Counted from the first letter of the stretch, positions 1-64,000 are shown. The stretch: 64,000 nucleotides of DNA from a bacterium (GCA_029933125.1 JAOZOU010000004.1:124001-188000); one strand, 5' to 3'. Notes: generated by a model not told the origin, from the letters alone. Numbers and translations are program-made.

Positions 1-711
1 CTTCCTGCCAACCTCTTGCCAACCCTCGTTGTAGGCTCAGCGAAAGGTGGAGGCCCTATTACAAGGTTTGTGGGCTTGCTCATAATGGCTGGTGTTGTCG
101 TGGGAATGGTCTCATTGCGGCGGAAGGCCCGCTGCATTGTAGCATATGTCCTTCTCTATTTTGGGGTTTACCTCGTCTGGCCAGAGATATGGAGGACAGA
201 GCGATTCATGCTTCCAATTGCACCTCTGATAGCAATCTTCTTTTTTTCCGGATTAAAGCGCATATTGGGCTACTTCGCGGTGAAGCGCAGGATTGTTACT
301 GCTGTTTGTATAGTTCTTGTAATTTCAAATTTCATCTCCCTCGTAGGATTTATGAAGCGTGAGACAGGATACCCACCAGGTTGGTACAATTATCTTCAGA
401 TAGCACTTTGGGTGAGGGAGAATACACCAGAGGACTCACTTGTTATATGTCGCAAGCCTTTTCTGTTCTATGTCTTCAGCTATCGCAAGACGATTGGTTA
501 TCCCTACACACGTGACCACGAAGCCATGCGTAACTTTCTCAGCGAGATTGCGCCTGATTACATTGTTATTGACAACTTTGGTAGTATCTCACAAACCACG
601 CAAGTGTATCTCTTGCCAGTCCTCAGGGAGATGTCTGGTTCTCTTGAGGTGATTTATTCAACTGACGATCCTGTGAACGTCCTTCTCAAATTCAAAGCCA
701 GGCGAGGTTGA
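1..711 (+). CDS. PMT/ArnT-type membrane glycosyltransferase, C-terminal part (5' truncated)
   Basis: The frame is open from base 1, so the true start lies outside the window and only the last 236 residues are seen. They contain hydrophobic membrane segments, a motif around WPEIWRTERFMLPIAPL typical of the late transmembrane region of dolichyl-phosphate-mannose-type (GT39/GT83) transferases, and a soluble tail (about residues 130-236) with YIVIDNF. Members of this family transfer a sugar from a polyprenyl-phosphate donor to an acceptor on the outer face of the inner membrane. The stop overlaps the next gene's start by 4 bases, so it is probably co-translated with the glycan genes that follow. 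The catalytic N-terminal loop is missing from view, so the exact subfamily is unproven. Confidence 0.7.
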   Translation, partial: LPANLLPTLVVGSAKGGGPITRFVGLLIMAGVVVGMVSLRRKARCIVAYVLLYFGVYLVWPEIWRTERFMLPIAPLIAIFFFSGLKRILGYFAVKRRIVTAVCIVLVISNFISLVGFMKRETGYPPGWYNYLQIALWVRENTPEDSLVICRKPFLFYVFSYRKTIGYPYTRDHEAMRNFLSEIAPDYIVIDNFGSISQTTQVYLLPVLREMSGSLEVIYSTDDPVNVLLKFKARRG

Positions 712-1838
712 ACTTGAAGAACTTGCGAATCCTCATGCCTACCATCTATTTCCCACCGAGGGTGGGTGGCATCGAAAGTCATGTCTATTCACTTGCAAAG
801 GAGCTTGCAAGGAATGGTCATAGCGTGACAATAATCACAACCAGGACAGAGAAGGCATCGCCATGGCATGAGGTGATCGAGGGGGTAGAGGTTAAGAGAA
901 TTTTCTCATTCGGGAAACACTTTGCTGGTTGGATTCTGAGCAGTGGCCTGGCGATATTTCCCACACTTCAGGAGGCACCATCTTTTGATGTCATTCACTG
1001 CCACACTTTTGCCTTCGCACTTGGTGGCACCATAGCATCGCTTCTCTTTGGCAAGCCTCTGGTTGTTACCGTTCACTCATCCCATTTTCTGAAGCTCGCT
1101 ACCAGACCGGTGATGCGGGGAGCCCTAAAGCTTGTCCTATCGAGGGCCAACGTGCTGCTTTCAACGAGCAGGGAAATAGATGGTGTGGTTCGTTCACTCC
1201 TTCCTCATGCTGTGACCATGCCGATTGTGAACGGCGTAGATACAGAAAAATTCAAACCCACTGAGCCACTTTACACGTCGCAACGTGATGAATTCGTGAT
1301 TGTATGTCCACGCAGACTCGTTGAGAAGAATGGGGTGGAATACCTGATAAGAGCACTCCCTCTCGTGAGGAGTGAGCTCAAGGTGAAAGTCTATATAGCA
1401 GGTGATGGTCCTCTCTATGGATATCTTACCCAACTCGCGCGCGATCTGGGAGTTGCTGACAAGATTGAATTTCTTCGCTCGGTAAGCAATGAGAGAATGC
1501 CAGCCCTTTACTGTTCAGGTGATCTAGTTGTAATTCCCTCGCTTTTAGAAGCAACCTCCATTGCTGCCCTCGAGGCGATGGCGTGTGAGAGAGTTGTAGC
1601 CGCATCAAGGATTGGTGGTTTGCCGGAGATTCTTGATGACAGTGTCGGTTTCCTCTTCGAACCTGCATCGCCACAAGCAATTGCCAGCGCAATTGAGAAA
1701 GCTATGAAATGCGAAACAAAAGCCAAAATGGGGAAACTTGCTCGCGAACGGGTGGTGAAGAATTGGAGCATTGCTAAGGTTGCTCAACTTCATGAGGAAA
1801 TCTATCGAAGATGTCTGGAGGGTAATGGAAATGCTTAA
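708..1838 (+). CDS. GT4 family glycosyltransferase
   Basis: A 376-residue GT-B fold transferase. The N-terminal acceptor half shows PPRVGGIESHVYSLAKEL; the C-terminal nucleotide-sugar half has EATSIAALEAMACERVVAAS followed by GGLPEIL, the E-x7-E signature of GT4 retaining enzymes. It should act at the cytoplasmic face of the membrane, adding a sugar to a lipid-linked glycan. The start is uncertain: TTG at 708 overlaps the upstream stop (TTGA), while TTG at 714 has GAGG six bases upstream and may be used instead. The 3' end overlaps the epimerase start. Confidence 0.88.
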   Translation: MNLKNLRILMPTIYFPPRVGGIESHVYSLAKELARNGHSVTIITTRTEKASPWHEVIEGVEVKRIFSFGKHFAGWILSSGLAIFPTLQEAPSFDVIHCHTFAFALGGTIASLLFGKPLVVTVHSSHFLKLATRPVMRGALKLVLSRANVLLSTSREIDGVVRSLLPHAVTMPIVNGVDTEKFKPTEPLYTSQRDEFVIVCPRRLVEKNGVEYLIRALPLVRSELKVKVYIAGDGPLYGYLTQLARDLGVADKIEFLRSVSNERMPALYCSGDLVVIPSLLEATSIAALEAMACERVVAASRIGGLPEILDDSVGFLFEPASPQAIASAIEKAMKCETKAKMGKLARERVVKNWSIAKVAQLHEEIYRRCLEGNGNA

Positions 1839-2958
1839 GGTTGCGCTTGTAGTTGGTACAAGACCTGAAGCGATAAAGATGGCTCCCATAGCTCTTACAC
1901 TCAGGCGCACACGGGGGATGAAACCCTTGCTTGTGCTTACAGCCCAGCATCGACGCATGTGTGATGATGTACTGAAGGTTTTCAATCTTAAGCCCGATTA
2001 TGATCTTGACATAATGAAACCCAATCAATCCCTCTTTGAGGTTACAGCCCGCCTGGCACGCAGACTGGAGAGTGTTCTAAGAGATGAAAGGCCTAATATC
2101 GTACTCGTTCAAGGAGATACTACAAGCACATTTATGGGAAGTCTGTGTGCCTATTACCTTCAGATACCTGTAGGTCATGTTGAAGCTGGTTTGAGAACTT
2201 ATCATAAGTACAGTCCGTTTCCTGAAGAGATAAACCGTAAGCTCACGACAGCCATTGCTGATCTCCACTTTGCTCCGACTGCAGTGGCACGAACAGTTCT
2301 TTTACGCGAAGGTGTTGCTTCAAAGCACATCTTTGTGGTTGGCAACCCTGTGATAGATGCTCTCCTTCATGTGGCAAAGATGGACTATCCTTTCACCGAT
2401 CCAAAGCTAGCAAATCTGGATCTGTCCCAGAAAAGGGTGATTACGGTGACGGCGCATCGCAGAGAAAGCCATGGTAAGCCTTTTGTAGCAATGATGCGTG
2501 CTATCAAGAAGATCGTCAGGATGCATAAAGATGTTGTCATTGTCTTTCCTGTTCATCCTAATCCTAACGTGAGGCAATCCGTAGAGCGGATGCTCGACGG
2601 TGTGGATAGGATTGTGCTTGTAGAACCTCTTGATTACAGGCAATTCGTCAAGCTTCTCAAAATTTCCTACCTCATAGTAACGGATTCAGGCGGAATCCAG
2701 GAAGAGGCACCTTCCCTTGGCAAACCTGTGTTGCTGATGCGCAATGTGACTGAAAGGCCCGAAGCTGTCAAGGTTGGTGCTGTCAAGGTTGTCGGTACTG
2801 CGACGCAAAGGATTGTTGAGGAGTGTGACCGCCTGCTTAACTCGCAAACCGCTTATCGCAAGATGGTGGTCAGGAAGAATCCATATGGGGATGGCAAGGC
2901 TTCGCAAAAGATAGTAAACATCATTGCAAGGCATCTTGGGAAGGTCGTTTGCCAATGA
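1831..2958 (+). CDS. wecB: UDP-N-acetylglucosamine 2-epimerase (non-hydrolysing)
   Basis: Interconverts UDP-GlcNAc and UDP-ManNAc, supplying ManNAc-type sugars to surface glycans. Visible signatures are GTRPEAIKMAP at the N-terminus, VQGDT with the catalytic-type Asp, VGHVEAGLRT and FPEEINR with the conserved acidic residues, TAHRRES with the conserved His, and SDSGGIQEEAPSLGKPVL in the UDP-binding half. At 375 residues the length matches WecB/MnaA enzymes. I chose ATG 1831 because GGAGGG lies 8 bases upstream; ATG 1825 is too close to it. The start overlaps the GT4 stop. Confidence 0.93.
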   Translation: MLKVALVVGTRPEAIKMAPIALTLRRTRGMKPLLVLTAQHRRMCDDVLKVFNLKPDYDLDIMKPNQSLFEVTARLARRLESVLRDERPNIVLVQGDTTSTFMGSLCAYYLQIPVGHVEAGLRTYHKYSPFPEEINRKLTTAIADLHFAPTAVARTVLLREGVASKHIFVVGNPVIDALLHVAKMDYPFTDPKLANLDLSQKRVITVTAHRRESHGKPFVAMMRAIKKIVRMHKDVVIVFPVHPNPNVRQSVERMLDGVDRIVLVEPLDYRQFVKLLKISYLIVTDSGGIQEEAPSLGKPVLLMRNVTERPEAVKVGAVKVVGTATQRIVEECDRLLNSQTAYRKMVVRKNPYGDGKASQKIVNIIARHLGKVVCQ

Positions 2959-3872
2959 AGAATCTCTGGAAGAAGATTGTTGGAGGCTTTGTTGCAGCAC
3001 TCATTCTCTACTTCATGGCAAGAAGCCTGAGCAGGAGTTTTGCCGAGATAGGCACCTATCGCCTCGATGTTTCCTACTCGAGAGTTGTGCTATCTTTTTG
3101 CATTCTTGCAGTCCTTTTTCTGATCTATGGCCTGGTCTGGAGATACATACTCAGCATGTTTGGCTTTAAGCTGAGTTTTGCAAGGAGCATGCGCGTCTGG
3201 TTCCTCTCGCAGGCTGGTAGATACATACCTGGCAAGGTCTGGTTTGCTCTTGGACGGATATATCTTTGCGAACGTTCTGGAATTCCACGCAGTGTTGCCA
3301 CAATTGCAATGGCATACGAGATGAGCTTGGTTCTCGCAAGTGCGCTGGTAGTCTTCGGGATAGCATCGATTTGTGTTCCAGTCGTAGGTTTTATGTCGTA
3401 TGCTCTTGGGATGGTTCTCGTTGGAGCTATCCTCTTGGTGAGTCATCCCAGTGTTCTCAGGGTGGTCCTTAGAAAATTCAGCAAGATTTCGACACAGCTC
3501 GATTTGAAATATGTGGATACGCTCAAGATACTCACCATCTACATCTGCTGCTGGATCATTTATGGCATAGGCTTTTATTTGGTTGCCACATCAGTGGCAA
3601 TTCCCTCGGAGCTAGTGCAGTTTAAGGTTGCGAGTAGCTTCAAAGCTATGATAGCGATGATAGGCATAAACTCAGTGGCTTGGGCTGGTGGTCTGCTCAG
3701 TATCATTACCCCTGCTGGGCTTGGTGTGCGGGAGGGTATTTCGGGGATGCTTCTACTTAATCTTGTTCAGAAGCCTTATCCGGTCTTGATTCCTCTCGTT
3801 GCCAGGCTCTGGGTAACCCTTGGTGAGATGGCAACCATTGGTGCGGTATTGATGCGAAGGGGTGAGAAATGA
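2955..3872 (+). CDS. Lysylphosphatidylglycerol synthase TM-domain-like (YbhN/AglD-type) membrane protein
   Basis: A 305-residue polytopic protein with about seven to eight hydrophobic segments. It has the family-typical R-Y-I-P-G-K-V-W stretch (near residues 91-98) and a late PAGLGVREG motif, both characteristic of the LPG_synthase_TM/UPF0104 superfamily. It lacks the soluble aminoacyl-transferase domain of MprF. In glycan clusters such stand-alone proteins are thought to act on or move polyprenyl- or phospholipid-linked intermediates; that role is inference here. ATG 2955 gives an ATGA overlap with wecB and is preferred to the TTG two codons upstream. Confidence 0.8.
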   Translation: MKNLWKKIVGGFVAALILYFMARSLSRSFAEIGTYRLDVSYSRVVLSFCILAVLFLIYGLVWRYILSMFGFKLSFARSMRVWFLSQAGRYIPGKVWFALGRIYLCERSGIPRSVATIAMAYEMSLVLASALVVFGIASICVPVVGFMSYALGMVLVGAILLVSHPSVLRVVLRKFSKISTQLDLKYVDTLKILTIYICCWIIYGIGFYLVATSVAIPSELVQFKVASSFKAMIAMIGINSVAWAGGLLSIITPAGLGVREGISGMLLLNLVQKPYPVLIPLVARLWVTLGEMATIGAVLMRRGEK

Positions 3873-6151
3873 GAAGGGGATCAATATGGACATTGGTTGT
3901 TGTGGCAGCTTATGGAATCCTTGTCATCTCAATGTTCTCAGGATTCATATTCACAAACAAGATGATCTTTGGAACAGATATGATTCCCATGGGCTACATG
4001 ATGCGTAAGGTTGTGACTGATTACTGGAGGGAATACGGAAGGATACCCCTTTGGGATCCATATATCCTGTGTGGGCTTCCTGTTGTTGATGCAATGCACG
4101 GTGATCTCTTCTATCCAGCTACACTTCTTTCCCTCTTAATGCCGCTTCACAGGGCACTTGGTTACAAGATCCTACTCCATGTTTGGCTTGCGGGCATCAC
4201 CATGTACGCTCTTCTGAGAAGCTATGGCTTCAGGCGAAGGTCTAGCTTTGTTGGTGGTCTTGCCTACATGATCGCACCCTATCTAATCTCGCTTACCTAT
4301 GCTGGTCACGATGCGAAGATGTTTGTAACTTCCCTTTTCCCTCTATGTGTGCTTACGCTTGAGAGATTGATCCGCAAACCAACTTGGCTTCAAGGTGCCC
4401 TCTTCGGTGGCTCTATCGGCCTACTTTTTCTCACGTCACATCCTCAGATGACTTATTTTTCAAGCTGGGGTCTAGGGATCTACTTTCTCGTTCGCATCTC
4501 TGAGTTGATTCGCAAAAAGGCACTATTCAGAACAATTGGAGTACTTGTTCTTGGCATCATCCTTGGCGTTGCTGTTGGCTGTATTCAGATCTTGCCTGCC
4601 TATCACTATACCACTAACTTTTCACCGAGAACAGGTGGAGTGACTTTCGAATATGCGGCAAGCTGGTCACTTCATCCTGAAGAGATTTTTTCGCTTCTCT
4701 ACCCATCATTTGGTGGGTATCTTGATTCTTACTGGGGCAGGAATCCCTTCAAGCTAAATGCTGAATCTCCTGGTCCTCTCATGCTTGTTCTTGCGATTGC
4801 GGGCATCATTGTTGCCTTGAGGCGAAAGGAGCTCAAGGCATGGGTTTTGCTTGCTATATTCTGTCCTCTTTATGCACTAGGTGCACATACCCCTGTCTTC
4901 AAGCTTCTCTTCTACAGCCTTCCTGGTGTGAAGTTCTTAAGAGCCCCGAGTCTAATAATGTTTATGTTCAGTGCATCTGTAGCCGTTCTTGGGGCATATT
5001 TCCTCGATGTTGCTCTTAAGGAAAAGAAGATTGGGAAACTACATGGCCCCATAAACTGGATCTTGATAAGTGTGATTTGCCTCACGGTGCTTTCCACTGC
5101 TTTCAGGGGAGCGGCTTTTACAATATGGCAAGGCATCTTCGGTAGCATATCTCAGCAAAAGCTTCACGCAATGCAATTGGCGAAAGAGGGTTTGCTCTAT
5201 GATGGGCTTCGCCTTGGTCTCTTTGCTTTGCCCCTTCTCGGGGTTATGCTCTCAAAATACAGGCGCAGATGGAACGGGAGCGTAATAGTTGTGATTACAA
5301 GCCTCGGTCTTCTTGCAACGAGTCTGCCTCATTCAATGAAATTCCTTAAGTACATTGATAGGCGTCAGGTTGAGATGAGCCATCCTGTCATTGAAGCCAT
5401 TAGGCAGGACAAGGGCATATACCGTGTGCTTCCCGTAACCTCAACTATTCTCGATACGAATTATCTACCCATCTTCGGGATTGAAACCTCCAACGGCTTC
5501 TACGACAACAGAATCCGATACTATGATTTTCTCGTTGGTAAGAACTTGAGCAATCTCGTCTCAAATCCGAATATTCTCAGAATGACTAATACAAAATACG
5601 TGATTTTGTCGCGTCCGATCGATCATCCCTTCCTTACGCTTAAGAAACAGTTTGATCAATTCTATCTCTATCAAAATCGAGGATTCTTGCCGCGATGTTT
5701 TCTCGTTCATTCCCTTAAAGTTGTAGAAGATGACAGCACCGCTCTGAGGATGCTGAGTCAACCGGATTTCGATGTCTCGAGGGAAATTGTAACCGTCGGT
5801 GGAAATCCCATGTCTACAGATTCGATTCCGCCTGGAGAGACGGCTGTGATTAAAGAATATCAGCCTGATAGGATCACCATTGAAGCCGAGGTGAAAAAGC
5901 CTGGTTATCTTTTCTATTCAGGTAATTATCTACCCTATTGGAAGGCAACTGTTGATGGCAATCCGACTGGTGTTGTGCGGGCAGATATCTCCATGATGGC
6001 CATCTATCTCGAGCCTGGGAAACATTTGATCGAGCTAAGGTATGTATCAAGCTGGTATGATATAGGTAGGCTACTTTTTTCGATTGGATGCATAGGAATT
6101 GTGCTTCCTGTCCTTATTAACTTCCTTAGAAGGGGCAAGAGGCGTGGCTAA
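3869..6151 (+). CDS. YfhO-type large membrane protein, probable glycosyltransferase
   Basis: A 760-residue protein with around a dozen hydrophobic helices followed by a soluble C-terminal region (about residues 510-720) and a last transmembrane helix. LWDPYILCGLPVVDAMHGDLFYP in the first external loop is the characteristic YfhO (PF09586) sequence, and the LFYSGNYLPYWKATVDG stretch with the E-P-G-KH turn near the end is the typical C-terminal beta domain. YfhO homologues are GT-C-like proteins involved in decorating wall polymers or lipid-linked glycans; the substrate cannot be read from the sequence. It starts with an ATGA overlap and its end overlaps the DPM-like gene by 8 bases. Confidence 0.85.
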   Translation: MRRGSIWTLVVVAAYGILVISMFSGFIFTNKMIFGTDMIPMGYMMRKVVTDYWREYGRIPLWDPYILCGLPVVDAMHGDLFYPATLLSLLMPLHRALGYKILLHVWLAGITMYALLRSYGFRRRSSFVGGLAYMIAPYLISLTYAGHDAKMFVTSLFPLCVLTLERLIRKPTWLQGALFGGSIGLLFLTSHPQMTYFSSWGLGIYFLVRISELIRKKALFRTIGVLVLGIILGVAVGCIQILPAYHYTTNFSPRTGGVTFEYAASWSLHPEEIFSLLYPSFGGYLDSYWGRNPFKLNAESPGPLMLVLAIAGIIVALRRKELKAWVLLAIFCPLYALGAHTPVFKLLFYSLPGVKFLRAPSLIMFMFSASVAVLGAYFLDVALKEKKIGKLHGPINWILISVICLTVLSTAFRGAAFTIWQGIFGSISQQKLHAMQLAKEGLLYDGLRLGLFALPLLGVMLSKYRRRWNGSVIVVITSLGLLATSLPHSMKFLKYIDRRQVEMSHPVIEAIRQDKGIYRVLPVTSTILDTNYLPIFGIETSNGFYDNRIRYYDFLVGKNLSNLVSNPNILRMTNTKYVILSRPIDHPFLTLKKQFDQFYLYQNRGFLPRCFLVHSLKVVEDDSTALRMLSQPDFDVSREIVTVGGNPMSTDSIPPGETAVIKEYQPDRITIEAEVKKPGYLFYSGNYLPYWKATVDGNPTGVVRADISMMAIYLEPGKHLIELRYVSSWYDIGRLLFSIGCIGIVLPVLINFLRRGKRRG

Positions 6152-6860
6152 GGTCTTTGTTGTCTTACCTACCTACAACGAGAGACAAAACATCTCAGGC
6201 ATAATTGATAGGTTGCTCGATATCCAACCTAGCCTCGAGATACTCGTAGTTGATGACAACTCACCTGATGGGACGGCCAAGCTCGTTGAGGAAATCGCGG
6301 CAAAAAGACGGGGTGTACATCTTAAGCAGCGGCCTGGGAAGATGGGCCTCGGTTCAGCTTACATCGAAGGATTCAAAGTGGCTCTTGAAGCTGGGGCTGA
6401 CTACATTATCCAAATGGATGCGGACTTTTCACATGACCCTGACTACATTCCTCAATTCCTCGAGGAGATAAAACACTATGATGTTGTTATCGGCTCAAGA
6501 TATGTCAAAGGCGTCAATGTTATCAACTGGCCGATTCAAAGACTCCTGCTGAGCTATCTTGCGAATTTCTACACCAAGGTGATAACTGGCCTTCCAATTC
6601 ACGACGCTACCTCGGGCTTCAAATGCTTCCGCCGTGAGGTCTTGGAAGCCATTGATCTCGATAGCATAATCTCCGATGGCTATTGCTTCCAGATTGAGAT
6701 GAGCTTCCGGGCATGGCGCAAGGGCTTCCGTATTGCTGAGATCCCAATCGTCTTTGTTGATAGGCATTCGGGCACGTCAAAGATGTCTAAGAAGATAATC
6801 TGGGAGGCGATCTGGAAGGTTTGGTGGTTTAGGCTCAAGTCACTTCTTGGGGACATGTGA
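6144..6860 (+). CDS. Polyprenol monophosphomannose synthase (DPM1-like GT2)
   Basis: A 238-residue GT2 enzyme that transfers mannose or a similar hexose from an NDP-sugar to polyprenyl phosphate, making the donor used by PMT-type transferases such as those in this window. Seen: VVLPTYNERQNI at the N-terminus, VVDDNSPDGTA, the metal-binding QMDADFSHDPDYIP, and DATSGFKCFRREV. It lacks the extra C-terminal membrane helices found in some DPM/GtrB proteins, so it resembles the single-domain type. GTG 6144 is preferred because the family begins just before KVFVVLPTYNE and AGGGGCAAGAGG lies upstream. Confidence 0.9.
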   Translation: MAKVFVVLPTYNERQNISGIIDRLLDIQPSLEILVVDDNSPDGTAKLVEEIAAKRRGVHLKQRPGKMGLGSAYIEGFKVALEAGADYIIQMDADFSHDPDYIPQFLEEIKHYDVVIGSRYVKGVNVINWPIQRLLLSYLANFYTKVITGLPIHDATSGFKCFRREVLEAIDLDSIISDGYCFQIEMSFRAWRKGFRIAEIPIVFVDRHSGTSKMSKKIIWEAIWKVWWFRLKSLLGDM

Positions 6861-6869
6861 GTTCAACCT

Positions 6870-8882
6870 ATGGCAGAACAAGCAAAGCCATCAGTTTCGG
6901 TGATCATAGTTAGCTACAATACCAGGGGTTTTCTTCGTAGGTGTCTTGAGTCACTTCGTCAGCATGGCTCTGAGCTCGTGAGGGAGATAATAGTCATAGA
7001 CAATGCTTCAGGCGATGGCTCTGTCGAGATGATTGAGGAGGATTTTCCTGAGGTTAAGCTGGTTAGGAATCCAACAAATGTCGGCTATGCAAAGGCAGTC
7101 AACCGGGGTGTCAAGCTGGCTGAGGGTGATTACTTCCTTATCCTTAATCCTGATATCGAAGTTTTGGAAGAGGCTGTAGGCGAGTTGGTATCATTCATGG
7201 AGGAGCACCGAGATGTTGGTATAGCTGGTGCTAAGCTTCTCAATCCCGACGGAAGCCTCCAGATGTCATGCCGAACTTTCTATACTCTGCCTGTGGTTCT
7301 CTTAAGAAGAACTTTCCTTGGTAAGATTTTTCCCAATGCAGCAGTTGTTCGGCGGCACCTCATGGCCGACTGGGATCATGCCTGTGATAGGGAAGTCGAC
7401 TGGGTTATAGGTGCTTGTCTTATGGTTCGGCGGGAGGCCTATGAAAGTGTGGGTGGCATGGATGAGAGGTTCTTTCTTTATTTTGAGGATGTGGACTGGT
7501 GCTACCGAATGAAGAAGCATGGCTGGAAGGTCTATTATGTCCATTCAGCTCAGATGAAGCACCATCACAGACGGGAAAGTGCTCGCCTGCTGCCAGATAG
7601 CAAGCTCCTGAGCCACCTGCTCAGCACCTTCCGTTTTTATGACAAATGGAGTTCTTTAGTCTATTCCCTGAAACAGCACAGACACATTATAGGCACGCTT
7701 TCAGTGATTTTGAGCGATGTCATTGCAATCAACACATCCTTCTTGCTCTCCTATTTCATCCGATACCTCATGCGTTCGCATTTTGAAAAGCCCCTTTATC
7801 CAGTCACAACCTATACAGGTTTCATCGTCTTCGTCAACCTGCTTTGTCTTTTCTCTTTTGTCTATTCAGGACTCTACAGCTCGCGCCGCAGGACCAATTT
7901 CGTCAAAGATCTAATAGTTGTCTCACGCGCAGTTCTTCTGAGCTCGCTCGTGATAATGGCAGCTACCTATCTGACAAGAACGATTGCTTACTCACGCTTC
8001 ATAGTCTTCATATTTTGGCCTATCTGTGCCGTGGCTGTGGCGACTCTGAGAGCAATTCTTAGGCAATTTCATCTGCGCCTGCGCAGGCGGTTTTTTGACC
8101 TGCGACGTGTTGCGGTAGTTGGTGAGGATGCTGATGCTCTCGAGATGGGAAAGAGAATAGGTGCAATGAGTGATCGGTTCGACTTTGTTGGCTACATATT
8201 GCCTCCCAAGGTGAAAAGCCAAGAACGCTTACATCCCAATCTTGGTTTTAGTGGCAGGGTCGGCAGCATTGTTGTTGAGCATAGGCTAAATGAATTGGTC
8301 ATATGTGATAGCAATCTATCGAGGCAGGATGTTGGAAGCATAATTAGCGAGGCGAGGAAGCATGGTGCTGAGGTAAAGGTTGTCTCAGAAATAACCGATC
8401 TTGTGGTTAGGGGGTCACAGATTGACACCTTGGCAGGAAAGCCTATAGTTATTTTCCCGCCATCGAGCCTTTCAGGGGTTAGCCATGCAACCAAGCGTTT
8501 GATGGACTGGCTGGCTGCTCTTGTTGCTACAATTGGCCTGGCTGTGGTAACCCCACTGGTCGTCGTCTGGCAGCTGGTATCCTGGCGCAATTTTGGTCCC
8601 CTGATATCGGCTTTTGGTTCTTTGGTGCAAGTGCTCAAGGGGAAGCGTAGTCTTGTTGGTCCACACGAAAGTGTTCCCGGTGAAAGATTGAAACCCGGAA
8701 TCATTGGTTTGTGGTATGTGAAAACGCAAGAAGGCGAGATTGCACAGAAGCAGATAGATTCATATTATGTACAAAACTGGTCACTTACTGCTGACCTCGA
8801 GATAATGCTTAGCTCACTTGGAGCGCTTTCAAGGCTATTTGCGCGCTCCCATGGGAAAGATAGGAAGGTGGAGGAGTCATGA
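6870..8882 (+). CDS. GT2 glycosyltransferase fused to a degenerate polyprenyl sugar-phosphate transferase
   Basis: A 670-residue fusion. Residues 1-260 form a WbbL-like GT2 (VSVIIVSYN, VIDNASGDGS, NPTNVGYAKAVNRG, LNPDIEV, and FFLYFEDVDWCYRM). Residues 270-400 hold four transmembrane helices and 410-520 a nucleotide-binding-like domain starting RRVAVVGEDADAL, as in WcaJ/WbaP-type enzymes. The terminal sugar transferase domain begins normally (TKRLMDW, 541-547) and ends normally (SLVGPH at 594-599, then PGIIGLW and YYVQNWSL). The central catalytic block between them is missing: there is no FRxxKFRTM-like segment and no DELPQ dyad. The protein is therefore probably an active GT2 tethered to the membrane by an inactive PGT remnant. 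Confidence 0.82.
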   Translation: MAEQAKPSVSVIIVSYNTRGFLRRCLESLRQHGSELVREIIVIDNASGDGSVEMIEEDFPEVKLVRNPTNVGYAKAVNRGVKLAEGDYFLILNPDIEVLEEAVGELVSFMEEHRDVGIAGAKLLNPDGSLQMSCRTFYTLPVVLLRRTFLGKIFPNAAVVRRHLMADWDHACDREVDWVIGACLMVRREAYESVGGMDERFFLYFEDVDWCYRMKKHGWKVYYVHSAQMKHHHRRESARLLPDSKLLSHLLSTFRFYDKWSSLVYSLKQHRHIIGTLSVILSDVIAINTSFLLSYFIRYLMRSHFEKPLYPVTTYTGFIVFVNLLCLFSFVYSGLYSSRRRTNFVKDLIVVSRAVLLSSLVIMAATYLTRTIAYSRFIVFIFWPICAVAVATLRAILRQFHLRLRRRFFDLRRVAVVGEDADALEMGKRIGAMSDRFDFVGYILPPKVKSQERLHPNLGFSGRVGSIVVEHRLNELVICDSNLSRQDVGSIISEARKHGAEVKVVSEITDLVVRGSQIDTLAGKPIVIFPPSSLSGVSHATKRLMDWLAALVATIGLAVVTPLVVVWQLVSWRNFGPLISAFGSLVQVLKGKRSLVGPHESVPGERLKPGIIGLWYVKTQEGEIAQKQIDSYYVQNWSLTADLEIMLSSLGALSRLFARSHGKDRKVEES

Positions 8883-11074
8883 AACTGAAACTGATATCTG
8901 TTTTGTTCGTTATTCTGCTCTGTGCGAGCGCTTCTGCTTCGCTGTGGGAGGTGCACCTTAAGTCCAATGATGTTAAGGCAATTTGGGCTGATACATCTTA
9001 TGTTTACTGGGGGTCAACCGGTGGTGTGGTGATAAGAGATCTCTCGAGTGGGATGGAACAGAAGATTGTCAAAGAGATTGGTGGACTTACGAGCAACCAG
9101 GTTGTTGCAATCATGAAGGAAGGTGAGGGTAGGCTCTGGATTGGCACCAAGAAGAGGGGCGTATGCTCACTTGATGAGGGCGGGTGGAAGAATTATTCAA
9201 CGAATACCCTTGAGCTTCCATCTGATCAAGTGACGCATATCGCAGGCTATGGTGATCTTGTGTGTGTTGCCACAACGGGGGGAGTGAGTCTCTTTGAAGG
9301 GGGTGAGTTTCGAAAGTTCTTTGTTGGAGATGATTGGTCAGGCTCCGAATGTAGTCAGGTTAACTGTGCTCTAATAAGCGGTCAGAGAATGATTGTTGGA
9401 ACAGATTGCGGAGTTTTCGAGTACCGATTTGATCTCGACATGTGGAAAGACGTCATCACTGGCAAGGCAATAATTGATGGAGACTTTGATGGTAAGAGCC
9501 TCTTCTGGTTGATTACCTCGGATTCTATCTATACCTATGACGGAGCCGATGTGCAGGTGATCCCTAAGACGTTCATAAAGCATGATGACATCGTTGGTAT
9601 TGCAGCTTCCGACACGATCGTTTGGGTGGCAACAAGCAATGGGCCATCCAAATATGACTTTGCAAATTCCTATTGGGTGAGAAACAGAAATGGCCTTGAG
9701 GATTACCTGCGAAACTCTTCCCCGATCTTCATTTCCTCGATCTTCATTTCCTCGAATGGTACCCCGTGGCTTGCAACCAAACTGGGTGCAGCAGAGCTTG
9801 TGGATTCAACCTGGACGCTGCTTCAATCGGCTGGTCCGGCTGGGAATTATGTCGAAGATATCGCCATTGACTGGCAAGATCGGCTGTGGTGTGCAACGGG
9901 AACGCGAGGGGGGGGTGCAGGTGATGTGATGAGAGGAGTTCTGCGCTATGACGGGTCAAACTGGGAGCAAATAGGACCACCAACCATCAGGGATAACAAC
10001 GTTTATTGCGTCGAGGTGAGCCCTGTCGATGGTTCGGTCTGGCTTGGGATCTGGAGCGTAGGAAATGGGGATCTTATTCGCTATGACCCTTCGAATGATG
10101 AATGGTATTCCTATCAGGACGCACTGGCAAGCCGAGTCGTCTCAGACATATACATTGACAATGATGGTCACGTTATCTTTGGTGAGTACCTCCACGGGCT
10201 TGCTGTAATGTGTGATGATGGCAATATCATAAGATATGTCAAGGGTGAGGAGCCTGAGTGCATCAGGACGGAATGCGTCACAGCCATCGGTCCTGGGCGG
10301 GATGGAAGCATTATGGTAGGTGACTTTAGGCTTTGTGAGGGCGAGGTCTACAACCTTGAGCTTGGAGCTGATTGTCTGTCCAAAGGTGATGATGTTTGCA
10401 GACATTGGTCTGCCGGTGATGGTTTTGTCGGAGGTTCAGTCAATGACATAGAACTTGATCCCTATGGAATTGTTTGGCTTGCAACCGGTGGCTTGAGTGC
10501 ATATGATGGTTCGTGGCACGCTATCGACACTCCAATGGGTTTAGTCTGGGATATCGAAGTTGACAAATGGGGAACAAAGTGGGTTGCTTCAGATGTTGGT
10601 CTTTGGGCGCTCCATGGCTTCGGAACGAGATGGGATGACTTTGCCAATTCCTATGAGCTTTACGATAGCTACAATAGCCCACTTCCAGATGCTCCAATAA
10701 AGGCTTTAGCATTCGATGCCGATGGTGATTTGTGGATTGGTACAGGTGGGGGAGGTATTTATAGATTTACGCCACCAAAGCCTGTCATAAGGACAAGGTC
10801 GTGGGTTGATGCTTATCCCAATCCTTTTGAATTTGTTTGCCCGCACGAGGGCAGAATACATGAAGCGGACTGCATAGCCTTTACAGGTTATAAGCCGGGA
10901 ACGGAGATATCCATCTACACCCTGACTGGTGAGTTGGTTGTGAAGCTCGAGGCTGGTGAATGCTGGTCAAGAGATCAAATGATAGAGCAGGATATAACCT
11001 CAGGTATCTACATCTATCATGCCTTTGCCCAGGATGGTAGCGAATTCGTTGGGAGAATAGCGATAATCAGGTAG
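8879..11074 (+). CDS. Secreted two-component-regulator-type beta-propeller protein with C-terminal sorting domain
   Basis: A 731-residue exported protein. The N-terminus is a signal peptide (MKLKLISVLFVILLCASASA). The body repeats the W-[IVL]-[AG]-T motif of Reg_prop blades (LWIGTKKRG, VWVATSNG, VWLGIW, VWLATGGLSAYDG, LWIGTGGGGIYRF), enough for one or two propellers. The last 80 residues read like a FlgD/T9SS-type domain: AYPNPFEF, then EISIYTLTGELV and SGIYIYHAFAQDGSEFVGRI. No kinase or transmembrane domain follows, so it is a surface protein rather than a hybrid sensor. Its ATGA start overlaps the GT2 fusion, coupling it to glycan synthesis. Binding partner unknown. Confidence 0.85.
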   Translation: MKLKLISVLFVILLCASASASLWEVHLKSNDVKAIWADTSYVYWGSTGGVVIRDLSSGMEQKIVKEIGGLTSNQVVAIMKEGEGRLWIGTKKRGVCSLDEGGWKNYSTNTLELPSDQVTHIAGYGDLVCVATTGGVSLFEGGEFRKFFVGDDWSGSECSQVNCALISGQRMIVGTDCGVFEYRFDLDMWKDVITGKAIIDGDFDGKSLFWLITSDSIYTYDGADVQVIPKTFIKHDDIVGIAASDTIVWVATSNGPSKYDFANSYWVRNRNGLEDYLRNSSPIFISSIFISSNGTPWLATKLGAAELVDSTWTLLQSAGPAGNYVEDIAIDWQDRLWCATGTRGGGAGDVMRGVLRYDGSNWEQIGPPTIRDNNVYCVEVSPVDGSVWLGIWSVGNGDLIRYDPSNDEWYSYQDALASRVVSDIYIDNDGHVIFGEYLHGLAVMCDDGNIIRYVKGEEPECIRTECVTAIGPGRDGSIMVGDFRLCEGEVYNLELGADCLSKGDDVCRHWSAGDGFVGGSVNDIELDPYGIVWLATGGLSAYDGSWHAIDTPMGLVWDIEVDKWGTKWVASDVGLWALHGFGTRWDDFANSYELYDSYNSPLPDAPIKALAFDADGDLWIGTGGGGIYRFTPPKPVIRTRSWVDAYPNPFEFVCPHEGRIHEADCIAFTGYKPGTEISIYTLTGELVVKLEAGECWSRDQMIEQDITSGIYIYHAFAQDGSEFVGRIAIIR

Positions 11075-11080
11075 GGGACA

Positions 11081-12040
11081 ATGGCTATCAAGAACAAGAC
11101 AATTCTACTAACCGGTGGTGCTGGCTTCATCGGGAGTCAGCTGGCAAAACGGCTTATTGAGCACAACAAGGTAGTCATTTTTGATAATCTTCACCGCAAT
11201 GCTCTCAAGTATACTAATATAGAATCACATCCCAATGTCACCCTCATAAGAGGAGATGTGCTTGATAGGGATGCTCTTTTTGAAGCAACCAGAGGCTGCA
11301 ATATCGTTGTCCATCTTGCCGCCATAGCCGGTGTCGATACCGTCATGGAGATGCCCACACTGACTATAAAGGTGAATCTCATCGGTACTCTCAATGCACT
11401 TGATGCTGCTGTCGAGCACAAGGTGGAGAGGTTCATTGATTTCTCAACGAGCGAGGTCTTTGGGAGCCACGTTTACATGGCTGAAGAGCACAATGCGACA
11501 ACCCTGGGTGTGGTTGGTGAATCAAGATGGACTTATGCTGTCTCGAAGCTTGCAGCTGAGCATCTTGTCCACTCCTATCATAAGGAATATAAGCTGGCAA
11601 CTGTGACCATAAGGCCATTCAATGTTTATGGTCCGCAGCAGGTTGGCATTGGAGCCATCCATACATTTGTGGTTGATGCTCTCAAGGGTAATGACCTCGT
11701 TATCCACGGTGACGGTAATCAGATAAGAGCCTGGTGCTACGTTGACGATATGGTCGACGGAACACTGCTTTGTCTTGAAAAGGACGAAGCCGTTGGCCAT
11801 GTTTTCAACATGGGTAATCCACGGGCAACTGTTACCGTGGCTAATCTTGCCCAACTCATCAAAAGACTCTGCAATTCCAAGTCGAGAATTGTCTATGGTT
11901 ATAGGGACTATGTTGATATCGAGCTTCGTATCCCGAGCATCAAGAAGGCTCAGACAATGTTGGGATACTGGCCGAAGATAGATCTTGAGGAAGGGCTCAT
12001 CCGGACAATTGAGTGGTACAGGAGCACGCTAAGTGATTAG
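11081..12040 (+). CDS. NAD-dependent nucleotide-sugar epimerase/dehydratase
   Basis: A 319-residue extended short-chain dehydrogenase. It has the Rossmann motif TGGAGFIGSQLAKRL, the serine-containing STSEVFGSHVY strand, the catalytic YAVSK (Y-x3-K) and RPFNVYGPQQVG of the sugar-nucleotide binding region. It could be a 4-epimerase or a 4,6-dehydratase; the sequence does not settle this. The aminotransferase that follows needs a keto-sugar, which favours a dehydratase/epimerase feeding an amino-sugar route. It lies 6 bases after the propeller gene and overlaps the next gene by 8 bases. Confidence 0.9.
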   Translation: MAIKNKTILLTGGAGFIGSQLAKRLIEHNKVVIFDNLHRNALKYTNIESHPNVTLIRGDVLDRDALFEATRGCNIVVHLAAIAGVDTVMEMPTLTIKVNLIGTLNALDAAVEHKVERFIDFSTSEVFGSHVYMAEEHNATTLGVVGESRWTYAVSKLAAEHLVHSYHKEYKLATVTIRPFNVYGPQQVGIGAIHTFVVDALKGNDLVIHGDGNQIRAWCYVDDMVDGTLLCLEKDEAVGHVFNMGNPRATVTVANLAQLIKRLCNSKSRIVYGYRDYVDIELRIPSIKKAQTMLGYWPKIDLEEGLIRTIEWYRSTLSD

Positions 12041-13136
12041 GCTCACCAAACCCTTGCTTGAGGGTGCACTTGATGAGATCAGAGGCATCCTCGAAGAGGG
12101 TTTTCTCGTACAGGGAAGATATGTTGAAGAGTTTGAGGGACTTGTTGCTGCTTTTGTCCAGAGGACGCATGCGATTGCCTTCAACTCGGGAACGTCAGCC
12201 ATCCAGGCTGCGGTCATGGCGCTCGGGCTTAAGGATGGCGATGAGGTTGTAGTTCCTGATTTCACTTTTCCAGCTACTGTCAATGCCGTTGTGAATGCTG
12301 GCGCAACGCCTGTGCTTGCAGACATCGATCTTTCCACATTCAACCTAAGCCTTGATTCCCTTGAATCGCTTATTGGCGAGCGAACAAAGGCAGTAATGCC
12401 TGTGGATCTTTTTGGTCTGCCTGCAGATCTATCGAAAATTGCTGAGATATGCGATAGCAAGGGTCTTATGCTCCTCGAGGATGCAGCCTGCGCTCTGGGT
12501 GCTTCACTCGATGGAAGCAAGTGCGGCTCCTTTGGTATCTCATCGATGATTAGTTTTCATCCTAGAAAGATAGTGACGACAGGCGAAGGTGGAATGGCTC
12601 TGACCGATGATGATGGGATTGCAAACTATCTTGGAAGGATAAGAAATCATGGCATAGCCAGTGGGGAAGGATTTGTGCTACCGGGTTTTAATTTCAGGAT
12701 GAATGAGATTGAGGCATGTCTGGGGATTTACCAGATGAAAAGGATTGAGGCCTTGATTGAAAGAAGGCGCCAGCTTGCTCATCTTTACGGAGAACTCCTT
12801 AAGGAAGTTGATGAGATTGTCCTACCAAGCGAGCCAAAAGGTATGGTTCATACCTATCAGTCATATGTTGTCCTTTTACGCTCTGAGATAGATCGAGATG
12901 TTCTTATTGCTGAGATGTATCGGGAAGGCGTGGAAACTGCGATAGGAACGTATGCGGTGCATGTCCAACCTTATTACAGGGAGAGATTCGGTTACAAGCC
13001 AGGCACATTCCCGAACTCCTACCATGCTTTCAAGCATGCCATGGCTCTGCCAATGCATCCGTCTCTGAGTGACGATGACATAAAGGTTGTCGTCGAAAAG
13101 CTCAAGCAATGCATTCCCAGGTCGGCAAAACGATGA
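12033..13136 (+). CDS. DegT/DnrJ/EryC1/StrS PLP-dependent sugar aminotransferase
   Basis: A 367-residue fold-type I aminotransferase acting on nucleotide keto-sugars. Motifs in order: FNSGTSAIQAAV (cofactor phosphate site), DFTFPATVNAVVNAGATPVLADID, LLEDAACALGA with the PLP-ring Asp, and SFHPRKIVTTGEGG carrying the lysine that forms the Schiff base. A late FRMNEIEACLG segment is also family-typical. It should convert the keto product of the upstream epimerase/dehydratase to an amino sugar that the following acyltransferase could acylate. Start GTG 12033 overlaps the upstream gene by 8 bases; its end overlaps the next start as ATGA. Confidence 0.92.
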   Translation: MIRLTKPLLEGALDEIRGILEEGFLVQGRYVEEFEGLVAAFVQRTHAIAFNSGTSAIQAAVMALGLKDGDEVVVPDFTFPATVNAVVNAGATPVLADIDLSTFNLSLDSLESLIGERTKAVMPVDLFGLPADLSKIAEICDSKGLMLLEDAACALGASLDGSKCGSFGISSMISFHPRKIVTTGEGGMALTDDDGIANYLGRIRNHGIASGEGFVLPGFNFRMNEIEACLGIYQMKRIEALIERRRQLAHLYGELLKEVDEIVLPSEPKGMVHTYQSYVVLLRSEIDRDVLIAEMYREGVETAIGTYAVHVQPYYRERFGYKPGTFPNSYHAFKHAMALPMHPSLSDDDIKVVVEKLKQCIPRSAKR

Positions 13137-14080
13137 AGATTTTACAAGTGACATCAAGCGATACTTGGGATGACTTTGTTTGGTCAAGTATAAACGGCAC
13201 AATTTTCCACACACTCAAGTTTCTCGATTACCATCCTGCAGGACGCTTTGACTTTATTAATCTTGCTGTGATGGATGGGGATGAATTAGTTGGTGTGATA
13301 CCTGGTGGAAGGAGCCTGGAGGGCGGTTTGCGTGTCTTCAGGTCACCACTGGGAGCTTCCTTCGGAGGTATAGTGCTTAATGACCTCAGCCTCCAGAAGG
13401 TCTATGGGGTAGTTGATGCCTTGAATTCCTGGCTTGCCTCGCAGGGTTTTCTCAGGGCAGAGCTCGTGCTGCCGCCTGCCTGCTATTGGCGGAGGTGGGA
13501 TGAGAGCTTGGAATTTGCCCTTCACGCAACAGGCTATGGGCTTGTCTCCGTTGAGGCAACTGCGGTTGTGGATCTCACATCCTTCGATAGAGAGAATCTC
13601 AAGCCGGCTTTCTTGAGAAACCTCAGGAGATCACAAACTAGTGGGATCACAGTGAGGAGATCACAAGACCCTAAGGATTTCTACGGGATCCTTGAGAGAA
13701 ATCTTGCTTCCAAGAAGGCAAAACCAACCCACAGTCTTGATGAAATAGGCCGGCTCATGGAGCTTTTTCCTGATGAGATAGTCCTTCACGAAGCTCTCTT
13801 TGATGGCAAAGTTGTTGGAGGTAGTCTCATCTTCAGATGCAACGAGACGTGCGCTCTTGCTTTCTATATTTGCGACGACTCTCAGTATCGTAAGTTTCGC
13901 GTGACGGATCGAGTGCTCTTCGAATGTGTTAACTGGCTCAGGGGACTGGGCCATCGCTATTTTGATCTCGGTACAGTTTCAATGGGCGGTGATGTGAACT
14001 GGGGTCTTGTTCAATTCAAGTCGAAACTTGCCGATCTGACGTTTGCAAGAAAGCGCTACGCCACGAGATTCGGAGGCTAA
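13133..14080 (+). CDS. BioF2/FemAB-like GNAT acyltransferase
   Basis: A 315-residue protein with the tandem-GNAT architecture of PF13480: an N-terminal half with AVMDGDELVGVIPGG, and a C-terminal half with FLRNLRRSQ, LHEALFDGKVVGGSLIF, ALAFYICDD and YFDLGTVSMGG...GLVQFKSKLA. Such proteins transfer amino acids or acyl groups to amino groups in peptidoglycan or exopolysaccharide. Its position straight after the sugar aminotransferase suggests N-acylation of the amino sugar (inference). ATG 13133 is chosen because it gives an ATGA overlap and starts the conserved region; an upstream in-frame ATG at 13109 lies deep in the previous gene. Confidence 0.78.
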   Translation: MKILQVTSSDTWDDFVWSSINGTIFHTLKFLDYHPAGRFDFINLAVMDGDELVGVIPGGRSLEGGLRVFRSPLGASFGGIVLNDLSLQKVYGVVDALNSWLASQGFLRAELVLPPACYWRRWDESLEFALHATGYGLVSVEATAVVDLTSFDRENLKPAFLRNLRRSQTSGITVRRSQDPKDFYGILERNLASKKAKPTHSLDEIGRLMELFPDEIVLHEALFDGKVVGGSLIFRCNETCALAFYICDDSQYRKFRVTDRVLFECVNWLRGLGHRYFDLGTVSMGGDVNWGLVQFKSKLADLTFARKRYATRFGG

Positions 14081-14823
14081 TGGTGATCATCGATGGACAT
14101 ATCCACGCAACCTATTGGAGCAAGGAGAAGTTCCTCGGCAGGGGTGTTGAATTCAGTGAACTTGAGCGATGTCTTGAGACATGTGGTATGGCCGGTGCTG
14201 TGCTAACTTGTACTGACTTAAGAAGGAACGATCTTGTTCTGGATTTTATAAAGAATAGAGCTAAGGGGCGCTACTGGTTTTTCCCCTGGGTTAAGCCTGG
14301 AGACGTGAGCGACATGGACTTCGTTGAGAATCACCTTAAAGAGGTGAACGGGATAAAGCTTCATCCTTCATGTGACGCAATAAGGGTAACGGATCCCAGG
14401 GCTAAGCCTGTCCTAGAATTCGCTTCTGCCAACAATTTGCCAGTGATGATTCACTGTGGAAGATGGCAGGAGATGAGCAGCTATACCTATGCTCTTGAAG
14501 TGGCCAGCACTTATGTGGGGATACCTTTCATCCTCTCCCATATGGGTGGAGATACACCTGAGCTTGAGATGGCGACGATTGCAGATGTGGAAGCCTCAGG
14601 TCTCAACAATGTATACTTGGGGATAGAAGGAGTGCGTGAGTACTGGGCAATTGAGGAGGCAGTTCGAAGGCTTGGTGCTCAGCATGTGATATTTGGAAGT
14701 GATTATCCTCTTGGTCATCCCAAGATGTATCTTGGATTGGTTGATGCTCTAAACATAGATGATGAGGAGAGGGCGTTGATTCTTGGCGGTAACATACTTC
14801 GCCTGCTTGGGGAGGGGGTGTGA
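14080..14823 (+). CDS. Amidohydrolase_2-family metal-dependent hydrolase
   Basis: A 247-residue TIM-barrel hydrolase. Metal-site motifs are DGHIHATYW (HxH), VNGIKLHPS, PVMIHCG, LSHMGGD and GSDYPLGHP with the catalytic-type Asp, as in PF04909 (2-pyrone-dicarboxylate hydrolase/ACMSD-like). It is shorter than usual for the family but has all the barrel landmarks. The start shares one base with the upstream stop (TAATG). Inside a glycan operon it could deacylate or hydrolyse a sugar or amide intermediate, opposing or trimming the acyltransferase before it; this is inference from context only. Confidence 0.8.
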   Translation: MVIIDGHIHATYWSKEKFLGRGVEFSELERCLETCGMAGAVLTCTDLRRNDLVLDFIKNRAKGRYWFFPWVKPGDVSDMDFVENHLKEVNGIKLHPSCDAIRVTDPRAKPVLEFASANNLPVMIHCGRWQEMSSYTYALEVASTYVGIPFILSHMGGDTPELEMATIADVEASGLNNVYLGIEGVREYWAIEEAVRRLGAQHVIFGSDYPLGHPKMYLGLVDALNIDDEERALILGGNILRLLGEGV

Positions 14824-15939
14824 ATGCTAAAGATATTGCACTTGTGCGATCAGAATTGGGTTGGGACAGCATCAACCTTTGTCAAATACCATAACAAACT
14901 TGGAAACTATAGCCGCATGGTCACCCTTGCGCACTGCGACAATGATTTCGAAGAAGATATATGTCTGCATCTGCCCTTTGTCAGAGGCAGTCGCCTTGAT
15001 ATGGCTCTCAAGCGTCTCATGAATATTGTGCATCGGCGCGCACCCAAGAGTGAAGATCGAGGTGGCATGCGCACCTGGCGACCAAGAAGTCGTTTTGAGG
15101 CGTTGCTTTTTGCTATCCGTGATAGCATCTGGGCGCCCAAGATCTATTCAGCCATAGAGCGCTATGATTTGCTGAATTTTGACATATATCATCTTGAAAG
15201 TGGGTCAGGGTTTTTCAGGGATTCAAGGATAATCAAGAAGCTCAAAGCGATGGGCAAGAAAATAGTGTGCTACTATCTCGGAACGGATCTACGAGACAGG
15301 GGGGTCATCCCGGAGATCGAGCAGCTCAGCGATCTAAACATTACAACCGAGTTTGACCATCTTAGGCTCCATCCCAACCTACGCTTCAGCTTCCTACCAT
15401 TTGAATATCATACATACAAGGTCCGTCAGACAGAAAACACTCGTCTGCGTATCTGCCACGCACCTCGCAACAGATTGCTTAAAGGAACACACTACATAAT
15501 TGCTGCTTGCAAGCGATTACAGCGCAAGTATGATTTTGAACTCGTACTCATAGAGGGAAGACCCCATCGCGAAGCTCTTGAGATTAAAATGACCTGCGAC
15601 ATCGCCATCGATCAGGTGGGCGATAAAGGCGGAACTGGCTACGGCGTGAATTCGCTTGAGACCCTCTCTATGGGCATACCAACTCTTACCAGCTTCACGC
15701 TTGACTTTGAAGAATTCCTTCCCGATCATCCCTTCATCGTTGTAAGACCGGAGACGCTTGAAGCCAATCTTGAAGAGGTGCTTAAGAATAAGGAGTTAAG
15801 AAGACGCAAGGGGCTCGAAGGTCGCAAGTTTGTTGAGAAGTACCACGATCCCGAGAAGGTTGTGCTCAGCATCTATTCCATCTACAGGGAGTTGGGCTGG
15901 ATCGACGATGAAGGTAACTTTGTATCCAGTCGAAGCTGA
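14824..15939 (+). CDS. Probable GT-B glycosyltransferase of unusual type
   Basis: A 371-residue protein that reads as GT-B: IVCYYLGTDLRDRG at the end of the N-terminal half, ICHAPRNRLLKGTHYI at the inter-domain link, and TGYGVNSLETLSMGIPTLTS in place of the usual GT4 E-x7-E block, followed by a C-terminal helix (GRKFVEKYHDPEKVV). The N-terminal domain has little resemblance to named families. Substrate unknown. It abuts the amidohydrolase stop (TGA-ATG) and precedes the flippase by two bases, so it belongs to the same operon. Confidence 0.72.
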   Translation: MLKILHLCDQNWVGTASTFVKYHNKLGNYSRMVTLAHCDNDFEEDICLHLPFVRGSRLDMALKRLMNIVHRRAPKSEDRGGMRTWRPRSRFEALLFAIRDSIWAPKIYSAIERYDLLNFDIYHLESGSGFFRDSRIIKKLKAMGKKIVCYYLGTDLRDRGVIPEIEQLSDLNITTEFDHLRLHPNLRFSFLPFEYHTYKVRQTENTRLRICHAPRNRLLKGTHYIIAACKRLQRKYDFELVLIEGRPHREALEIKMTCDIAIDQVGDKGGTGYGVNSLETLSMGIPTLTSFTLDFEEFLPDHPFIVVRPETLEANLEEVLKNKELRRRKGLEGRKFVEKYHDPEKVVLSIYSIYRELGWIDDEGNFVSSRS

Positions 15940-15941
15940 TC

Positions 15942-17411
15942 ATGTCACAAAGGATTGGTGAGCTTGCCAGGCATACGGGCATCTATGGTGTCGGCACCAT
16001 AGCCGGTGGGCTTGCTCGTGCAGCATTGGTCCCGATAATAGCTCGCTATGTTCCCACAGACGAGTATGGAAAAGCCTCAATTGTATTTATCTTTGTGAGC
16101 CTGCTTGCGATTGTATCTGAACTCGGTCTGAGCTCCTCCATGATCAGATACATCAATGAAGCATCCCAGGACAAGGAGAGGCGCGAGGTAGTATCAACGA
16201 TCCTTCTAGCATCTTTGCTCCTTGCTGCTCCCATAATTATCGTTTGTATCCTTTTTGCTGACAGGATCTCCCTTGTCTTACTGGGATCTTCAAGATGGAG
16301 TGGGCTGGTTCTCATCGGATTAATAGGTGGTTTTGGCAATGCCTTTCTTCAGATTGCTCTATCATTCGAGAGAGCACTAGCCAGATCAACCCGCTACGTG
16401 ATGTTTACGATTGTAAAAGGCGCTCTGGCACTCGGTCTCTCAATCGTCCTGGTCGTCGTTCTGCGCAAAGGAGCCATAGGATTGGTTGCTGGAAATGCGC
16501 TGCCTGCGGCTCTGCTGGGGATTTTTCTTTACTGGCACCTTCTTACGAAATTTGCAGTGAAGTTTGTAAGGAGAATATTCTTTGCAGCTCTCGACTTCGG
16601 GGGACCACTTGTTCCCATGAATCTGGCGATGTGGGTTCTCTCATATTCAGATATTTATCTTTTGAGGAGGCTTGTGTCGTCTGGAAAGGCTCTGTCGGAA
16701 GTCGGACTCTACCAGTATGCTCACGAAATCTGCCTTGTACTTGTACTCCCCATAACAGCCCTCAATCTTGCCTGGCCTCAATTCATCTTTGCCAACTACC
16801 GTAGGCAGGATGCTAAGGAGATGTTTGCGAAGGTCGAGGTCTATTTTGCTCTTGCTATGGTCGAGGTGGCAGTGCTTCTCGCAGTTTTTGCAGACTACAT
16901 CATAGCATTTGTTGGAAGCAGGCACTACGCTGCCTCAGCTACTGTCATACCTTGGTTAGCAGGCTCCCTGGTCTTCTATGGTCTCTCAATTCTCTTCGCT
17001 TCTGGACTCTATCTTACTGGGAAAACCAAGAAACTTGGCACAGTTGTTGCCTCCTGTGCAGGTCTTAATGTTTTGCTTAACATCGTTCTCATCCCTCCGC
17101 TGGGCAAAACAGGTGCCGCAATTGCAACTCTCATAACGGATGTCGTACTCGCTTTTGTCGTTGTCACTTTGGCGAGTAAGGAATTTCCAATTCCTTTCCG
17201 CTTAGGGCGAACATTTGCTGCCATTGGAGGTGGCACGGTGATTGTTGTTGTAAGTAGGCTTTCCTGTGGCTCGATGGACAAGTTTGACGTCCTGGTTAGG
17301 GCTGCTTTGGCTGGCACTCTCACGCTCTTTCTTCCGAGGTTACTTGGAACAGCGTGGCACGAAGTAGTGAGTCTGTGGCGCACCCTCAAACCATCAGGGC
17401 AAGGCGGCTAG
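15942..17411 (+). CDS. Wzx-like polysaccharide flippase (MOP superfamily)
   Basis: A 489-residue protein with about 14 hydrophobic segments. The amphipathic N-terminus with GIYGVGTIAGGLARAALVPIIARYV and the PTDEYGKASI turn are typical of Polysacc_synt/Wzx transporters, which flip undecaprenyl-linked oligosaccharides across the inner membrane. It is the last intact gene of the glycan operon, the usual place for a flippase. No ligase or Wzy polymerase is evident here, though the YfhO and PMT proteins could process the flipped product. Confidence 0.9.
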   Translation: MSQRIGELARHTGIYGVGTIAGGLARAALVPIIARYVPTDEYGKASIVFIFVSLLAIVSELGLSSSMIRYINEASQDKERREVVSTILLASLLLAAPIIIVCILFADRISLVLLGSSRWSGLVLIGLIGGFGNAFLQIALSFERALARSTRYVMFTIVKGALALGLSIVLVVVLRKGAIGLVAGNALPAALLGIFLYWHLLTKFAVKFVRRIFFAALDFGGPLVPMNLAMWVLSYSDIYLLRRLVSSGKALSEVGLYQYAHEICLVLVLPITALNLAWPQFIFANYRRQDAKEMFAKVEVYFALAMVEVAVLLAVFADYIIAFVGSRHYAASATVIPWLAGSLVFYGLSILFASGLYLTGKTKKLGTVVASCAGLNVLLNIVLIPPLGKTGAAIATLITDVVLAFVVVTLASKEFPIPFRLGRTFAAIGGGTVIVVVSRLSCGSMDKFDVLVRAALAGTLTLFLPRLLGTAWHEVVSLWRTLKPSGQGG

Positions 17412-18000
17412 ATTACCTTCTCAAGATAGGCCTGTGGCCCAACAGAGCGTTTCTCAACATTCTTCCCAGCACCCTTGGCGGTGATTTTCTTCCGAGGTAG
17501 CATTTGCGTCCTTCAGAACTTCCAAGGCTCGTGTTACATTATGGTTTGAGAAACCCAACTGATATGGGGTATCCCCATCGCAGGTGGAAGGCCAATCCCC
17601 TTATCACATCACACAAGTAGTTTCACCACTTTTACCTGTCTCGCCAATGTGATCCCTTGCGTGACATTCTATGAGCACTTGACTGGAAACTTGCTCAAGG
17701 TGACTAATCATCTCAGCGGCTTACTGATGCTCCTGACGCCGAAAGGGCTCGACAGCGTGAGATCTTTAGGGAGGTAGGTCTTGTCAAAGTCTTGGCGCCT
17801 TGGTGTCAGAGAACAGGCGAGCATCCTAGGATCGTAAGGAGTTGGGGTTGGCACTGCTACCGCAGGATGCCTATCTTCGGGGGTTTTACGGATGGATCGT
17901 CGATTCTCAGCAAATAAGTACCCGGTGAGAGCCCCTCAGTCGGTAGGATGATGTAGGCTCAGCGAGATCCATCCACTCCTGAAGCTTCTTCCCCAGCACA
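17412..18000. other. Gene-free stretch, mostly unassignable, possible decayed coding DNA
   Basis: Nearly 600 bases follow the flippase without a credible intact gene. Short coding-like runs occur in different frames, for example DAYLRGFYGWIVDS read from 17848 and ARQREIFREVGLVKVLAPW read from 17747. They are interrupted by stops and frame changes, as expected for a gene eroding by indels. I could not assign these runs to a family. No tRNA-like cloverleaf or clear terminator was seen directly after the flippase stop. Confidence 0.4.
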
Positions 18001-18002
18001 TG

Positions 18003-18322
18003 GCAGAGGATCGCTGGTCTTTGGGTCTTGATGGTTAGGATTGGGCGGATGGCGGCGAGTGGCTTGATGTTATGGCTAATGACAATGCGTAGGATGAAGG
18101 TTTTCATTCTATGACGGCACCTCTTAGTGATACAACCCACATCTATGACATTGGGGGCAGGCAGGTTAGACTCTTCTGGAGGGTGTCAAAAGCCCCGGTC
18201 CTGGCAAGGTCTTGTGGGATGATAGATCCCAGGACGGGAGCTTGGTACCCAGCGGTATCTATCTTGCTGATCTTGTTGCCAATGGCATGTGAGTCGCAAG
18301 AAAGATTGTTCTGGTAGGGTAG
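18003..18322 (+). pseudogene. Decayed 3' end of a secreted protein with a FlgD-type sorting domain
   Basis: Reading with frame changes recovers a recognisable C-terminal sorting domain. The frame from 18012 gives RWSLGLDG, stop, DWADGGEWLDVMANDNA, stop, then from 18111 THIYDIGGRQVRLF. A shift to the frame at 18203 gives GKVLWDDRSQDGSLVPSGIY, LADLVANGM, an in-frame TGA at 18290-18292, then VARKIVLVG and TAG at 18320-18322. The order IYDxxGRxVR, WDxRxxDGxxVPSGIY, RKIVLV is that of FlgD-like tails. At least one frameshift and three internal stops make it non-functional. The upstream limit is approximate. Confidence 0.65.
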
Positions 18323-18329
18323 TCGGATA

Positions 18330-18344
18330 GCACTTGAAAAGTGC
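18330..18344. promoter_or_regulatory. Perfect inverted repeat over a candidate -35
   Basis: GCACTT-GAA-AAGTGC is a 15-base perfect palindrome with a 3-base centre. It covers the -35 element (TTGAAA, 18334-18339) proposed for the downstream foldase gene, so it could be an operator or simply a small hairpin. No regulator gene lies next to it. Confidence 0.35.
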
Positions 18345-18362
18345 CCTCAACTGTGCTAAATG
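18334..18362 (+). promoter_or_regulatory. Candidate sigma70-type promoter for the PpiC foldase gene
   Basis: TTGAAA (18334-18339), a 17-base spacer and TAAATG (18357-18362) lie 56 bases before the start codon. The -10 is a moderate match. GGGAGG (18408-18413) five bases before the ATG provides the ribosome binding site. Confidence 0.45.
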
Positions 18363-18418
18363 CTGGGGTATGACAGCAAGTGCAGGTTTAGTTTCAGTCT
18401 GGAGAACGGGAGGCTGTT

Positions 18419-20095
18419 ATGAAGAGATTTCTGGTGCTATGTATCGGTGTTGCAGCTTGCTTTTGGCTGAGTTGCAATGAGGGAGACATAATAGCCAAAG
18501 GCAAAGACTACATGCTGACTGTTGATGATCTTAGATATGAGGTAACCAAGCTAGGTCCATCGGCGAATTATCATGACACTTTTGATGATCGTGTAAGAGT
18601 GGTTCAGGATCTGGCAACGCGTAAGCTCCTGTGTGACGAGGCATTGCGGCTTGGTCTGGTAACTCAGGAAGACCTTGAATCAGCTCTTAAGGATGCTGAG
18701 AGCAAAGCTGTCGGAAATGCATACCACATGTGGCGAGTGGACAAGCAGATCCTGCTCCCGCGAATCAAGACAAAGCCCTGGATTGAGAAACTCGATCGCA
18801 AGTTACACCTTAAGGATCTCGTTTTCAAAGTGTATCCCGAGGCACTTGAAGCAAAAGCCGCCCTAAATGCAGGCGCAGATTTCGATAGCCTGGCTGCTGA
18901 GGTGACAAAGGCTGGCTCTGCAACCTTAAATGATATGGGTTGGATCATCTGGAAGGATGTGGGGCGTGATGTTGCCAATCATGTTTTCAAACTCGATCGA
19001 GGTGAGGCAACTGATATAATGCGTCAGGTTGATGGCTACCACATATACTGGCTTGCTGAGGATGAGAAGTTTGGTCTAGGTATAGAGCTTCTCTCGCTGA
19101 GATCGAAGCGCTTTGTTCAGGCAATGGAGAAGGAACGTCTTGAGGAAGAGGAAAAGGCTGAGCTGGCCAAACGTTACAATGTGAAGTTCAACGAACATGG
19201 ACTTAAGAGAGGCCTCGACTGCTTCGCTATCTCATTTCAGGGTGGAAGGCCACCTGACTCACTCTTGAATGTTGTCGTTGCAACTTATGAGGGCGGGAAG
19301 GTGCTTGTCGCTGATCTTTATAGCTACTACTATGCTCTTCCAATTCCCTCACGTTCTTACATCGGTGATTTCTATGGACTGACTGAGCTTGCGATGGAGA
19401 TCGTATTACCGGAGCTTGAGAGCTATGCAGGCTATGAAATGGGGCTCGATCGCTTGAGAGATGTCCGATGGGAGGTCAAGAAAGCTAAAGAAGACCTGCT
19501 TGTGCCTCAGATGGAGGACTATTTCAGGAGCAAGATTAGTGTGAGCGAAGATGATATGAAAGCTTACTATGAAGAGCGTAAAGGCGATCTTAAGACATCT
19601 GGTCGTTATAGGCTTCGAAGATTGCTCCTTGATAGTTGGGATAAGGTGCCTGAATTTCGGCGAAGGCTGGCTTCAGGGGAGGATTTCGTAGATATCATAG
19701 GGGAGATGTCTAAGGATACCTATACAGCCTCATCAGGCGGCGATCTCGGTTTCATAAATTTTGGACTGGTTGCTGCCTACGACTCGGTTGTTTCCAGCCT
19801 CGATGTTGGCGAGATAAGCAAGCCTTTCAAGACGCGGGTTGGTGTTGAGGTTGTTCGACTTGAGGAGATCGAGGAACCAAGACAGCTCACCTATGAGGAG
19901 GCACAGCCTTATATAAGGCAATTCATCGTCAATTCGAGGGCGAACGATCTGCTTGGAGAGTGGGCAAAAAAGAAAAAGCAGGAAATTGGATTTTGGATAA
20001 ATGAGGATCTCCTCAGGACAGTGAGATTACCTCAACCTGAGTATGTGAGGCTTAAGGCTAAACCATCGGAAGAAGCAGAGTCCAAGAAGAAGTAA
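18419..20095 (+). CDS. Parvulin-type peptidyl-prolyl isomerase lipoprotein (PpiC/SurA/PrsA-like)
   Basis: A 558-residue exported foldase. The N-terminus ends in a lipobox-like WLSC, predicting a lipoprotein. Two rotamase-like regions are visible: about residues 125-215 (LKDLVFKVYPEALEAK, ATLNDMGWI, GEATDIMRQVDGYHIYWL) and 395-480 (GRYRLRRLLLDSW, SSGGDLGFINFG, GEISKPFKTRVGVEVVRLEE). The second keeps the G-G-D-L-G-F and GxxxxPFxTxxGxxVxxL pattern of active parvulins; the first is more divergent. It probably assists periplasmic or outer-membrane protein folding, fitting the many exported proteins here. Its stop lies two bases from the convergent gene's stop. Confidence 0.87.
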   Translation: MKRFLVLCIGVAACFWLSCNEGDIIAKGKDYMLTVDDLRYEVTKLGPSANYHDTFDDRVRVVQDLATRKLLCDEALRLGLVTQEDLESALKDAESKAVGNAYHMWRVDKQILLPRIKTKPWIEKLDRKLHLKDLVFKVYPEALEAKAALNAGADFDSLAAEVTKAGSATLNDMGWIIWKDVGRDVANHVFKLDRGEATDIMRQVDGYHIYWLAEDEKFGLGIELLSLRSKRFVQAMEKERLEEEEKAELAKRYNVKFNEHGLKRGLDCFAISFQGGRPPDSLLNVVVATYEGGKVLVADLYSYYYALPIPSRSYIGDFYGLTELAMEIVLPELESYAGYEMGLDRLRDVRWEVKKAKEDLLVPQMEDYFRSKISVSEDDMKAYYEERKGDLKTSGRYRLRRLLLDSWDKVPEFRRRLASGEDFVDIIGEMSKDTYTASSGGDLGFINFGLVAAYDSVVSSLDVGEISKPFKTRVGVEVVRLEEIEEPRQLTYEEAQPYIRQFIVNSRANDLLGEWAKKKKQEIGFWINEDLLRTVRLPQPEYVRLKAKPSEEAESKKK

Positions 20096-20097
20096 CC

Positions 20098-22278
20098 TCA
20101 CTGGCGCTTCTTAAGAAGTTCAAGATTGCGCTTAGCTGTGGCATTTGACGGATTGATCTCAAGTGCCTTTTGCCAGAGGTTGCGTGCTTCCTCAGGCTTC
20201 CCCGTCTTAGCATAAATAACGCCCAAATTGACAAGAGCTCCCTCGTGCCGCGGATCTTGCTTGAGGATGTTCTCATATATTGCTTTTGCCTCTTCCATTC
20301 GGCCTGAGTTCTGGAGAATCACCGCCTGGTTGTAACGCAGATTGATGTTGGCCGCAGCTTGGGGGTTGAGCTTCTCCACAATTTCGTGGGCCTCGTCCTC
20401 CTTTCCAAGTCCAGCATAAGTACTTGCAAGAGCGAGTGCGACATCGGAGTTGTCAGGTACTATCTTAAGAGCCTTTTCATAGGCTTGAGCAGCTTCCTCG
20501 AGTCTTCCCTGCTCCTGATAAAGGCTTCCAAGATTGACCCAGGCACGCCAATTGTCAGGATGGATTTCAATTTCTTTCTTGAAAAGCTCTTCTGCGTGTC
20601 CCAGGTTGCCTTCCTGGCGTTCAATAGTAGCCAACAGGTTATAACCGTCTTCGATGAAGGGAGCATACTTGAGACTCTTCTCAATTGCCTGACGTGCCAT
20701 CTCGAGTTGTCCCTGGCGCAGGTAGATCATGGCTAGAGCCCTATGAGCAGTTGCCATGTCGGGGGATATCTCGACAGCTTTTGATAGGAAACGGACAGCT
20801 GCCTCGAAGTCGTTGGATTTCATCTTAAGTAGCCCGATCTGCTCATAGGCTTCTGGCCAGCTAGGGTTAACGTCGAGCGCCTTCTCGAAATATCGAAGTG
20901 CTTCGCTGGTTTTACCTTCCTCGACAAGTACCTTGCCCACCTGGGTATAAGATTGCGCAAGACCAGGCAGGTGTTCTCCGGTCAGGTTGAGATTGACAAT
21001 GAGGGCAAAGCCACATACCAAGCCAAGGTGAGCAAGAAACTTGGTGTAGCTCCGTCTCCGAGCAAGGCTTACGATGCGGATCAAGCCGACCGCCGCAAGT
21101 AGGCAAAGTGCGGGTACTATAGGGACCCGGTACCTTGCACAAACGAAAAAGGCAACGGTTGCTACGAAGTAAGTGATGACAAACGCCACAACAAAGAAGT
21201 ATTTTCTCCAGTTGACTATGGCCACAAGGAGTCCGACCAGGCCGATGGGAGCTATGGTTGCGAATCTAACAAGCGGATTTCGAAGGACCGTAGAGGTCGC
21301 TCTAACAAAGTTGTAGTCCTGATTGTTGGGAAACTCAAGGCTGCTCCAGAAAAGAGCAATTTTCTTGAGCACGAGCTTTGCCCATCGCCCAGGGTTATTG
21401 CGTATGAATGCGAGTGCCCTGGATGTCCAGTAGCTCGAGACTTCTCCATAGCTCGGCTCCCTTCCCATGACACTCTTTGGGATGGCAATCATATCGTTAT
21501 AGCCTCCCCACCAATCCTTCCTTATCTCTGGGCTTGTTGCGCTCCAACCGTTGGCTTGAGCATTGTTTCCAAGGTAGAAGTTGATACCCGCCTGCCATAC
21601 AACAGGTATGAATTCACCTGATACAAAGTAATTGTGGAGAGTCACGGGCATGACAGGTATGATGATGCCAACAAGCAGTAGAAGCGTAAATTTCCTGGAG
21701 AACAAAAAACAGCCAAACAGCGCCAGCGGAAGGAAAAGTCCAATTGTGGGTCTCGTTATGAGAGCAAGACCGAGCGTTATGCCAGCAAACAACCACATTT
21801 TTCTTTTGCCACTTCTTGCAATCTCAAGCAGATAAAGACTCACAACTGAGAAGAAAATGAAGAGGCTTTCAGTCAATATTTCGCCGTCGAAATAGATGAG
21901 TACAGGATAGATCGCGCAAAGAAATCCAGCTATGAGTGCACCTGCTGTACCAACAAGACGTTTTGCCAGAAGAAAAACGAAGAGGCTTGTAAAGCTGCCG
22001 ATTAAGAACTGAAGTATTCTCGGGATAAGATAGGAGCCATGAGAGAGCTTGTAAATCAAGCCAAGCACGTAAGGATAGAGTGGAGCTCTGAAGAAGGGTT
22101 CATCCCCTACGAGTTGTCCCTGAGCAATTCGACGTGCCCAGGAATCATGATAAGCGGCATCCATGATTGGATGGTTGAAAAAGGGAAGATGCATGAGATC
22201 TTTAAGATACAAGAGCCTCAAAACAAGCGCCAAAGTGAAGACAAGTAAAGCAAGCAAGGTGTGATATCTTTTCGGCAA
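20098..22278 (-). CDS. PMT-type membrane glycosyltransferase fused to C-terminal TPR repeats
   Basis: A 726-residue fusion. Residues 1-420 are polytopic with GT39/GT83 landmarks: FFRAPLYPYVLGLIY after the first helix, LLAKRLVGTAGALIAGFLCA and YPVLIYFDGEILTESLFIFF. The remainder is about eight TPR units (ALRYFEKALDVNPSWPEAYEQ and similar, ending NPSNATAKRNLELLKKR). The catalytic acidic position in the first loop appears altered (DAAYHDSWARRI), so donor use is uncertain. The start is TTG 22278 or possibly CTG 22284, which has GGAGG 7 bases upstream. A paralogue with the same architecture lies at 31697-33913. Confidence 0.82.
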   Translation of the reverse strand: MPKRYHTLLALLVFTLALVLRLLYLKDLMHLPFFNHPIMDAAYHDSWARRIAQGQLVGDEPFFRAPLYPYVLGLIYKLSHGSYLIPRILQFLIGSFTSLFVFLLAKRLVGTAGALIAGFLCAIYPVLIYFDGEILTESLFIFFSVVSLYLLEIARSGKRKMWLFAGITLGLALITRPTIGLFLPLALFGCFLFSRKFTLLLLVGIIIPVMPVTLHNYFVSGEFIPVVWQAGINFYLGNNAQANGWSATSPEIRKDWWGGYNDMIAIPKSVMGREPSYGEVSSYWTSRALAFIRNNPGRWAKLVLKKIALFWSSLEFPNNQDYNFVRATSTVLRNPLVRFATIAPIGLVGLLVAIVNWRKYFFVVAFVITYFVATVAFFVCARYRVPIVPALCLLAAVGLIRIVSLARRRSYTKFLAHLGLVCGFALIVNLNLTGEHLPGLAQSYTQVGKVLVEEGKTSEALRYFEKALDVNPSWPEAYEQIGLLKMKSNDFEAAVRFLSKAVEISPDMATAHRALAMIYLRQGQLEMARQAIEKSLKYAPFIEDGYNLLATIERQEGNLGHAEELFKKEIEIHPDNWRAWVNLGSLYQEQGRLEEAAQAYEKALKIVPDNSDVALALASTYAGLGKEDEAHEIVEKLNPQAAANINLRYNQAVILQNSGRMEEAKAIYENILKQDPRHEGALVNLGVIYAKTGKPEEARNLWQKALEINPSNATAKRNLELLKKRQ

Positions 22279-22317
22279 GGTCAGATCGTAGCCTCCGTGA
22301 TCTCTCTTTCAAATCGT

Positions 22318-22346
22318 ATTATGATTGCGTGGGCAGCCTGAGTCAA
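22318..22346 (-). promoter_or_regulatory. Sigma70-type promoter for the TPR/glycosyltransferase gene
   Basis: On the minus strand TTGACT (22346-22341), a 17-base spacer and CATAAT (22323-22318) stand about 40 bases upstream of the start codon. Both hexamers match consensus at five of six positions. Confidence 0.65.
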
Positions 22347-22590
22347 GCCCCAGGGTAGGGGATCAATTTCCACTTAAGTCGTCTCCTCCTGTTTCCGAAA
22401 AAATCAAAAGGCAGTGGTTTCGACCCTTGCGGGGGCATTACCAAACCGTGGAGGATGCTACAAAGGCCCGTTTAGATAGCAAAGCAGAGGAAGGAGGTGG
22501 TTGGCTCTATTTGGCAAGGAAGCCATCAGGCGAAGCGAGCAAGGATGGTTTGGGGTTTCACCCACTCCGCGCAAGATGGAGGGAGATGTA
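22347..22590 (+). other. Leader region of the first tandem secreted-protein gene
   Basis: There is no convincing -35/-10 pair on the + strand. The region holds a GGAAGGAGGTGG stretch (from 22489) followed three bases later by TTG 22501, in frame with the gene below, which would add 30 residues ahead of the signal peptide. That spacing is too short, and a better start exists at 22591. GTGGAGGATG at 22448 resembles the conserved leader start of copies 2 and 4. Confidence 0.35.
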
Positions 22591-23406
22591 ATGAGGTATC
22601 TAATAGCAGTTTTCCTGACGCTAGCCGTTGCTTCCAGCGTTTTCGGTGCAACAACTAAGGCTTATCAATTGAGAGATGACTTTGGCACCGAGCCACTCTA
22701 CGACTGTGCACTCTCGTACTACTATTACATCCCGTGCCCTACCTATTCATGGTTCTGGGCATATTCGGGATTTGCTCCTGGTGACATCGTTGGCGTTATT
22801 TTCAATGTCGGCGACCAGGGTACTGGTGGCTATGCTCCGTGTGATCCACTGCAGTGTCAGACACTCGAGACAGTTCGAGTACTTGATTTTGCAGGCTATG
22901 GAACGGTTTATCCGGGGCTGTTCACAGTCGAGATGGACGTATGGTGCCCGCCGTGCCCGCTGGTCAATCTTTACAACAGCGGACCGATTGAGACACACTT
23001 TGCGTGGAACTACATCAATATCGTTCCACCGCTTTGTCTTACTCCCTGCTTTGATGGGCAGGGTCTTACCTTCGTCGTTACAATGAAGCATACAGGGACG
23101 AATGGTGCATATCCTGCTTGGGGCTTTGACAACATCAGCACAGCGATTGCAACAGGCTGTGAACTCCACGACTATGGCTGCCTGCCCGTCAGCTACCCTA
23201 GAATGTATGTGCATTCGGGTTACTTCGGGAATGGTGATCCTTGCCAGTACTATCCGCCACTGGCATTCTGTGATGGTGCAGACACCACTCAGGATTGCAG
23301 CCAGTATGGCTTCATCGAGCTGGCATGGAGAGCTTATCTAATTTGCTCCGGTCCTTCAGGAACTGAGCCAAGCACCTGGGGCAACATCAAGCGGATTTAC
23401 CGCTAA
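22591..23406 (+). CDS. Secreted Cys/aromatic-rich protein, tandem family copy 1
   Basis: A 271-residue protein of no family I recognise. It has a signal peptide (MRYLIAVFLTLAVASSVFGA), then the family hallmark YYYYIPCPTYSWFWAYSGF, a LDFAGYGTVYPG turn, WGFDNIS, GCELHDYGCLPV, ELAWRAYLICSGP and the C-terminal TEPSTWGNIKRIYR. The mature part carries 14 cysteines, many also found in copy 2, so disulfide bonding outside the cytoplasm is likely. ATG 22591 is chosen because GGAGGGAG (22578-22585) precedes it and the signal peptide begins there. About 80% identical by eye to copy 2. Function unknown; a surface-layer or adhesive role is only a guess. Confidence 0.8.
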   Translation: MRYLIAVFLTLAVASSVFGATTKAYQLRDDFGTEPLYDCALSYYYYIPCPTYSWFWAYSGFAPGDIVGVIFNVGDQGTGGYAPCDPLQCQTLETVRVLDFAGYGTVYPGLFTVEMDVWCPPCPLVNLYNSGPIETHFAWNYINIVPPLCLTPCFDGQGLTFVVTMKHTGTNGAYPAWGFDNISTAIATGCELHDYGCLPVSYPRMYVHSGYFGNGDPCQYYPPLAFCDGADTTQDCSQYGFIELAWRAYLICSGPSGTEPSTWGNIKRIYR

Positions 23407-23413
23407 AAAGGGT

Positions 23414-23434
23414 GGGGGTGCCGATGGCACCCCC
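23414..23434 (+). terminator. Hairpin terminator after copy 1
   Basis: GGGGGTGCC-GAT-GGCACCCCC, a perfect 9-bp stem with a 3-base loop, starts 8 bases after the stop. It is followed by a weak T-rich run (TTCTCATT). Confidence 0.7.
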
Positions 23435-23493
23435 TTCTCATTCTCGCTTCCCGACGATAAGAGTCATCCCGTCCGAGAAACCACATATTTTGC

Positions 23494-23523
23494 TTGACAG
23501 TTCAATCCGCCTTGTGATATACT
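23494..23523 (+). promoter_or_regulatory. Sigma70-type promoter of copy 2
   Basis: TTGACA (23494-23499), an 18-base spacer and TATACT (23518-23523). The predicted transcript starts near 23531, giving a leader of about 133 bases before the ATG at 23664. Confidence 0.75.
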
Positions 23524-23530
23524 TCAAAAC

Positions 23531-23663
23531 GTCGAAGGAAGTTGTGGGGGTCTGGCTTCACAGGGCATAGGCTGCCCAAATCCGAAGTTGAGCTCGAGTC
23601 TTGAGTTTGAGGTGACTTGAGCTTGTGGTTTGTGACTACTCCTCAACAGAGGGAGGTTCGGAC
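23531..23663 (+). promoter_or_regulatory. Long 5' leader of copy 2 with hairpin
   Basis: The leader opens with GTCGAAGGAAGT (23531-23542), which recurs with one change at 25841-25852 ahead of copy 4, each time 7 bases after the -10. A 10-bp stem with one G-T pair, AGCTCGAGTC (23591-23600) with GACTTGAGCT (23614-23623), lies in its middle. GGGAGG at 23651-23656 is the ribosome binding site. Confidence 0.45.
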
Positions 23664-24476
23664 ATGAAGTACTTAGCTCTAGCGTTGGTTCTGGTGCTTG
23701 CCACATCTGCGTTCGGTCTTGAGAAGAAGGCCTACCAGATGCGAGACGACTTCGGCACCGAGCCACTCTTCGACTGTGCACTCTCGTACTACTATTACAT
23801 CCCGTGTCCTACCTATTCCTGGTTCTGGGCATATTCGGGATTTGAACCTGGTGACATCGTTGGCGTGATCTTCAATGTCGGCGACCAGAGTACTGGTATC
23901 TATCCTCCGTGCGATCCGTTCAACTGCCAGGCGCTCGAGACTGTTCAAGTGCTTGATTTTGCAGGATATGGAACGGTTTACCCGGGTTTGTTCACAGTCG
24001 AGATGGATGTATGGTGCCCGCCGTGCCCGCTGGTCAATCTTTACAACAGCGGACCGATTGAGACCCATTTTGCGTGGAACTATATCGATATCGTTCCACC
24101 TGTCAGCATCTGCCCGTGCTTCGACGGGGAGAATCTGACATTTGTTGTCACAATGACCCATGTAGGAACCAACGCTGCATATCCTGCCTGGGGCTTTGAC
24201 AACATCAGCACGGCGATTGCAACAGGCTGTGAACTCCACGACTACGGCTGTCTGCCAGTGATTTATCCGAGGATGACCGTCCACAGCGGTTACTTCGGGA
24301 ATGGCGATCCTTGCCAGTACTATCCGCCACTGCCACTCTGTGATGGTGCAGACACCACCTTAGATTGCAGCCAGTATGGCTTCATTGAGCTGGCATGGAG
24401 AGCTTATCTAATTTGCTCTGGTCCGACAGCTACCGAGCCCAGCACCTGGGGTAACATCAAGTCGATGTACAGGTAG
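23664..24476 (+). CDS. Secreted Cys/aromatic-rich protein, tandem family copy 2
   Basis: A 270-residue paralogue of copy 1 with the same layout: signal peptide (MKYLALALVLVLATSAFG), MRDDFGTEPLFDCALS, the YYYYIPCPTYSWFWAYSGF core, NSGPIETHFAWNY, GCELHDYGCLPV, ELAWRAYLICSGP and the end TEPSTWGNIKSMYR. It has 14 cysteines. ATG 23664 follows GGGAGG by 7 bases and begins the signal peptide. It has its own promoter and terminator, so it is monocistronic. No known domain is recognised; the long near-identical DNA shared with copy 1 points to recent duplication. Confidence 0.85.
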   Translation: MKYLALALVLVLATSAFGLEKKAYQMRDDFGTEPLFDCALSYYYYIPCPTYSWFWAYSGFEPGDIVGVIFNVGDQSTGIYPPCDPFNCQALETVQVLDFAGYGTVYPGLFTVEMDVWCPPCPLVNLYNSGPIETHFAWNYIDIVPPVSICPCFDGENLTFVVTMTHVGTNAAYPAWGFDNISTAIATGCELHDYGCLPVIYPRMTVHSGYFGNGDPCQYYPPLPLCDGADTTLDCSQYGFIELAWRAYLICSGPTATEPSTWGNIKSMYR

Positions 24477-24492
24477 TCTGGAGGAAGTTAGG

Positions 24493-24519
24493 GGGGTGCC
24501 CTGTGGCACCCCTTTTTTT
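24493..24519 (+). terminator. Rho-independent terminator after copy 2
   Basis: GGGGTGCC-CTGT-GGCACCCC, a perfect 8-bp stem, is followed directly by seven T residues (24513-24519). Confidence 0.9.
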
Positions 24520-24588
24520 ATGCCCTCTCCCGATATCTGCAACCTTTTCCAGCCCAGCTCCCAACAGGTAACGACACCCGGGTAAGAG

Positions 24589-24617
24589 TTGACGTTCGCC
24601 TGATTTCGAGGTAGAAT
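24589..24617 (+). promoter_or_regulatory. Sigma70-type promoter of copy 3
   Basis: TTGACG (24589-24594), a 17-base spacer and TAGAAT (24612-24617), giving a leader of about 108 bases. The leader contains GGGGTCCAAG near its start, similar to GGGTCCAG in the copy 4 leader. Confidence 0.6.
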
Positions 24618-24732
24618 GGAACTCAGAAGGGGTCCAAGTCGCAGCACAAACAACCGCTGGGAGGCGACAAAGACGAGTTCCAAGTCTCTCTGCCTTCGAA
24701 ATCGCCCCGGGGTACCTGAAGGAGGGATCAAG

Positions 24733-25590
24733 ATGCGCTACGCACTGGTTGCAATCATGCTTGTTGTAGCCACCTTAGCTTCGGCTTTTGAGGGCAAGGC
24801 ATTTGTCATGCGAGAAGGCTTTGACCCAGAACCGCTCTACGATTGTGCACTCCAGTACTACTACTACATTCCTTGCCCGACGTATTCCTGGTTCTGGTGT
24901 CTGTTTGGTTGGGAACGCGGTGACGTTCTTGGCGCCTGGTTCACCGTTGGTGACAATAGCACAGGCGGTTATGAGGCCTGCGACCCTGGCGCATGTATGG
25001 CCCTGGAATCATTCGTTGTACTTGACTTTGCTGGCTATGGGACTCTCTATCCCTGGGACTACACTGTCAAGTTTGAAGTCTGGTGTGCTGATGAATATGG
25101 CTGCCCGGTAGGACCGGTGCTCTGGTCAAGCGGTCCCTATGAGACTCATCTTGGCTGGAATCATGTCTATGTCGATCCACCACTGAGTGTCTGTGATTGT
25201 GTCGTCAACCCAGAACCACCCTCAGCGCCGCGATTTCTGATAACAGCCAAGCATATCGGGATATATGCCGACTATCCCGCATGGGGATTCGACAACATCA
25301 GTTATTCCCTTCAACAAGGCTGTGAACTTCATGACATCAGCTCGTTGCCGGTGCTCTATCCGCGTCCTTACAACAGCTATTGCTCCACCATTCATTCGGG
25401 CTTCTACGCACGTGAAGACTTCATGTATTGCCCCGGCAGTCCGATCTGGTTCAAGGATCTCTACGATACAACAGCCGCGGGTACCCATTACGGCTATATG
25501 GAGCTTGCCTGGCGGGCATATCTGCTTTGCGGAGGTCCCAGTCGTACCGAAGCCACAACATGGAGCAAGGTCAAGGCGCTGTATAGATAG
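24733..25590 (+). CDS. Secreted Cys/aromatic-rich protein, tandem family copy 3 (divergent)
   Basis: A 285-residue member with signal peptide MRYALVAIMLVVATLASA, MREGFDPEPLYDCALQ, YYYYIPCPTYSWFW and a C-terminal TEATTWSKVKALYR. It shares with copy 4, but not with copies 1-2, a PPSAPRFLITAKHIG insert and a YPRPYNSY stretch, so the array has two subfamilies. Thirteen cysteines. ATG 24733 has GGAGGG six bases upstream. It is the most divergent copy: the tail is TTWSKVK rather than STWGNIK. Function unknown. Confidence 0.82.
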   Translation: MRYALVAIMLVVATLASAFEGKAFVMREGFDPEPLYDCALQYYYYIPCPTYSWFWCLFGWERGDVLGAWFTVGDNSTGGYEACDPGACMALESFVVLDFAGYGTLYPWDYTVKFEVWCADEYGCPVGPVLWSSGPYETHLGWNHVYVDPPLSVCDCVVNPEPPSAPRFLITAKHIGIYADYPAWGFDNISYSLQQGCELHDISSLPVLYPRPYNSYCSTIHSGFYAREDFMYCPGSPIWFKDLYDTTAAGTHYGYMELAWRAYLLCGGPSRTEATTWSKVKALYR

Positions 25591-25615
25591 CAAGCATCAC
25601 AGGAGCCTCCTGATC

Positions 25616-25643
25616 GAGATCCCCGTACACGCCTGGATAGTGC
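25616..25643 (+). repeat. 28-base repeat, unit 1
   Basis: Identical to 25677-25704, start-to-start distance 61 bases. The core is CCCCGTACACGCCTGGAT, an imperfect palindrome. Weaker similarity (AGCCTC followed by C/T, then TG) extends about 12 bases upstream of both units. It sits where copy 3 would be expected to have a terminator. Confidence 0.75.
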
Positions 25644-25676
25644 ATCTGCTGCAAGGTCTTTGAGAAGCCTCTTGGA

Positions 25677-25704
25677 GAGATCCCCGTACACGCCTGGATA
25701 GTGC
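25677..25704 (+). repeat. 28-base repeat, unit 2
   Basis: Exact copy of 25616-25643, separated from it by a unique 33-base stretch. A shortened relative, GAGATCACCCCGT, begins at 25713. Repeat and spacer sizes are CRISPR-like, but only two full units exist and no cas gene is present. Confidence 0.75.
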
Positions 25705-25803
25705 GAATACCTGAGATCACCCCGTCTCAATTTTGACATATCGTATTCGATGAGCTTTACAGCAAATTATGAGGCAAGTCATGCTATTATACCTAACTAA
25801 TGG

Positions 25804-25833
25804 TTGACAAAGCGCATCCGGCTGTGCTATAGT
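25804..25833 (+). promoter_or_regulatory. Sigma70-type promoter of copy 4
   Basis: TTGACA (25804-25809), an 18-base spacer and TATAGT (25828-25833), the same geometry as the copy 2 promoter. The transcript should begin near 25841 with GTCGGAGGAAGT. Confidence 0.75.
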
Positions 25834-25840
25834 ATCCACC

Positions 25841-25976
25841 GTCGGAGGAAGTGGGTCCAGCTTGAGCAGAGCGAGCAATCGCTCAAAAGGAGGTGAGCGA
25901 ACGGCGAGAGCTTAGCATGGTCTGTAGCGCACGTGTGTTCCAGCTTCCAACCTTGCTTTAGCAAAGGGAGGGCGAT
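25841..25976 (+). promoter_or_regulatory. Long 5' leader of copy 4 with hairpin
   Basis: A 136-base leader. GAGCGA-GCAA-TCGCTC forms a 6-bp stem closed by a GNRA loop and is followed closely by AAGGAGGTGA, a near-perfect Shine-Dalgarno with no start codon at a usable distance. The functional site for ATG 25977 is GGGAGGG (25966-25972). Confidence 0.45.
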
Positions 25977-26834
25977 ATGAGGTACTTAGCTCTTGTGCTC
26001 GTGCTGGTACTCGCTACATCTGTCTTTGGCTTTGAGAAGAAAGCCTATCAGATGCGCGATGACTTTGGCACGGAGCCTCTCTATGATTGGGCGCTTCAGT
26101 ACTACTATTACATCCCTTGTCCGACCTACTCCTGGTTCTGGGCATACTCGGGCTTCGCTCCGGGTGATATCGTAGGTGCCTGGTATACAATTGGTGATGC
26201 AGGCACAGGTGGCTACGATCCGTGTGACCCAGAGCAGTGCATGGTGCTCGAACAGTTCCGTGTGCTTGACTTCGCAGGCTAAGGTACTGTCTATCCAGGT
26301 TTCTTCACTGTGAACTTCGATGTCTGGTGTGCGGATCAGGATGGTTGCCCCATCGGAACACCTCTCTGGTCGAGCGGTCCTTATGAGACTCACTTCGCAT
26401 GGAACTATATTGCAGTTGATCCGCCAGTGAGTGTATGTCCATGCGTTGTGAATCCCGATCCGCCTTCGGCACCGAGGTTCCTCATCACAGCAACTCATAT
26501 TGGGACCAACGGTGCATACCCTGCTTGGGGCTTTGACAACATCTGCACACCGATTGAGTTTGGTTGCGAGCTCCATGACTATGGCTGCCTGCCAGTTCTC
26601 TATCCGAGGCCGTACAATAGCTACTTCCCAACCATGCATTCAGGCTACTACGGCAACGGTGGCTTCACCTATTGTCCTGGTGGTCCTGCATGGTTCATCG
26701 ATGGTTGTGACACAACCGCCAATGGCACCATGTACGGCTTCATCGAGATTGCATGGCGAGCCTATATAATCTGCTCCGGCCCGACGGCTAATGAGCCCAG
26801 CACCTGGGGTAACATCAAGGCGATGTACAGGTAG
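25977..26834 (+). pseudogene. Secreted Cys/aromatic-rich protein, tandem family copy 4, interrupted by TAA
   Basis: A full-length family member (286 codons) except that codon 102, Tyr in the other three copies (LDFAGYGT), is TAA at 26280-26282. The signal peptide, YYYYIPCPTYSWFWAYSGF core, PPSAPRFLITATHIG, GCELHDYGCLPV and C-terminal NEPSTWGNIKAMYR are otherwise intact in one frame, with no other lesion in 550 bases downstream. Promoter, ribosome binding site and terminator are also intact. This is either a very recent nonsense mutation, an assembly or sequencing error, or a read-through site. Codon 32-34 also shows YDWALQ where other copies have a Cys. Confidence 0.8.
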
Positions 26835-26880
26835 TTCTGGAGTATTGCCTCTGTGGGCATGAGGCTATGGAGAGCAGAGT

Positions 26881-26914
26881 TTGAAGGGGGTGCTTCGGCA
26901 TCCCCTTCAATTTT
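26881..26914 (+). terminator. Rho-independent terminator after copy 4
   Basis: TTGAAGGGGGTGC pairs with GCATCCCCTTCAA (13 bp with one G-T pair) around a TTCG loop, followed by TTTT. Confidence 0.88.
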
Positions 26915-26963
26915 CCAAGAGTACCGGAAATAAAGTCCCACCGTCACCCGGTCGATTATTTCC

Positions 26964-26993
26964 TTGCAAAAAGGCTGGATTTTTGCATAGATT
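26964..26993 (+). promoter_or_regulatory. Candidate promoter for the MltD-like gene
   Basis: TTGCAA (26964-26969), an 18-base spacer and TAGATT (26988-26993), ending 22 bases before the start codon. Moderate match. Confidence 0.45.
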
Positions 26994-27015
26994 GAATGCC
27001 CGGAAAGGAGTGCAT

Positions 27016-29190
27016 ATGGATCCGCGGCGCGTGTGGTGGGCTTTGCTCTCAACATGCATAATGCTCTTGCTTGCATGTTCACCCCGTTATACGTCAAAGC
27101 AAGTTGCTCAGCCGCTTGAAGTAGGCGATAAATCTCAAGAGCCTGTCAGAGTGCTTGAAAAGGCCAGGGATGCCTATGACAGGGGGGTTGACTTCTTCGT
27201 AAAGGACGAATTCGATTCAGCAGGTTCGTATCTTGAATATGCAGTTGTGCTGCTTTCGAGTGATGTTGACTGGACGCAAGATCCAACAATATCGAGTGAG
27301 CGTCGCATCCTGCTTTATAAGTGTCGCTATTTCATCGAACGCCTGCCTGCAATTGTCCATGAGGTAGCTCAGCCCGAAGAAGGTGTAACCCCCACGAAGC
27401 CTCCACTGCCCCCAGTCGAGATAGAATACAATAGCAAGGTCAAGAAGTGGATTGACTATTTTGCAGGTTCTGGCAAGAAAACTTTTCTCAAGTGGGTATA
27501 TCGTTCTGGCAAATATCGTGATCTCACGGAACGCATTCTTGCTGAAGAAGGGCTGCCAACTGAACTGGCGAATCTCGCCCTTATCGAAAGTGGATTCAAT
27601 CCCAATGCCTACTCAAGAGCTCATGCTGTCGGGATCTGGCAGTTCATAAAGTCAACCGCTAGAATATATGGCTTACGTGTTGACTGGTGGGTGGATGAAA
27701 GACGCGATCCTGCAAGGGCATGTCGTGCAGCAGCCCGACATCTCAGAGATCTCTATCAAACCTTTGATTCGTGGCCTCTTGCTCTGGCCGCCTATAACTG
27801 TGGCCAGCGTAATGTCGAGAGAGCCATAAGGCGAGCTCATTCACGTGATTTCTGGCGGCTCAGGCTCAAGCGCGAGACGCGCGACTATGTACCCAAATTT
27901 ATGGCTGCTTGCATCATAATGCAAAATCCATCGAAGTATGGTCTCAACCTAACCTATGCGGAACCTTTGGAGTTTGATGAAATCCAGGTTGAGCCCCGGA
28001 CCTCTCTCAAAGCACTGGCTAGTGCTTGCGGTGTATCCCTCAATGTTATGCGAGAGCTCAATCCGCACCTCATTAGAGGCTGTGCTCCCCATGGAAAAGC
28101 AGACTATCGTGTACGGGTCCCGGCTGGTATGACAGAGGCTTGCAGACTTGCTCTTTCGCAGATGCCTGAGGAGGAGCGCCTTGCAAGCGCCTACACATCG
28201 CCAACAATAAGACATACGGTCAGACGTGGAGAGACGCTTTCGCGCATAGCACGCAAGTATTCAACGACGGTTAGGGCAATTGCACGTGCCAACGGCATAG
28301 CCAATCTTCATCGCATAAGGGCGGGCCAGGTACTCGTCATTCCTGGTGGCGAATATGTGCCGCTGCCAGCAAATCCTGGAATTCACATTGTTCGAAGAGG
28401 TGAAACCCTGAGCTCCATAGCTCGGCGCTATCACGTAAGAGTCAAAGACTTGGTGGCCTGGAATGATCTCAAGTCAGCCCATGTCATCTATCCTGGCCAG
28501 AGGCTTATTGTCTCCAATGAGTATGTTCCACATCAGGAGGAGATTGTCCATACTGTCAAACGTGGTGAGACAATAAGTCAGATTGCTGCCAAATATGGTG
28601 CATCCACGAATGCAGTCCTGCGTGCCAATGGGCTCGCGAGGACAAGTAAGATATATCCCGGTCAGAAGATATCCGTTCCTGTCGGGCCAGAATCGACAAG
28701 AGGGAAAGTTGGTACTTATGTAGTCAAAAAGGGTGATACCATTTCAGAAATTGCTAAGCTCTATGGGGTTTCAGTTGAGAATCTCCTGAGAATCAACGGA
28801 TTGCGCGCGAGGGATAAGATCTATCCTGGGCAAAGGCTTAAGATCGCTGGTTCAACCTCAAGCGAGAAGGAGCTTGTTGTGCATAAAGTAAAGCGTGGGG
28901 AGACCCTCTGGAGCATTGCCAGGAAATACGCAACGTCTGTCGAAGAGATAGTACGCACAAATGGCCTTAAGCAAGCGGCAAGCATTTACCCTGGGCAGAG
29001 GCTTAAGATTGTGGCATCGGGTGGTGGCCAAACCAAGGTGCATACTGTGAGACGCGGGGAAACAATCACTAGAATAGCTCGCCATTATGGAGTACCTGTA
29101 AGAAGCGTGCTCGAGGTGAATAATCTCGATGCCGATGATATTATCTATCCTGGACAGCGCATAAGGGTGCCTGTCAGATCAGGACTGTGA
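27016..29190 (+). CDS. mltD: Membrane-bound lytic murein transglycosylase with six LysM repeats (MltD-like lipoprotein)
   Basis: A 724-residue lipoprotein (LLLACSP lipobox) that cleaves peptidoglycan glycan strands. The SLT domain (about residues 155-300) has LALIESGFNPNAYS with the catalytic Glu, AVGIWQFIKSTARIYGL and LALAAYNCG. Six LysM units follow, each with an R-[RK]-G-[ED]-T start and a IYPGQR-like end, spread from residue 400 to the C-terminus and binding peptidoglycan. E. coli MltD has two, so this is an expanded version. ATG 27016 has GGAAAGGAG five bases upstream. Its 3' end overlaps the convergent glgC by 12 bases. Confidence 0.93.
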   Translation: MDPRRVWWALLSTCIMLLLACSPRYTSKQVAQPLEVGDKSQEPVRVLEKARDAYDRGVDFFVKDEFDSAGSYLEYAVVLLSSDVDWTQDPTISSERRILLYKCRYFIERLPAIVHEVAQPEEGVTPTKPPLPPVEIEYNSKVKKWIDYFAGSGKKTFLKWVYRSGKYRDLTERILAEEGLPTELANLALIESGFNPNAYSRAHAVGIWQFIKSTARIYGLRVDWWVDERRDPARACRAAARHLRDLYQTFDSWPLALAAYNCGQRNVERAIRRAHSRDFWRLRLKRETRDYVPKFMAACIIMQNPSKYGLNLTYAEPLEFDEIQVEPRTSLKALASACGVSLNVMRELNPHLIRGCAPHGKADYRVRVPAGMTEACRLALSQMPEEERLASAYTSPTIRHTVRRGETLSRIARKYSTTVRAIARANGIANLHRIRAGQVLVIPGGEYVPLPANPGIHIVRRGETLSSIARRYHVRVKDLVAWNDLKSAHVIYPGQRLIVSNEYVPHQEEIVHTVKRGETISQIAAKYGASTNAVLRANGLARTSKIYPGQKISVPVGPESTRGKVGTYVVKKGDTISEIAKLYGVSVENLLRINGLRARDKIYPGQRLKIAGSTSSEKELVVHKVKRGETLWSIARKYATSVEEIVRTNGLKQAASIYPGQRLKIVASGGGQTKVHTVRRGETITRIARHYGVPVRSVLEVNNLDADDIIYPGQRIRVPVRSGL

Positions 29191-30438
29191 ATTGTTAAAC
29201 CAGGTCCCACTTGGAATTCTGAGCGGACCTGGCTTTGGTCTCTCAATCTCAACCACGCAGTTGCGTCCGATTGTGGACCCGTCTGGTATGTAACTTCCCT
29301 TTCCAATCAATGTAATACCTGAGGTGAGAAGAGAGGGATACCTGCGGTTGGGAGTGAAATCGATACCGCTTCCAACCTTGCTGTCGCTTCCGATTACCGA
29401 ATTCTTATCCACTATCGAAAGGTTGACCTTGGCTCCAGTTTGAATCCGGGTGTTGTGGAGAACAATAGAGTTACGAACAACGGCACCTGGCTCTACTACT
29501 ACACCTGGTGAGATGATAGATTGCTCAACCTTCCCTTCAACAGTCGCCCCGTCACAGACAAGCGAGGTGGTAACTGAGGATGTCTGAGAGAGATAAGCAG
29601 CTGGTTGGTCTGGAAACCTCGACAGAATTGGCCACTCACCATCATCGAGATCTATCGCAGGCTTAATACCTACAAGGTCCATATTTGCCTCAAAATAGGC
29701 GTCGATTGTGCCAACATCGCGCCAATAGCCGGCGAACTCATAAGCGAAAGCCTCACCATTTCGCACGATCCTCGGAAGGATGTCCTTTCCAAAGTCATGG
29801 CTTGAGCGCTCGTCTTCAGCATCTTGCTTGAGTGCAGCAATGAGGGCCTCCGGTTCAAAGACATAGATACCCATTGAGGCAAGATTGCTCTTGGGGTTGG
29901 TTGACTTTTCCTCAAATTCAAGTATGCGACCATCATCAACAACACATGTACCCAGCATGGGTGTCTCACTTGGGTTCACCCTCTTAACTGCGACTGTGAG
30001 AGCTGAACCGCGCGCTCGGTGGAAATCGATAAGTGGCCGATAGTCCATCTTGTAGATGTGATCTCCAGCTAAAATGAGAACACATTTTGGTGTTCTCTCC
30101 TGGATAAGATGGAGATTCTGCCAGACGGCATCGGCATTTCCCTTATACCAGCTGAGTCCCTCTGAAGCTCCATGGGGTTGGAGAACCAGCAATGTACTGC
30201 GATTGCCACCTAAATGCCATGGCTTGCCAAATTCAAGATGCTTCATCAGCGAACCAGGACGATATTGCGTGAGCACAAAAATCTCCGAAAGTCCTGAATT
30301 GACACAATTTGATAGCGTGAAATCAATGATTCGATAGTGCCCGCCAAATGGCACTGCAGGCTTAGCTCTCCGAGCGGAAAGCGCAAGTAGCCTTTCTCCC
30401 GATCCACCTGCCAAAACTATGACGATATTTTTTGCCAT
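29179..30438 (-). CDS. glgC: Glucose-1-phosphate adenylyltransferase (catalytic subunit)
   Basis: A 419-residue ADP-glucose pyrophosphorylase, which makes ADP-glucose from glucose-1-phosphate and ATP for glycogen-type storage polysaccharide. It keeps GGSGERL with the catalytic-type Arg, RAKPAVPFGG, HIYKMDY with the metal Asp, FEEKSTNPKS with the substrate Lys and ASMGIYVF. The C-terminal third is the left-handed beta-helix (IISPGVVVEPGAVV and similar). It is translated from the 3' end of the second paralogue's frame region (22-base overlap), so both are made together and probably form a hetero-oligomer. Confidence 0.93.
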   Translation of the reverse strand: MAKNIVIVLAGGSGERLLALSARRAKPAVPFGGHYRIIDFTLSNCVNSGLSEIFVLTQYRPGSLMKHLEFGKPWHLGGNRSTLLVLQPHGASEGLSWYKGNADAVWQNLHLIQERTPKCVLILAGDHIYKMDYRPLIDFHRARGSALTVAVKRVNPSETPMLGTCVVDDGRILEFEEKSTNPKSNLASMGIYVFEPEALIAALKQDAEDERSSHDFGKDILPRIVRNGEAFAYEFAGYWRDVGTIDAYFEANMDLVGIKPAIDLDDGEWPILSRFPDQPAAYLSQTSSVTTSLVCDGATVEGKVEQSIISPGVVVEPGAVVRNSIVLHNTRIQTGAKVNLSIVDKNSVIGSDSKVGSGIDFTPNRRYPSLLTSGITLIGKGSYIPDGSTIGRNCVVEIERPKPGPLRIPSGTWFNNSQS

Positions 30439-31694
30439 CTCGTCTCCCGAACGAGGCTTTCACCACACACTATATCCCTTCCAGGAAAGTATTCAGTGCT
30501 GAGATCGCTTCCTATGAGGCAATTGCGCCCAATACGGATTTCTTGGGGAACATGGGTGTCGCTTCCCACAATTGTTATTCCAGAGCTTAAGGAATCAGGG
30601 TAATGGGAATTCGGACACGTTGGATTGCCGAAGCCAACAAAGGAGGCATTGCCAATATGAGCTCGCCTGTCTACAACAGTAGATCTAATAACGCAATCTT
30701 TGCCAACTACAACGTCTTCAAAAAGGATTGAATTCTCAACAACTGCCCCTTGGTTGACTTTCACTCCCGGGAAAAGTATGGAGTGGCGCACATTTCCCAT
30801 GATTGTACAGCCGCTTGCAACAAGTGAATTCTCGACACTTGCTGTCCTGCCAAAGAATGCAGGTTTCCTCAAAGAGGGCTTGGTATAGATTCGCCAATCG
30901 TCATCGTTGAGATCCAGGGCAGGAGGTTTCCTGAGCAGTCCCATCGAGGTTTCAAAATACCTGTCAACTGCTCCAACATCTGCCCAATAGGAGTCAAAAA
31001 TGTATGCCTTCACCCTCTTTTCCTCTATAAGAGGAATGAGTACATCGAAGACAATGTCAAATTGGCCATCCCGAAGTCCCTCGAGCGTCTCAACAAGTAC
31101 CTTTTTGGTAAAGGCATATATGCCAAGTGAGTAAAAGCTGAAATTGTCTCTTTGAGGCTTCTCTTTAAGATCTATCACTCTTGCCTCACCGTCGATCGCT
31201 ACTCCGCCCACACTTAAGGGCAGGAGATCTTCACTGGGCTTGATTGCAATCGTTACATCAGATCCAGTCACTGTGTGGTGGGAAATCATTTGGCGATAGT
31301 CCATCTTGTAGATTTGATCACCGGAAATCACAAGTACGTGTTCACATTTCACATCTCTTATGAAATCGATGTATTGAGCAAGGGAGTCAGCAGTGCCTCT
31401 GAACCAATTTGTCTCACCTCTTGCTGTGTAAGGCTGGAGAATGGCAATGCCTCCACTGTGACGATTGAGATCCCATTGGCTTCCATCGCCGATGTGAAGA
31501 ATCAGTGAGGCTGGGTTGTATTGGGCAAGGATGCCGACACTAGGCATTTGTGAATGCATGCAATTGGAGAGACAAAAATCAATTACGCGGAAGCGCCCAC
31601 CGAAGGGAAGAGCAGCTTTTGATCTATGAGCTGTTAGAACAGGTAAGTGCTCGCTCGAGCCACCAGCAAGTATCATGACGAGGACGTTTTCCAT
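30417..31694 (-). CDS. GlgC/GlgD-like paralogue, probable regulatory subunit of ADP-glucose pyrophosphorylase
   Basis: A 425-residue paralogue of the adjacent glgC. The nucleotide loop is altered: GGSSEHLPVLTAHRSKAALP where the catalytic enzyme has GGSGERL and RAKPAVP, so the phosphate-contacting Arg is His and RAK is RSK. QIYKMDY, LKEKPQRDN and the C-terminal beta-helix remain. This mirrors GlgD of Firmicutes and plant large subunits, which regulate a catalytic partner. Loss of activity is inference from one key residue. ATG 31694 begins two bases after the upstream stop. Confidence 0.85.
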   Translation of the reverse strand: MENVLVMILAGGSSEHLPVLTAHRSKAALPFGGRFRVIDFCLSNCMHSQMPSVGILAQYNPASLILHIGDGSQWDLNRHSGGIAILQPYTARGETNWFRGTADSLAQYIDFIRDVKCEHVLVISGDQIYKMDYRQMISHHTVTGSDVTIAIKPSEDLLPLSVGGVAIDGEARVIDLKEKPQRDNFSFYSLGIYAFTKKVLVETLEGLRDGQFDIVFDVLIPLIEEKRVKAYIFDSYWADVGAVDRYFETSMGLLRKPPALDLNDDDWRIYTKPSLRKPAFFGRTASVENSLVASGCTIMGNVRHSILFPGVKVNQGAVVENSILFEDVVVGKDCVIRSTVVDRRAHIGNASFVGFGNPTCPNSHYPDSLSSGITIVGSDTHVPQEIRIGRNCLIGSDLSTEYFPGRDIVCGESLVRETRWQKISS

Positions 31695-31696
31695 AG

Positions 31697-33913
31697 CTAT
31701 TGCTTTGCTCTCTTGAGGTTCTCTCGAGCGAGGTCGTTGTTGGGATCGAGTTTGAGGGCTTCCTTCCAGACCTTGATCGCACGATCGAGGCTATCCATAT
31801 CCGCATAGACGGTACCCATGTTCACAAGAATGTCAGCATTTGTTGGATCAAACTTATGGAGCTGCTCAAATTCCTTGAGGGACTCATCAAGTCTACCTGC
31901 ACGGTAGAGGCAGTTGGCTAACTTAAACCTGACCGGCATGTTACCTGGGTCAACACGGGCAATTCGCGATAGCACATCACATGCCTTGTAATGATATTCA
32001 AGCTTGGTGTAAGCATCAGCCAGCAGCATGGCGAGTGATGTCACCGCAGTGCTCAAGGGATTAAGATTGAGCGCCTGTTCCAGGTACTTTGCAGCCTCCG
32101 AGTAATTCTCAATCGCGAAGTAAGCGCGCCCCAAAGCTGCATAGGTCACAAAACCTCCACCACCATATTCCATCTCCTTGTTGAGTTCCTCAATTGCACT
32201 CTGAGCATCTTTCTCTGATAGAAGACAAAGGCCCATGAGCTCGCGGACTCGAGGCTGGTATGGATAAATCTCTTGAAGGGCAAGCAGATCGGCTTTAGCT
32301 TCAGGCGCCCGATTGAGGAGAACAAGGAGCGAGGCTTTTTCAATTCGAATCCTGGGATCGTCGATGTTGCGTGAGAGCGCCTGGTCAAGGATTGTGGTTG
32401 CTTTCTCCGATTTTCCGGTATTGCCGTAAAGTCTTGCCAGAGAAACATAAGCCTGGGGCAGATCAGGATCTTGTGCTATGGCTTGTCTGTATGCATCCTC
32501 AGCCTTGCCATAAAGCGAAGCCTCCGCATAGAGGTCGCCAAGAAGTACTAGCTGGCTGGGTTCATCAAGCTTAGCACGCGGGAACAAAGCCAGCACGATT
32601 CCCAGACCGACGGCAAGCGCAATGTATAAGAGCCCTCGGGAAAGATGCCGACTTCTTAAGGTATCTATGACAAAAGCGGTGAGGCCACCAGCCGGGATGG
32701 TTAGCAAGCTGGCTATGAGAAACTTGTCGATATCGCTCACAGGAAAGATGGATGCAATTGTGATCATTGCTGCGATTGATATTGTCACGGGCAGAGCTTG
32801 GCGCCTGCGCAAAAGAACCAGTCCAAGGAGACCAAGGGGTGCGACTAAACTGAAAGTGAAGATGTGTGTTCTCAAGATACCCGAGAATCTTGCCACGAAC
32901 CGCATATCGAAATTGCTAGGAGGCTGAGACGCACCAAGGATCATGCCAAAACGCTTAAGATACGAGCTAATGCTGGATCGGGTTTCGTTCGAAAGCTTTG
33001 CCACAGCACGTCGCCACCAATGACGATTTGCTTCGCTTGAAGATACCTTCTTTCCAATCTCAATAGCTGCCAATCGACTTGCATCACGCTGCCCAGGAAC
33101 GCGATCTGTTGACACGATCACAGGGTACTTTTCGTCCGATCTTCCAACCTCAATCGTTTGGGTTTCATTCTTGGCGAGCGATCCGTCGTTGCCAGCACCA
33201 AGGAAGGCATACCATCCGCTTCTTAATGGCACAAGAGTACCCCGATCATTCTCAAGAAGCAGCGTCTGATAGAGTACAATCGGGATTGCAATTCCAACTA
33301 TGACAAGAACCATACTCCGCTTTGCACTTTTACCTGTTGCAGCACCCAAGATCGATCCCACAAGGGCTCCGGCAGCGGTGATTCGTCCGAGATAAGCGAA
33401 ACCGAGCACTATACCCGAGCCTAAGATGTGTGCTGGCCTTGTGCCTGCAGGTGGCTTTTCGAGAAGATAAAGACCGAGAAGAATAAGCATAGCAACCACA
33501 CCTGCTTCATTTATCTCGGCTGTGAAGAAGATGGCAGGGATGAAAAGCGCAAAGAGGAAGCCAGAGATTATTCCAGCAAGCTCCCCATAAGTCCTTCTAG
33601 CGATAAGATAGACCAGGCCAACTGAGATGGTGCCAAAGATCCCCTGGATCACCCTTATCAATGTGAGACTTTCCTTGAATATCGAATAGAATGAGGCCAC
33701 AAGGAATCCGTAGAGGGGTTCTCGGAAAGGTAAGGCCGCATCAACCCACGCGACACTGCGCTTGAAGTGAGCGAGATCGTTAAAGAAAGCGCTATCAAGA
33801 AAGGGGTGATAGTAGATTGCAAGATTCTTGATCTTGAGGATGTACGCAAGGCGTATAACAAAGGCACCCGCGAGCATCACAACTAAGGCTACCTTCGTCA
33901 GGCGTGACCTCAT
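31697..33913 (-). CDS. PMT-type membrane protein fused to C-terminal TPR repeats
   Basis: A 738-residue protein with the same architecture as 20098-22278: about ten hydrophobic segments (residues 1-440), then some eight TPR units (LYGKAEDAYRQAIAQDPDLPQ, YSEAAKYLEQALNLNPLST and others) ending ALKLDPNNDLARENLKRAK. The first loop reads YYHPFLDSAFFNDLAHF, followed by PFREPLYGFLVASFY. The last 45 residues closely match the end of the other fusion. It starts with a 4-base overlap with the upstream secreted-protein gene and ends two bases before the GlgD-like gene. Role in polysaccharide or protein glycosylation is inferred. Confidence 0.8.
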   Translation of the reverse strand: MRSRLTKVALVVMLAGAFVIRLAYILKIKNLAIYYHPFLDSAFFNDLAHFKRSVAWVDAALPFREPLYGFLVASFYSIFKESLTLIRVIQGIFGTISVGLVYLIARRTYGELAGIISGFLFALFIPAIFFTAEINEAGVVAMLILLGLYLLEKPPAGTRPAHILGSGIVLGFAYLGRITAAGALVGSILGAATGKSAKRSMVLVIVGIAIPIVLYQTLLLENDRGTLVPLRSGWYAFLGAGNDGSLAKNETQTIEVGRSDEKYPVIVSTDRVPGQRDASRLAAIEIGKKVSSSEANRHWWRRAVAKLSNETRSSISSYLKRFGMILGASQPPSNFDMRFVARFSGILRTHIFTFSLVAPLGLLGLVLLRRRQALPVTISIAAMITIASIFPVSDIDKFLIASLLTIPAGGLTAFVIDTLRSRHLSRGLLYIALAVGLGIVLALFPRAKLDEPSQLVLLGDLYAEASLYGKAEDAYRQAIAQDPDLPQAYVSLARLYGNTGKSEKATTILDQALSRNIDDPRIRIEKASLLVLLNRAPEAKADLLALQEIYPYQPRVRELMGLCLLSEKDAQSAIEELNKEMEYGGGGFVTYAALGRAYFAIENYSEAAKYLEQALNLNPLSTAVTSLAMLLADAYTKLEYHYKACDVLSRIARVDPGNMPVRFKLANCLYRAGRLDESLKEFEQLHKFDPTNADILVNMGTVYADMDSLDRAIKVWKEALKLDPNNDLARENLKRAKQ

Positions 33914-35040
33914 TTCTCTCTCCTTAAGACCAAATGAAAAATCTCATCATTGCCAGGTATAGCGCTAAAGTAAACCATGTGCAATTGATCATCCCGGAGT
34001 GCGAGGGAGGGATAACGACCAGCGAGATTCTCACGATATACTTCAAGTGGATCACTCCAGCTGCCCTTACGATACCTTCGCAGCATTATGGTATAGTAAC
34101 CACCTTCGAGGTGTTTCTCTTCCCAGCAAATAATAAGATCATCGTTGCCAATTCCTAAGAGACTAGGATAGTAACCATTAACACTCGTGTTAACAACCTG
34201 TTCACCATACCAGTTTTTCTCGTCATAGAATTTTATCTTGACAGTCGAGCCGCCTGCCACATTATCAAACCAGGCAGCTGCCCACCTATGGTCGCCAAGC
34301 CAGGCTACAGAGAGTCTCCACGGCCGTGACTGATTTGTAGCCACGAGCTCCTCCTTCCCCCACTTGTTTCCATCCCAAAATCGGGATTTCACCTTTGGAC
34401 CCTCGAACCAGGTAATCAGGATCCTCCCGCTGTCATCACATGCTATATCAGGTCGGAAAGCTTCAGGATGCTCTGTGCATATTGGCACTACCTCAACAAG
34501 ACTGTCATCAACGACTTTGCCATAGTAAATTGCTGTCTGCTTGTAAGGACCTTCATGCCAGGCGATATTTAGGCTCCCGTCAGGACCAACACTTGACACT
34601 GGACATGACGAATCAAGATGGCTATGAGTTAGCTGCTTACGAGCCACCTCTACGCTATCTCTCAGATGAACATAGAAGAGATTGAAGACCCTACCTGTAA
34701 GCTCCTGCCAGAGGATGTAAACGTCTTGAGAATCGCACGCAATGCAGGGGTAGCTCGATTCATTCTTTGTTCTCGAGATCCTTATGTTAGGTGAGATCCT
34801 ACCGTCTTTGATCCAGGCATAATAGATTTCGAAATTTCCGAGACGTGTATCTTCCCATACCATGTGTGCCTTTCCATCAGCGCTTATGCATATACATCGA
34901 GCATTGTCTCTAGCCGTTCGAGACCTGCCACTGGCAAATGTTACACGTGTTCGCGCCTCGGGCTTGAAACCAATATCGAGCGAGAAGGCTGGCGAAGAGA
35001 ACAAGACAATAATGGCAACGACGAGGGAAACTTTTCTCAC
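33910..35040 (-). CDS. Secreted BNR/sialidase-like beta-propeller protein
   Basis: A 376-residue exported protein with signal peptide MRKVSLVVAIIVLFSSPAFS. The body repeats an A-D-G-K-A-H-M-V-W-E-D-T-R pattern (also CDSQDVYILWQE, GPDGSLNIAWHEG, CDDSGRILITWFEG, WAAAWFDN, NDDLIICWEEK), about six blades of a propeller like those of sialidase-type proteins. The Arg triad and Asp boxes of true sialidases are not evident, so it is probably a binding or structural protein. GTG 35040 follows AAAGGAGAG. It heads the operon with the TPR fusion and two GlgC paralogues. Confidence 0.78.
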   Translation of the reverse strand: MRKVSLVVAIIVLFSSPAFSLDIGFKPEARTRVTFASGRSRTARDNARCICISADGKAHMVWEDTRLGNFEIYYAWIKDGRISPNIRISRTKNESSYPCIACDSQDVYILWQELTGRVFNLFYVHLRDSVEVARKQLTHSHLDSSCPVSSVGPDGSLNIAWHEGPYKQTAIYYGKVVDDSLVEVVPICTEHPEAFRPDIACDDSGRILITWFEGPKVKSRFWDGNKWGKEELVATNQSRPWRLSVAWLGDHRWAAAWFDNVAGGSTVKIKFYDEKNWYGEQVVNTSVNGYYPSLLGIGNDDLIICWEEKHLEGGYYTIMLRRYRKGSWSDPLEVYRENLAGRYPSLALRDDQLHMVYFSAIPGNDEIFHLVLRREK

Positions 35041-35068
35041 CGTCTCTCCTTTCCTGAAGGCTGTCTAT

Positions 35069-35097
35069 ATATTAAGACTTCAAGCATTTGCAAGCAA
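35069..35097 (-). promoter_or_regulatory. Sigma70-type promoter of the propeller/TPR/glgC operon
   Basis: On the minus strand TTGCTT (35097-35092), a 17-base spacer and TAATAT (35074-35069), about 30 bases upstream of GTG 35040. An overlapping TTGCAA-N16-TATATA is an alternative. Confidence 0.55.
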
Positions 35098-35120
35098 CCA
35101 TGTTTGCTTCCGGAAAGGCA

Positions 35121-35152
35121 AGAAAAGAGGCGGGACCAGAGCTGGCCCCGCC
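35121..35152 (-). terminator. Rho-independent terminator of the outer-membrane barrel gene
   Basis: On the minus strand GGCGGGGCCA-GCTC-TGGTCCCGCC (10 bp with one G-T pair) is followed by TCTTTTCTT, eight bases after the stop. Confidence 0.85.
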
Positions 35153-35159
35153 ATCGTCA

Positions 35160-35747
35160 TTACTTGGTGAAAAAGGTGGAAATACCGACTCTAATGTCTG
35201 ACCTCATATCCGAAAGATCGTTTCCAAAATCATCGAAATAAGTGTCACTATCAACGAAGAGCTTGCTTCCCTGATACGCAACCCAGATTGTCCAATCATC
35301 GGTAAACCACCAGTCGAAGCCTACGCGGAAAACGACCTCAGCTTTACTCTCGGTTTGCTCTTCGCGCTCGTTACCGCTAGTTTTGTACTCTTTGAAGATG
35401 CTCTTCATTCCAAAACCAGCAGCGACATAAGGTGATATCTTACCCTGCGCCATCACCACTGGTAGGTAGAACTTTGCCATTGCTCCTAATCCATAGTGGA
35501 TGGCAGGCTTGGTGGTCACAGATTCCGACTCGTATTCTCCCATCCACTGAACAGTCCAGTAAGGTCCTACGCCGAGAACTTGATTAAGATAGTACAGGAG
35601 ATGCATTTGAGCCGATATCTGTGTTGGCTCAGGGGAGAGGTGAATGTTGCCTCCCAGGCCTGTCTCAAGGGTACCCTGCTGAGGTGCTGCAAGTGCACCT
35701 AAGGCTGTAACAGCAACTAGCGCAACAGTTAGAAACATGTATCTCAT
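35160..35747 (-). CDS. Outer-membrane beta-barrel protein
   Basis: A 195-residue protein with a signal peptide (MRYMFLTVALVAVTALGALA). Alternating hydrophobic/polar strands follow, such as YLNQVLGVGPYWTVQWMG, ISPYVAAGFGMKSI and AEVVFRVGFDWWFTDDWTIW, ending in VGISTFF-TK, close to a C-terminal aromatic beta-signal. This fits an 8-strand OmpA/OmpW-like barrel (PF13505 type). AGGAGG stands 7 bases before the ATG. It is monocistronic, with its own terminator, and has a leader that contains a second perfect Shine-Dalgarno. Confidence 0.75.
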   Translation of the reverse strand: MRYMFLTVALVAVTALGALAAPQQGTLETGLGGNIHLSPEPTQISAQMHLLYYLNQVLGVGPYWTVQWMGEYESESVTTKPAIHYGLGAMAKFYLPVVMAQGKISPYVAAGFGMKSIFKEYKTSGNEREEQTESKAEVVFRVGFDWWFTDDWTIWVAYQGSKLFVDSDTYFDDFGNDLSDMRSDIRVGISTFFTK

Positions 35748-35759
35748 GTTGTAACCTCC

Positions 35760-35804
35760 TCATCTCTTGGGTCCAAACAACCAGGGGCAAATTATGTTGT
35801 TCAG
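35760..35804 (-). promoter_or_regulatory. Possible CTG-initiated leader peptide upstream of the barrel gene
   Basis: On the minus strand a perfect AAGGAGGTGAT (35816-35806) stands five bases (counted from GGAGG) before CTG 35804, which opens a 14-codon frame (LNNIICPWLFGPKR) ending with TGA immediately before the barrel gene's own GGAGG. CTG starts are rare, so this may be a stand-by ribosome site rather than a peptide. Confidence 0.3.
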
Positions 35805-35912
35805 TATCACCTCCTTCTCCAAAGCATCCACGGCAGGGACGCCAGAGTTTTTACAATCTTTGCTTATTGGATGCAAGCTTTTTCTTCAAGGTTACCCCAG
35901 ATGCCTATCAGG

Positions 35913-35941
35913 TTGCTATGGCGCACGGTGTCTGTTATAAT
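35913..35941 (+). promoter_or_regulatory. Strong sigma70-type promoter of the phosphodiesterase-to-coaX operon
   Basis: TTGCTA (35913-35918), a 17-base spacer and a perfect TATAAT (35936-35941). GGGGAGG (35945-35951) precedes ATG 35962 by 10 bases. It is the only clear promoter before the next fifteen kilobases of + strand genes. Confidence 0.8.
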
Positions 35942-35961
35942 CAAGGGGAGGTAATGTAGGC

Positions 35962-37545
35962 ATGAGAAGACATCACCCGAAGTCAAGAGTTTTACTGTTT
36001 TTCTTAATCGCAGCACTTTTGCTCTCGTGTTCCAAGAAGGAGGAGCATGTAGAGATTGCCAAAGCCGGAAAGGCAATGGGAAGAGTGATCGTTATAGGAT
36101 TTGATGGACTTGACCCAGGGATGGTCCGGAAATGGGTTGCTCAGGGTATGCTCCCAACCTTTGCCAAGCTCATGGAACAGGGAGCGTTTGGTGATCTCTG
36201 GAGCGTGTTGCCTCCCTCTTCTGCATCTGCTTGGACTTCTGCGATGACAGGTGTAAATCCGGGCAAGCACGGGATATTCGGCTTCCTCAAGACAACAGAG
36301 ACGCGGCCTGATGCACCACCGGTCTTTAACACATCACGTGATCGTGGTTTTGCACCTGTATGGGATGTGCTCAGCTCCTATGGACGCAAGTGCTGCATCG
36401 TAAACATACCGCTTACGTCTCCGGCTGATAGTCTTAATGGTATCATGATTGCCGGCTTTCCCCATGCTTCAGATGATAGGAGGTCATATTACTGGCCTGA
36501 CTCTGTTGCCAGCCTTCTTGGGGACTATCGGTTTGATGCTTTCCGGGTAACATGTGCCAAGAACCGTGAAGATCGTTTCCTCCAGAAGATGGAGGGCATC
36601 GCCAGTAGTCGGTTGACCCTCGGACTTAAGCTCTTTGATGAACTTGACTGGGATCTCTTCTGGCTTGTCTTCACCTTCACAGATCGCTACCAGCATTATA
36701 TGTGGAAGTACATGGACAACAATCATCCCATGTACGATCCTGTCGTTGGTCCGATATACAAGGATGCTATAAAGGATGCATACAAGCGAGCTGACAACTA
36801 TCTTGCTCGTTTCATGGATAAGATGGGTCCCAACGATCTTTTGATCGTCATGTCTGACCATGGATTCGGACGGCTTTACTACACTATCAATTCAAACAAT
36901 TTTCTCCAGCGCACGCTTGGAACCATGGAAACGGCTCATGCCTATATTCACCCAACTGATTTCTTTGGAGCCAAGTTCAAGATTGATGTTAGTGGTCCAG
37001 GTGCGGATGAGCGGTATTTCAGTCTTCGTGAGAGGTTGATTCAGAGTCTGCGTGACCTTAAGGATCCCGTTCGCAATCTTCCCGTAATCGATTCCATTTA
37101 TGTGAAGGAGCAGATTTACAAGGGTCCATATCTTTCGAGTGCCCCAGATGTGATGTGTCTTGAGAAGCGCGGCTATCTGTTTTTCTCCCTTCCCAAGACA
37201 CCCGATCTTAGACTGCTCGACAGAGGTCCAAGTCCTGATAAAGCTTTCTCTGGCTTTCATAGAAGGCGGGGCACAATAGGTGTACTCGGTAAGTATGTAA
37301 AGCCTGGGTTAAACCTTGAAGCCCGCATTATCGATATTGCTGCTTTGATCTATGCCTACCTAGGAGTGCCGGCTCCATCAGAGATAGATGGCAGAGTTCC
37401 GCAAGGGCTTTTCGTGCAAGATGCACCTCAGCGCATCATGTTGGTAAAGTCGAACGAGCCTGGCTACCGTCGTCCGGTCAAGCTTGCACGGCAAGATTCG
37501 AAGGCAATGGAGAAGCAGCTGAGGGCTGTCGGTTATATTCAGTAA
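35962..37545 (+). CDS. Type I phosphodiesterase/nucleotide pyrophosphatase-family lipoprotein
   Basis: A 527-residue exported protein with a lipobox (LLLSCSKKEE). It belongs to the alkaline phosphatase superfamily (PF01663): VIGFDGLDPGMVRKW supplies the first metal Asp, PPSSASAWTSAMTG the nucleophile Ser/Thr region with GKHGIFGF, and LLIVMSDHGFGR the second metal site (DH). Enzymes of this type hydrolyse phosphodiesters or phosphonates or transfer phosphoalcohol groups, here on the periplasmic side. The substrate is unknown. Four bases separate it from the GGDEF gene. Confidence 0.85.
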   Translation: MRRHHPKSRVLLFFLIAALLLSCSKKEEHVEIAKAGKAMGRVIVIGFDGLDPGMVRKWVAQGMLPTFAKLMEQGAFGDLWSVLPPSSASAWTSAMTGVNPGKHGIFGFLKTTETRPDAPPVFNTSRDRGFAPVWDVLSSYGRKCCIVNIPLTSPADSLNGIMIAGFPHASDDRRSYYWPDSVASLLGDYRFDAFRVTCAKNREDRFLQKMEGIASSRLTLGLKLFDELDWDLFWLVFTFTDRYQHYMWKYMDNNHPMYDPVVGPIYKDAIKDAYKRADNYLARFMDKMGPNDLLIVMSDHGFGRLYYTINSNNFLQRTLGTMETAHAYIHPTDFFGAKFKIDVSGPGADERYFSLRERLIQSLRDLKDPVRNLPVIDSIYVKEQIYKGPYLSSAPDVMCLEKRGYLFFSLPKTPDLRLLDRGPSPDKAFSGFHRRRGTIGVLGKYVKPGLNLEARIIDIAALIYAYLGVPAPSEIDGRVPQGLFVQDAPQRIMLVKSNEPGYRRPVKLARQDSKAMEKQLRAVGYIQ

Positions 37546-37549
37546 GGGC

Positions 37550-38869
37550 ATGAGAATCGAGAGAATTGGTTTCCACAGATTGCTAGAGGAACTTGCTAAG
37601 CGCTCGGATGTCGATCCTGAAGTGCGGCGGATGATAGGCTCTGCCATTGCTGAGACCGAGATTCTGGCTGCCTGGGATCGTATATTCGAAGTGATGAAGA
37701 AGCTCGAAGAGAAGGGTATCGTGGTCGAAGCTGGAAGTGTCATGAGAAATGGCTTCAACTTTGTAAGATTCAAAGATGCACGAACAGGGGACGTCTTCTC
37801 TTTGATGAAGCCGCCAGTCGAGAGAATAGCGATAGCCCCGAGTCTGCCGCCGGGGCTTCTCCGACATGATGATTCAACAAAGATTGAGAGTCTCTTTACC
37901 TCAATAGCAACATGCAGATCTGAGGATGAGCTTGGAAGCGTTCTCACCAAAATGCTTGCTACGATCAGGGAGATGGTTTCTGCTGACTACGTTGTCGTCT
38001 ACTTTGTTGATGATGAAGTACGAAACGTTTTCGAAAGGTTATCCGATGGCTCGCCGGAGCCTGCAAAACGCTTTGCCCCTCAATTGGCCGATAGATGGGT
38101 GATTGAGGAAGGCATGTGTCTTTATGCGCCGAGTATCAGATCTGAGCCGACTCTGAGCACATACTCGGATGGTTTCTTTGGTTGTGTAGTTATCGTCCCA
38201 CTGAAGTGCAAAGGCAAGACGTATGGTATCCTTGAGGTATGGAGCAGAGTTGAAAATCACTTTACCAGGGATGACATTGGATTCCTATCGCTGCTTGCTG
38301 TCATGGCAGCAGGTTTAATCAAGAATGCTGAAGATCTTGAGTCTCTAATTTTCAGAGATCCGCTTACACAGGTTTACAATCGTGGCTATCTTGAAGATCA
38401 GCTTGAGCGCGAGATAGAACGCTACAAACGTACAAGTGAACCCGTTGCCTTCCTCATGGTGGATGTTGACAACTTCAAGCAGGTCAACTCTCGATTTGGC
38501 CATCCCGTTGGGGATCTTGTGCTTTCAACCCTCGGGCAGCTTCTCGGTGATAAGGTCCGTCAGATAGATGTTGTCGCCAGATATGGCGGTGATGAATTTG
38601 GTATTATCCTGCCTGACACTATCAGGGAACATGCTCACCTAACTGCTGAGCGCCTCAGAAACGTGGTTGCTGAGCACGATTTTGCTGTTATGTGCCCCTC
38701 TCTTGGCGATATGTCAATCACCATCAGTATTGGTGGGGCTATTTGCCCTGATGACGCGATGAACAAGGAGGAGCTCATTGCAAGGGCCGATAGGGCACTA
38801 GCCGAAGCTGAGCGGAGTGGAAAGAACCGTGTAGCTTTCTTTGGTGATCTCAACGAAGGGAAACGTTGA
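37550..38869 (+). CDS. GAF-domain diguanylate cyclase
   Basis: A 439-residue cytoplasmic signalling protein. After an N-terminal helical region (1-125) comes a GAF-like sensor (about 125-260: VSADYVVVYFVDDEV, GCVVIVPLKCKGKTYGILEVWS). A GGDEF domain follows (about 270-430: DPLTQVYNRGYLEDQLEREI, MVDVDNFKQVNSRFGHPVGD, ARYGGDEFGIILP). The active-site GGDEF is intact, and RQID five residues upstream fits the RxxD inhibitory site, so it should make cyclic di-GMP with product feedback. No EAL domain is present. It lies between the lipoprotein gene and the queuosine genes with 3-4 base gaps. Confidence 0.92.
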   Translation: MRIERIGFHRLLEELAKRSDVDPEVRRMIGSAIAETEILAAWDRIFEVMKKLEEKGIVVEAGSVMRNGFNFVRFKDARTGDVFSLMKPPVERIAIAPSLPPGLLRHDDSTKIESLFTSIATCRSEDELGSVLTKMLATIREMVSADYVVVYFVDDEVRNVFERLSDGSPEPAKRFAPQLADRWVIEEGMCLYAPSIRSEPTLSTYSDGFFGCVVIVPLKCKGKTYGILEVWSRVENHFTRDDIGFLSLLAVMAAGLIKNAEDLESLIFRDPLTQVYNRGYLEDQLEREIERYKRTSEPVAFLMVDVDNFKQVNSRFGHPVGDLVLSTLGQLLGDKVRQIDVVARYGGDEFGIILPDTIREHAHLTAERLRNVVAEHDFAVMCPSLGDMSITISIGGAICPDDAMNKEELIARADRALAEAERSGKNRVAFFGDLNEGKR

Positions 38870-38872
38870 GCC

Positions 38873-39244
38873 ATGCCGTACGAGATTTCAACCGAGACCA
38901 CCTTTTCGGCTGCACACTACTTGAGGGATTACCCCGGTGACTGCGCTCGTCTCCATGGGCATAACTGGAAAGTGAGACTGATTGCGAGAGCGGAGAAGCG
39001 CAAGGAGATAGGGCTCACCTTTGATTTCCGAAGCCTCAAAACCCTCCTTGAGGACGTTGTAAAGGGTCTCGACCATACAGTGCTTAATGAGCTCGAGCAA
39101 TTTAAGCAAACCAATCCAACAGCTGAAGCGATTGCCGAGTGGGTGTATCACGAGGCAAAACGCAGAATTAGTGGTGGTGTAAGAGTTTCGAGAGTCGAAG
39201 TCTGGGAATCCCAAACAAATTGTGCTGCCTATCTCGAGGAGTAG
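38873..39244 (+). CDS. queD: 6-carboxytetrahydropterin synthase
   Basis: A 123-residue member of the PTPS fold, converting dihydroneopterin triphosphate to 6-carboxy-tetrahydropterin in preQ0/queuosine synthesis. FSAAHYL and ARLHGHNW give the three zinc histidines, DC just before gives the catalytic Cys, and LDHTVLNE and VEVWES complete the site. Length and motifs match QueD. It precedes queC by three bases. Confidence 0.95.
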   Translation: MPYEISTETTFSAAHYLRDYPGDCARLHGHNWKVRLIARAEKRKEIGLTFDFRSLKTLLEDVVKGLDHTVLNELEQFKQTNPTAEAIAEWVYHEAKRRISGGVRVSRVEVWESQTNCAAYLEE

Positions 39245-39247
39245 CTC

Positions 39248-39928
39248 TTGAAATCCATCGTTCTCGTATCAGGTGGATTGGATTCAGTCGTGAATCTCAA
39301 GATTGCCTGTGATAGGGGTGAAGCCATACTCGCTTTGACCTTCGACTATGGTCAGCAATGTTTTGACAATGAGGCCACGGCTGCAGCTTCGTGTGCAGGA
39401 CTCCTCGGTGTACCCCACAAGATTGTTGAACTTGGCTGGTATGAGCATATTTTGCCAGATGCGATGGCTGGGAGGAATTCTGTGCAGAAGTGGCAGACAA
39501 AGGATGAGATCGACAGGGACAAGGCCTTGAAAGAGGCCTGGATACCTAATCGAAATGGTGTACTCGTGAACATTGCCGCTGCCTATGCTGAATTTCTGGG
39601 AGCCCAATCGATAGTTATGGGTCTTAATCGCGAGGAAGGAGCTATCTTCCCTGACAACTCATCCGACTTCCTCAAAGCTTGCAATCATGCCCTATCGCTT
39701 TCTACGCTTTCCAAGGTCGAGCTCATCTCCTATACAGTAGATCTCACCAAACGGGAGATCGTGAAGCTGGGACTTGGAATAGATGCCCCGCTTGATCTGA
39801 TATATTCGTGTTACCTGAGATCGGAAGACCAGCGCATGTGTGGCTCATGTCAATCCTGTTTGCGTGTCAAGCATGCTCTAGAGGCAAATGGTATCTATGA
39901 AAGGCTCGAAGGGAGATTTAGAGAATGA
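39248..39928 (+). CDS. queC: 7-cyano-7-deazaguanine (preQ0) synthase
   Basis: A 226-residue PP-loop ATPase that converts 7-carboxy-7-deazaguanine to preQ0 with ATP and ammonia. It has the P-loop SGGLDS, FDYGQQ, VLVNIAAAYAE and the C-terminal zinc cluster region (CYLRSEDQRMCGSCQSCLR) with four cysteines. It starts with TTG 39248, three bases after queD. Its 3' end overlaps the DUF366 gene by four bases. Confidence 0.96.
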   Translation: MKSIVLVSGGLDSVVNLKIACDRGEAILALTFDYGQQCFDNEATAAASCAGLLGVPHKIVELGWYEHILPDAMAGRNSVQKWQTKDEIDRDKALKEAWIPNRNGVLVNIAAAYAEFLGAQSIVMGLNREEGAIFPDNSSDFLKACNHALSLSTLSKVELISYTVDLTKREIVKLGLGIDAPLDLIYSCYLRSEDQRMCGSCQSCLRVKHALEANGIYERLEGRFRE

Positions 39929-40482
39929 AGACACATCTCGAAAAGGAAGAGATCCCATACACTGGCAAGCAACTTCGATCCCACTGGCTCCTCGAGCGCT
40001 TCGGGCTCTCGGGCGATGCCATAGTTGCTTTTGTTGGGCCCTGCCATGTCTCGGGCGAGGATCTAGTCGATGTTGATGATTTTCGCTTTGGCAACGTGGT
40101 TGTGGGCGACCGTATGCTTCATTTCATAGTTGAGATTTTCAGGATCGATCTTTTGGGAGTGGTATTTGCTCAGCGCCTACTTTGCGGAGTTGCTGCGGAT
40201 GAAATAAACAGGGAATTGAATGAAAATGTCGTTCGCCGTGAGGGTGATGACCTTTTTGTTGGTGATGCTAAACTCTCGGTCTCTATTGCCACCATCTCAC
40301 CTGTCTCAGGGCTCATCCATCTGGGCTTGAACATTACGGATGAAGGTGTTCCTGTTAAGGCTGCATGCCTCGATAATCTGGGACTTGACTGCTACAAGCT
40401 CGGAGCCAAGGTTCTCGAACTTTTCTCAGCTGAGGTGGACGGTTGCTTGCAGGCGGCTCTTAAGGTAAAGCCTGTCTATTGA
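39925..40482 (+). CDS. DUF366-family protein
   Basis: A 185-residue soluble protein resembling DUF366 (PF04017/COG2029), known mainly from archaea and scattered bacteria and without an established activity. Visible: YTGKQLRSHWLLERFGL, FVGPCHVSGEDLVDVDD with a conserved Cys, HFIVEIFRIDLLG and QRLLCGVAADEIN. It overlaps queC by four bases (ATGA) and is followed by queE one base later, so it is embedded inside the preQ0 operon. That placement argues for a role in 7-deazapurine chemistry or its regulation. Family assignment is from memory. Confidence 0.7.
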   Translation: MKTHLEKEEIPYTGKQLRSHWLLERFGLSGDAIVAFVGPCHVSGEDLVDVDDFRFGNVVVGDRMLHFIVEIFRIDLLGVVFAQRLLCGVAADEINRELNENVVRREGDDLFVGDAKLSVSIATISPVSGLIHLGLNITDEGVPVKAACLDNLGLDCYKLGAKVLELFSAEVDGCLQAALKVKPVY

Positions 40483-40483
40483 A

Positions 40484-41206
40484 ATGGAAGCCAATCTCCT
40501 TGAGGTCTATGAGTCGATTGATGGTGAGGGTAAGCACGCAGGCAGAGCTGTGGCTATCGTGAGGTTTGCGGGTTGTAACCTGTCGTGTTCTTACTGCGAT
40601 ACTCCAGAAGCTGGGTTCCCACGAGAGGAGCTGGTCTTCTGGAAAGGGAAGGACAAAATCAAGCTTGCCAATCCCGTCAATGTGAATGAGCTTGTCGACC
40701 TCATAAGTCGTGACTACGCTTCAGGGAAGAGGGTGATGATCACAGGCGGCGAGCCGCTCATGCAAGTCAATGCAGCTATTGCTATGGCTAATCAGCTTAG
40801 GTTTCGAGGCTTTAAGACTTGCCTCGAGACCAACGGCACGCTTGTTGAAGAGATGGCTTGTGCAAGGGACGCATTTGATTTCATTTCAATGGATATCAAG
40901 CTTCCCTCAAGCCAGGGTGGCAAAGCCTTGTGGCAAAGGCATGAGGAGTTTCTTGACGTGCTTGCTGGCAGGCCAATGGCTGTAAAGATAGTTTTTGGGG
41001 AAGAGCATCTGTCAGAGGTTTTCGAAGCGCTCAGGCTCATCGCTCGATTCAATCCCCACATCCCCGTTTTCTTACAGCCTATCCAGATAGGTCAATCCAT
41101 CCGGGTTAGTTCTCTGAAGCTCGTAGAAATGGCCCGTGAGGCAGGCCACCTTGTCAGCGACGTAAGGATTTCACTTCAATTGCACAAGTTTCTTGAACTC
41201 AAATGA
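40484..41206 (+). CDS. queE: 7-carboxy-7-deazaguanine synthase (radical SAM)
   Basis: A 240-residue radical SAM enzyme that contracts 6-carboxy-tetrahydropterin to 7-carboxy-7-deazaguanine. Near the N-terminus are VYESIDGEGKHAGR and FAGCNLSCSYCDTPEAG, with the CxxxCxxC cluster motif typical of QueE; MITGGEPLMQ binds SAM and KTCLETNG follows. It completes the set QueD-QueE-QueC from pterin to preQ0. It overlaps the next gene by four bases. Confidence 0.95.
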   Translation: MEANLLEVYESIDGEGKHAGRAVAIVRFAGCNLSCSYCDTPEAGFPREELVFWKGKDKIKLANPVNVNELVDLISRDYASGKRVMITGGEPLMQVNAAIAMANQLRFRGFKTCLETNGTLVEEMACARDAFDFISMDIKLPSSQGGKALWQRHEEFLDVLAGRPMAVKIVFGEEHLSEVFEALRLIARFNPHIPVFLQPIQIGQSIRVSSLKLVEMAREAGHLVSDVRISLQLHKFLELK

Positions 41207-42213
41207 ATCACGATAACCGAATTGGAATAACATCGAGTGTACCCATAGAGATTCTCTACGCAGCTGGACTTAAGGTGGTTGATCTCAACAACGTTTTCAT
41301 CGAGTCAGATGACCCATCCGCACTTGTTGAGCGAGCCGAGAGGAAGGGTTTTCCTGAATCGAGTTGTGCTTGGATTAAGGGCATATACGCCGCTGTTCGA
41401 GAGCGTAGCATCAAGACCGTTATAGCGGTTGTTCAGGGAGATTGCAGCAACACTCATGCTCTTATGGAAACGCTCGAATTTGAAGGGATAAGAACAGTAC
41501 CGTTTCTCTATCCCTACGATAGAGATAAGGCTCTGCTTAAGTTCCAGATAGAAAAAATGTGCCAAGAATTCGGCGTTGATATGGGTAGTGTTAATCGAAC
41601 CAAAAGCGAGCTTGATGCTATTAGAGCGAAGGTCAAAGAAATTGATAGACTGACCTGGGAGGAAGGGAAGGTGACGGGCTTTGAGAATCACTACTTTCAT
41701 ATTTCATGCAGTGACATGCGTGGCGATCCACAGGGCTTTGCTGGGAATGTGGAGGCATTCGTCAATGAGGCAAGGATGCGGAAGCCAAAGGATTTTGATA
41801 TAAGACTTGGGTATGTGGGTATTCCACCGATTGTCGCCGGAATATATGAGTTTGTTGAGAGCCAGGGAGCAAGAATCATCTTCAACGAGCTCCAGAGACA
41901 GTTCAGCATGCCTGAGATAGAGCAAGATATAGTAGAGCAATATCGAGCCTACACCTATCCCTATCACGTTAGGTACCGCCTTGAGGATATAAGACGCGAG
42001 ATTGCAAGAAGAAGGATAGATGGACTCATCCACTATGTTCAAGCCTTTTGCTTTCGGCAAATTGAGGATATAATAATCCGAAGAAGCGTGGATGTGCCTG
42101 TACTTACAATTGAGGGAAACCGTCCAGGCACGCTCGATCTAAGAACCCAGATGCGACTCGAAGCCTTCCTCGATATACTTAGATCAAAGCAACGTAGAAG
42201 ATTGAATCGCTAG
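41203..42213 (+). CDS. 2-hydroxyacyl-CoA dehydratase D-component-like iron-sulfur protein
   Basis: A 336-residue protein of the HgdB/FldB/BadD type (PF06050). It starts IGITSSVPIEILYAAGLKVV, has SSCAWIKGIYAAV, VVQGDCSNTHALME and, late, YVQAFCFRQIED, placing three Cys where this family binds its [4Fe-4S] cluster. VPVLTIEGNRPG near the end is also typical. There is no partner subunit or ATP-dependent activator (HgdC-type) here. Its four-base overlap with queE means it is made with the preQ0 enzymes, which is unexpected for an acyl-CoA dehydratase, so it may perform a different reductive step. Function not established. Confidence 0.78.
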   Translation: MNHDNRIGITSSVPIEILYAAGLKVVDLNNVFIESDDPSALVERAERKGFPESSCAWIKGIYAAVRERSIKTVIAVVQGDCSNTHALMETLEFEGIRTVPFLYPYDRDKALLKFQIEKMCQEFGVDMGSVNRTKSELDAIRAKVKEIDRLTWEEGKVTGFENHYFHISCSDMRGDPQGFAGNVEAFVNEARMRKPKDFDIRLGYVGIPPIVAGIYEFVESQGARIIFNELQRQFSMPEIEQDIVEQYRAYTYPYHVRYRLEDIRREIARRRIDGLIHYVQAFCFRQIEDIIIRRSVDVPVLTIEGNRPGTLDLRTQMRLEAFLDILRSKQRRRLNR

Positions 42214-42260
42214 AACTGCCGTGGTAGGTTTCGCCGAAGAGGCTGAGCAAGAGGAGATGG

Positions 42261-44897
42261 ATGATGAAGAGCAGGTATAGTCCGCAGGAGACTGAGAAGA
42301 AGTGGTATCCGATATGGCTTGAGAAGGGTCTGTTTACCCCGAAGAGGAAGGAAGGTAGACCCTTCGTTATCGTCATGCCTCCACCCAATATTACTGGAAT
42401 GCTCACCATGGGGCATGTGCTTAACATGTCGCTCCAGGATGTGCTCATCAGGTGGAACATGACGCAAGGAAGGGAGTGCCTCTGGCTTCCTGGAAAAGAC
42501 CATGCTGGTATCGCAACTCAAAATGCCGTCGAGAGGGATCTCAAAGCTCAGGGCCTATCCAGGCACGATCTGGGTCGCGAGAAGTTTCTTGAGAAGGTCT
42601 GGGAATGGAAGGAGAAAATGGATCACAAAATCACCCAGCAGATCATGGATCTTGGGTGTGCCTGTGACTGGAGCCGCGAACGCTTTACCATGGATGAGCA
42701 CCTCAGTCTGGCAGTTCGTACTGCCTTTGTGCGTCTTTTCAAAGAGGGCCTGATTTACAGAGGTGAGTATGTAATAAACTCCTGCCCACGATGTTTGACT
42801 ACCCTCGCAGATGAGGAGGTGGAAAGGGAAGATTTCAAGGGCAAGCTTTACTACATCAGATATCCGATGGAATCCGGCGGGCATATATCAGTTGCAACCA
42901 CTCGACCTGAGACAATGCTTGGGGATGTTGCGGTTGCAGTCAATCCATCGGATACCAGATACAGCAAATATGTTTCCGAGACTGCTGTCCTTCCGATACT
43001 CAAAAGGCGTATACCCATAATAGCAGACGACTTTGTGGATCCAGATTTCGGTACAGGTGCTGTTAAGGTAACGCCAGCCCACGATGCTGACGACTTCGAG
43101 CTTGGCAGGCGCCATGGGCTTAAGGCAATTGTAGTCATGGATCAACGTGGGATTATGAACGACAATGCAGGGCCATATGCTGGGCTTGAGAGATTTGAAG
43201 CGCGCTCTAAGATTGTCGAGCAGCTTGTGAGAGATGGCCTCCTTGAGAAAGTTGAAGATTACACCTACTCACTCGGCAAATGCTATAGGTGTTCAACAGT
43301 TGTCGAGCCCTATCTTTCCAAACAGTTCTTCGTGAGGATGCAACCTTTAGCTGAACCTGCAATACAGGTTGTCAAGGAGGGGAAGATAACTTTTCACCCC
43401 GAAAGGTGGACAAAAGTATACTTCAACTGGATGGAAGGCATAAGGGATTGGTGCATCTCTCGCCAGCTTTGGTGGGGTCATCGCATTCCCGTCTGGTATT
43501 GCGATGCTTGCGACATCATGGTCAGTGAGATGGAAGATCCTCCTCAATGTCCCCGATGTGGGGGGCCACTCCATCAGGAGGAGGATGTTCTTGATACGTG
43601 GTTCTCATCCTGGTTGTGGCCAATTTCTACACTTGGTTGGCCTGAGGAGACTGAGGATCTTAAGCATTACTATCCGACATCAGTTCTGGTGACAGCGCCT
43701 GATATCATATTTTTCTGGGTTGCAAGAATGATAATGGCTGGACTTCACTTCAAAGGTGAAATCCCCTTTGATCACGTCTATCTCCATGGGCTTATCAGAG
43801 ATGAGTTTGGTCGGAAGATGTCAAAGTCCCTGGGGAATTCACCAGATCCCTCAGACTTGATATCCAAATATGGAGCTGACGCATTGCGTTTCACAATGAT
43901 TTCTCTCACTCCCAAGGGCTCAGATATACTCTTTTCCGAGAAATATATCGAGACTGGAAGGAACTTCGCCAACAAAGTATGGAATGCTGCAAGACTTCTA
44001 AGTGGCTTGATCACCTATCGCACAGATAAGATGCCTTCAAAAGATGACCTCGACCTTTGTGACAGATGGATCTTGAGCAGAGCAGGCCAAGTCACGAGGC
44101 GCATTACATCACTGATCGAGACGTTTGAGCTCAATCAGGCAGCCAAAGCAGTTTATGACTTCATATGGCATGAGTTTTGTGATTGGTATCTCGAGCTTGC
44201 AAAACAACGCTTTTACTCAGATGATGAGAAGATGAAAGGAGTGGCTGTCGAGGTGGCCTTCACAGTGCTTGCTCAGGCACTCAGACTCCTCCATCCCATA
44301 ATGCCCTTCCTAACTGAGGAGATCTGGAGCTTGCTCAAGCTTGGCGAGGGTAGCATCCTCGAATCGGGGAGCTTTCCTGAGGCTCCTTTTGAACATGATC
44401 CTCAGGCTGAGAGAGAAATCAATCTGATCAAAGGCATTGTGGAGGCTGTCAGAAACATAAGGGGAGAGATGAATGTTCATCCGTCAGCGGAAGTTGATCT
44501 CTTCCTTTCATTCCCTTCAGAATCCATGAAGGACTATGTGACTGATGGTGAGATTTACATCAGGAGGATGGGCAAGGTTAAGAATATTTATATTGGCAGG
44601 CCATCAACTGATCATGGCCCCGTGGCTAGCAGTATTGTTGATGGCGTCGAGATAGGCGTGCCCCTCGGTGAGGTGATCGATATCGATGTTGAGAGGAAGC
44701 GTTTGCAGAAGGAGCTCAGGCGTGTTGAAGCACTTCTTGCAAAGACCGAGGCAAGGCTGGGTGATACTTCCTTTCGACAGAAGGCACCACCCGAGGTTGT
44801 GGCGAAGGAAGAAAACAGATCTAAGCATCTGGCTGAGACGGTTTCAAAGTTGCGCAGAAGCCTTACGATGCTTGGAGGTCAGGGGGGATCGTTATGA
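42261..44897 (+). CDS. valS: Valyl-tRNA synthetase
   Basis: An 878-residue class I aminoacyl-tRNA synthetase. PPPNITGMLTMGHVLN is the HIGH region, the editing domain shows TTRPETMLGDVAVAV, the tryptophan-rich WWGHRIPVWYC and DVLDTWFSSWLWP segments are ValS-specific, and GRKMSKSLGNSPDP is KMSKS. The last 65 residues form the coiled-coil arm of ValS (ERKRLQKELRRVEALLAK). Two zinc-type cysteine clusters (NSCPRC and YCDACD...CPRCGG) are present. ATG 42261 (next codon also ATG) follows AAGAGGAG. It is 47 bases from the upstream gene; no T-box is visible there. Confidence 0.97.
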   Translation: MMKSRYSPQETEKKWYPIWLEKGLFTPKRKEGRPFVIVMPPPNITGMLTMGHVLNMSLQDVLIRWNMTQGRECLWLPGKDHAGIATQNAVERDLKAQGLSRHDLGREKFLEKVWEWKEKMDHKITQQIMDLGCACDWSRERFTMDEHLSLAVRTAFVRLFKEGLIYRGEYVINSCPRCLTTLADEEVEREDFKGKLYYIRYPMESGGHISVATTRPETMLGDVAVAVNPSDTRYSKYVSETAVLPILKRRIPIIADDFVDPDFGTGAVKVTPAHDADDFELGRRHGLKAIVVMDQRGIMNDNAGPYAGLERFEARSKIVEQLVRDGLLEKVEDYTYSLGKCYRCSTVVEPYLSKQFFVRMQPLAEPAIQVVKEGKITFHPERWTKVYFNWMEGIRDWCISRQLWWGHRIPVWYCDACDIMVSEMEDPPQCPRCGGPLHQEEDVLDTWFSSWLWPISTLGWPEETEDLKHYYPTSVLVTAPDIIFFWVARMIMAGLHFKGEIPFDHVYLHGLIRDEFGRKMSKSLGNSPDPSDLISKYGADALRFTMISLTPKGSDILFSEKYIETGRNFANKVWNAARLLSGLITYRTDKMPSKDDLDLCDRWILSRAGQVTRRITSLIETFELNQAAKAVYDFIWHEFCDWYLELAKQRFYSDDEKMKGVAVEVAFTVLAQALRLLHPIMPFLTEEIWSLLKLGEGSILESGSFPEAPFEHDPQAEREINLIKGIVEAVRNIRGEMNVHPSAEVDLFLSFPSESMKDYVTDGEIYIRRMGKVKNIYIGRPSTDHGPVASSIVDGVEIGVPLGEVIDIDVERKRLQKELRRVEALLAKTEARLGDTSFRQKAPPEVVAKEENRSKHLAETVSKLRRSLTMLGGQGGSL

Positions 44898-46234
44898 AAA
44901 CAGGTATAGTGATACTTTGGCTTGCGTTCTTAGCCTCGATAGCTCTTGCTGGGGATCTTCAGGTCACGGTTTACAATTCAAACCTGGGGGTTATCAAGGA
45001 TAGTCGCATTGTTAAGCTCGAGCGGGGGGTTAACGAGCTTACTGTGAGTGATGTTGCCGCCAGGATCGATCCAACATCTGTGCGTGTCAAGATAGGTGGT
45101 CAGGGTAGGGTTGACGTTCTTGAACAGAATTTTGAATATGACCTCTTAAGTCCGGATCGCTTGCTTGAGAAGTACATTGATAGTGACGTAAGCGTATCTA
45201 CGGATGACGGCAAAGATTATTCCGGGAGGCTTCTGGGATTTGACCGGAACAATGTAGTGATTTCAGCTGCTGACGGGACGGTTGCAATAGTTGCCAGGAA
45301 CAAGGTATCACATATCGAGCTCGGACCCGGGCATAAGGGGCTTGTGACGAGTCCGACACTATTCTGGAAGGTGAATTCCACACGTAGAACCTCAGCAGGA
45401 ATGGAGCTTGCCTACATTACCAAAGATATCTCATGGCATGCTGAGTATGTTGCCATTCTTGGACGAGCTGAAGATGAAGTGGAGCTGGCTGCCTGGGTAT
45501 CGATCGATAATAAGTCAGGTGCTACCTATAAGGATGCCAAACTCAAGCTTGTTGCAGGTGAGGTTCATATGGCAGCGCCTCCTCCTACTGCTCCGGGCTA
45601 TAAGGTCATTGGGGTGGAGTTTAAGGCAGCTGCTCCAGTTGTCACCGAGCGACCTTTCTTCGAATATCACATGTATTCACTTGAAGGGACGACCACGATC
45701 AAGGATAGAGAGGTCAAGCAAGTGAGGCTTTTCCCTGAAACCCAAGTCAGTGTTGCCAAGGAATATAACTACGATGTTCGCAAGCAGGATGCCGTGCGTG
45801 TTGTCATGAAGTTCACCAATTCGAGTGAGGCTGGTCTGGGTATCCCTCTTCCAGCCGGTAAGGTGAGGGTTTACAAAGTTGATGAGGATGGTGCTCTTGA
45901 GTTCGTCGGTGAGGACACTATCGATCATACTCCAAAGGATGAGGATGTCAAAGTCTATGTTGGGAATGCCTTTGACATCAGCGCCAAACGCACACGCAAA
46001 GATCACCAGAAGGTAGCAGAGCGTACAGTCCAGGAGACCTTTGAGATAGAGCTTGCCAATCACAAGTCGGAGGATGTCACTGTCGTGGTGACTGAACATA
46101 TCTATGGTGACTGGGAAATAAGGAGAACCTCTCACGAGTATAAGAAGGTAAAAGCTGATGAGGTTGAATTCGAGGTTAGTGTCCCGGCCAACCAGAAGTC
46201 CATCCTCACCTACACGGTTAGGAGAACGTCGTAA
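44894..46234 (+). CDS. Exported DUF4139-family protein
   Basis: A 446-residue protein with a signal peptide (MKTGIVILWLAFLASIALA). LQVTVYNSNLGVIKDSR at the mature N-terminus and YITKDISWHAEYVAIL, then ISIDNKSGATYKDAKLKLVAG-like text (WVSIDNKSGATY), are the hallmarks of DUF4139 (PF13598). These proteins are beta-rich and extracytoplasmic, with no assigned activity. The C-terminal third continues as beta strands with no membrane anchor. ATGA overlap with valS and one-base contact with the rodZ-like gene keep it in the operon. Confidence 0.82.
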   Translation: MKTGIVILWLAFLASIALAGDLQVTVYNSNLGVIKDSRIVKLERGVNELTVSDVAARIDPTSVRVKIGGQGRVDVLEQNFEYDLLSPDRLLEKYIDSDVSVSTDDGKDYSGRLLGFDRNNVVISAADGTVAIVARNKVSHIELGPGHKGLVTSPTLFWKVNSTRRTSAGMELAYITKDISWHAEYVAILGRAEDEVELAAWVSIDNKSGATYKDAKLKLVAGEVHMAAPPPTAPGYKVIGVEFKAAAPVVTERPFFEYHMYSLEGTTTIKDREVKQVRLFPETQVSVAKEYNYDVRKQDAVRVVMKFTNSSEAGLGIPLPAGKVRVYKVDEDGALEFVGEDTIDHTPKDEDVKVYVGNAFDISAKRTRKDHQKVAERTVQETFEIELANHKSEDVTVVVTEHIYGDWEIRRTSHEYKKVKADEVEFEVSVPANQKSILTYTVRRTS

Positions 46235-47085
46235 TGGAGATCATTGGGGAATGGTTGAGGCAGAAGCGCGAAGAGCTTGGCCTGACCATCGATAACATTT
46301 CAGAGATAACTAAGTATCCCCCCGAGGTGATAAGGAAAGTTGAGGAAGGGCGTCCTGGTGTTTTCCCCGCAGAAGTTTATTTCAATGTCTTCCTAAAAGC
46401 TTATGGAAGAGCCCTGGGACTCGATCCTGAGGAAGTTCTCAGGGCTCGGACGAGCGAGGAGGAAAGAGCGAGTGCTGCAATAAGAGACCTAAGGGTGAAA
46501 TCACCAGTCGGTCATCGCTCCCATGCTTTCGTCAAGCCGATTGCGGTAGGTGTTGTGATTGCTGCGGTTGTTGGGTATATCGCCTATTCACTCCTGATGC
46601 GGGGAGAGTACACAATACCCGAGGGGTACAGGCACCCTCCGTCCAAAGCGTATTCTATTGCTGGCAATGAAAGTACTTCAGTCGCAGCGCAGAGTTCTGA
46701 GGGTGGGCTGCGTGGTGTAAGCGATAGCCCCTCCCACATTCAAGCATCACAACAGATTGCTCAGCAAACCGTGGAGAAGCGCCTGCCAGTTGCACAGTCG
46801 CAGACAGGGAAAGCGACATCTTCAATTTCTCCTGAGATGTGTCTTGAGGTCATTGCAAAAGGCGGTTTCTATATAGAGGTTGCAAACGAGGATACAACCA
46901 TCAAACGCACACTCTCAAGCGGCGACAAGCTTAGGATATGCTCCCGAAGATTTCTTAAGATAGTCGCCCTTACCAACCGTCATTCTGCTTCCCTCTTGCT
47001 TAATGGCAAGCCTTACAAGCTGCCAGATTCTTTCGGCAAGGAGGTCTATGATTTTGTGATCCGCCCTCCGAGGTCGGGTGAGTGA
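46234..47085 (+). CDS. RodZ-like HTH membrane protein
   Basis: A 283-residue protein of the RodZ/DUF4115 type. A cytoplasmic xre-like HTH (residues 5-70: [20 protein letters not shown], then [17 protein letters not shown]) is followed by one transmembrane helix (about 103-122: [20 protein letters not shown]), a polar linker rich in S, Q and T, and a C-terminal beta domain ([31 protein letters not shown]). RodZ couples MreB to the wall machinery and controls cell shape. Neighbouring envelope genes fit, but mreB is not in this window. Confidence 0.85.
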
Positions 47086-49126
47086 GATGATCTTCAAAAT
47101 CGTTTCCAAGTTCAAACCCAGGGGAGATCAGCCCAAAGCGATAAAGGAGCTTGTTGATGGCATCCATAGGGGGAGGAAGTGGCAGACCCTTCTTGGCGTT
47201 ACTGGTTCAGGGAAGACCTTCACAATGGCAAACGTCATAGCGAAAGTTGGTTTGCCCACGCTTGTAATCTCCCATAACAAGACCCTTGCCGCACAGCTCT
47301 ATGGTGAGTTCAGGAGCTTCTTTCCTGAGAATGCTGTTGAATATTTTATAAGCTATTACGACTACTATCAGCCAGAAGCCTATATCCCGGCAACTGATAC
47401 GTATATCGAGAAGGATGCGTCAATCAATGAGGAGATAGACAAGCTGAGGCTAAGAGCAACTGCTTCGGTTCTCGATAGGAAGGATGTCATCGTTGTCGCA
47501 AGTGTTTCGTGTATCTATGGGATAGGCTCGCCCGAGGATTTCAGAGGCATGCTGCTTCGGCTTTCGAAGGGTCAGGTGACCCCGCGAGACTCAATTCTTA
47601 GAAGACTTGTTGATATGCAATATGTGCGCAACGATTATGACTTTGTTCGCGGAACCTTCCGAGTCCGAGGAGACACTGTCGAAGTAAGACCATCGAGCGA
47701 GGAGAACGCAGTCAGAATAGAGATGTTTGGTGATGAGATAACGCGTCTAGCCGTTGTTGATCCCCTGACCGGCAAGGTGGTTGAAGAACGGGAGGCTGTG
47801 AGCATCTATCCAGCAAAGCACTTTGTAATGCCGTATGAGCGACTCGAGAGGGCAATTTCGAGTATCGAAGCCGAGCTTAGCGAGAGGCTCAGGGAGTTGC
47901 GTGAGCAAGGGAAGATCCTCGAAGCCAAGAGGCTTGAGACACGCACAAGGTATGATATTGAGATGTTGAGGGAAATAGGTTATTGCCCGGGAATTGAGAA
48001 TTACTCGCGGCATCTCAGTGGCCGACTTCCAGGTGAGCCTCCGTGCACGCTCATCGACTATTTTCCAGACGAATTTCTGACGATTATCGATGAGTCCCAC
48101 GTAACAGTTCCACAGCTCAGGGGCATGTATGAGGGAGATAGATCCAGAAAGGAAACCCTTGTTAAGTACGGCTTTAGATTGCCATCGGCTCTTGATAACC
48201 GCCCTCTAAGATTTGACGAGTTTGAGAAGAAGCTCAATCAGGTTGTCTTTGTGTCGGCAACACCGTCAGAGTATGAACTTGAGAGGTCTGGTGGGGTTGT
48301 AGTTGAGCAGATAATAAGACCGACAGGGTTGGTTGATCCTGAAATAGTTGTTCGGCCTGTCAAAGGGCAGATTGATGATCTTGTAAGGGAAATAAGGGAA
48401 GTGACATCTCGCGGTGAAAGATGCCTTGTTACAACGCTTACCAAACGCATGGCTGAGGATCTAACCGACTATCTCATATCCATAGGTATCAAAGCTAGAT
48501 ACCTTCACTCGGACATAGATGCTATAGAGCGTGTCGAGATCTTAAGAGGGCTGAGGCTAAAGGAATATGAAGTCGTCGTGGGCATAAATCTCCTAAGAGA
48601 AGGGCTTGATTTGCCAGAGGTTTCCCTCGTTGCCGTGCTTGATGCTGACAAGGAAGGCTTCCTGCGATCTGAAACCTCGCTGATTCAGGTTGCTGGCAGG
48701 GCTGCTCGTAATGTCTCAGGTAAGGTTATCCTTTATGCAGACAGAGTGACCGGCTCCATGGAAAGGGCAATCCGCGAGACAACACGAAGGCGGACAATCC
48801 AACTTGAGTACAACAGAAAACATGGTATAGTGCCGCGGACAATCATGAAAACCGAGGAGGAGATTCTCAAGGCAACATCAGTTGCTGATTCAGGAAAAGA
48901 TCTTGAGACCAAACCTGAGAGTGAGTTTGCGATCTCAGATTACGAATCCATGCTTGCTCAACTTGAGAAGGAGATGCTGAAGGCAGCCAAGAATCTTGAG
49001 TTCGAAAAGGCAGCCAGCCTGAGAGATCGAATGGAGGATGTTTTGACTCTGATGGCGATGTCTTCGGAGGCGTCGAAACAAAAGCGGAAAGGAGGCAGGA
49101 GACGTTGGACTTCCCGTTCAAGGTGA
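47078..49126 (+). CDS. uvrB: Excinuclease ABC subunit B
   Basis: A 682-residue DNA repair helicase-like protein that verifies damage with UvrA and recruits UvrC. It has [15 protein letters not shown] (Walker A), the beta-hairpin region [20 protein letters not shown], the [15 protein letters not shown] segment, [12 protein letters not shown] (Walker B), [10 protein letters not shown] and, at the end, a UVR motif ([20 protein letters not shown]) for UvrC contact. The start is GTG 47078 or ATG 47087; the first has GAGG four bases upstream. It overlaps both neighbours. Confidence 0.97.
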
Positions 49127-49962
49127 GGCTTAAAAGGGCTGAGATTGTGCATCTGGTTAATCAGGCGCTGAGTGAGGATATTGGAAAGGGGGACATTACT
49201 ACTGAGGCGATAGTGCCAGGGGATCTCAAGGCAAAAGCCCACCTTATCCTCAAACAGGACGGGGTCATAGCCGGTCTTCCGGTTTTTGAAACTGTCTTTA
49301 GAACCTTTGATAGTAAGGTCCTGGTTAAGACGAGAGCTGCTGATGGAAGATATTACCCCGCGGGAAAGATTATCGCTGTTATCGAAGGCAGAGCAAGGAG
49401 CCTCCTCACATGCGAGCGAGTTGCACTCAATTTCATACAGCGCCTCTCCGGCATAGCAACACTTACTCGCCGGTATGTTGAGGCGACGAGGGATACGGGT
49501 GTGAAAATCATTGACACAAGAAAGACAACTCCTGGCTTGAGAATGCTTGAAAAGTATGCAGTAACCATGGGAGGTGGAGCAAATCACCGTCCCACCCTTG
49601 CAGATCTCGTTCTGATAAAGGACAATCATATCAAGTCAGCTGGTGGCGTGAGTGAGGCGATAGCGAGAGTGAGACTGCAAAGAGGACGCATGGTTGAGAT
49701 TGAGCTTGGGCCCGATTTTGACCTAAGCCATTTGAAAGACCTTGACGTTGACATCGTTATGCTTGATAACTGGCCTCTCGGTAAGCTCAGATCTGCAATC
49801 AGAAAAATACGTGCCTTGCCAAAGAGGCCTCTCATAGAGGTATCAGGGGGAATGGAAATAGCGAGGGTGAGGAAGATAGCTAAACTCCAACCAGATTTCA
49901 TCTCGGTTGGAAGGCTAACGCATTCAGCGCCTGCCCTCGACATGAGCATAGACTTCACGTAA
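49105..49962 (+). CDS. nadC: Nicotinate-nucleotide pyrophosphorylase (carboxylating)
   Basis: A 285-residue quinolinate phosphoribosyltransferase of NAD synthesis. Motifs: [66 protein letters not shown] and IEVSGGM. It starts with TTG 49105, overlapping uvrB by 22 bases, and its stop touches the birA start. nadA and nadB are not nearby. Confidence 0.96.
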
Positions 49963-50939
49963 TGAAAGATCTTGAGGCTACCTTAATACTTGCTCTCAAA
50001 AGTGCAAAGCACTACTTGACAGGTGGAGATCTTGAGAAGCTTTGCTCAGCTTCACGCAAAGCAATTGTCTCTACCATCGAGAGCCTTCTTGAGCGTGGCT
50101 ATAGGATAGAGGAGGTACCTGGTGAGGGTTACAGATTGCTTGAAACACCGCACTCACTTGATGGGTCAGATCTTAAAACCCTTATGCGTACAAGCAAACT
50201 TGGCTGTGAGATCCTGGTATTCCGAAGAGTTGGATCAACCAATGATGTTGCAATAGAGCTCGCCAGATCGGGTTCTCCCGAGGGTACACTCGTCGTAGCG
50301 GAGGAGCAGACTAGGGGAAGGGGGAGGCTCGGGAGATCATGGTTTTCACCCCCGGGAACAGGCTTATGGTTTTCAATTGTGCTCAAACCCAGCCTCAAGG
50401 CTGAAGATGTTGTGACTGTATCGCTTGCTGTAGCTCTCGGTGTGGCTGAGGTGCTGAGGAAAAGCTACTCTATCCCTGCAGAGCTTAAGTGGCCAAATGA
50501 TGTCGTTGTTGGCGCACGCAAGATCTGCGGTATACTCACTGAGGGTGACTTTGTTGAGGGGCACATCGAATCCGTAGTTGTGGGTGTAGGAATCAATGTA
50601 CTAAATGAGCCTGACGATTTTCCCCCTCGCCTGAGGGACGTGGCAACATCAATAAGAATAGAGACAGGAGTTTCCCCCTCGCGCAGTCAGGTCCTGACGG
50701 ATATTCTTGAAGGCGTTGAGAAGAGATACCTTGAACTGTGTGAAAAAGGATTTCCATCGTTACGCCATGATATTTTGAAGCTCTCAGGTTTAATAGGAAA
50801 GCTAATAACCGTAGAAACTGCTGCAAGCAAGATAGTGGGTCTAGCGCACGATATAGACCGTGATGGCGCACTTGTTGTGCGGCTCGAGAACGGTACACAC
50901 CAGCGCATAATAGCAGGTGAGGTGAGTAGACTTCTTTAG
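49962..50939 (+). CDS. birA: Bifunctional biotin-protein ligase/repressor
   Basis: A 325-residue protein. The N-terminal 65 residues form a winged helix (LEKLCSASRKAIVSTIESLL, GYRLLETP) and the rest is the ligase: STNDVAIELAR, EEQTRGRGRLGRSWFSPPG with the biotin/ATP loop, LKWPNDVVVGARKICGIL with the catalytic Lys, and a C-terminal SH3-like domain. It attaches biotin to carboxylase carriers and probably represses biotin genes. Ten bases separate it from coaX, the common birA-coaX arrangement. Confidence 0.95.
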   Translation: MKDLEATLILALKSAKHYLTGGDLEKLCSASRKAIVSTIESLLERGYRIEEVPGEGYRLLETPHSLDGSDLKTLMRTSKLGCEILVFRRVGSTNDVAIELARSGSPEGTLVVAEEQTRGRGRLGRSWFSPPGTGLWFSIVLKPSLKAEDVVTVSLAVALGVAEVLRKSYSIPAELKWPNDVVVGARKICGILTEGDFVEGHIESVVVGVGINVLNEPDDFPPRLRDVATSIRIETGVSPSRSQVLTDILEGVEKRYLELCEKGFPSLRHDILKLSGLIGKLITVETAASKIVGLAHDIDRDGALVVRLENGTHQRIIAGEVSRLL

Positions 50940-50948
50940 GAGGTTGAA

Positions 50949-51719
50949 ATGATATTATGTGTAGATGTGGGCAATACCCTTACCACGCTAGGATTGGTGG
51001 AGGATACCAAGGTCAAGCTCGCATGGTCACTGAGGACTTCTGAGCGAACAACGGATGAATACATTTTGAGCATCACAAGTTTCCTATCCTCAGGCAATGT
51101 GAATTTATCTTCCGTTAAGGGGGGAGGGATGTGTTGTGTAGTGCCTTCCGAGACACAGAATGTAAAGACTGCTATAGAAAGAATCATAAGGAAGGATACG
51201 CTTCTCATCGATGGCAACATAAAGTTTGGTATAAAGGTGAGCACAGATAATCCGAGCGAAGTGGGTGGCGATCGTATTGCCAATGCCGCTGGGGCATTCT
51301 ATCACTATACATCACCTGCGATCGTCATAGATATGGGGACTGCGACTACCTTTGACTATGTGACCGAAGATGGTGAATACTTGGGTGGCGTGATCGCACC
51401 CGGACTTATGGCAGGGGCTCGTGACCTTTGGAAAAGAACCCGGATGCTTCCTGAGGTTATCATAAAACAGCCTGAAAGGATAATCGGAACCAATACTGTA
51501 GCCTGCATGCAGGCTGGGATCTTTTATGGGGCTCTTGCTCAGGTTGAAGGGATTGTTCGCCTCATGTGGAAGGAAATCGGGTTCCAGACGAATCTTCTTC
51601 TTACTGGAGGCCATGCTCGCCTCATAAGGGACAGACTATCGCTCGAGCTCACCTATGATCCTCACCTGACCCTCAAGGGCATTGCGGCAATAGTCAAGCA
51701 GGGACCTGGGCAGGGATAA
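50949..51719 (+). CDS. coaX: Type III pantothenate kinase
   Basis: A 256-residue kinase catalysing the first step of coenzyme A synthesis. It has CVDVGNTLTTLGLVED (phosphate loop), VGGDRIANAAGAFYHY, VIDMGTATTFDYV, GGVIAPGL and LTGGHARLI. AGGAGG precedes the ATG by about six bases. Last gene of the long operon that begins at 35962. Confidence 0.96.
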   Translation: MILCVDVGNTLTTLGLVEDTKVKLAWSLRTSERTTDEYILSITSFLSSGNVNLSSVKGGGMCCVVPSETQNVKTAIERIIRKDTLLIDGNIKFGIKVSTDNPSEVGGDRIANAAGAFYHYTSPAIVIDMGTATTFDYVTEDGEYLGGVIAPGLMAGARDLWKRTRMLPEVIIKQPERIIGTNTVACMQAGIFYGALAQVEGIVRLMWKEIGFQTNLLLTGGHARLIRDRLSLELTYDPHLTLKGIAAIVKQGPGQG

Positions 51720-51733
51720 AGAGCTTGCTACGC

Positions 51734-51763
51734 TTGGCAAGAATTTGTATTGTTCGCTATGCT
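51734..51763 (+). promoter_or_regulatory. Candidate groEL promoter
   Basis: TTGGCA (51734-51739), an 18-base spacer and TATGCT (51758-51763). The leader is about 55 bases and ends with AAGGAGG. No CIRCE inverted repeat is present, so HrcA control is not indicated. Confidence 0.5.
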
Positions 51764-51815
51764 AGCGTGTCATTGGGTTTCGATCAAGTTGCTGTGAGGG
51801 CTTGAGTGGTACTAA

Positions 51816-53423
<1,608 letters not shown>

Positions 53424-54641
53424 TCAGATTCTGGGGCGCAGCAGCAAAATTGCTCCAAAGGCGCACAGGGCTGTCAGACTAACGAGAGCTCGATGCGTTC
53501 CCATAAGTACGGCTGCTGATGATGCCAACCATGCACCAGCCATGAGGGCTGCTTTCATAATCATATCGCGCAGGGCAAAGACGGTTGCTTGTCTGCGCTG
53601 AGGCAGTTCACGCTGGACAGTCGTTTCGCTGGTTACAAAAACCGGCCCAGCTGCCAAACCTGCGACGAAGATAAGCAGCGACAGGAATTCGAGGTTACCT
53701 GCAATCGCAAGAGCTCCGATGGGCAAGATAGAGACCAAGCTTCCAGCGAACATTACTTGGCTTGCATCAAGCCTTCTGAGAAGACGTCCTGTCATGATGC
53801 TTCCGGCAGTCATGCCGATGCCACCAAGTCCAACGAGGAAACCCAGGTACATGGTTCCACTTTGAAAAGTCCTCTCAACAATTGCTACTCCAAGAACATA
53901 GGCAACTGAGGTTGCAATCACCAAGAAGGTAGGGGCCAAAACCGCCTGACGTGTCTTGCCACGGATTTCCTTGAACGTCTCTCTTATCGTGGTGAACGAG
54001 ACCGGTTTGAGGGAACTTTTCTCCTTTTGACTATAGTGGGGCTGGATAAGAGCCAGGACTAGGGCTGAGAAGAAGTATGTTGCTGCGTCAATACCGAGGG
54101 CAAATCGCCAGCCAGAAGCAGTAGCTATAATGCCTCCTCCTGCAAATCCAGCGACTGTAGCAACTGTTGCCCCGACTGACAAAGCTGAATTGGCACGCAC
54201 AAGCTGGGTTGTTTCGACAAGCTCAGGTACAACCGCACAGCGAGCAGGCAGAAAAAAGAGATTCACGAAGTAGAGGAATCCAACAATAACGTAGACAAAC
54301 CAAAGGGGGAAGGTGGGAAGCGCTACGAGGATTGATACGAGCACTCCTCTGACTACATCGGTCACAATGAGCACCTTTTTGCGATCAACACGATCGACAT
54401 ATGTTCCGATCAGGGGACCTAGAAGAAGTGATGGGAGAGTCATCGCGAGGGCAAGCTTCGAGAGCTCAAATGTTGAGCCTGGCAGAACGAATCTGGATGT
54501 CCTCTGTGAAAGGAGCTCGATAAGAGCGATGTTGTTCAATCTGTCTCCGAATATCGAAACGATTTGGCCCGCAAGGAGAGCCAGGAAGGAGATATTGAGC
54601 AGACTATGCGATTGCGACTCCTGAAATTGTCCTTGAGCCAT
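53424..54641 (-). CDS. MFS transporter, probable exporter
   Basis: A 405-residue protein with about 12 transmembrane segments. It has the family loop between TM2 and TM3, GTYVDRVDRKKVLIVTDVVRG, matching the G-x3-D-R-x2-R/K motif of MFS drug/siderophore exporters (MFS_3 type). FLSLLIFVAGLAAGPVFVTSETTVQRELP in the second half is also typical. Substrate unknown. It is the last gene of a minus-strand group with a GT4 and an LpxL-like acyltransferase, and its start overlaps the GT4 3' end by 38 bases, so it may export a glycolipid-related product (inference). Confidence 0.85.
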   Translation of the reverse strand: MAQGQFQESQSHSLLNISFLALLAGQIVSIFGDRLNNIALIELLSQRTSRFVLPGSTFELSKLALAMTLPSLLLGPLIGTYVDRVDRKKVLIVTDVVRGVLVSILVALPTFPLWFVYVIVGFLYFVNLFFLPARCAVVPELVETTQLVRANSALSVGATVATVAGFAGGGIIATASGWRFALGIDAATYFFSALVLALIQPHYSQKEKSSLKPVSFTTIRETFKEIRGKTRQAVLAPTFLVIATSVAYVLGVAIVERTFQSGTMYLGFLVGLGGIGMTAGSIMTGRLLRRLDASQVMFAGSLVSILPIGALAIAGNLEFLSLLIFVAGLAAGPVFVTSETTVQRELPQRRQATVFALRDMIMKAALMAGAWLASSAAVLMGTHRALVSLTALCAFGAILLLRPRI

Positions 54642-55770
54642 TTCTACCTCTGAAGGTAGGTGCTGAGAGGACTTGGCGGTAGATCTTGAATACTTCCATT
54701 GCGATCCTCTGCCAATCGAATTCTTTGGCGCGTCTGAGTCCCCGTATGCCCATCTGTTTTCTCATGTCAACATCATCTGCTAGCACAGTCATCGCGTTTG
54801 CTATCTCATCAATATCCTTGGGATCAACAAGGATACCTTCACTTCCGTTGGTTATGATTTCCCTATAGCCATCGATGTCACTTGCAATCACTGGCTTACC
54901 CGCAGCCATTGCCTCCAGCAAGACGATGCCAAAGCTTTCGCTGCCTTTGGGTATGGAACAGAAGACATCTGCTGAGCGATAGTAAGCCGGAAGCTTAGAA
55001 GGAGGTACCTTACCGACGAAGATGACGTTCTTACCAGCTAGGCAGCCTGCCTCAGCCAGACAGCATGGATAAGTAATTCCCTTCCCCACTAGAATGAGAC
55101 GGCAGTCATCGCGCTTACTCGCGAGTCTCTTGAAAGCTCTTATCAAGGTCCGGACTTGCTTGCGGGGATCGAAGCGACCAACGAAAAGGAAGTTTATCTT
55201 ATGATCGTCGAATTCACGGATCCTAAGGTTTCCATTGCTGAATCTCATGCAGTCAACACCGTTGGGTACAACTCTGTAGGAGCCCGGAAAATATCTCCTT
55301 GCGAAGAACTTTGCAGCCTGGGATACAGCTATACGTACATTGATGCGGCGAGCATATCGCCTGAGCATTGTCCCAAAGACCTCGTAGGCAGGAGAGATAC
55401 GAGCTGACATGTGGAAAGTGCCGATCACAGGTTGTCTCAAATTATGCGAAGCCATGAGGGCAGCCAGGGGTAGAGTAGGCTCGAGGGGTGAGTGAATGTG
55501 GATGATGTCAGAATTCAGTCTATTTATGATACTCTGGATTCTCGCCGCCAGTCGAAGACCAAGGGTGACATTGACTATCGCTCCATTTATGGGAAAGGGT
55601 ACGTTAATACCAATACGTATGACACCATTTTCGGATTCCCTTTGAGGTCCAGCCGTAATGATTGTGACATCACATCCCAGCTTTCTCAGGGCTAGCCAGA
55701 GACTATGAACATGCTCGGTAACTCCGCCAAGGGCTGGATAGTATGATTGGGAGACCATTGCAACTCTCAT
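54604..55770 (-). CDS. GT4 glycosyltransferase (PimA-like)
   Basis: A 388-residue GT-B enzyme. MRVAMVSQSYYPALGGVTEH at the N-terminus, GTFHMSAR, VPNGVDCMRF, FVGRFDPRKQVRTLIRAF and FGIVLLEAMAAGKPVIASDI (E-x7-E) resemble phosphatidylinositol mannosyltransferase PimA and other lipid glycosyltransferases. ATG 55770 forms an ATGA overlap with the upstream acyltransferase and is preferred over the in-frame start 12 codons earlier. The PimA/acyltransferase pairing recalls glycolipid synthesis, in which the sugar is then acylated. Confidence 0.88.
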   Translation of the reverse strand: MRVAMVSQSYYPALGGVTEHVHSLWLALRKLGCDVTIITAGPQRESENGVIRIGINVPFPINGAIVNVTLGLRLAARIQSIINRLNSDIIHIHSPLEPTLPLAALMASHNLRQPVIGTFHMSARISPAYEVFGTMLRRYARRINVRIAVSQAAKFFARRYFPGSYRVVPNGVDCMRFSNGNLRIREFDDHKINFLFVGRFDPRKQVRTLIRAFKRLASKRDDCRLILVGKGITYPCCLAEAGCLAGKNVIFVGKVPPSKLPAYYRSADVFCSIPKGSESFGIVLLEAMAAGKPVIASDIDGYREIITNGSEGILVDPKDIDEIANAMTVLADDVDMRKQMGIRGLRRAKEFDWQRIAMEVFKIYRQVLSAPTFRGRNGSRTISGVAIA

Positions 55771-56618
55771 GGCAACGTTCCCCAGATGGGACGAAACATG
55801 CACCACTGATCTTTATACTTGCCGATATAGGTTTGGACAACTTGAACAACTCTCTGGGTTAGCTCGGCTTCATTTTCTGCCATAACGGGTATTTCCGGCG
55901 TTATTATGATCTTAATCTTACATCTTGACCGCCTTATTGCAAAGCCGCATAGCAATTTGGCTCCGGTCCTTATAGCAAGGGCAGCAGGTCCTCGTGGCAT
56001 CAGGGTTTTTTTACCGAAGAAGCTAACCTCCACACCACCGAAGTAGCGGTCACCATCTATGTGGAGGACAACGATTCCACCACTTTTGAGCACACGGTAG
56101 AGCTTGAGGATAGAGGTATTGTCAGCAATGTCAATGCCTTTTGACTTCTTGATCGCTTTGATGTGTGGAGAAAGTCCATCGGTGAATTGAACCCCTGCCA
56201 CGGTGACAAACCTGTAGCCCATATCTGCAAGGATCGCTCCACCCAGCTCCCATGTGCCAAGATGGGCTGTAACAAGGATAACTCCTTTGCCCGCCCCGAG
56301 CGCAGCTCCGAGGTTTTCCATTCCTGAAAATGTAACATCGATGCGTTTGTTTTTCACATAGGGAATTACAAAGGCATCAACGACCGCCCTTCCAAAATTG
56401 AGGGTTGTCATAATCGCAAGCTTTGTGATCTCGATGTGTGATGGTCGTTCCTGAGACAAAACAACCCTCAGATTTCGCTCAAGATTGCGTTTGCGTGTTC
56501 TCAGGAGTGGGAAAGTTAGCAGAGCCAGCGTCTCACCTATGAGGTATGAGACCTCTAGTGGCAGGAGTCGAGCCAGCAGTGAAAGTGAGCGATAGGCAAA
56601 TGCTGAGATCGTATTCAT
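55767..56618 (-). CDS. LpxL/HtrB-family lipid acyltransferase
   Basis: A 283-residue acyltransferase (PF03279). The catalytic HxxxxE is in VTAHLGTWELGG, and GGIVVLHIDGDRYFGGVEVSFFG plus PRGPAALAIRTGAKLL complete the family pattern. LpxL/HtrB enzymes acylate lipid A; PatA-like relatives acylate phosphatidylinositol mannosides, and the adjacent PimA-like gene makes either possible. I place the start at ATG 56618 because a TTGACA-N17-TATAGA promoter lies across the upstream alternatives (56660, 56651), which also lack a ribosome binding site. Confidence 0.87.
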   Translation of the reverse strand: MNTISAFAYRSLSLLARLLPLEVSYLIGETLALLTFPLLRTRKRNLERNLRVVLSQERPSHIEITKLAIMTTLNFGRAVVDAFVIPYVKNKRIDVTFSGMENLGAALGAGKGVILVTAHLGTWELGGAILADMGYRFVTVAGVQFTDGLSPHIKAIKKSKGIDIADNTSILKLYRVLKSGGIVVLHIDGDRYFGGVEVSFFGKKTLMPRGPAALAIRTGAKLLCGFAIRRSRCKIKIIITPEIPVMAENEAELTQRVVQVVQTYIGKYKDQWCMFRPIWGTLP

Positions 56619-56628
56619 TCCAGTTGAG

Positions 56629-56657
56629 TCTATATTGCTCTTGGCTTTCATTGTCAA
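56629..56657 (-). promoter_or_regulatory. Sigma70-type promoter, probably giving a nearly leaderless mRNA
   Basis: On the minus strand TTGACA (56657-56652), a 17-base spacer and TATAGA (56634-56629). Transcription would begin near 56622, only about four bases before ATG 56618. Confidence 0.55.
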
Positions 56658-56680
56658 CACTTGTCAATTCAGAGGGCTAT

Positions 56681-56709
56681 TTGCATCTTGACACAGTATG
56701 GCTTAAACA
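56681..56709 (+). promoter_or_regulatory. Candidate promoter for the 136-aa gene
   Basis: TTGCAT (56681-56686), 17 bases, TAAACA (56704-56709). A TTGACA at 56688-56693 is also present but its matching -10 (TAACCT) is poor. Divergent from the acyltransferase promoter. Confidence 0.4.
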
Positions 56710-56733
56710 ATAACCTCTGGCTGGAGAGGTGAG

Positions 56734-57144
56734 ATGGCTAAGGAAAAGATTGTACGGTGCAAGATTTCCAAAAGCGTGAACGGGGAGAAACAGGAATCCA
56801 TCCGTTATGTCCCCCTTGATATTTTTGATCTCTGGAAGCTTCTGATGAAAACCAAGCACGGTTTTGAGATCGAGAATGATAGCGTCTCCCTGTGGTTTGA
56901 TATTGATGGCGATCCCAATGTGAAATATGTAGATACCAATTACGAGCGTGTGATAAGGCTCAAGCTCTGGGTCTATTGTGAAAAGGACGGTATGTTCAGG
57001 GAGGTCACGAGATACTTCCCTGCAGAGGAATACAAGAAGATAAGGCAGAATTTTCTTTCCCACTACGATGCCTATTTTAAGAGTTCGCGTTTCCCGCCCC
57101 GCATAGAGGAGACTCATGGCGTCTGGCTAAAACGGGTCGATTGA
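56734..57144 (+). CDS. Hypothetical protein, 136 aa
   Basis: I do not recognise this protein. It is soluble, charged and begins MAKEKIVRCKISKSVNGEKQ. The middle reads FEIENDSVSLWFDIDGDPNV and LKLWVYCEKDGMFREVTRYF, an alternating beta-like pattern, and a helical EEYKKIRQNFLSHYDAYF precedes the end (HGVWLKRVD). There is no signal peptide or membrane segment. GGAGAGG before the ATG supports translation. It lies upstream of the MglA-type GTPase on the same strand with a 209-base gap, so a functional link is possible but unproven. Confidence 0.65.
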   Translation: MAKEKIVRCKISKSVNGEKQESIRYVPLDIFDLWKLLMKTKHGFEIENDSVSLWFDIDGDPNVKYVDTNYERVIRLKLWVYCEKDGMFREVTRYFPAEEYKKIRQNFLSHYDAYFKSSRFPPRIEETHGVWLKRVD

Positions 57145-57353
57145 TTGCAAAATGCGGCTGGAATTGCCCCATGCAACTATCTCCTAGTGAGATCGCATCT
57201 CGCGAAATGCAACTCGGTCTCATTTGAAGCAATACTAATAGGTTAGGCGCTTTGACGAGATCATCTGTCCTATCCCGGTTGGCATGGATGTTGCTTTATA
57301 CGTCGGTGGAGGAACTGGGAAAAGGGAATGGTCACTCTGGGGAGGTCGGGCAG
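57145..57353 (+). other. Intergenic region with repeats and a 23S rRNA 3'-end-like segment
   Basis: Contains ATGCAACT twice (57171-57178 and 57207-57214) flanking a GAGAT-CGC-ATCTC hairpin (57189-57201). GCAATACTAATAGG at 57229 leads into TTAGGCGCTTTGAC, resembling the conserved 3' terminus of bacterial 23S rRNA. An in-frame GTP-binding-protein extension from 57252 is open but lacks a good start. Confidence 0.35.
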
Positions 57354-58454
57354 ATGGTAGTTTTCAACTACTCCGGTCGGGAAATCAATGCGAAGATAGT
57401 CTACTACGGGCCCGGTCTGAGTGGTAAGACAACCAATCTCGAATTCATCTACAGCAAGACGGCTCCCCATCTGCGCGGCAAGATGGTCTCAATGAAGACC
57501 AAAGTCGATCGAACGCTCTTCTTCGATTTGCTTCCTATCGAAGGCGGGGAAATAGCTGGTTTCAATGTAAGGTTTCTGCTTTATACAGTGCCCGGCCAAG
57601 TCTATTACAATGCCACACGCAAGCTCGTGCTTAAAGGGGCTGATGCAATTGTCTTCGTTGCTGATTCCCAGGCTGAGGAGCTTGCAGCCAACAGGGAAAG
57701 TCTGAAAAATCTCCGAGAGAATCTTCAGGAACATGGCAAGTCGCTCGAGGAAATTCCTATTGTGATGCAGTACAACAAGCGTGATCTGCCTTCGGCTCTT
57801 CCAGTAGAAAAGCTCGAAGAGGAGCTCAATCCCATGGGAGCGCCCAGCTTCGAGTCCGTGGCAACAACAGGTATGGGGGTTTTCGAAACCCTGGCTGCAG
57901 CCACCAAGATGGTTATCGCTGAACTCCGAAAGCAGCTTTCGCAGGAAACTGAAACCGATGCGGGTGGGCAGGAGCTGACCTTTGGTCTGACCGCTGGGTC
58001 CGAAAGGGCTCCGCTCTCCGTGGGACAGGCGGAAAATGACTCCTCCACGATCAAGGACAAGGTTCCGGATGTCCCCTCCCCGGGTGAAGAACCCCCCCCT
58101 GTTCCCACAGCCGAGGGGCCTTGCCCACCCGATAAAATATCACAGACGGCTTTCAAGGATGAATCTATTTCAACCTTGACCGAAGCCATCGCCAATGTCG
58201 AACCTCGAGAGACGTCAGTCGCGGACAATGCATCAGAAGAAGCGCATGATTCATGCACCAGCGAAAGCGGTACTCCGGATTTAGCTCACTCCGATGAGCC
58301 CACAGACGTCACCCTTGGCTCCCATCCACACTTCAAAGATGGCAAGTTGACAATCCCCATAAGGGTCTCGAGTGGTGGCAAACCGGGACATGTTGTTGTC
58401 AACCTTGCCGTTGACGTTGAGATCGTAGTTGACGAAGAAGATCAGACAATTTGA
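57354..58454 (+). CDS. MglA-type Ras-like GTPase with long C-terminal extension
   Basis: A 366-residue protein. Residues 1-195 match MglA, the polarity GTPase: FNYSGREINAKIVYYGPGLS, GLSGKTTN (P-loop), YTVPGQVYYNATRK (switch/G3), VFVADSQ and QYNKRDLP (NKxD). Residues about 200-325 are low-complexity, rich in E, P, S and T, and the last 40 residues form a small beta segment (KLTIPIRVSSGG, VVVNLAVDVEIVVDEE). Typical MglA ends near 195, so the tail is an addition. ATG 57354 is chosen because GGGGAGG precedes it and MglA proteins start there. No MglB/roadblock gene is adjacent. Confidence 0.9.
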   Translation: MVVFNYSGREINAKIVYYGPGLSGKTTNLEFIYSKTAPHLRGKMVSMKTKVDRTLFFDLLPIEGGEIAGFNVRFLLYTVPGQVYYNATRKLVLKGADAIVFVADSQAEELAANRESLKNLRENLQEHGKSLEEIPIVMQYNKRDLPSALPVEKLEEELNPMGAPSFESVATTGMGVFETLAAATKMVIAELRKQLSQETETDAGGQELTFGLTAGSERAPLSVGQAENDSSTIKDKVPDVPSPGEEPPPVPTAEGPCPPDKISQTAFKDESISTLTEAIANVEPRETSVADNASEEAHDSCTSESGTPDLAHSDEPTDVTLGSHPHFKDGKLTIPIRVSSGGKPGHVVVNLAVDVEIVVDEEDQTI

Positions 58455-58502
58455 CACCCCGCTCTCGCTGTGCTAATTTCTCATCGCTGACCTGACCCTA
58501 AG

Positions 58503-59573
58503 ATGATGGAGAGAAACGTAAAATACCTGAAGAATCATCTCAAGAAAAATCCCGAGGATACAGCTGCTCTGCGTGAGCTCATCGATTTCCTGCGCTCCTC
58601 CACACGCTACCACGAGGCAATTTCAATCCTTGAAAAACACCTTAGCTCTTATGGTGAAACTTACGATCTCCTGATCTGCTATGGTGAAACCCTCGTTGAT
58701 GTCGGGGGTCTTGAAGATGCTATAAGAGTCTTCAAAAGAGCCTGTGAGATACGTCCCTGCGTGGAGGTGTATTGCAGTCTTGCCAGGGCTTATGATCTTA
58801 AGGGGATGTATGAAGAGGCGATAGCCCAGCACCAGCAAGCCCTCAAACTTGAACCCAACTGTGCAGATGCATACTACAGGCTAGGCATAACCTATGTGCA
58901 TGCTGGCAAAGATGAGGATGCGCTCAAGGCTTTCCGTAAATGTCTCATGAATGATGAAAGCTATGCCAAGGCACATAGTGAAATAGCGTTGATATATGAC
59001 CGCAAGGGTGAGAAGGTGAAGGCGATTGCTGAACTCAAGAAGGCTATCAAGAAAGATCCAGCCAATGCTCAATGGCATTGCAATCTTGGAGCTATCTACG
59101 GTGATGAAGGTATGTTTGATGAAGCCATAGAGGAGTTTAGAACTGCAATTTCACTCGGTGGTGAGAGTGCTGAAGAGCACTTCAACCTGGGAGTTGCCCT
59201 GAGCAATAAGGGTGACATTGAAGAGGCAATCGAAGAATTCAGGAAGGCGCTTGCGATTGAACCCAATTCATCAAAGACACTTTTCCAGCTTGGCCTCTCT
59301 TATCTGCGCAAGGGTTTGCACAAGAAAGCGATAAAGTGTCTGACGCGCTGCATTGATATCGATATTGACAATGCACGAGCTTACTTCTGTCTCGGAAAGG
59401 GATACTTAGATATGGGCGATGTTGATGGGGCAATAGCGAGCTTCGAAAGAGCGGTGGCTATACAACCAAATGAATGGCGTTACCACTATTACCTCGGTGT
59501 CGCTTATGACTACAAGGGCGACTCTGTGAAAGCACGTGAAGCATACAAGCGTGCAGGAAATTTGCACAGGTGA
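58503..59573 (+). CDS. TPR-repeat protein
   Basis: A 356-residue soluble protein made almost wholly of about nine to ten tetratricopeptide repeats, e.g. YEEAIAQHQQALKLEPNCAD, AYYRLGITYVHAGKDEDALK, FDEAIEEFRTAISLGGESAE and DGAIASFERAVAIQPNEWRY. No signal peptide or membrane helix, so it is probably a cytoplasmic scaffold. It lies 48 bases after the MglA gene and overlaps the UbiA gene by four bases. TPR partners of MglA are known in motility systems, so it may be an effector (inference). No strong Shine-Dalgarno is visible. Confidence 0.85.
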   Translation: MMERNVKYLKNHLKKNPEDTAALRELIDFLRSSTRYHEAISILEKHLSSYGETYDLLICYGETLVDVGGLEDAIRVFKRACEIRPCVEVYCSLARAYDLKGMYEEAIAQHQQALKLEPNCADAYYRLGITYVHAGKDEDALKAFRKCLMNDESYAKAHSEIALIYDRKGEKVKAIAELKKAIKKDPANAQWHCNLGAIYGDEGMFDEAIEEFRTAISLGGESAEEHFNLGVALSNKGDIEEAIEEFRKALAIEPNSSKTLFQLGLSYLRKGLHKKAIKCLTRCIDIDIDNARAYFCLGKGYLDMGDVDGAIASFERAVAIQPNEWRYHYYLGVAYDYKGDSVKAREAYKRAGNLHR

Positions 59574-60421
59574 ATCCGTCAAAGGTATTTCTTGCTTCCC
59601 TTCAACTGATTAGACCCCACAACTGCCTTATAGCTTCTGTCTCAGTGGTTGTTGGAAGCATACTCTCGAGGGGATCAATGGATTCCACCGCTCTAAGTGC
59701 CATAGTTATGACATTCGTCATTGCAGGTGGCGGCTATGCCATAAATGACTTGCTCGACTTCGAGAGCGATAGACTTGTGAAGCCCAGGCGCCCACTTGCG
59801 AGGGGGCTACCCCCAAGAATTGCTTTGATCATGGCTCTTATCCTGTGGGCTTTTGGGTTGGGAATTGCTCTTTTCACCTCTCAACTGCTCTTGATATTCT
59901 GCCTTATCTGGTTGGTATGCTTACTTTCGTATTCCCTCTGGTTGAAGGGAGCCGGAATCGTCGGACACATCATCATAGCTGTGATCGGTGGCTCGGGGCT
60001 CCTTCTCGGGGGCTTGCTTGGTGACGATGTTAACGCGACATATATACCTTTTGCTATCACTGCCATATTCCACTTCACACGTGAGGCGATCAAGAGTATC
60101 GCTGACTATGAAGGCGATAGAGTTGCTAGCATAGGCACATCGGCTGTGAGGTTTGGTCTTGCTAAAGCCAGGGACTTCGCAATTTTATCGGGGATCTTGC
60201 TGATTGTTCTTAGTCTGGTGCCTGCGATTCTTGGTTCTTTCGGTCTTGCTTATCTAGTAATTGTCATTTTCGGTGTGTATCCTTTTGTTGGCTTGGCTCT
60301 CCTGGATCTTCGCCAAGCAGCCACTACGGACCAGCTCTACCACTCAGCTAATCGAGGTGCTTTACTCCTCAAAATAGCCATGCCTGTTGGGCTTGCTGCT
60401 TTTGTTGTCGGAGGTTACTAA
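59570..60421 (+). CDS. UbiA-family prenyltransferase (digeranylgeranylglyceryl-phosphate-synthase-like)
   Basis: A 283-residue integral membrane enzyme with about eight helices. The first Asp-rich motif is YAINDLLDFESDRLVKPRRP and the second is AIKSIADYEGDRVAS, followed by GTSAVRFG. Both read more like archaeal (S)-2,3-di-O-geranylgeranylglyceryl phosphate synthase than UbiA or MenA. An aromatic prenyltransferase for quinones remains possible. It starts at GTG 59570 and shares one base with uppP, so an isoprenoid-lipid theme links the two. Confidence 0.82.
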   Translation: MNPSKVFLASLQLIRPHNCLIASVSVVVGSILSRGSMDSTALSAIVMTFVIAGGGYAINDLLDFESDRLVKPRRPLARGLPPRIALIMALILWAFGLGIALFTSQLLLIFCLIWLVCLLSYSLWLKGAGIVGHIIIAVIGGSGLLLGGLLGDDVNATYIPFAITAIFHFTREAIKSIADYEGDRVASIGTSAVRFGLAKARDFAILSGILLIVLSLVPAILGSFGLAYLVIVIFGVYPFVGLALLDLRQAATTDQLYHSANRGALLLKIAMPVGLAAFVVGGY

Positions 60422-61212
60422 TGGAGCTCGAGGTACTGAAAGCTTTCGTTATTGCGGCGATTCAAGGGCTGACGGAATTCCTGCCAGTTAGTTCAAGTGG
60501 ACATATGGTGATAGCCAAGCACTTACTCGGGCTTGAGGAGGTGGGGATAACCATTGAGATAGTAACACATCTTGCTACTTCCCTAGCTGTTGTTATCTTT
60601 TTGAGAAGACAGATACTTGGGCTAATAAGTTCATTTTTCAACTACCTTCGCCATAAGACTGACAGCAAGACACAAAGGGATGTTACTTTGATAGCCAAGC
60701 TCGTTGTGGCTTCCATTCCTGCAGCAGTTCTGGGTTTGAGCTTACGCTCAAGGGTTGAAGGATTCTTTTCAGATCCAAAGCTCTCAGCAACTATGTTGAT
60801 ATTAACGGGCATCTATCTTGTGTTTTGTGGTTTCGCTAGAAAAAGGGAGAGGCCCTTGGGCTACCGTGAAGCCTTTGTAATAGGATTGGCGCAGGCAGTC
60901 GCAATCATACCCGGCATTTCGAGATCGGGCTTGACTGTTGGAGCTGCCCTTTTGCTTGGCATAGGCGCAAGAGAGGCTTTTGAGTTTTCACTTCTTCTGT
61001 CACTGCCTGCCATCCTTGGAGCGGGTTTGGTTGAGCTTATCTCGCGTAACATATCTGCGAGTCCTGGCATTCTGTTTGTTGGCTTCCTTACAGCCTTTGG
61101 CCTCGGCTATGTGGCAATAGAATTGCTTCTGGGATCAATAGTGAAACATCGTTTCCACGCATTTGGCTACTATCTGATTCCCCTCGGCATTGTGTTGCTC
61201 GTAGCGCTCTAG
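60421..61212 (+). CDS. uppP: Undecaprenyl-diphosphatase
   Basis: A 263-residue polytopic enzyme (BacA/UppP) that dephosphorylates undecaprenyl diphosphate, recycling the carrier for peptidoglycan and surface glycans. AIQGLTEFLPVSSSGHM contains the (E/Q)x3E motif, and AQAVAIIPGISRSGLTV is the PGxSRSG motif. Length matches the family. TAATG overlap with the UbiA gene. Confidence 0.96.
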   Translation: MELEVLKAFVIAAIQGLTEFLPVSSSGHMVIAKHLLGLEEVGITIEIVTHLATSLAVVIFLRRQILGLISSFFNYLRHKTDSKTQRDVTLIAKLVVASIPAAVLGLSLRSRVEGFFSDPKLSATMLILTGIYLVFCGFARKRERPLGYREAFVIGLAQAVAIIPGISRSGLTVGAALLLGIGAREAFEFSLLLSLPAILGAGLVELISRNISASPGILFVGFLTAFGLGYVAIELLLGSIVKHRFHAFGYYLIPLGIVLLVAL

Positions 61213-61247
61213 TGCCGTTTTGGAATGGACAGTCTTGAAGGAAACAG

Positions 61248-61277
61248 TTGACCCCTGGAGCGCCTACCTAATATCAT
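61248..61277 (+). promoter_or_regulatory. Candidate promoter for the terminal repeat-protein gene
   Basis: TTGACC (61248-61253), 18 bases, TATCAT (61272-61277), about 42 bases upstream of GTG 61319. AGAGGGGG (61302-61309) supplies the ribosome binding site. Confidence 0.55.
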
Positions 61278-61318
61278 AAAGTTAATCCTAGGCAATTGTC
61301 GCAGAGGGGGATCCGGGC

Positions 61319-64000
61319 GTGTTAAAGAGAATCTTGCCGATTGTGATTGTGCTTGTCTGGTTTCAACCAGCCTCAAGCAGGGGTGCACCATCCTTTGCTG
61401 ATTATCTCAGCAACATCGGTCTCCAACGTCTTCAGAGGGTAGAGCTTCACAGGCGCTGCCTCGAGGACAATGACATTACGAGCTGCCTCGAATATGCTGA
61501 CATTCTTGGAAGATATGGAAACATATCCACTTTCGTGGATTGGGTCGATAGTATCGGTGTCCCCTCGAGCGATATTGAAGCTACCAAGCTCATCTTAAGA
61601 GCAAAGGTATCCCTGAGCCGTGGTGAATACGGCAAGGCATTCGAATATGCACAAGGAGCACTTGAATTGCTACCTTCCATGCGCCTCCTCGTTGAGGCGA
61701 TCTTGGTTAGGGCAAAAGCTGCCTATGAGATGGGAGAACTCGATGTTATGAAAGGTGACGTGGAGGCTCTCGCTCAATATCTCGAGGCCACAAGAAGACC
61801 GGATTTTGCCCTGCTCGAGGCTCTAGCAAAGGAGGATGACGGCGATCTCGACCGATCTCAGCAGCTCATGAAAGTTGCTTTCCGCAGGGGGATTGCAGAG
61901 GCTGCTCCTGAGGTGCTTCGCCTCGCCATCAAAAGGGATGATCTTGAAACTTTCCTTTCTTACCTTGACAGTGTGCCTTCATGTGAAGATGAGTTAGTGG
62001 TTCGCAAACTTTCAGACCTTTCCACTATGCTTGTCGATCTGCTTCCTCAAGCCTGGGAAGCTATTGTGGCGAGGCTTGCGAATGATTCAACTTTCAACAT
62101 TGACTCTCATCCTGAGATCGTGAGTCAACTTGTGGACGAGGCCGAAATGGGCTTGCGGCTTGACACCTACGCCACTACCTTTCTGAGACGTTCGCGTAGC
62201 CCATACCTCACTCTCAACCTTCGTTATGTGCGGGCAGTATCGCTTGGGTCTGTGGATTCACTCTTTGTCCTGATGAACTCGTCTTCGGATTGGCACACCA
62301 GGACTAGGTGTGCTCTTGCGATTCTTGAGATGGCAGATACCTCGCAGCCCGCATCAGCAATTGCTGCTGATGAGGTGACAAGGCAGATGGCTCTGCACGC
62401 AGATGAAATTCCCAAGATTGAGATTTTTGCAGCTATCAAGTTGCTAGTCGAGCGCTTGGGCAAGAAGGCTAAGGTCCAAGCTTTAGAGACGATTCTTGAT
62501 CGCCTCGAGGAGACATCGGAACCTGTAGCTCTTCTTAACGTCGCAGGTCTTGAGAGGCAAGTTGCCAGACAGAGGGCGCAAAAACTCTATCGGCGCATCG
62601 CCTTAGCAGTGATTCCAACCCGAGAGACGCTTGAGGCTGAGAAGGCCTTGTGGGAACTTAAAACCCAGGAACATGATACAACTGGAATTGCAAGTGACCT
62701 TGAGGAGCTCATCAGCAAAGGCGGTGATCCCTTCGAACTCGGGAATCTGCTCTTTGAAAAGCTTGGTGCCTACGATAGGGCGATAGCCCATTACAGGAGA
62801 GCACTTAAGCAGACGAAGCAGTCCTCCCGTAGAGATAGCATCAAAATGAGGCTTGCGGAGGCTCTTATAAGATCTGGCGCTTCAGCCTCTAGCACATTGA
62901 GTAAGGAGATGCGTCGCGAAATCGCAAAGCTTCTCAAGGAGCTCGCGGTTTCCAACTCAGCCCAGGTTAGAAGTATCATTTTACTGACTAAGGCGGCAAC
63001 GGTCTTCTCGAGGCAGGACTACGAGCTTGCCAGTGAGGTTGCCAATCTTCTCAAGAAAAGGTCCAACCTTACCCCCCATGAAATGTATGAAATATACAGA
63101 CTGGCTTACTATTTGTTCCTGCTGGCGAAGCCCAATGCTTCGGATCTGTGTAGCGAGCTGACGGATAGACTTCAGCGCACATATCCAGATTCATCCGAGG
63201 CCGGCCTGAGTATGCTCCTCGATGCACGGATCAAGTTCTTTATGGGTGACTATGTTGGTGCTCTTAAAAGGTATCAGGTATGTCTCAGAAGATGGCGTCA
63301 ACTTGAATCCTTGTGCAATCACGGGATTGCAGAATGCTATTTGTACTCTGGTGGATTCTTGAAAGCCCTCTCATATCTTAAGGCATCGGATCAGGGAGTC
63401 AGGGTTTTGATGGAGATTGGTAAGTGCCACGAGATTCTCGATCAGACAGATTCAGCGCGCGTCTATCTTGAAAGAGCTTGCCGGACCTTCAGCCTGGATC
63501 CTTTTGTAACGATTACAGCTAATTCGACTCTTGGCCTCCTGGTTCTTAAGGGAGGAGGTTCTCTCAGCGATCTTAGCTTCCTCAATCCCAGGGTATTTTC
63601 GCTTGATCGGGGAGCTTTGAGAGAACTCAGGACAATAAGGAGGATGCTACAGGCATATTACCTCGCAAAGCAGGGCTACCGTTTCGCAGAGCGTATTTTG
63701 AGACTCGAACTAAGTGGTGATCAGAGAATTGCTTGCCTTAGTAGATTGTGTGCGGCTGAGGCGATTGTCGCTCATGATGCAGACATTGCCCTCCAGACCT
63801 TACCCCACCTTGGTCAATGCCTCGATATCTTCAATCTCTTCCGGGTGATGAAAAGGAGTGCGGAATATGCCTGTCTTTTGGATTCGATAGGCACTTGCGA
63901 GGCACGCCTTTCTGAGTTTGCAAAGCGCTTTCCCCTTGCAAGTCAGGCCATAGACGACCTTAAGAACGGTTTGATCCTTTGTGTCTTTAGAAATGGCAAG
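61319..64000 (+). CDS. Large secreted helical-repeat (TPR-like) protein, 3' truncated by window end
   Basis: A single frame is open from GTG 61319 to the last base: 894 codons without a stop. The N-terminus (MLKRILPIVIVLVWFQPASS) is a signal peptide. The remainder is alpha-helical with TPR/Sel1-like units, clearest at AYDRAIAHYRRALKQTKQSS, EYGKAFEYAQGALELLPSMR and YVGALKRYQVCLRRWRQLES. Such large periplasmic repeat proteins are often assembly scaffolds, and some carry a C-terminal OMP part, but the C-terminus is outside the window. It is not tightly linked to uppP (106-base gap with its own promoter). Confidence 0.8.
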   Translation, partial: MLKRILPIVIVLVWFQPASSRGAPSFADYLSNIGLQRLQRVELHRRCLEDNDITSCLEYADILGRYGNISTFVDWVDSIGVPSSDIEATKLILRAKVSLSRGEYGKAFEYAQGALELLPSMRLLVEAILVRAKAAYEMGELDVMKGDVEALAQYLEATRRPDFALLEALAKEDDGDLDRSQQLMKVAFRRGIAEAAPEVLRLAIKRDDLETFLSYLDSVPSCEDELVVRKLSDLSTMLVDLLPQAWEAIVARLANDSTFNIDSHPEIVSQLVDEAEMGLRLDTYATTFLRRSRSPYLTLNLRYVRAVSLGSVDSLFVLMNSSSDWHTRTRCALAILEMADTSQPASAIAADEVTRQMALHADEIPKIEIFAAIKLLVERLGKKAKVQALETILDRLEETSEPVALLNVAGLERQVARQRAQKLYRRIALAVIPTRETLEAEKALWELKTQEHDTTGIASDLEELISKGGDPFELGNLLFEKLGAYDRAIAHYRRALKQTKQSSRRDSIKMRLAEALIRSGASASSTLSKEMRREIAKLLKELAVSNSAQVRSIILLTKAATVFSRQDYELASEVANLLKKRSNLTPHEMYEIYRLAYYLFLLAKPNASDLCSELTDRLQRTYPDSSEAGLSMLLDARIKFFMGDYVGALKRYQVCLRRWRQLESLCNHGIAECYLYSGGFLKALSYLKASDQGVRVLMEIGKCHEILDQTDSARVYLERACRTFSLDPFVTITANSTLGLLVLKGGGSLSDLSFLNPRVFSLDRGALRELRTIRRMLQAYYLAKQGYRFAERILRLELSGDQRIACLSRLCAAEAIVAHDADIALQTLPHLGQCLDIFNLFRVMKRSAEYACLLDSIGTCEARLSEFAKRFPLASQAIDDLKNGLILCVFRNGK

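Follow-up and report, generated by a model that had tools for sequence, protein, structure and literature searches.

What do four similar genes standing head to tail in a bacterial genome encode, and why do all four products end in the same short peptide? Within the window (the whole stretch of 64,000 nucleotides that was analyzed), a preliminary description had pointed out four tandem paralogues, and their motifs, cysteine counts, and coordinates were confirmed from the open reading frames (ORFs). The copies have 271, 270, 285, and 285 codons with 14, 14, 13, and 13 cysteines, respectively, and have in common YYYYIPCPTYSWFW, WGFDNI, GCELHD, E(L/I)AWRAY, and the C-terminal tail. The N-terminus is hydrophobic in all four, and these signal-peptide-like starts, judged by eye, support the earlier suggestion that the proteins are exported. 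The genes and their predicted signal peptides are as follows:

22591..23406, + strand: copy 1, predicted exported Cys/aromatic-rich protein of 271 aa with a C-terminal TWG tag (ORF)
22591..22647, + strand: predicted signal peptide of copy 1 (MRYLIAVFLTLAVASSVFG; from the sequence and the hydrophobicity test of the tagged set against neighbors)
23664..24476, + strand: copy 2, 270 aa, mature part modeled
23664..23717, + strand: predicted signal peptide of copy 2 (from the sequence)
24733..25590, + strand: copy 3, 285 aa (ORF)
24733..24786, + strand: predicted signal peptide of copy 3 (from the sequence)
25977..26834, + strand: copy 4, 285 codons with one in-frame TAA (pseudogene or sequencing error)
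25977..26030, + strand: predicted signal peptide of copy 4 (from the sequence)

Protein identity is 85% between copies 1 and 2, 71% between copies 2 and 4, 69-71% between copies 1/2 and copy 4, 64% between copies 3 and 4, and 54% between copy 3 and copies 1 and 2. A division into subfamilies 1-2 and 3-4 had been proposed; copies 3 and 4 do share their length and insertions, but copy 4 is closer in sequence to copies 1/2 than to copy 3. An assembly artefact was excluded because the copies are divergent (54-85% identity over the whole array), the intergenic regions are mutually unrelated, and adjacent copies are also present in the independently assembled genomes G001, G004, and G005.

Copies 1-3 are open, but copy 4 does not form a single open frame:

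26280..26282, + strand: in-frame TAA inside copy 4, replacing a conserved Tyr codon

The stop falls on the Tyr of the conserved LDFAGYGT. Because the orthologue of copy 4 in G001, a genome of the same genus, is uninterrupted (86% identical, dN/dS 0.06), the TAA either arose recently as a lesion or reflects a sequencing error. Selection on the array is purifying where dS is measurable: dN/dS is 0.05-0.06 in orthologue comparisons and 0.15 in the comparison of copies 1 and 2; at several other pairs, synonymous sites are saturated. The earlier picture of an amplified surface structure under selection is not supported, as the selection seen is purifying (dN/dS 0.05-0.15 where measurable).

A consensus scan of the DNA between the genes detected the following candidate transcription signals:

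23414..23434, + strand: intrinsic-terminator-like hairpin after copy 1
24490..24515, + strand: intrinsic-terminator-like hairpin and T run after copy 2
23494..23523, + strand: sigma-70-like promoter upstream of copy 2 (11/12)
24589..24617, + strand: sigma-70-like promoter upstream of copy 3 (10/12)
25804..25833, + strand: sigma-70-like promoter upstream of copy 4 (11/12)

With a hairpin behind each of copies 1 and 2 and a promoter-like site ahead of each of copies 2, 3, and 4, every copy seems to be a transcription unit of its own. The surrounding genes, which encode a PPIC-type isomerase, a glycosyltransferase-TPR protein, and a LysM transglycosylase, gave no functional hint for the array.

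The body of the array proteins matched no family in Pfam, NCBIfam, or the PDB sequences, in agreement with the view that the family is an unrecognized one. The model of mature copy 2 (mean pLDDT 85, pTM 0.85) is an all-beta sandwich, most of which has a pLDDT of 85-95; residues 238-246 form a disordered linker (pLDDT <50), beyond which the model ends in a short C-terminal helix that corresponds to the tail. A Foldseek search of this model against the PDB returned nothing below an E value of 0.001, and TM-scores were low. The best folds were jelly-roll/galactose-binding-like (E 0.015-0.1, none significant), and the body weakly resembles the jelly rolls of CBM4, CBM6, CBM32, APC10, and PHR; it differs from them in having no match at E <0.001 and low TM-scores, and ligand binding is not indicated. 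The array body thus remains, by sequence comparison, an undescribed family without a convincing fold match. With copy 2 as the query, family members were found in G000 to G006, and in G007 the tail alone. BLAST among the tagged proteins revealed distant relatives of the family in G007 and, outside the phylum, in three genomes of family f69; at one f69 locus (L160), four copies again stand in a row. The expectation that homologues would be confined to one lineage and often occur in tandem was therefore borne out in the main, in that sequence matches lie mainly in one small phylum and are often tandem, but the distant f69 homologues extend beyond it.

The tail has a far wider distribution than the body. 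In the four copies it reads as follows:

23374..23403, + strand: C-terminal tag TWGNIKRIYR, copy 1
24444..24473, + strand: C-terminal tag TWGNIKSMYR, copy 2 (the modeled helix)
25558..25587, + strand: C-terminal tag TWSKVKALYR, copy 3
26802..26831, + strand: C-terminal tag TWGNIKAMYR, copy 4

We searched for the pattern W-[GSR]-x-hydrophobic-K-x-hydrophobic-Y-R directly before a stop. In the window, it was found in the four array genes only, and 100 shuffles yielded 0 matches. The whole genome of the array contains 16 matches, 11 of which lie on other genes outside the array family. Eight genomes of the phylum gave 109 matches (7-21 per genome), with 0 for the reversed control, and ten genomes outside the phylum have 8-56 tagged protein ends each. 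When the stop was not required, matches in the eight phylum genomes rose only to 115, and therefore approximately 95% of the tags stand directly before a stop. Allowing 1-2 mismatches added Y-to-F and R-to-K forms, at a tolerance that also gave 8 control matches; most ORFs with these forms likewise have a signal-peptide-like N-terminus and the tag at their end. In a survey of 386 genomes, 18 were tag-rich (7-56 matches), nine had 1-3 matches, and 359 had none, a nearly all-or-none distribution, with a total of 2 reversed-control matches. A stricter pattern had 0 matches in IMG/VR. Chance as the origin of the tag was excluded by the reversed-pattern and viral controls; the matches in G082 and G176, on ORFs of 10-11 aa, were attributed to chance.

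The consensus of the tagged set is G-P-[ST]-A-T-E-P-[ST]-[ST]-W-[GS]-x-[IV]-K-[AS]-[LM]-Y-R, or in short TWGxIKxLYR for the last ten amino acids. The W, K, Y, and R of this consensus were imposed by the search pattern, but it did not demand the linker, the T/S ahead of W, or the preference for A/S and L/M. The peptide is constant but its codons are freely variable (CGG, CGC, AGG, and AGA for Arg, and all three stop codons), and the constraint is therefore on the peptide.

To characterize the proteins that carry the tag, the DNA of most matches was read as ORFs, and the last 12 residues were trimmed before the bodies were clustered. The 161 tagged proteins, of a median length of 245 aa, were grouped into 68 clusters, of which 42 had a single member. 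Their domains include NHL, LTD (lamin-tail), FG-GAP, rhodanese, beta-helix, plastocyanin, P-domain, and CBM20, and some bodies have no known domain. One tagged NHL body matches, by body, ScyF, a PEP-CTERM protein. By a crude rule of hydrophobicity and cleavage, 127 of 136 tagged ORFs had a signal-peptide-like N-terminus, vs. 71 of 187 neighboring ORFs (p=1e-26). Tandem arrays of tagged families recur: G007 has an unrelated tagged family of four tandem members, all tagged, in which the others are 44-65% identical to the first. In at least eight genome families, proteins that look exported but are otherwise unrelated share the tag at the C-terminus. Since at least 68 unrelated sequence clusters carry the tail, it does not belong to the array family and is, as judged from these sequences, a separable C-terminal tag. 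The preliminary description had thus mistaken a shared address label, common to unrelated proteins throughout the genome, for a feature of a family that is itself real.

What the tag may do is suggested by the proteins that lack it. Tag-rich genomes also carry 60-123 proteins with the type-A C-terminal domain (CTD) of type IX secretion (T9SS), as well as C25 peptidases, and each of the 15 tag-rich genomes tested has 7-16 matches to the PorV family, with 16 in G000. SprA (TIGR04189) was found in 18 of 18 tag-rich genomes vs. 6 of 19 comparison genomes that were tag-free or had chance matches set aside (Fisher p=1e-5, not corrected for phylogeny). This co-occurrence is confounded by phylogeny, and six sampled SprA genomes have no tag. 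The T9SS CTD models (TIGR04183/PF18962) had 0 matches among 58 tagged representatives, but they do match CTD-bearing homologues of tagged bodies. In G000, the tagged protein L024, which ends in ...EYLGPSATEPTTWGGIKQLYR, and the product of the next gene share a body (32% identical), and the latter ends in a full TIGR04183 CTD, ...GIYFYQLVTKHGVQTKKMVLIQ. The same interchange was seen between L068 and its neighboring gene, L117 (G007), and L093 (G004), between L101 and both L125 and L126, and between the beta-helix proteins L086 and L166. Since tag and CTD interchange on homologous bodies, the tag would do the job of the CTD; among the sequence comparisons, this is the strongest pointer to its function. 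Because the tag there replaces a domain of 70-90 residues, we infer T9SS to be its reader. A survey of neighboring genes found no convincing family consistently adjoining tagged genes and no dedicated reader.

We propose, with a probability of roughly 0.6 for the explanation as a whole, that the array represents a family of small, exported beta-sandwich proteins that was amplified in one lineage and bears a short C-terminal sorting tag. The tag would consist of a variable linker, often G-P-S/T-A-T-E-P, and then [ST]-W-[GS]-x-[IV]-K-[AS]-[LM]-Y-R at the C-terminus. An N-terminal signal peptide would take the protein via Sec across the inner membrane, and the body would fold in the periplasm or outside, possibly with disulfides among its 13-14 cysteines. 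The tag helix, exposed on its flexible linker, may then be recognized by outer-membrane sorting machinery, presumably the type IX pathway (SprA translocon and PorV-like shuttles) or its attachment arm, and the product would reach the surface or the medium. That TWG is a common C-terminal sorting tag is highly probable; that the type IX pathway reads it is somewhat favored.

In the most serious alternative, the reader of the tag is another outer-membrane system for sorting or anchoring, so far undescribed, and the overlap of the tag with T9SS is a phylogenetic coincidence. No CTD motif is present in the tag, none of the 58 representatives combines tag and CTD, and some SprA genomes are without the tag, all of which would fit such a system; the repeated swap between the tag and the type-A CTD where bodies are homologous, neighboring genes among them, and the presence of SprA in every tag-rich genome argue against it, and we consider it possible but distinctly less probable. 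It would also be conceivable that no machine reads the tail and that its helix, rich in W/I/L/Y and K/R, lies as an in-plane anchor on the periplasmic face of a membrane. The terminal helix in the copy 2 model and the aromatic and basic residues are what such an anchor would need, but the near invariance of W, K, Y/F, and R/K, their fixed spacing, and the exact C-terminal site are stricter than it requires. In addition, the helical amphipathicity of the tag was 0.57 vs. 0.39 for permuted positions, a value reached by 15% of permutations; since the hydrophobic moment is not special, this amphipathic anchor was rejected as improbable.

Least probable of all, and hardly credible to us, is the reading closest to the preliminary description, in which an unrecognized surface-protein family was amplified under selection and the tail is part of its fold. 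It accords with the lack of Pfam, NCBIfam, or PDB matches and with the tandem occurrence in several genomes, but not with the tail on at least 68 unrelated clusters, the low dN/dS where measurable, or the disordered linker that splits body from tail in the model. A sorting tag, by comparison, explains the shared ending of the four array proteins together with that of dozens of unrelated ones, and on exported proteins it appears to stand in for the established type IX secretion signal. If this is true, the tag provides a sequence rule for finding exported proteins missed by current annotation in bacteria known mostly from genomes, and a signal of 10 residues that can be swapped with a domain of 70-90 residues shows what the type IX machinery must recognize; alternatively, the tag reveals a parallel pathway.

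Among known C-terminal signals, several resemble the tag in part. In PEP-CTERM, GlyGly-CTERM, and MYXO-CTERM proteins, a motif is followed by a transmembrane helix and then by a basic tail, but the TWG protein ends at its motif (109 of 115 cases) and has no transmembrane helix. Like the TWG tag, these systems (PEP-CTERM/EpsH, GlyGly-CTERM/rhombosortase, and MYXO-CTERM) were found by comparing genomes and consist of short C-terminal homology on many unrelated exported bodies (PMC1569441, PMC3237569, PMC11980579). The T9SS type-A signal (TIGR04183/PF18962, FlgD-Ig-like CTD) is similar in its use: it is C-terminal, occurs on signal-peptide proteins with extracellular-type domains, numbers dozens per genome in the same genomes, and is interchangeable with the tag on homologous bodies. 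As with type-A cargo, the tagged set has Sec-like N-termini (127/136) and the tagged genomes have SprA (18/18) and PorV-family proteins, but the CTD models find no match; the type-A CTD is a beta-sandwich of 70-90 residues with its own motifs, and the TWG tag comprises some 10 residues, modeled as a helix, and a linker.

The type-B CTD, with its PorP/SprF shuttles, offers a precedent for a second signal class that uses the same translocon, but it has approximately 100 residues and five motifs and often stands beside a shuttle gene, a neighbor not seen next to the tagged genes (PMC12618676). The shortest T9SS CTDs that we found in the literature, those of Prevotella intermedia, are likewise shortened C-terminal signals, but at 43-55 aa with three predicted beta strands they are much longer than the tag, and they carry motifs B, D (GxY), and E, none of which was seen in TWG tails (PMC11969387). 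A column profile of the last 24 residues showed only the GPSATEP linker and WGxIKxLYR, and the tag has no likeness to type-A or type-B CTD motifs. The type-A, type-B, and short T9SS signals are all longer and, where modeled, beta-structured (PMC11969387, PMC12618676). The tag, present in several little-known bacterial groups, matched no NCBIfam model, is absent from Pfam and NCBIfam release 20, and was not found described in the open-access literature on T9SS and candidate-phylum C-terminal signals, and hence looks undescribed. Because it fits neither the longer T9SS signals nor the transmembrane-type tags and is absent from these databases, it is new among C-terminal sorting tags. TWGxIKxLYR is, on balance, likely to represent a third, minimal (~10-residue) class of T9SS signal, or else to belong to an undescribed pathway that has a receptor of its own; several under-studied T9SS-bearing groups would use it for small cargo next to the large CTDs.

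An in-frame TGA was found at one shared position, GI(G/S)-TGA, in an exported protein bearing the C-terminal TWGxIKxLYR-type tag, in four genomes from at least three genera (loci L069, L087, L077 and L084).

L069, about 254 down to 61, minus strand: tagged exported protein with in-frame TGA
L087, to 1547: the same
L077: the same
L084: the same

Approximately 20 nt 3' of the TGA lies a hairpin, GUCGC-CGGGA-GCGAC, which is identical in all four loci, and the codons around it differ among them. Folding energies of these TGA-bearing loci were overall not lower than those of shuffles. A tRNA-Sec is present in the phylum, with seven of its eight genomes above the cut-off. The TGA-bearing protein looks like an exported selenoprotein, hitherto undescribed, with a SECIS element.

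Neighbouring tagged proteins at L245 and L252 (G000 C100), both containing cysteine and one including ..HASRSCSKNFPSISGCQD.., end in the variants SIKSMFK and SIKSMFR, and therefore the tag tolerates Y/F and R/K.

Further features concern the tandem paralogues (copies 1-4) and a comparable array.

Window 25616-25643 and 25677-25704: 28-bp exact direct repeat, GAGATCCCCGTACACGCCTGGATAGTGC
Window 26280-26282: TAA in place of a conserved Tyr codon, copy 4
L109:669-4085 (genome G007): four-copy tandem array, second tagged family

The exact repeat, downstream of copy 3, is part of a longer 43-bp repeat (88%). The TAA breaks the reading frame of copy 4, which is intact in the orthologue from the same genus. 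Another four-copy array occurs at L160 (G344), outside the phylum. The G007 array is of a family unrelated to copies 1-4, so tandem amplification of tagged families recurs.
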